Shown here piece after piece: positions 1-11,336 of a DNA stretch of 11,336 bases; the stretch's first letter is position 1; each line of letters begins with the position of its first letter. The notes under the pieces were generated by a model. The model saw nothing but the letters and a program-made list of their open reading frames with translations. It searched no databases and had not been told where the DNA came from. Source of the DNA: Thermoanaerobacterales bacterium (GTDB lineage: Bacteria > Bacillota > Thermosediminibacteria > Thermosediminibacterales > Tepidanaerobacteraceae); NCBI GenBank assembly GCA_012839145.1, contig DUNY01000275.1, forward strand, positions 1 to 11,336, in the 5' to 3' direction. A program made the position numbers and the translations under genes.

Positions 1-764
1 AGACCACTTTCGCCCAGAGACTTATAGTGCAGCTTATGGTAAATGGTTTAAGACCTATTTCCATTTCTTTGGATGATTATTTTCTGGATAGGGACAAAAC
101 TCCCCTGGGAGATGACGGAAAACCGGATTTTGAAGCCCTTGATGCCATTGAGGTACGACTTTTCAACCAGCATTTGACAAGACTAATACAGGGCAAGGAA
201 GTAATACTTCCTAGATACAATTTTCATACAGGAAAAAGAGAATATTCAAAGACTCCCACTGAAATCGAAAAGGATCAGCCCATTATTATTGAAGGTATCC
301 ATGGTTTAAATGAGCGCTTAACGGCGTCAATTCCTAAGGAAAACAAATTCAAGATATATGTAAGTGCTCTGACCCAACTTAGCATAGATAACCATAACCG
401 TATTTCTACAACTGATACGAGACTGTTGAGGCGCATTGTAAGGGATAGCTGGAGCAGATCAGCAGATGCAAAAAAGACTATTTCAATGTGGCCGGCGGTT
501 TTAAAAGGTGCGGAGAAAAACATTTTTCCATATCAAGAAGAAGCTGATGTAATGTTTAATTCCGCTTTAGTTTATGAAATGGCGGTATTAAAAAAATACG
601 CTGAGCCATTGCTGAAACAAATAAAAGAACAGGACACTGAATATATTAAGGCAAAACACCTTTTGAAATTTCTCGAGTATTTTGAACCGATTAAGGATGA
701 GAAAGATATTCCACTCACTTCGATTATTCGTGAGTTTGTTGGAAACAGTTGTTTTTATGATTGA
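1..764 (+). CDS. Uridine-kinase-type nucleoside kinase, 5' end missing
   Basis: Predicted cytoplasmic kinase of the phosphoribulokinase/uridine kinase family, which transfers the ATP gamma-phosphate to a nucleoside in pyrimidine salvage. The frame is open from base 3, and the first visible residues, TTFAQRL, continue a Walker A loop (the two bases before them fit the end of a Lys codon). The start and most of the P-loop therefore lie upstream. Visible are SLDDYFLDRD shortly after the P-loop (substrate-binding region), LPRYNFHTGKRE, the Walker-B-like strand PIIIEGIHGLNE, and RRIVRDSWSR in the lid region; 253 residues are present. In clostridia this domain is commonly the C-terminal half of a ~550-residue protein with an N-terminal TGS/ThrRS-like part, so the whole gene may be twice this size (inference; often labelled udk). 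Its end overlaps a convergent minus-strand gene by 41 bp. No terminator is visible after the stop. Confidence 0.9.
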   Translation, partial: TTFAQRLIVQLMVNGLRPISISLDDYFLDRDKTPLGDDGKPDFEALDAIEVRLFNQHLTRLIQGKEVILPRYNFHTGKREYSKTPTEIEKDQPIIIEGIHGLNERLTASIPKENKFKIYVSALTQLSIDNHNRISTTDTRLLRRIVRDSWSRSADAKKTISMWPAVLKGAEKNIFPYQEEADVMFNSALVYEMAVLKKYAEPLLKQIKEQDTEYIKAKHLLKFLEYFEPIKDEKDIPLTSIIREFVGNSCFYD

Positions 765-1083
765 GGTTTTTAGGTAATTTTAAGGAGGCGCTAGAAGACG
801 GTCCTGCAAGAGGGTGTCTTGGGGCATGAACTACGGTTATGCTGCTGTATACAAGCTCGTAATCATATTTAGTGCAATCGCTATTAAGACAGTTTTTGCG
901 AATTTCTGCCCGGGGAACTACCACTGTCAATTCGTGAGGTATTTTTAAATTCATATTTCTTGAAACCTTTATACAAAGACCCGGAAGACTGATTTCCACC
1001 AGGTCCTTTTGCCGGGTTTTTGTTTTTTTGATTAAATTATCAAAAAATCCCTTGAAACTTATGAAAGGCTTTTTTCGAAACAT
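724..1083 (-). CDS. Small unknown protein, minus strand
   Basis: 119 residues; I do not recognise the family. It is supported as a gene by a near-ideal ribosome-binding site (AAGGAG, then 7 nt, then ATG) and by codon choice like the neighbouring genes, with no unusual run of rare codons. The N-terminal ~30 residues are basic (FRKKPF, IKKTKTRQK). The middle, about residues 30-60, looks like beta strands (VEISLPGLCIKV, then HELTVVVPRAE). A CLNSDC pair of cysteines sits near residues 67-72. The tail after about residue 85 is Pro/Ser/Asn-rich and low in hydrophobics, so it may be disordered. There is no signal peptide or membrane segment. It stands alone on the minus strand, convergent with the nucleoside kinase (41-bp overlap) and divergent from the cold-shock gene. 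It could still be a chance ORF. Confidence 0.55.
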   Translation of the reverse strand: MFRKKPFISFKGFFDNLIKKTKTRQKDLVEISLPGLCIKVSRNMNLKIPHELTVVVPRAEIRKNCLNSDCTKYDYELVYSSITVVHAPRHPLAGPSSSASLKLPKNLNHKNNCFQQTHE

Positions 1084-1094
1084 ATATATTCTCC

Positions 1095-1122
1095 TTACTT
1101 TTGGCTTTAGATGTGTTATAAT
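1095..1122 (+). promoter_or_regulatory. Possible distal promoter of the cold-shock gene
   Basis: TTACTT, 16 nt, then TATAAT preceded by TG one base away (extended -10, TGtTATAAT). The start would fall near 1129 and give a ~150-nt leader with a small GCAGA/TCTGC hairpin at 1139-1151. Long leaders are common on cold-shock mRNAs. The -35 match is weak, and the AT-rich stretch could also serve the minus-strand gene. Confidence 0.35.
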
Positions 1123-1200
1123 ATATTATATGAATGTTGCAGAAAATCTGCCTAAATTATAATTCAACAAATAAAAAACATAATATCCTTCCTATTTAAT

Positions 1201-1229
1201 TTGACTTTGCTTTTTCAGTGTGATATATT
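1201..1229 (+). promoter_or_regulatory. SigA-type promoter of the cold-shock gene
   Basis: TTGACT (1201-1206), a 17-nt spacer, and TATATT (1224-1229) with an upstream TG (TGaTATATT, extended -10). The predicted start near 1236 leaves a leader of about 43 nt before the TTG start codon. This is the best vegetative promoter match I found in the window. Confidence 0.7.
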
Positions 1230-1278
1230 GAAAAAAAGAAGGGCCCATCTCTATTTAGTTTTTAGGAGGAATGAATAA

Positions 1279-1476
1279 TTGCAAGGTAAAGTTAAGTGGT
1301 TTAACCAGGAAAAAGGTTATGGATTTATTGAAGTAGAAGGAGATAAAGACGTTTTTGTTCATTATTCGGCTATACAGCAGGAAGGCTTTAAAACCTTAAA
1401 AGAAGGAGATACTGTCGAGTTTGATGTGGTGGAAGGACAGAAAGGCCCTCAAGCCGCAAATGTTACAGTTTTATAG
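1279..1476 (+). CDS. Cold-shock protein (CspA/CspB family)
   Basis: A 65-residue single cold-shock domain that binds single-stranded RNA/DNA and melts mRNA structure in the cytoplasm. It shows KVKWFN at residues 4-9, RNP1 KGYGFIEV (12-19) and RNP2 VFVHYSAI (25-32), plus the usual GPQAANV end. It is full length for the family. The start is TTG at 1279 behind AGGAGG (1264-1269, 9-nt spacing). The ATG at 1271 lies in another frame and opens only a 21-codon ORF. The gene is monocistronic: a strong promoter upstream, a strong terminator 9 nt downstream. Csp genes are usually multicopy and constitutive, cold- or stationary-phase-induced; the sequence alone does not show which applies. Confidence 0.97.
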
Positions 1477-1484
1477 CTGAAAAC

Positions 1485-1512
1485 AAGCCCGGGTTCATGT
1501 CCCGGGCTTTTC
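1485..1512 (+). terminator. Rho-independent terminator after csp
   Basis: A 9-bp perfect stem, AAGCCCGGG (1485-1493) and CCCGGGCTT (1501-1509), with a 7-nt loop, continuing into a short T-rich tail. It closes the cold-shock transcription unit and separates it from hpf. Confidence 0.85.
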
Positions 1513-1534
1513 ATGTATTTGTATCAACTAACAA

Positions 1535-1561
1535 GAAGGATTTTTTACACAAATAGGGAAT
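1535..1561 (+). promoter_or_regulatory. Sigma-H-type promoter of hpf
   Basis: GAAGGATTT (1535-1543), 11 nt, AGGGAAT (1555-1561). This matches the published Bacillus sigma-H consensus (RNAGGAWWW, 11-12 nt, RNNGAAT) at every fixed position, with the same 11-nt spacing as the spoVG promoter. Transcription would start near 1568, leaving a ~115-nt leader. The B. subtilis hpf orthologue (yvyD) is known to be driven by sigma-H and sigma-B. Confidence 0.7.
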
Positions 1562-1623
1562 AATATATATATCACATGTTACATATCAGAAGAATGCACC
1601 TTGAAAAATCAATCAAACTATGA

Positions 1624-1652
1624 ATAAAATGCATTAACCAAATGCATTTTAT
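1624..1652 (+). promoter_or_regulatory. 12-bp hairpin in the hpf leader
   Basis: Perfect inverted repeat: bases 1624-1635 pair with 1641-1652 around an AACCA loop. Each arm contains the palindrome ATGCAT. It sits about 30 nt before the hpf start and is followed by A, not T, so it is not a terminator. It could be an mRNA-stability or translation element, or a DNA operator. Confidence 0.5.
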
Positions 1653-1682
1653 AAAAAAATTCCCAGAAGGGAGTTGAGCTTT

Positions 1683-2210
1683 ATGAAGGTAAATGTCAGC
1701 GGCAAAAATATTAATGTAACAAAAGCTTTAAAAGAGTATGCGGAAAAGAAGGTAGGAAAGCTCGAAAGGTTTTTTGACACCAACGTAGATGCTCAAGTAA
1801 CCCTAAGTGTCGAAAAAGACCGACACATAGTTGAGGTCACCATGCCTATCAATGGAATGTTACTGCGGGGTGAAACGGAAACTCAAGACATGTACTCTTC
1901 CATCGATGTAGTGGTTGATAAACTGGAAAAACAAATAGAAAAGTATAAGACAAAAATGTCTCGCAGCATCAAGAAGACACCATTAAAATACAACGGTAAG
2001 GAACCAAAGCCATCGAATGACAACGAACCAAGAATTGTGAGGGTCAAGAGATTTGCCCTAAAACCCATGGATTTAGAAGAGGCAGTAATGCAAATGGATT
2101 TATTGGGTCATGATTTCTTCGTATTTTCAAATGCAGAAACTGATGAAGTAAATGTGGTGTATAAAAGACGTGATGGGAATTATGGTTTGATAGAACCAGA
2201 ACTCTTATAA
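1683..2210 (+). CDS. hpf: Ribosome hibernation promoting factor, long form
   Basis: 175 residues, the size of long-form HPF of Firmicutes, which dimerises 70S ribosomes into inactive 100S particles in stationary phase. The N-terminal domain, residues 1-95 (MKVNVSGKNINVT start, basic helix EKKVGKLERFF, second helix to YKTKMSRSIKK), is the YfiA/RaiA fold that sits in the decoding region. A polar linker follows at about 98-115. The C-terminal dimerisation domain, about 117-175, carries RIVRVKRFALKPMDLEEAVMQM split around its conserved core, then LLGHDFFVF and VVYKRRDGNYGLIEP. I prefer ATG 1683 over in-frame TTG 1674 because the AAGGGAG site (1667-1673) abuts the TTG but lies 9 nt from the ATG. 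It is monocistronic, with a sigma-H-type promoter, a hairpin in the leader and a strong terminator. Confidence 0.97.
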   Translation: MKVNVSGKNINVTKALKEYAEKKVGKLERFFDTNVDAQVTLSVEKDRHIVEVTMPINGMLLRGETETQDMYSSIDVVVDKLEKQIEKYKTKMSRSIKKTPLKYNGKEPKPSNDNEPRIVRVKRFALKPMDLEEAVMQMDLLGHDFFVFSNAETDEVNVVYKRRDGNYGLIEPELL

Positions 2211-2225
2211 ATACTTAGAATAAGC

Positions 2226-2260
2226 AAAGCCTGCTATTAGTTATAATAGCAGGCTTTTTC
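2226..2260 (+). terminator. Rho-independent terminator after hpf
   Basis: A 14-bp perfect stem (2226-2239 with 2244-2257), GTTA loop and a T-run, starting 16 nt after the hpf stop. Confidence 0.92.
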
Positions 2261-2278
2261 AACTTTTTTCTTAAAATA

Positions 2279-2305
2279 GAAGGAATTAGGATTAAAAAGT
2301 CGAAT
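2279..2305 (+). promoter_or_regulatory. Sigma-H-type promoter of the unknown gene
   Basis: GAAGGAATT (2279-2287), 11 nt, GTCGAAT (2299-2305). It is a full match to RNAGGAWWW/RNNGAAT with the preferred spacing, placed between the hpf terminator and the next gene. The predicted start near 2312 gives a ~23-nt leader to the GTG start. The -10 region contains AGTCGAA, one base from the Spo0A box TGTCGAA, so Spo0A control is conceivable (inference). Confidence 0.75.
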
Positions 2306-2334
2306 TTAAACCATATGAAATGTGGGGTGGTGTT

Positions 2335-2988
2335 GTGAATGATTTTTTGGAAAAGGATCAGGTCATTTCACACTGTGAAGATTTAATAAAAAAAATCAAA
2401 GACATCGTTTCTGCAAAAATCGTAACAGGGGATGATGGCAAAATATCTGAGATTCATGTAATCTCAAAGTCAAACAGGAATCCGAAGCAGATAGTGAGGG
2501 ATATAGAATCCACACTGATAGCATTTCTAGGATCTGAAATCGATCATAAAAAAATTAGCGTTGCCCAGATAAAAAGTGAAGATGAACGTTTTGTTGAGAC
2601 AAGGCTCAGGATTGAAGGAATTTTAACAAACAAAACTTATAATAGTCTTGAAGTAAAAGTCTCCCTTGCTGATCCGGAAGGAAAAATATTTGAGGGAATA
2701 GCAAACGGTGCGGCGTCATTTCAAAGTCGCATGAGAACTACTGCTTGCGCTACACTAAATGCCATTTCGCTATTTCTTGCAGAGAGCTTTGTCCTTTCTT
2801 TGGATGATGTACATACATTTAAAATTGGTAATCATCAGGCGGTATCTGTGCTTATTTCAGTTTTAACAAGTGAAAAAGATGAATATCTTTTGGGTAGTGC
2901 TCTGATTAAGCAAGATACCTATGAAGCAGTGGTTGCGGCAGTATTAAGTGCAATAAACAGGAGAATAAGCTTACTGATTAAAGAATAG
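2335..2988 (+). CDS. Conserved-looking protein of unknown function
   Basis: 217 residues, soluble, with no signal peptide or membrane segment; I cannot name the family. Residues 3-25 form a helix. Residues 26-80 look like strand-helix-strand (KISEIHVISKSNRNP, KQIVRDIESTLIAFLG, then EIDHKKISVAQI). Residues 85-155 and 165-217 look like two related strand-strand-helix units: LEVKVSLADPEGKIFEG followed by the helix RMRTTACATLNAISLFLA, and AVSVLISVLTSE followed by AVVAAVLSAINRRIS. This suggests an internally duplicated ligand- or partner-binding fold. The start is GTG 2335 behind GGGGTGG (2324-2330). The in-frame ATG at 2320 would lie inside the ribosome-binding site and only a few bases from the predicted transcript start. 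The sigma-H promoter argues for a post-exponential or sporulation role next to hpf. Confidence 0.88.
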   Translation: MNDFLEKDQVISHCEDLIKKIKDIVSAKIVTGDDGKISEIHVISKSNRNPKQIVRDIESTLIAFLGSEIDHKKISVAQIKSEDERFVETRLRIEGILTNKTYNSLEVKVSLADPEGKIFEGIANGAASFQSRMRTTACATLNAISLFLAESFVLSLDDVHTFKIGNHQAVSVLISVLTSEKDEYLLGSALIKQDTYEAVVAAVLSAINRRISLLIKE

Positions 2989-2992
2989 AGAT

Positions 2993-3192
2993 TAAGGGCC
3001 GACACTAAAGCGGAGCGATTTTATAGCCTGCTTAACTAGCGGTGTAGCAGAGCATATACAGTAGGGAGGCTATAAAGTGAAACTCAACAGCACACTCGTT
3101 AAAATCTTGTTGGCATTGTTTGCCTTAGTGTTGTCCGGCGGTGCGAGTTATAGATTAGGACCATAATACTATTATAGTAAGGTCGGCCCTTA
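2993..3192 (+). ncRNA. Candidate ~200-nt structured leader RNA, unassigned
   Basis: The outer arms TAAGGGCCGAC (2993-3003) and GTCGGCCCTTA (3182-3192) are perfect 11-bp complements and would close a 200-nt domain. Inside is a second perfect stem, TTTATAGCCT (3020-3029) with AGGCTATAAA (3067-3076), whose 3' arm covers the end of a GGGAGG ribosome-binding site. Smaller possible stems are GGCA/TGCC (3112-3124) and TACTA/TAGTA (3167-3179). It ends 10 nt before the ribosome-binding site of the HD-GYP gene. Size and proximity to hpf recall the raiA-motif RNA of Clostridia, but that motif normally lies directly upstream of raiA/hpf and I cannot test the consensus. Alternatives: a small element with 11-bp terminal repeats, or plain coding DNA for the peptide. 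Confidence 0.45.
3077..3166 (+). CDS. 29-residue single-pass membrane peptide
   Basis: Short ORF from GTG 3077 with a strong site (GGGAGG at 3064-3069, 7-nt spacing), ending at TAA 3164. The N-terminus is short and basic with two lysines. It is followed by a hydrophobic core around residues 10-19 (ILLALFALVL), then a Gly/Ser turn and the tail YRLGP with one arginine. The pattern fits a small membrane peptide or a cleaved signal-like peptide. It lacks the cysteine expected of AgrD-type cyclic lactone peptides. The 10-bp stem at 3020-3029/3067-3076 would hide its ribosome-binding site, so its translation may be switched. It sits 47 bp before the HD-GYP gene and could act as a leader peptide or as a partner of the two membrane proteins downstream. 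Function unknown; a chance ORF is possible. Confidence 0.5.
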   Translation: MKLNSTLVKILLALFALVLSGGASYRLGP

Positions 3193-3213
3193 TTAAATTA
3201 TAAAGGTGATAGA

Positions 3214-4488
3214 ATGATAAAACATACTCCTAAGTCATTTAGATATTTTTTTATTTTTACTCTCATCATATCCTTTCTTTTTTTATCTACAGTAATACCC
3301 ATTGAATTGAATATCTTATATGATTCATTTCTCAGTCGCTTGTTTTTTCTGGTAATACTGACTGCAGCTCAACAGTTACCGGTTACGCTGCCATTTCATG
3401 CCGAAGTGACCGTTGATTTTGCCATTTTACTCAGTATCATAATGATCTTTGGGAGCAAAATAAGCATATTATTGGTGTTTATATCCACCGTCATTACGGA
3501 GTATAAAAGGCGAAAAATAATGCCTTTTTACAAATCAGTTTTTAATATTAACTTATACATTATTATGGCAGGCACATCAAGCTTGTTATACGAAAAACTT
3601 GGAGGAATACCGGGTCAGATAGACCTAACTCAAATTCATGATATATTACGAATAATTGTTGTGACATGTACCTATCTTATTGTTAATGTAGGTCTTATAA
3701 CTATTGCATTGTCACTATTGGAAAATAAACGCGGCTATTTGATTTTTTTTAATACAATAAAACTGACGTTGCCGAATTATATCGCTCTTGCACCTTTAGG
3801 AAGTCTATTGGCAGTCATATATATAAATATAGGTATATTCGGAGTACTGCTTTTTTTAATACCCCTTCTAACTGCTCGCCATTCTTTTCAGCTTTATATG
3901 AACATGCGCAAGGTATACCTTGATACCATTCAGGCACTGGCAACTACAATAGAAGCTAAAGACCCATATACTCACGGACATTCCGATAGAGTTGCAAAAT
4001 ACTCATTAATAATCGCTGAAGAAATGAAACTGCCCGGTGATTTTATAGACATGCTGAAATATGCCGCTTTACTGCATGACATAGGCAAAATCGGTATTCC
4101 TGAACAAATACTGAATAAACCGGGTAAACTTTCTGAAAATGAATTTAACAAAGTAAAGCAACATCCTGAATTGGGAGCATCTATTGTTGAAAAACTTGAC
4201 TTTCTCTCCAAATCTGCCACTTTCATAAAATTCCATCATGAGAGATTAAATGGTAGCGGTTATCCCCAAGGTCTATGCGGAGAAGATATACCCCTTGGTG
4301 CCGCAATACTGGCTGTAGCCGATGCCTTTGATGCCATGACTACTGATAGACCTTACCGAAAGGCTTGGAAGGTAAACGAGGCCATGGCGGAGATTGAAAA
4401 AAATTCAGGGATTCAATTTAAAGCAGAGGTGGTTAAGGCCTTGAAAGATTCTTTAGAGAAAGGGAGAATTAGTATCAATGTTGGTTGA
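3214..4488 (+). CDS. Membrane HD-GYP protein, predicted c-di-GMP phosphodiesterase
   Basis: 424 residues. Residues 10-225 hold about seven hydrophobic segments forming a membrane sensor of the kind seen in MASE-type HD-GYP proteins (FxSVFNIN near 107-113 and an AG turn near 119 recall MASE9; not certain). Residues 232-420 are an HD-GYP domain: KDPYTHGHSDRVAKYS (249-264), the HD pair in LLHDIGKIGIP (286-296), HHERLNGSGYP (341-351) and VADAFDAMTTDRPYR (368-382). HD-GYP domains hydrolyse c-di-GMP with a two- or three-metal centre on the cytoplasmic side. The usual Asp before G-x-GYP is Asn346 here, with the GYP itself intact. Start: ATG with AAAGGTGA 4-5 nt upstream. It overlaps the next gene by 11 bp, implying translational coupling, and may be controlled by the RNA/peptide element just upstream. 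Confidence 0.93.
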   Translation: MIKHTPKSFRYFFIFTLIISFLFLSTVIPIELNILYDSFLSRLFFLVILTAAQQLPVTLPFHAEVTVDFAILLSIIMIFGSKISILLVFISTVITEYKRRKIMPFYKSVFNINLYIIMAGTSSLLYEKLGGIPGQIDLTQIHDILRIIVVTCTYLIVNVGLITIALSLLENKRGYLIFFNTIKLTLPNYIALAPLGSLLAVIYINIGIFGVLLFLIPLLTARHSFQLYMNMRKVYLDTIQALATTIEAKDPYTHGHSDRVAKYSLIIAEEMKLPGDFIDMLKYAALLHDIGKIGIPEQILNKPGKLSENEFNKVKQHPELGASIVEKLDFLSKSATFIKFHHERLNGSGYPQGLCGEDIPLGAAILAVADAFDAMTTDRPYRKAWKVNEAMAEIEKNSGIQFKAEVVKALKDSLEKGRISINVG

Positions 4489-5050
4489 TTTTTTAATAAT
4501 TTCGCTTTTAGTCGGGCTCTTTCGAGGTGGAAAGCTAAAAGACCTCGTGGAAATACCCATAAAGAATATAGAATTTATTTTCATGTCTTTTGCTATAAGG
4601 TATTTACCTTTAATATTGAAAGGCTCTCTCTTGAATCTAGCCATTCGTTTCAATTGGCTGGTGGTTACAGTGCCTTATATGCTTCTCCTCTATGCATTGA
4701 TCACAAACTTTCATATCAGAGCTATGGGCCTTGTCGCTCTCGGTGTTTTTATGAATTATATTGTAATTTTTGCCAATGGATGGAAAATGCCGGTTTCCCT
4801 TTGGGCTTTAGAACTTACTCGCCTTGAAGGTTTAAAAGAGTTGCTTTTCGATCCTAATTATCTATATCATACTGCTGTGGATTCTACAACTAAACTCAAA
4901 TTTTTGGCCGATGTTATTCCAATGCCGCCACCTTATCCTAAGCCCAGGGTATTTAGCATCGGTGATTTAACTATGAGTCTAGGCTTGTTTTTTCTAATTC
5001 AAAAGTATATGAAACCCGTCATTGCTAAAAAGATCCACACAACTGATTAA
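4478..5050 (+). CDS. DUF5317-like multipass membrane protein
   Basis: 190 residues with five or so hydrophobic segments (about 1-17, 33-50, 60-80, 83-101 and a C-terminal one near 160-178). The features I associate with DUF5317 are FANGWKMPVS (about 98-107), then a conserved patch around LADVIPMPPPYP (143-154) and FSIGDLTMSLG shortly after. No enzymatic motif is visible and the family role is unknown. The ATG lies inside the end of the HD-GYP gene in another frame (11-bp overlap), with AGGGAG 11 nt upstream, so the two are almost certainly co-translated and may work together at the membrane, for example the DUF5317 protein as sensor or scaffold for the phosphodiesterase (inference). A terminator follows directly. 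Confidence 0.88.
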   Translation: MLVDFLIISLLVGLFRGGKLKDLVEIPIKNIEFIFMSFAIRYLPLILKGSLLNLAIRFNWLVVTVPYMLLLYALITNFHIRAMGLVALGVFMNYIVIFANGWKMPVSLWALELTRLEGLKELLFDPNYLYHTAVDSTTKLKFLADVIPMPPPYPKPRVFSIGDLTMSLGLFFLIQKYMKPVIAKKIHTTD

Positions 5051-5051
5051 T

Positions 5052-5071
5052 CCCCTGAAAGGGGTTTTTTT
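5052..5071 (+). terminator. Terminator of the HD-GYP/DUF5317 operon
   Basis: A short stem CCCCT/AGGGG (5052-5056 with 5060-5064) followed by seven T. The stem is only 5 bp, but it is all-GC except one pair and sits 2 nt after the stop codon. Confidence 0.7.
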
Positions 5072-5075
5072 ATAT

Positions 5076-5105
5076 ACGACAATAATTTATCTGCTAGAAT
5101 ATAAT
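5076..5105 (+). promoter_or_regulatory. Possible old promoter of the decayed MFS gene
   Basis: ACGACA, 18 nt, then a perfect TATAAT (5100-5105). The -35 is only 4 of 6. The position, 30 bp before the pseudogene's ATG and its GGAGG site, fits. Confidence 0.35.
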
Positions 5106-5134
5106 AGTTACTAATGATGTCTATGGAGGAAATA

Positions 5135-5533
5135 ATGGAAAACACATATAAAATATTAAACCCACTTATGATAGCAGCGGTCATGGAACAGCCGACTCCG
5201 GTCATGGTTCATATTTTCCCTCAAAAGAGCGGGGAAAGGCTATGGGACTATATGTTGTTTCCGTTTCTATCGGTCTTACCCTAGAACCTTTTCTGGAGGA
5301 CTGCTGTTGTCAAGCCTACGCAGTGTATACCATTTAAAAACAAAACTTCCATTAAGAATGACGCTCGAGATATTGCAGCCATTAAAGGAATAAAGGGTGT
5401 CTTTATAATGGCTTTTGCTTGTGCATTAGTAAGTGTTTTAGCTGCTTTAAAGATGCATACGCCGCTGGAAACGCCGGAAAGAAAGCGAGATTTTCAATTG
5501 AAAAAAGGAGTATTAGGTGATACAATTAAGTAA
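5135..5533 (+). pseudogene. Remnant of an MFS drug/H+ antiporter (DHA2-like)
   Basis: Pieces of one multidrug-exporter gene survive in three frames. It begins with ATG behind GGAGG and reaches MVHIFPQK. A 1-base loss near 5222 then moves the frame to ERGKAMGLYVVSVSIGLTL, the conserved motif after TM4 of EmrB/QacA-type transporters, normally followed by GPFLGG. A second shift near 5294 exposes GGLLLSSLRSVY. Then most of the gene is missing. From about 5345 the C-terminal end reads AAIKGIKGVFIMAFACALVS up to a stop at 5531-5533, including the last membrane helix and a charged tail. An intact member has 450-500 residues; only about 130 codons remain. It cannot make a functional transporter. It was a single gene between the HD-GYP operon and secA. 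Confidence 0.8.
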
Positions 5534-5551
5534 GTAAAGATGAATCTGGAC

Positions 5552-5580
5552 ATAAGGAACCATTATGGTTCCTTATTATT
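5552..5580 (+). terminator. Hairpin before secA (old terminator or leader element)
   Basis: An 11-bp perfect stem (5552-5562 with 5566-5576) with a TTA loop and a modest T-rich tail, 19 nt after the stop of the decayed transporter. It may work in both directions, and it lies 44 nt before secA. Confidence 0.6.
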
Positions 5581-5623
5581 GTAACTTGACCTGTATTGCG
5601 CTTTCAACAAATGAGGTGATAGT

Positions 5624-8134
5624 ATGTTGGGGATATTAAAAAAAATCTTAGGCGACAGTAATGAAAAGGAAGTCAGGAAACTTCAAAAAACAGTTGATAC
5701 GGTCAATGCATTGGAACCTTCCATGGAGAAGCTGTCCGACGAACAGCTTCGCAGTAAAACCGATGAATTCAAAGAACGGCTATCTCGGGAGGAAACTTTG
5801 GATGATATATTGCCTGAGGCTTTTGCGGTGGTAAGAGAAGTATCCAAGAGGACGCTAAATATGAGGCCTTTTGATGTCCAGGTGATGGGCGGTATTGTCC
5901 TGCATCAAGGACGTATAGCAGAGATGAAAACCGGATAAGGCAAAACCTTGGTGGCAACCATGCCTGTTTATTTAAATGCTCTTACCGGCAAAGGTGTCCA
6001 TGTAGTTACTGTGAACGACTATCTGGCGAAAAGAGACAGTGAATGGATGGGCAAGATATATAATTTTTTAGGCCTGGAAGTTGGCCTTATTGTTCACGGC
6101 TTGGATTTCGAAGAACGTAAAAAAGCCTATAATGTCGATATAACCTATGGCACCAACAATGAATTCGGTTTTGACTATCTTAGGGATAATATGGTGCTAT
6201 ACAAAGAACATATGGTTCAAAGGCCTTTAAACTATGCCATCGTTGATGAAGTTGACAGTATATTAATTGACGAGGCCAGGACTCCACTTATAATATCGGG
6301 GCAAGCTGAAGAATCTACGGACATCTATTATAAATTTGCTCGATTTGTTCCTCGGCTGATTCAAGGTGAAGATTATACAGTGGATGAAAAGGCCCATAGT
6401 GTTATGCCTACGGAAAAAGGCATTAAGAAAGCCGAAGGTTTTTTACGTGTTGAGAATCTCTATGATGAAGAAAACATGGAACTTTTACATCACCTCCAGC
6501 AAGCTTTAAAGGCCCACGCTCTTATGAAACGGGACCGAGATTATGTTGTAAAAGATGACCAGGTTATAATAGTTGATGAATTTACCGGCAGACTTATGTT
6601 TGGCCGAAGATACAGTGACGGATTGCACCAGGCTATCGAAGCAAAGGAAGGTGTCAAAGTTGAAAATGAAAGCAAGACATTGGCAACCATAACCTTCCAG
6701 AATTACTTCCGAATGTATAAAAAACTTGCCGGTATGACCGGTACTGCAGCCACTGAAGAAGAAGAATTTCGTGGAATTTACGGTCTTGATGTAGTTGTTA
6801 TACCGACAAATAAACCCATGATAAGGATTGACCATCCAGATGCCATTTACAAAACCGAAAAGGGCAAACTAAATGCAGTGGTTGAAGAAATTGAAGAGTG
6901 TTACCGCAAAGGGCAGCCTGTACTTGTGGGCACAATTTCCATTGAAAAGTCCGAGCTGTTAAGCGGTCTGCTCAAGCGCAAGGGGATTCCCCATGAAGTA
7001 TTAAATGCAAAGTATCATGAAAAGGAAGCTGAAATAGTTGCCCAAGCCGGGAAAAGAGGTGCAGTCACAATTGCCACCAACATGGCCGGTCGGGGTACAG
7101 ACATAGTGCTAGGGGATGATGTGCCGAGACTGGGTGGTCTTCATATTATCGGTACTGAAAGACATGAAGCCCGCCGAATTGATAACCAGCTTCGAGGTCG
7201 TTCCGGCCGTCAGGGTGATCCTGGTTCTTCCAGGTTTTATATATCCTTGGAAGATGACCTGATGCGGCTTTTTGGAGCGGATAATATAAAAGGCATAATG
7301 GATCGGTTAGGTTTGGAAGAGGATCAGCCCATCGAGCACCCGTTGATAACAAAGTCTATTGAAAATGCTCAAAAGAAGGTAGAAGCTCGCAATTTCGACA
7401 TAAGAAAGCATGTTTTGGAATATGATGATGTGATGAACACCCAGCGTGAAGTCATGTATTCCCAGCGCCGACAAGTACTGGAAAACGAAAACCTCAAGGA
7501 AAGTATTATAGAAATGATTACTGGGGTTATAGAACGATTACTCGACATATATGCTGCTAAGGAGATTCATCCTGAGGAGTGGAATATAAAGGGTCTTTCA
7601 GAATACCTTGTGGATATATTCCAAATAAAACACATCATCGATGAGGATAAATTGGCAGATATGTCCCGAGAGGACCTTCGGGAGATTATCATTGAAAGAG
7701 CACAAGCTGCCTATGAGAAAAAAGAAGAAGAACTGGGCTATGATACCATGCGTGAGCTGGAACGGTACATCATGCTCAAAATCGTGGATCAAAAATGGAT
7801 GGATCACATCGATGCCATGGAACAACTGCGAGAAGGCATAGGGTTAAGAGCTTACGGTCAGCGGGATCCTGTGATAGAGTATAAATTTGAAGGTTATGAG
7901 ATGTTCCAGGAAATGATAAAGAACATCCAGGAAGATACACTGCGATATCTTTTCAGGGTTCAGGTGAAAGCAGCCCCTGAAAGGCGGCAAAAGACTTACA
8001 ACATGACATATTCTCATAATGAAGGTGGAGAAAAACCTCAACCGGTGCGCAAACAAAAGAAAATAGGTCGCAACGATCCATGCCCCTGTGGTAGTGGGAA
8101 AAAATACAAAAAATGTTGTGGAAGAGCAGTTTAA
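5624..8134 (+). pseudogene. secA: secA, preprotein translocase ATPase, broken by an in-frame TAA
   Basis: SecA is the motor that drives unfolded preproteins through SecYEG using ATP. Here 836 codons are collinear with full-length Firmicutes SecA, but codon 105 is TAA (5936-5938), splitting it into 104 residues and a 728-codon open frame from TTG 5948. Both parts share one frame. The stop replaces the Glu of Walker A: MKTG-stop-GKT. Everything else looks intact: [28 protein letters not shown] (Walker B, from about 208), the preprotein cross-linking part, [28 protein letters not shown] (motif VI), the helical wing, and a zinc C-terminus [13 protein letters not shown]. The start has GAGGTGAT upstream; prfB follows 38 nt later. 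A restart at TTG 5948 (weak TAAGG upstream) would lack the P-loop. One G-to-T change (GAA to TAA) explains it; base error, recent mutation or dispensable copy cannot be told apart here. Confidence 0.93.
5936..5938 (+). other. In-frame TAA at the Walker A glutamate of secA
   Basis: Context ACC GGA TAA GGC AAA ACC; the family has GAA or GAG here (T-G-E-G-K-T). A single substitution restores the motif, and no frameshift is involved. Confidence 0.95.
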
Positions 8135-8172
8135 CAAGATAGATTGCATACTCAAGAAAAGAGGGGATAAAC

Positions 8173-9277
8173 ATGCTTGATGAATACAGAATAGAGATTG
8201 AGGCCATGAAGCCTGTTTTGACGGAATTGAGGGATTCACTTTGAAATCGACAAGATAAAGTCCGAGATAAACCGGTTAGAGCAAAAAACAATGGCTTCAA
8301 ATTTTTGGGACGACCAAGAATCAGCACAGAAAATATTACAACAATTAAACAATTTTAAAAGCAAATTTAACAATTTCATTACCTTGGAAAAGATGTATGA
8401 TGACCTAGAAACTTTAATTCAGCTCTGTGCCGAAGCCGATGATCAGGAACTCAAGCAGGAATTGCTTGATAAAACGAAAGACTTCAAAAAGCTATTAGAA
8501 AAAACAAAATTGGAGACCCTTCTCTCCGGTAATTATGATGCGAAAAATGCCATTCTTACCCTTCATGCGGGAGCAGGAGGCACTGAAGCCCAAGATTGGG
8601 TGGGCATTTTGCTCCGCATGTATACCAGATGGGCTGAAGATAAAGGTTATAATGTAACCACCCTTGATTTACTGCCCGGTGACGAAGCCGGGGTAAAAAG
8701 TGTAACCATACTGGTGGAGGGTATGAATGCTTATGGATATCTAAAGTCGGAAAAGGGTGTTCACCGCTTGGTTAGAATTTCACCTTTTGATGCAGCAGGT
8801 AGGCGTCATACATCCTTCGCCTCAGCAGATGTTATGCCCGAAATTGATGATGATATTGAGGTGGATATAAAACCTGAAGATCTTAAAATAGATACTTTTC
8901 GTTCCGGAGGGGCAGGAGGCCAGCATGTGAACAAAACTGAATCGGCGGTTCGCATAACTCATATTCCTACAGGCACAGTGGTATCCTGTCAGAATGAGCG
9001 CTCCCAGCAAAGCAACCGGAACACCGCAATGAAGATTTTAAGAGCAAAGCTCTTCGATTTATATGAGGAAGAGCAGCAAAAGGAGCTTGACAAAATAAGA
9101 GGCAAACAGAAAGAAATAGCTTGGGGAAGTCAGATAAGATCCTACGTTTTTCATCCTTACAGCCTTGTGAAAGATCACAGGACCAATGTAGAAGTCGGCA
9201 ATGTTCAGGCCGTGATTGACGGTGAGCTGGATGAATTCATAAATGCATATTTAAAACTTGTTGCAAGTAAATATTGA
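8173..9277 (+). CDS. prfB: Peptide chain release factor 2 (programmed +1 frameshift)
   Basis: RF2 reads UGA and UAA in the ribosomal A site and triggers peptide release. The full product is 367 residues: 23 codons from ATG 8173 to CTT 8239-8241, then a +1 shift past the in-frame TGA (8242-8244), continuing at GAA 8243. Seen in it are an N-terminal helical domain containing ASNFWDD, SPF (residues 203-205), the tripeptide specific to RF2 that recognises UGA/UAA, and GGQ (248-250) in RSGGAGGQHVNKTESAVR, the catalytic hydrolysis motif. Length and motifs are complete. The ribosome-binding site GAGGGG lies 6 nt before the ATG, and the gene sits 38 nt after secA with no terminator between, so the two are likely co-transcribed as in other Firmicutes. 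Regulation is by its own product: low RF2 lets the ribosome stall at TGA and slip. Confidence 0.97.
8230..8244 (+). promoter_or_regulatory. RF2 programmed frameshift site
   Basis: AGGG (8230-8233) acts as an internal Shine-Dalgarno 5 nt before the slippery CTT, followed by TGA. Leu-tRNA slips from CUU to UUU. The base after TGA is A, not the C most common in prfB genes, which may make termination somewhat stronger. Confidence 0.93.
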
Positions 9278-9516
9278 TTCCGGTGTAGAAAATTACTCCG
9301 GTGAAAGATGATAGCACCTCTTCCTAAAGCAAGACCTGTTACTTTTAGCTTGGTCCTGAAATACGCAGGGCTAGCGGCAATTCGGCGTCCTGCCCAGTGC
9401 CCGTCAGCGTGCGTCCTGCAGCTGACCCTCTATGTTTATCCTGTAGGCGCGGTCTTTGACCGCCAGCTATTAACAACGGTCTTACTTGAAAGGAATCTTT
9501 TGCCGTCATCTTCACC

Positions 9517-9566
9517 TCGGTAAGTATAAACTAAAATCAATATTGATTTTAGTTTATACTTACCGA
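9517..9566 (+). repeat. Perfect 50-bp palindrome
   Basis: Bases 9517-9541 are the exact reverse complement of 9542-9566, centred on CAATATTG with no spacer. The outer ends are TCGGTAAGTA and TACTTACCGA. As RNA it would form a hairpin of over 20 bp; as DNA it could extrude a cruciform. The arm length is typical of transposon terminal repeats, but no transposase is near. Confidence 0.95.
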
Positions 9567-9593
9567 CAACATAATACAGAATTTTTGACAAAG

Positions 9594-9646
9594 AGAGCTG
9601 GTCTTGAATTAGAAAGTATTTTCTATAGGAAAGACGGCTCTTTTTT
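9594..9646 (+). terminator. Terminator-like hairpin before the metal operon
   Basis: AGAGC+GTCTT (9594-9605) pairs with AAGAC+GCTCT (9631-9641) with a small internal loop. An inner TAGAAA/TTTCTA stem (9610-9625) and a run of six T follow. It probably ends transcription coming from secA-prfB, or it could be an attenuator. Confidence 0.7.
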
Positions 9647-9706
9647 ATATACAAAAACAATAAAGAAACTTATGTTTTTAGGTAGATAATCCTTTTATTT
9701 TGTGAT

Positions 9707-9735
9707 TTGTGATTTATATCATATTTATTTTATAT
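9707..9735 (+). promoter_or_regulatory. Possible promoter of the HMA/ATPase operon
   Basis: TTGTGA (9707-9712), 17 nt, TTATAT (9730-9735). Two copies of TATCATAT (from 9717 and from 9745) flank it and could be operator half-sites for a metal sensor. All matches are weak in this AT-rich DNA. Confidence 0.25.
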
Positions 9736-9786
9736 GCTTTAGGTTATCATATATTTAGAAAAAAAGATGGAAGGAGCTTGATATTT

Positions 9787-9993
9787 ATGGAGAAGATAGT
9801 ATTAAAGATTGACGACCTCGCATGCCCCGATTGTGCCGCGAAAATCGGTGAAGTCTTAAGAAGAAAAAACGGAGTAGCTCATGCTGAAGTCGGTTTTATG
9901 TCCGGAAAATTAAATCTAAGCTATGACCCACAGATTATTTCACTTGATGAAATCAAAAAGACGGTGGCAAAATTGGGATATGAGGCAAAATAG
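9787..9993 (+). CDS. Stand-alone HMA-domain metal-binding protein
   Basis: A 68-residue single heavy-metal-associated domain (ferredoxin-like fold). The metal site is LACPDCAAKI with Cys13 and Cys16 (CxxC), where copper chaperones usually have M-x-C-x-x-C; Leu replaces the Met and Pro-Asp fills the loop. It would bind a soft or borderline metal ion (Cu, Zn, Cd) in the cytoplasm and hand it to, or take it from, the ATPase encoded 44 nt downstream, which has no HMA domain of its own: in effect a detached N-terminal domain (inference). I chose ATG 9787, which has AAGGAG 10 nt upstream. Earlier in-frame starts would add a hydrophobic, poorly supported extension. A hairpin covers its stop codon. 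Confidence 0.92.
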   Translation: MEKIVLKIDDLACPDCAAKIGEVLRRKNGVAHAEVGFMSGKLNLSYDPQIISLDEIKKTVAKLGYEAK

Positions 9994-10012
9994 CGGGGTA
10001 AAACCCGCTATT
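9989..10012 (+). promoter_or_regulatory. Hairpin between HMA gene and ATPase gene
   Basis: AATAGCGGG (9989-9997) and CCCGCTATT (10004-10012) form a 9-bp stem with a 6-nt loop. It includes the HMA stop codon and lies 26 nt before the ATPase start. No T-run follows, so it more likely stabilises or processes the upstream mRNA than terminates it. Confidence 0.55.
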
Positions 10013-10037
10013 ACCTTTAAACAAAGGAGATGAAAAC

Positions 10038-11336
10038 ATGCGAAAAAAGGAACTAAAATTATTAATTCCGACTATTATTATAATACTTGGCTGGATATGC
10101 AAACTTACCGGGCATATAAAAGCTTTTGATATAATGATGATTATTGCCTCGATAATTTTAGGTTATGAGGTTGCAAAGAGTGCCTTCACTTCCCTCAGAT
10201 ATGGTGTCATTAGTATAAACCTTTTGGTTTTTATTGCAGCACTGGGAGGTCTGTATCTTAAAGAATACTGGGAATCTGCTGCTGTTACCTTTCTCTTCGT
10301 GTTTGGCTCCTACTTAGAGGCACGGGCACTGGGTAAAACCCGGGATGCGCTGGCATCTCTAATAAAGGTTGCACCTACAAAAGCGAATTTGATAAGAGAC
10401 AATAAAATTATTGAAGTGGATATAGATGAAGTTCAAGTGGGAGATGTAGTCGTTGTGAGGCCCGGTGAAAAGATACCTATAGACGGTATAGTTATAAAAG
10501 GTCAAGGGGCTGTTGACGAAGCCACCATAACCGGTGAGTCAATGCCGCGGCTGAAAGAGCCAGGGGATAAGGTTTATTCCACTACCATTAACACGGAAGG
10601 CTATCTTGAAGTGGAAACAAAAAATGTAGGTGAAGATACACTGTTTTCAAAAATCATTTACATGGTTGAACAGGCCCAGGAAAGGAAGGCAAATACTCAA
10701 CGATTTATTGAAAGCTTTTCAAGATACTATACTCCCGGAATAATTCTTTTATCCATAATAACCCTACTTATTACCCGTGATTTAAGACTTGCCATTACCT
10801 TTCTTGTGATAGCATGTCCAGGTGCCCTTGTTATCTCCACACCTGTTTCTATAGTATCTGCCATTGGCAACGCCGCAAAAAACGGTATAATCGTAAAAGG
10901 TGGAAGCAGTCTTGAAAAAGCCGGTAAAGTCAACATTGTTGCCTTTGATAAAACGGGTACACTTACAAAAGGCAAGCCGCGAGTATATAAAATAAAAGGA
11001 TTCGCAAAAGAAGAAAATCAAATTTTAGGTATTGCCGCTTCTTGTGAGGCCTATTCTGAACACCCTCTGGCAAAAGCAATCACCAAAAAAGCAGCACAGG
11101 AGAACATTAATACAGTAAAGCCGGATTATTTTGAAGTTGTAGTAGGCCAAGGTGTAAAGGCTGAGTTTAATAATCAAAATTACTATGTTGGAAGTGTGAG
11201 GCTGATAGAAAATCAAGGGATAGTGATACCACAGAAAATAAAAGATTATATCTTAAAAGAGGAGGAGAGTGGCTATACCTTAGTCTTAGTAGCCAATCAC
11301 ACTGAGGTAATAGGAGCTCTTTCCATAAGAGATGAA
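10038..11336 (+). CDS. P1B-type heavy-metal ATPase, 3' end missing
   Basis: Metal-exporting P-type ATPase of the cytoplasmic membrane; 433 residues are visible and the frame is still open at the window end. It starts at ATG 10038 behind AAAGGAGA. Membrane helices lie at about 8-20, 31-50, 57-73, 78-95, 232-247 and 251-272. The actuator domain has ITGESMP (TGES 165-168). The membrane metal site is ACPGALVISTP: Cys260-Pro-Gly instead of the usual CPC. Then the phosphorylation motif DKTGTLT (Asp304) and SEHPLAKAI (nucleotide-binding HP motif). The GDG-ND hinge and last helices lie beyond the edge. ALVISTP after CP resembles the Zn/Cd/Pb group (ZntA/CadA, P1B-2), but loss of the second Cys leaves the substrate open. 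No N-terminal metal domain is present; the small HMA protein upstream probably supplies it. Confidence 0.95.
   Translation, partial: MRKKELKLLIPTIIIILGWICKLTGHIKAFDIMMIIASIILGYEVAKSAFTSLRYGVISINLLVFIAALGGLYLKEYWESAAVTFLFVFGSYLEARALGKTRDALASLIKVAPTKANLIRDNKIIEVDIDEVQVGDVVVVRPGEKIPIDGIVIKGQGAVDEATITGESMPRLKEPGDKVYSTTINTEGYLEVETKNVGEDTLFSKIIYMVEQAQERKANTQRFIESFSRYYTPGIILLSIITLLITRDLRLAITFLVIACPGALVISTPVSIVSAIGNAAKNGIIVKGGSSLEKAGKVNIVAFDKTGTLTKGKPRVYKIKGFAKEENQILGIAASCEAYSEHPLAKAITKKAAQENINTVKPDYFEVVVGQGVKAEFNNQNYYVGSVRLIENQGIVIPQKIKDYILKEEESGYTLVLVANHTEVIGALSIRDE

What the first reader, a model, noticed from the sequence alone, without database searches (positions are those of the whole stretch)
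5936..5938. In-frame stop inside the Walker A motif of secA
The sequence shows MKTG-TAA-GKT in an otherwise full-length, motif-complete SecA. SecA is normally essential, and a protein cut here, or restarted at TTG 5948, cannot bind ATP properly. The rest of the gene shows no decay, so the change is very recent, an error, or recoded. One substitution (GAA to TAA) accounts for it.
Basis: partly seen in the sequence, partly recalled or inferred. Interest (0 to 1): 0.8.

Follow-up and report, generated by a model that had tools for sequence, protein, structure and literature searches.

The report
Stray stop codon in draft-genome secA
The stop codon inside this bacterium's secA gene is really in the assembled sequence, but otherwise identical database copies of the protein lack it, so it is most likely a one-base error in a fragmented draft genome rather than biology.

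Summary
A TAA at 5936-5938 lies in frame in secA (5624-8134) and splits it into 104- and 728-residue pieces. The window lies in a fragmented draft genome (2.58 Mb, 493 contigs, 89.3% complete) in which one secA was found. A full-length SecA recorded on six contigs (P0001) matches this one at all 835 other residues and has glutamate at 105; three more differ by one further residue each. The 109 other secA loci fetched and the 120 proteins listed all have glutamate there. Both release factors look intact, TAA ends 40 of 73 sampled genes, and no TTA anticodon is among 26 tRNA genes found. Neither piece keeps the P-loop GKT. In 79,869 aligned bases of this draft, two more single-event breaks occur in otherwise intact genes. 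Best reading: a private one-base consensus error. A rare real mutant is the main rival; recoding is very unlikely. Only reads would settle it. Low interest. In passing: a repeated, strongly folding 235-bp intergenic element at 9283-9519.

The parts
5624..8134 (+). secA frame, 836 codons, with one internal stop
   Evidence: end-to-end alignment to a relative at 89% identity
5936..5938 (+). in-frame TAA, codon 105, inside Walker A
5624..5938 (+). 104-residue N-terminal piece with its stop
5948..8134 (+). 728-residue piece from the first possible restart codon, TTG; lacks GKT
8173..9277 (+). prfB (release factor 2) with its own CTT-TGA frameshift site at 8239-8244; bears on the recoding question
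   Evidence: model match of 8291-9274; start and frameshift site read

Best explanation
The TAA is a one-base error, or noise of the consensus, in a fragmented draft genome of a Tepidanaerobacteraceae-like bacterium (probably metagenome-assembled: an inference from 493 contigs and 3.83% contamination, no record says so). The organism's working secA most likely has an ordinary sense codon there and makes a normal 836-residue SecA. Shown: the stop is in the contig; an otherwise identical full-length protein exists; the same draft has other single-event breaks in conserved genes. Inferred: that the reads of this sample would not support the stop.
For: P0001 (six contigs, longest 46,510 bases) equals the window frame at all 835 other residues and is not stopped at 105; P0002-P0004 (one contig each) are not stopped either. 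109 of 109 other secA loci fetched and 120 of 120 listed proteins have Glu there. Another gene of the window, the HD-GYP protein, is identical to a database protein over all its 392 residues (P0121), so the contig is not from a decayed or divergent strain. P0002-P0004 each carry one further residue difference, so single differences are ordinary in this set; 342 of 7,515 possible single substitutions in the gene would be nonsense. The same draft has an in-frame TGA in a B12-binding radical SAM gene, not stopped in a near-identical protein, and a frameshift at a short A run in codY: three breaks in 79,869 aligned bases. SecA is essential in bacteria (recalled) and no second copy was found.
Against: No reads or coverage were available. 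Where P0001-P0004 come from is not shown, so their independence is unknown. Four other long housekeeping genes searched for (rpoB, valS, gyrA, ileS) showed no internal stop in their main matches, so the draft is not riddled with errors. The radical SAM gene is also cut short in a third near-identical protein (P0258), so some breaks could be real.
Confidence: 0.88

Rival explanations
1. A real, very recent nonsense mutation in some cells of the sampled population (dying, or complemented by a copy missing from the draft), caught in the assembly.
For: The rest of the gene shows no decay. The draft is only 89.3% complete, so a second copy could be missing.
Against: SecA is essential (recalled). 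The first restart, at codon 109, leaves GKT out of both pieces. No second SecA found. An otherwise identical protein is intact.
Confidence: 0.1
2. The TAA is decoded: local readthrough, a suppressor tRNA, or a changed code.
For: The frame is open and conserved beyond the stop.
Against: RF1 is open over 5-359 of 361 model positions and RF2 matches its model and keeps its usual TGA frameshift site. TAA ends 40 of 73 sampled genes. None of the 26 tRNA genes found has a TTA anticodon, though the set is incomplete. The stop is present in none of 109 other loci.
Confidence: 0.01
3. Reinitiation at TTG 5948, behind the SD-like GGATAAGG, makes a split SecA that works in two pieces.
For: A purine-rich stretch lies just before TTG 5948.
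Against: Codons 105-108, which include the P-loop GKT, belong to neither piece, so ATP binding should be lost. No 728-residue form is among the 120 listed of 7,992 scored hits, although clustering of that database could hide one.
Confidence: 0.01

Closest known systems
SecA, preprotein translocase ATPase (NF009538 / TIGR00963 / PF07517)
   Same: Model matches along the whole frame; the nearest relatives listed with an organism name are Tepidanaerobacter acetatoxydans SecA at about 90% identity.
   Different: One in-frame TAA at codon 105 that none of the compared relatives has.
Spurious premature stops and frameshifts in draft assemblies (known artefact class, recalled)
   Same: A single-base event in an otherwise perfect gene, absent from near-identical database proteins, with other such breaks in the same draft.
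   Different: Reads not available to prove it.

Membership tests
SecA | Match to SecA models over the full length | tested here: met
   Both pieces match NF009538 and TIGR00963 in order; the 728-residue piece alone passes both cut-offs.
SecA | Walker A motif TGEGKT intact | tested here: not met
   TG-stop-GKT in the contig.
SecA | C-terminal zinc-binding SEC-C motif | tested here: met
   ...[18 protein letters not shown] at the C-terminus; PF02810 precomputed for the full-length P0001.
Recoded stop codon | Stop conserved among relatives at the same codon | tested here: not met
   0 of 109 other loci fetched, 0 of 120 listed proteins.
Recoded stop codon | Loss or change of the release factor, or a cognate suppressor tRNA | tested here: not met
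   prfA and prfB present; no TTA anticodon in the 26 tRNA genes found, an incomplete set.
Sequencing or assembly error | Reads of the same sample do not support the base | not testable with these tools
   No reads on hand.
Sequencing or assembly error | Near-identical sequences from other contigs lack the change | tested here: met
   P0001-P0004, nine contigs in all; residue 105. Their sources are not shown.

The most novel reading that the evidence does not exclude
A living strain really carries the TAA and makes a little SecA by readthrough at the Walker A codon, so that secretion is limited by termination efficiency.
Probability: 0.01. Interest if true: 0.7.

Novelty: not a real feature. 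Interest (0 to 1): 0.07.

Why it matters
Mainly a caution: single-base breaks in essential genes of fragmented drafts should be checked against near-identical sequences before recoding or gene loss is claimed. If the stop were real, it would be a rare case of an essential ATPase with a stop in its P-loop.

Tried and rejected
Second secA in the genome: none found by family, protein or DNA search. Global recoding: rejected on release factors, terminator use and the tRNAs found. Recoding conserved among relatives: rejected. Stops flagged in the secA of two relatives (L097, L104) are their normal terminal stops.

Rows dropped from the count of broken genes: one search listed 11 stop rows in 7 alignments. 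I kept two (secA, radical SAM) and dropped five alignments with nine rows: two whose stop lies within 10 codons of the C-terminal end (L131, L178) and three on one contig (L251) with stops near the N-terminus or in a short reverse-strand ORF. I did not examine those further, so the true number of breaks may be higher. A weaker valS match on C248 shows five stops; the ileS match on the same stretch, 1088-2158, shows none, so those stops probably lie beyond a gene end; not followed.

Papers: two searches, listings and openings of abstracts only; no paper was read and none is relied on.

Full report
What is there. The window is bases 1-11336 of contig C123 of a draft genome of 2,577,349 bases in 493 contigs, 89.31% complete and 3.83% contaminated. 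That it is metagenome-assembled is my inference. Its nearest relatives listed with an organism name, by SecA, are Tepidanaerobacter acetatoxydans at about 90% identity. In the frame of ATG 5624 a TAA stands at 5936-5938, codon 105 of 836; the frame then runs open to 8134. Both pieces match SecA models back to back.

Could the pieces work? The first start codon after the stop is TTG 5948, codon 109. Codons 105-108, which include the GKT of the P-loop, therefore belong to neither piece. From the established role of that motif, neither piece nor a mixture should bind ATP normally.

Is it shared? A protein search with the downstream piece scored 7,992 candidates (a capped set), all at the cut-off, of which the best 120 were listed. 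P0001, recorded on six contigs (longest 46,510 bases), is identical to the window's frame at all 835 other residues and has glutamate at 105. P0002, P0003 and P0004, one contig each, also have glutamate there and differ from the window frame by one residue elsewhere. All 120 listed proteins have glutamate in that place. So do 109 of 109 other secA loci fetched: 80 of the 596 stretches matched, and 29 of the 60 relatives (some may be the same organism twice); the codon is GAA in 90 and GAG in 19. The sources of P0001-P0004 are not shown, so I cannot say how many independent samples they represent. A second gene of the window, the HD-GYP protein, was searched in the same way (capped at 8,000 candidates): its best hit, P0121, is identical over its whole 392 residues. 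The contig is thus not from a visibly divergent or decayed strain.

Is the code changed? Nothing suggests so. prfA is present and open at 564.8 bits over 5-359 of 361 model positions. prfB lies in the window just after secA and passes its model's cut-off. Its start, ATG 8173, is followed by CTT TGA at 8239-8244 with the long frame continuing in +1 (read), which is the usual RF2 autoregulatory frameshift (recalled). Of 74 alignments that reach a reference gene's end, 73 run into a terminator, 66 of them within five codons: TAA 40, TGA 20, TAG 13; in one the contig ends first. The tRNA search found 26 tRNA genes; none has the anticodon TTA. That set is incomplete: the search scored 150 of 171 candidates and no tRNA-Glu(TTC) is in it.

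How clean is this draft? I compared 62 stretches of it (320,528 bases) with 1,026 ORFs from 1.2 Mb of a single-contig relative, G010. Eighty-seven alignments at 55% identity or more were kept, covering 79,869 bases on 18 of the 62 stretches, mean identity 80.4%. Besides secA, a 562-codon B12-binding radical SAM gene (L252) has an in-frame TGA. A near-identical 562-residue protein, P0241 (one contig), is not stopped there and differs at one other residue; another, P0258, has 269 residues and departs over its last seven. CodY (L131) is split between two frames at a short A run, as a one-base length change would do; whether near-identical copies are intact was not tested. That makes three single-event breaks in conserved, otherwise intact genes in about 80 kb. 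Five further alignments with stops were dropped (see Tried and rejected). Against a very poor draft: rpoB, valS, gyrA and ileS showed no internal stop in their main matches, although gyrA is divided between two contigs and ileS is cut by a contig end.

Weighing. About 4.6% of single substitutions in this gene (342 of 7,515) make a stop, and single-residue differences occur in three of the four near-identical database proteins. A nonsense error in one assembly is therefore unremarkable. For an essential (recalled), apparently single-copy gene with an otherwise identical intact protein on record, an error of the consensus is much the likeliest reading. A rare real mutant remains possible. Recoding and split function are not supported. 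Without reads the matter is not proven.

In passing. Window 9283-9519 is a dispersed intergenic element, described under Noticed in passing. I see no link to secA.

Noticed in passing
window 9283-9519: A roughly 235-bp intergenic element between prfB and a metal-transport gene pair. A search with 9280-9600 gave 33 match pieces in this draft, two of them at the query's own place (40 of 48 candidates scored), and matches in 8 of 13 genomes, own included. It folds strongly as RNA on both strands (z -5.4 and -4.7), has no Rfam match at gathering score (weak sub-threshold ones, mostly on the palindrome) and none in the plasmid collection. Seven copies aligned gave weak covariation: 3 of 36 pairs kept through changes on both sides, unfavourable covariation term. 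It looks more like a MITE-type repeat than a conserved RNA, but this is open.
   Followed up: partly
window 9517-9566: A perfect 50-bp palindrome (25-nt arms, no loop) right at the end of that element; could be a terminator, part of the element, or an assembly fold-back.
   Followed up: no
L252 1663-3348 (contig C118 of the draft): B12-binding radical SAM gene (PF13311 in its relatives) with an in-frame TGA at 2728; one near-identical protein is full length (P0241), another is cut short (P0258).
   Followed up: partly
L131 6303-7081 (contig C191 of the draft): codY split between two frames at a short A run.
   Followed up: partly
L105 (genome G005, single contig of about 3.4 Mb): secA of this relative is split by a frameshift after its Walker A (two overlapping tblastn pieces in different frames); possibly also an error, not checked.
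   Followed up: no
window about 1279-1476: A small cold-shock-like protein ([16 protein letters not shown]...) starting with TTG, read by eye and named from memory.
   Followed up: no
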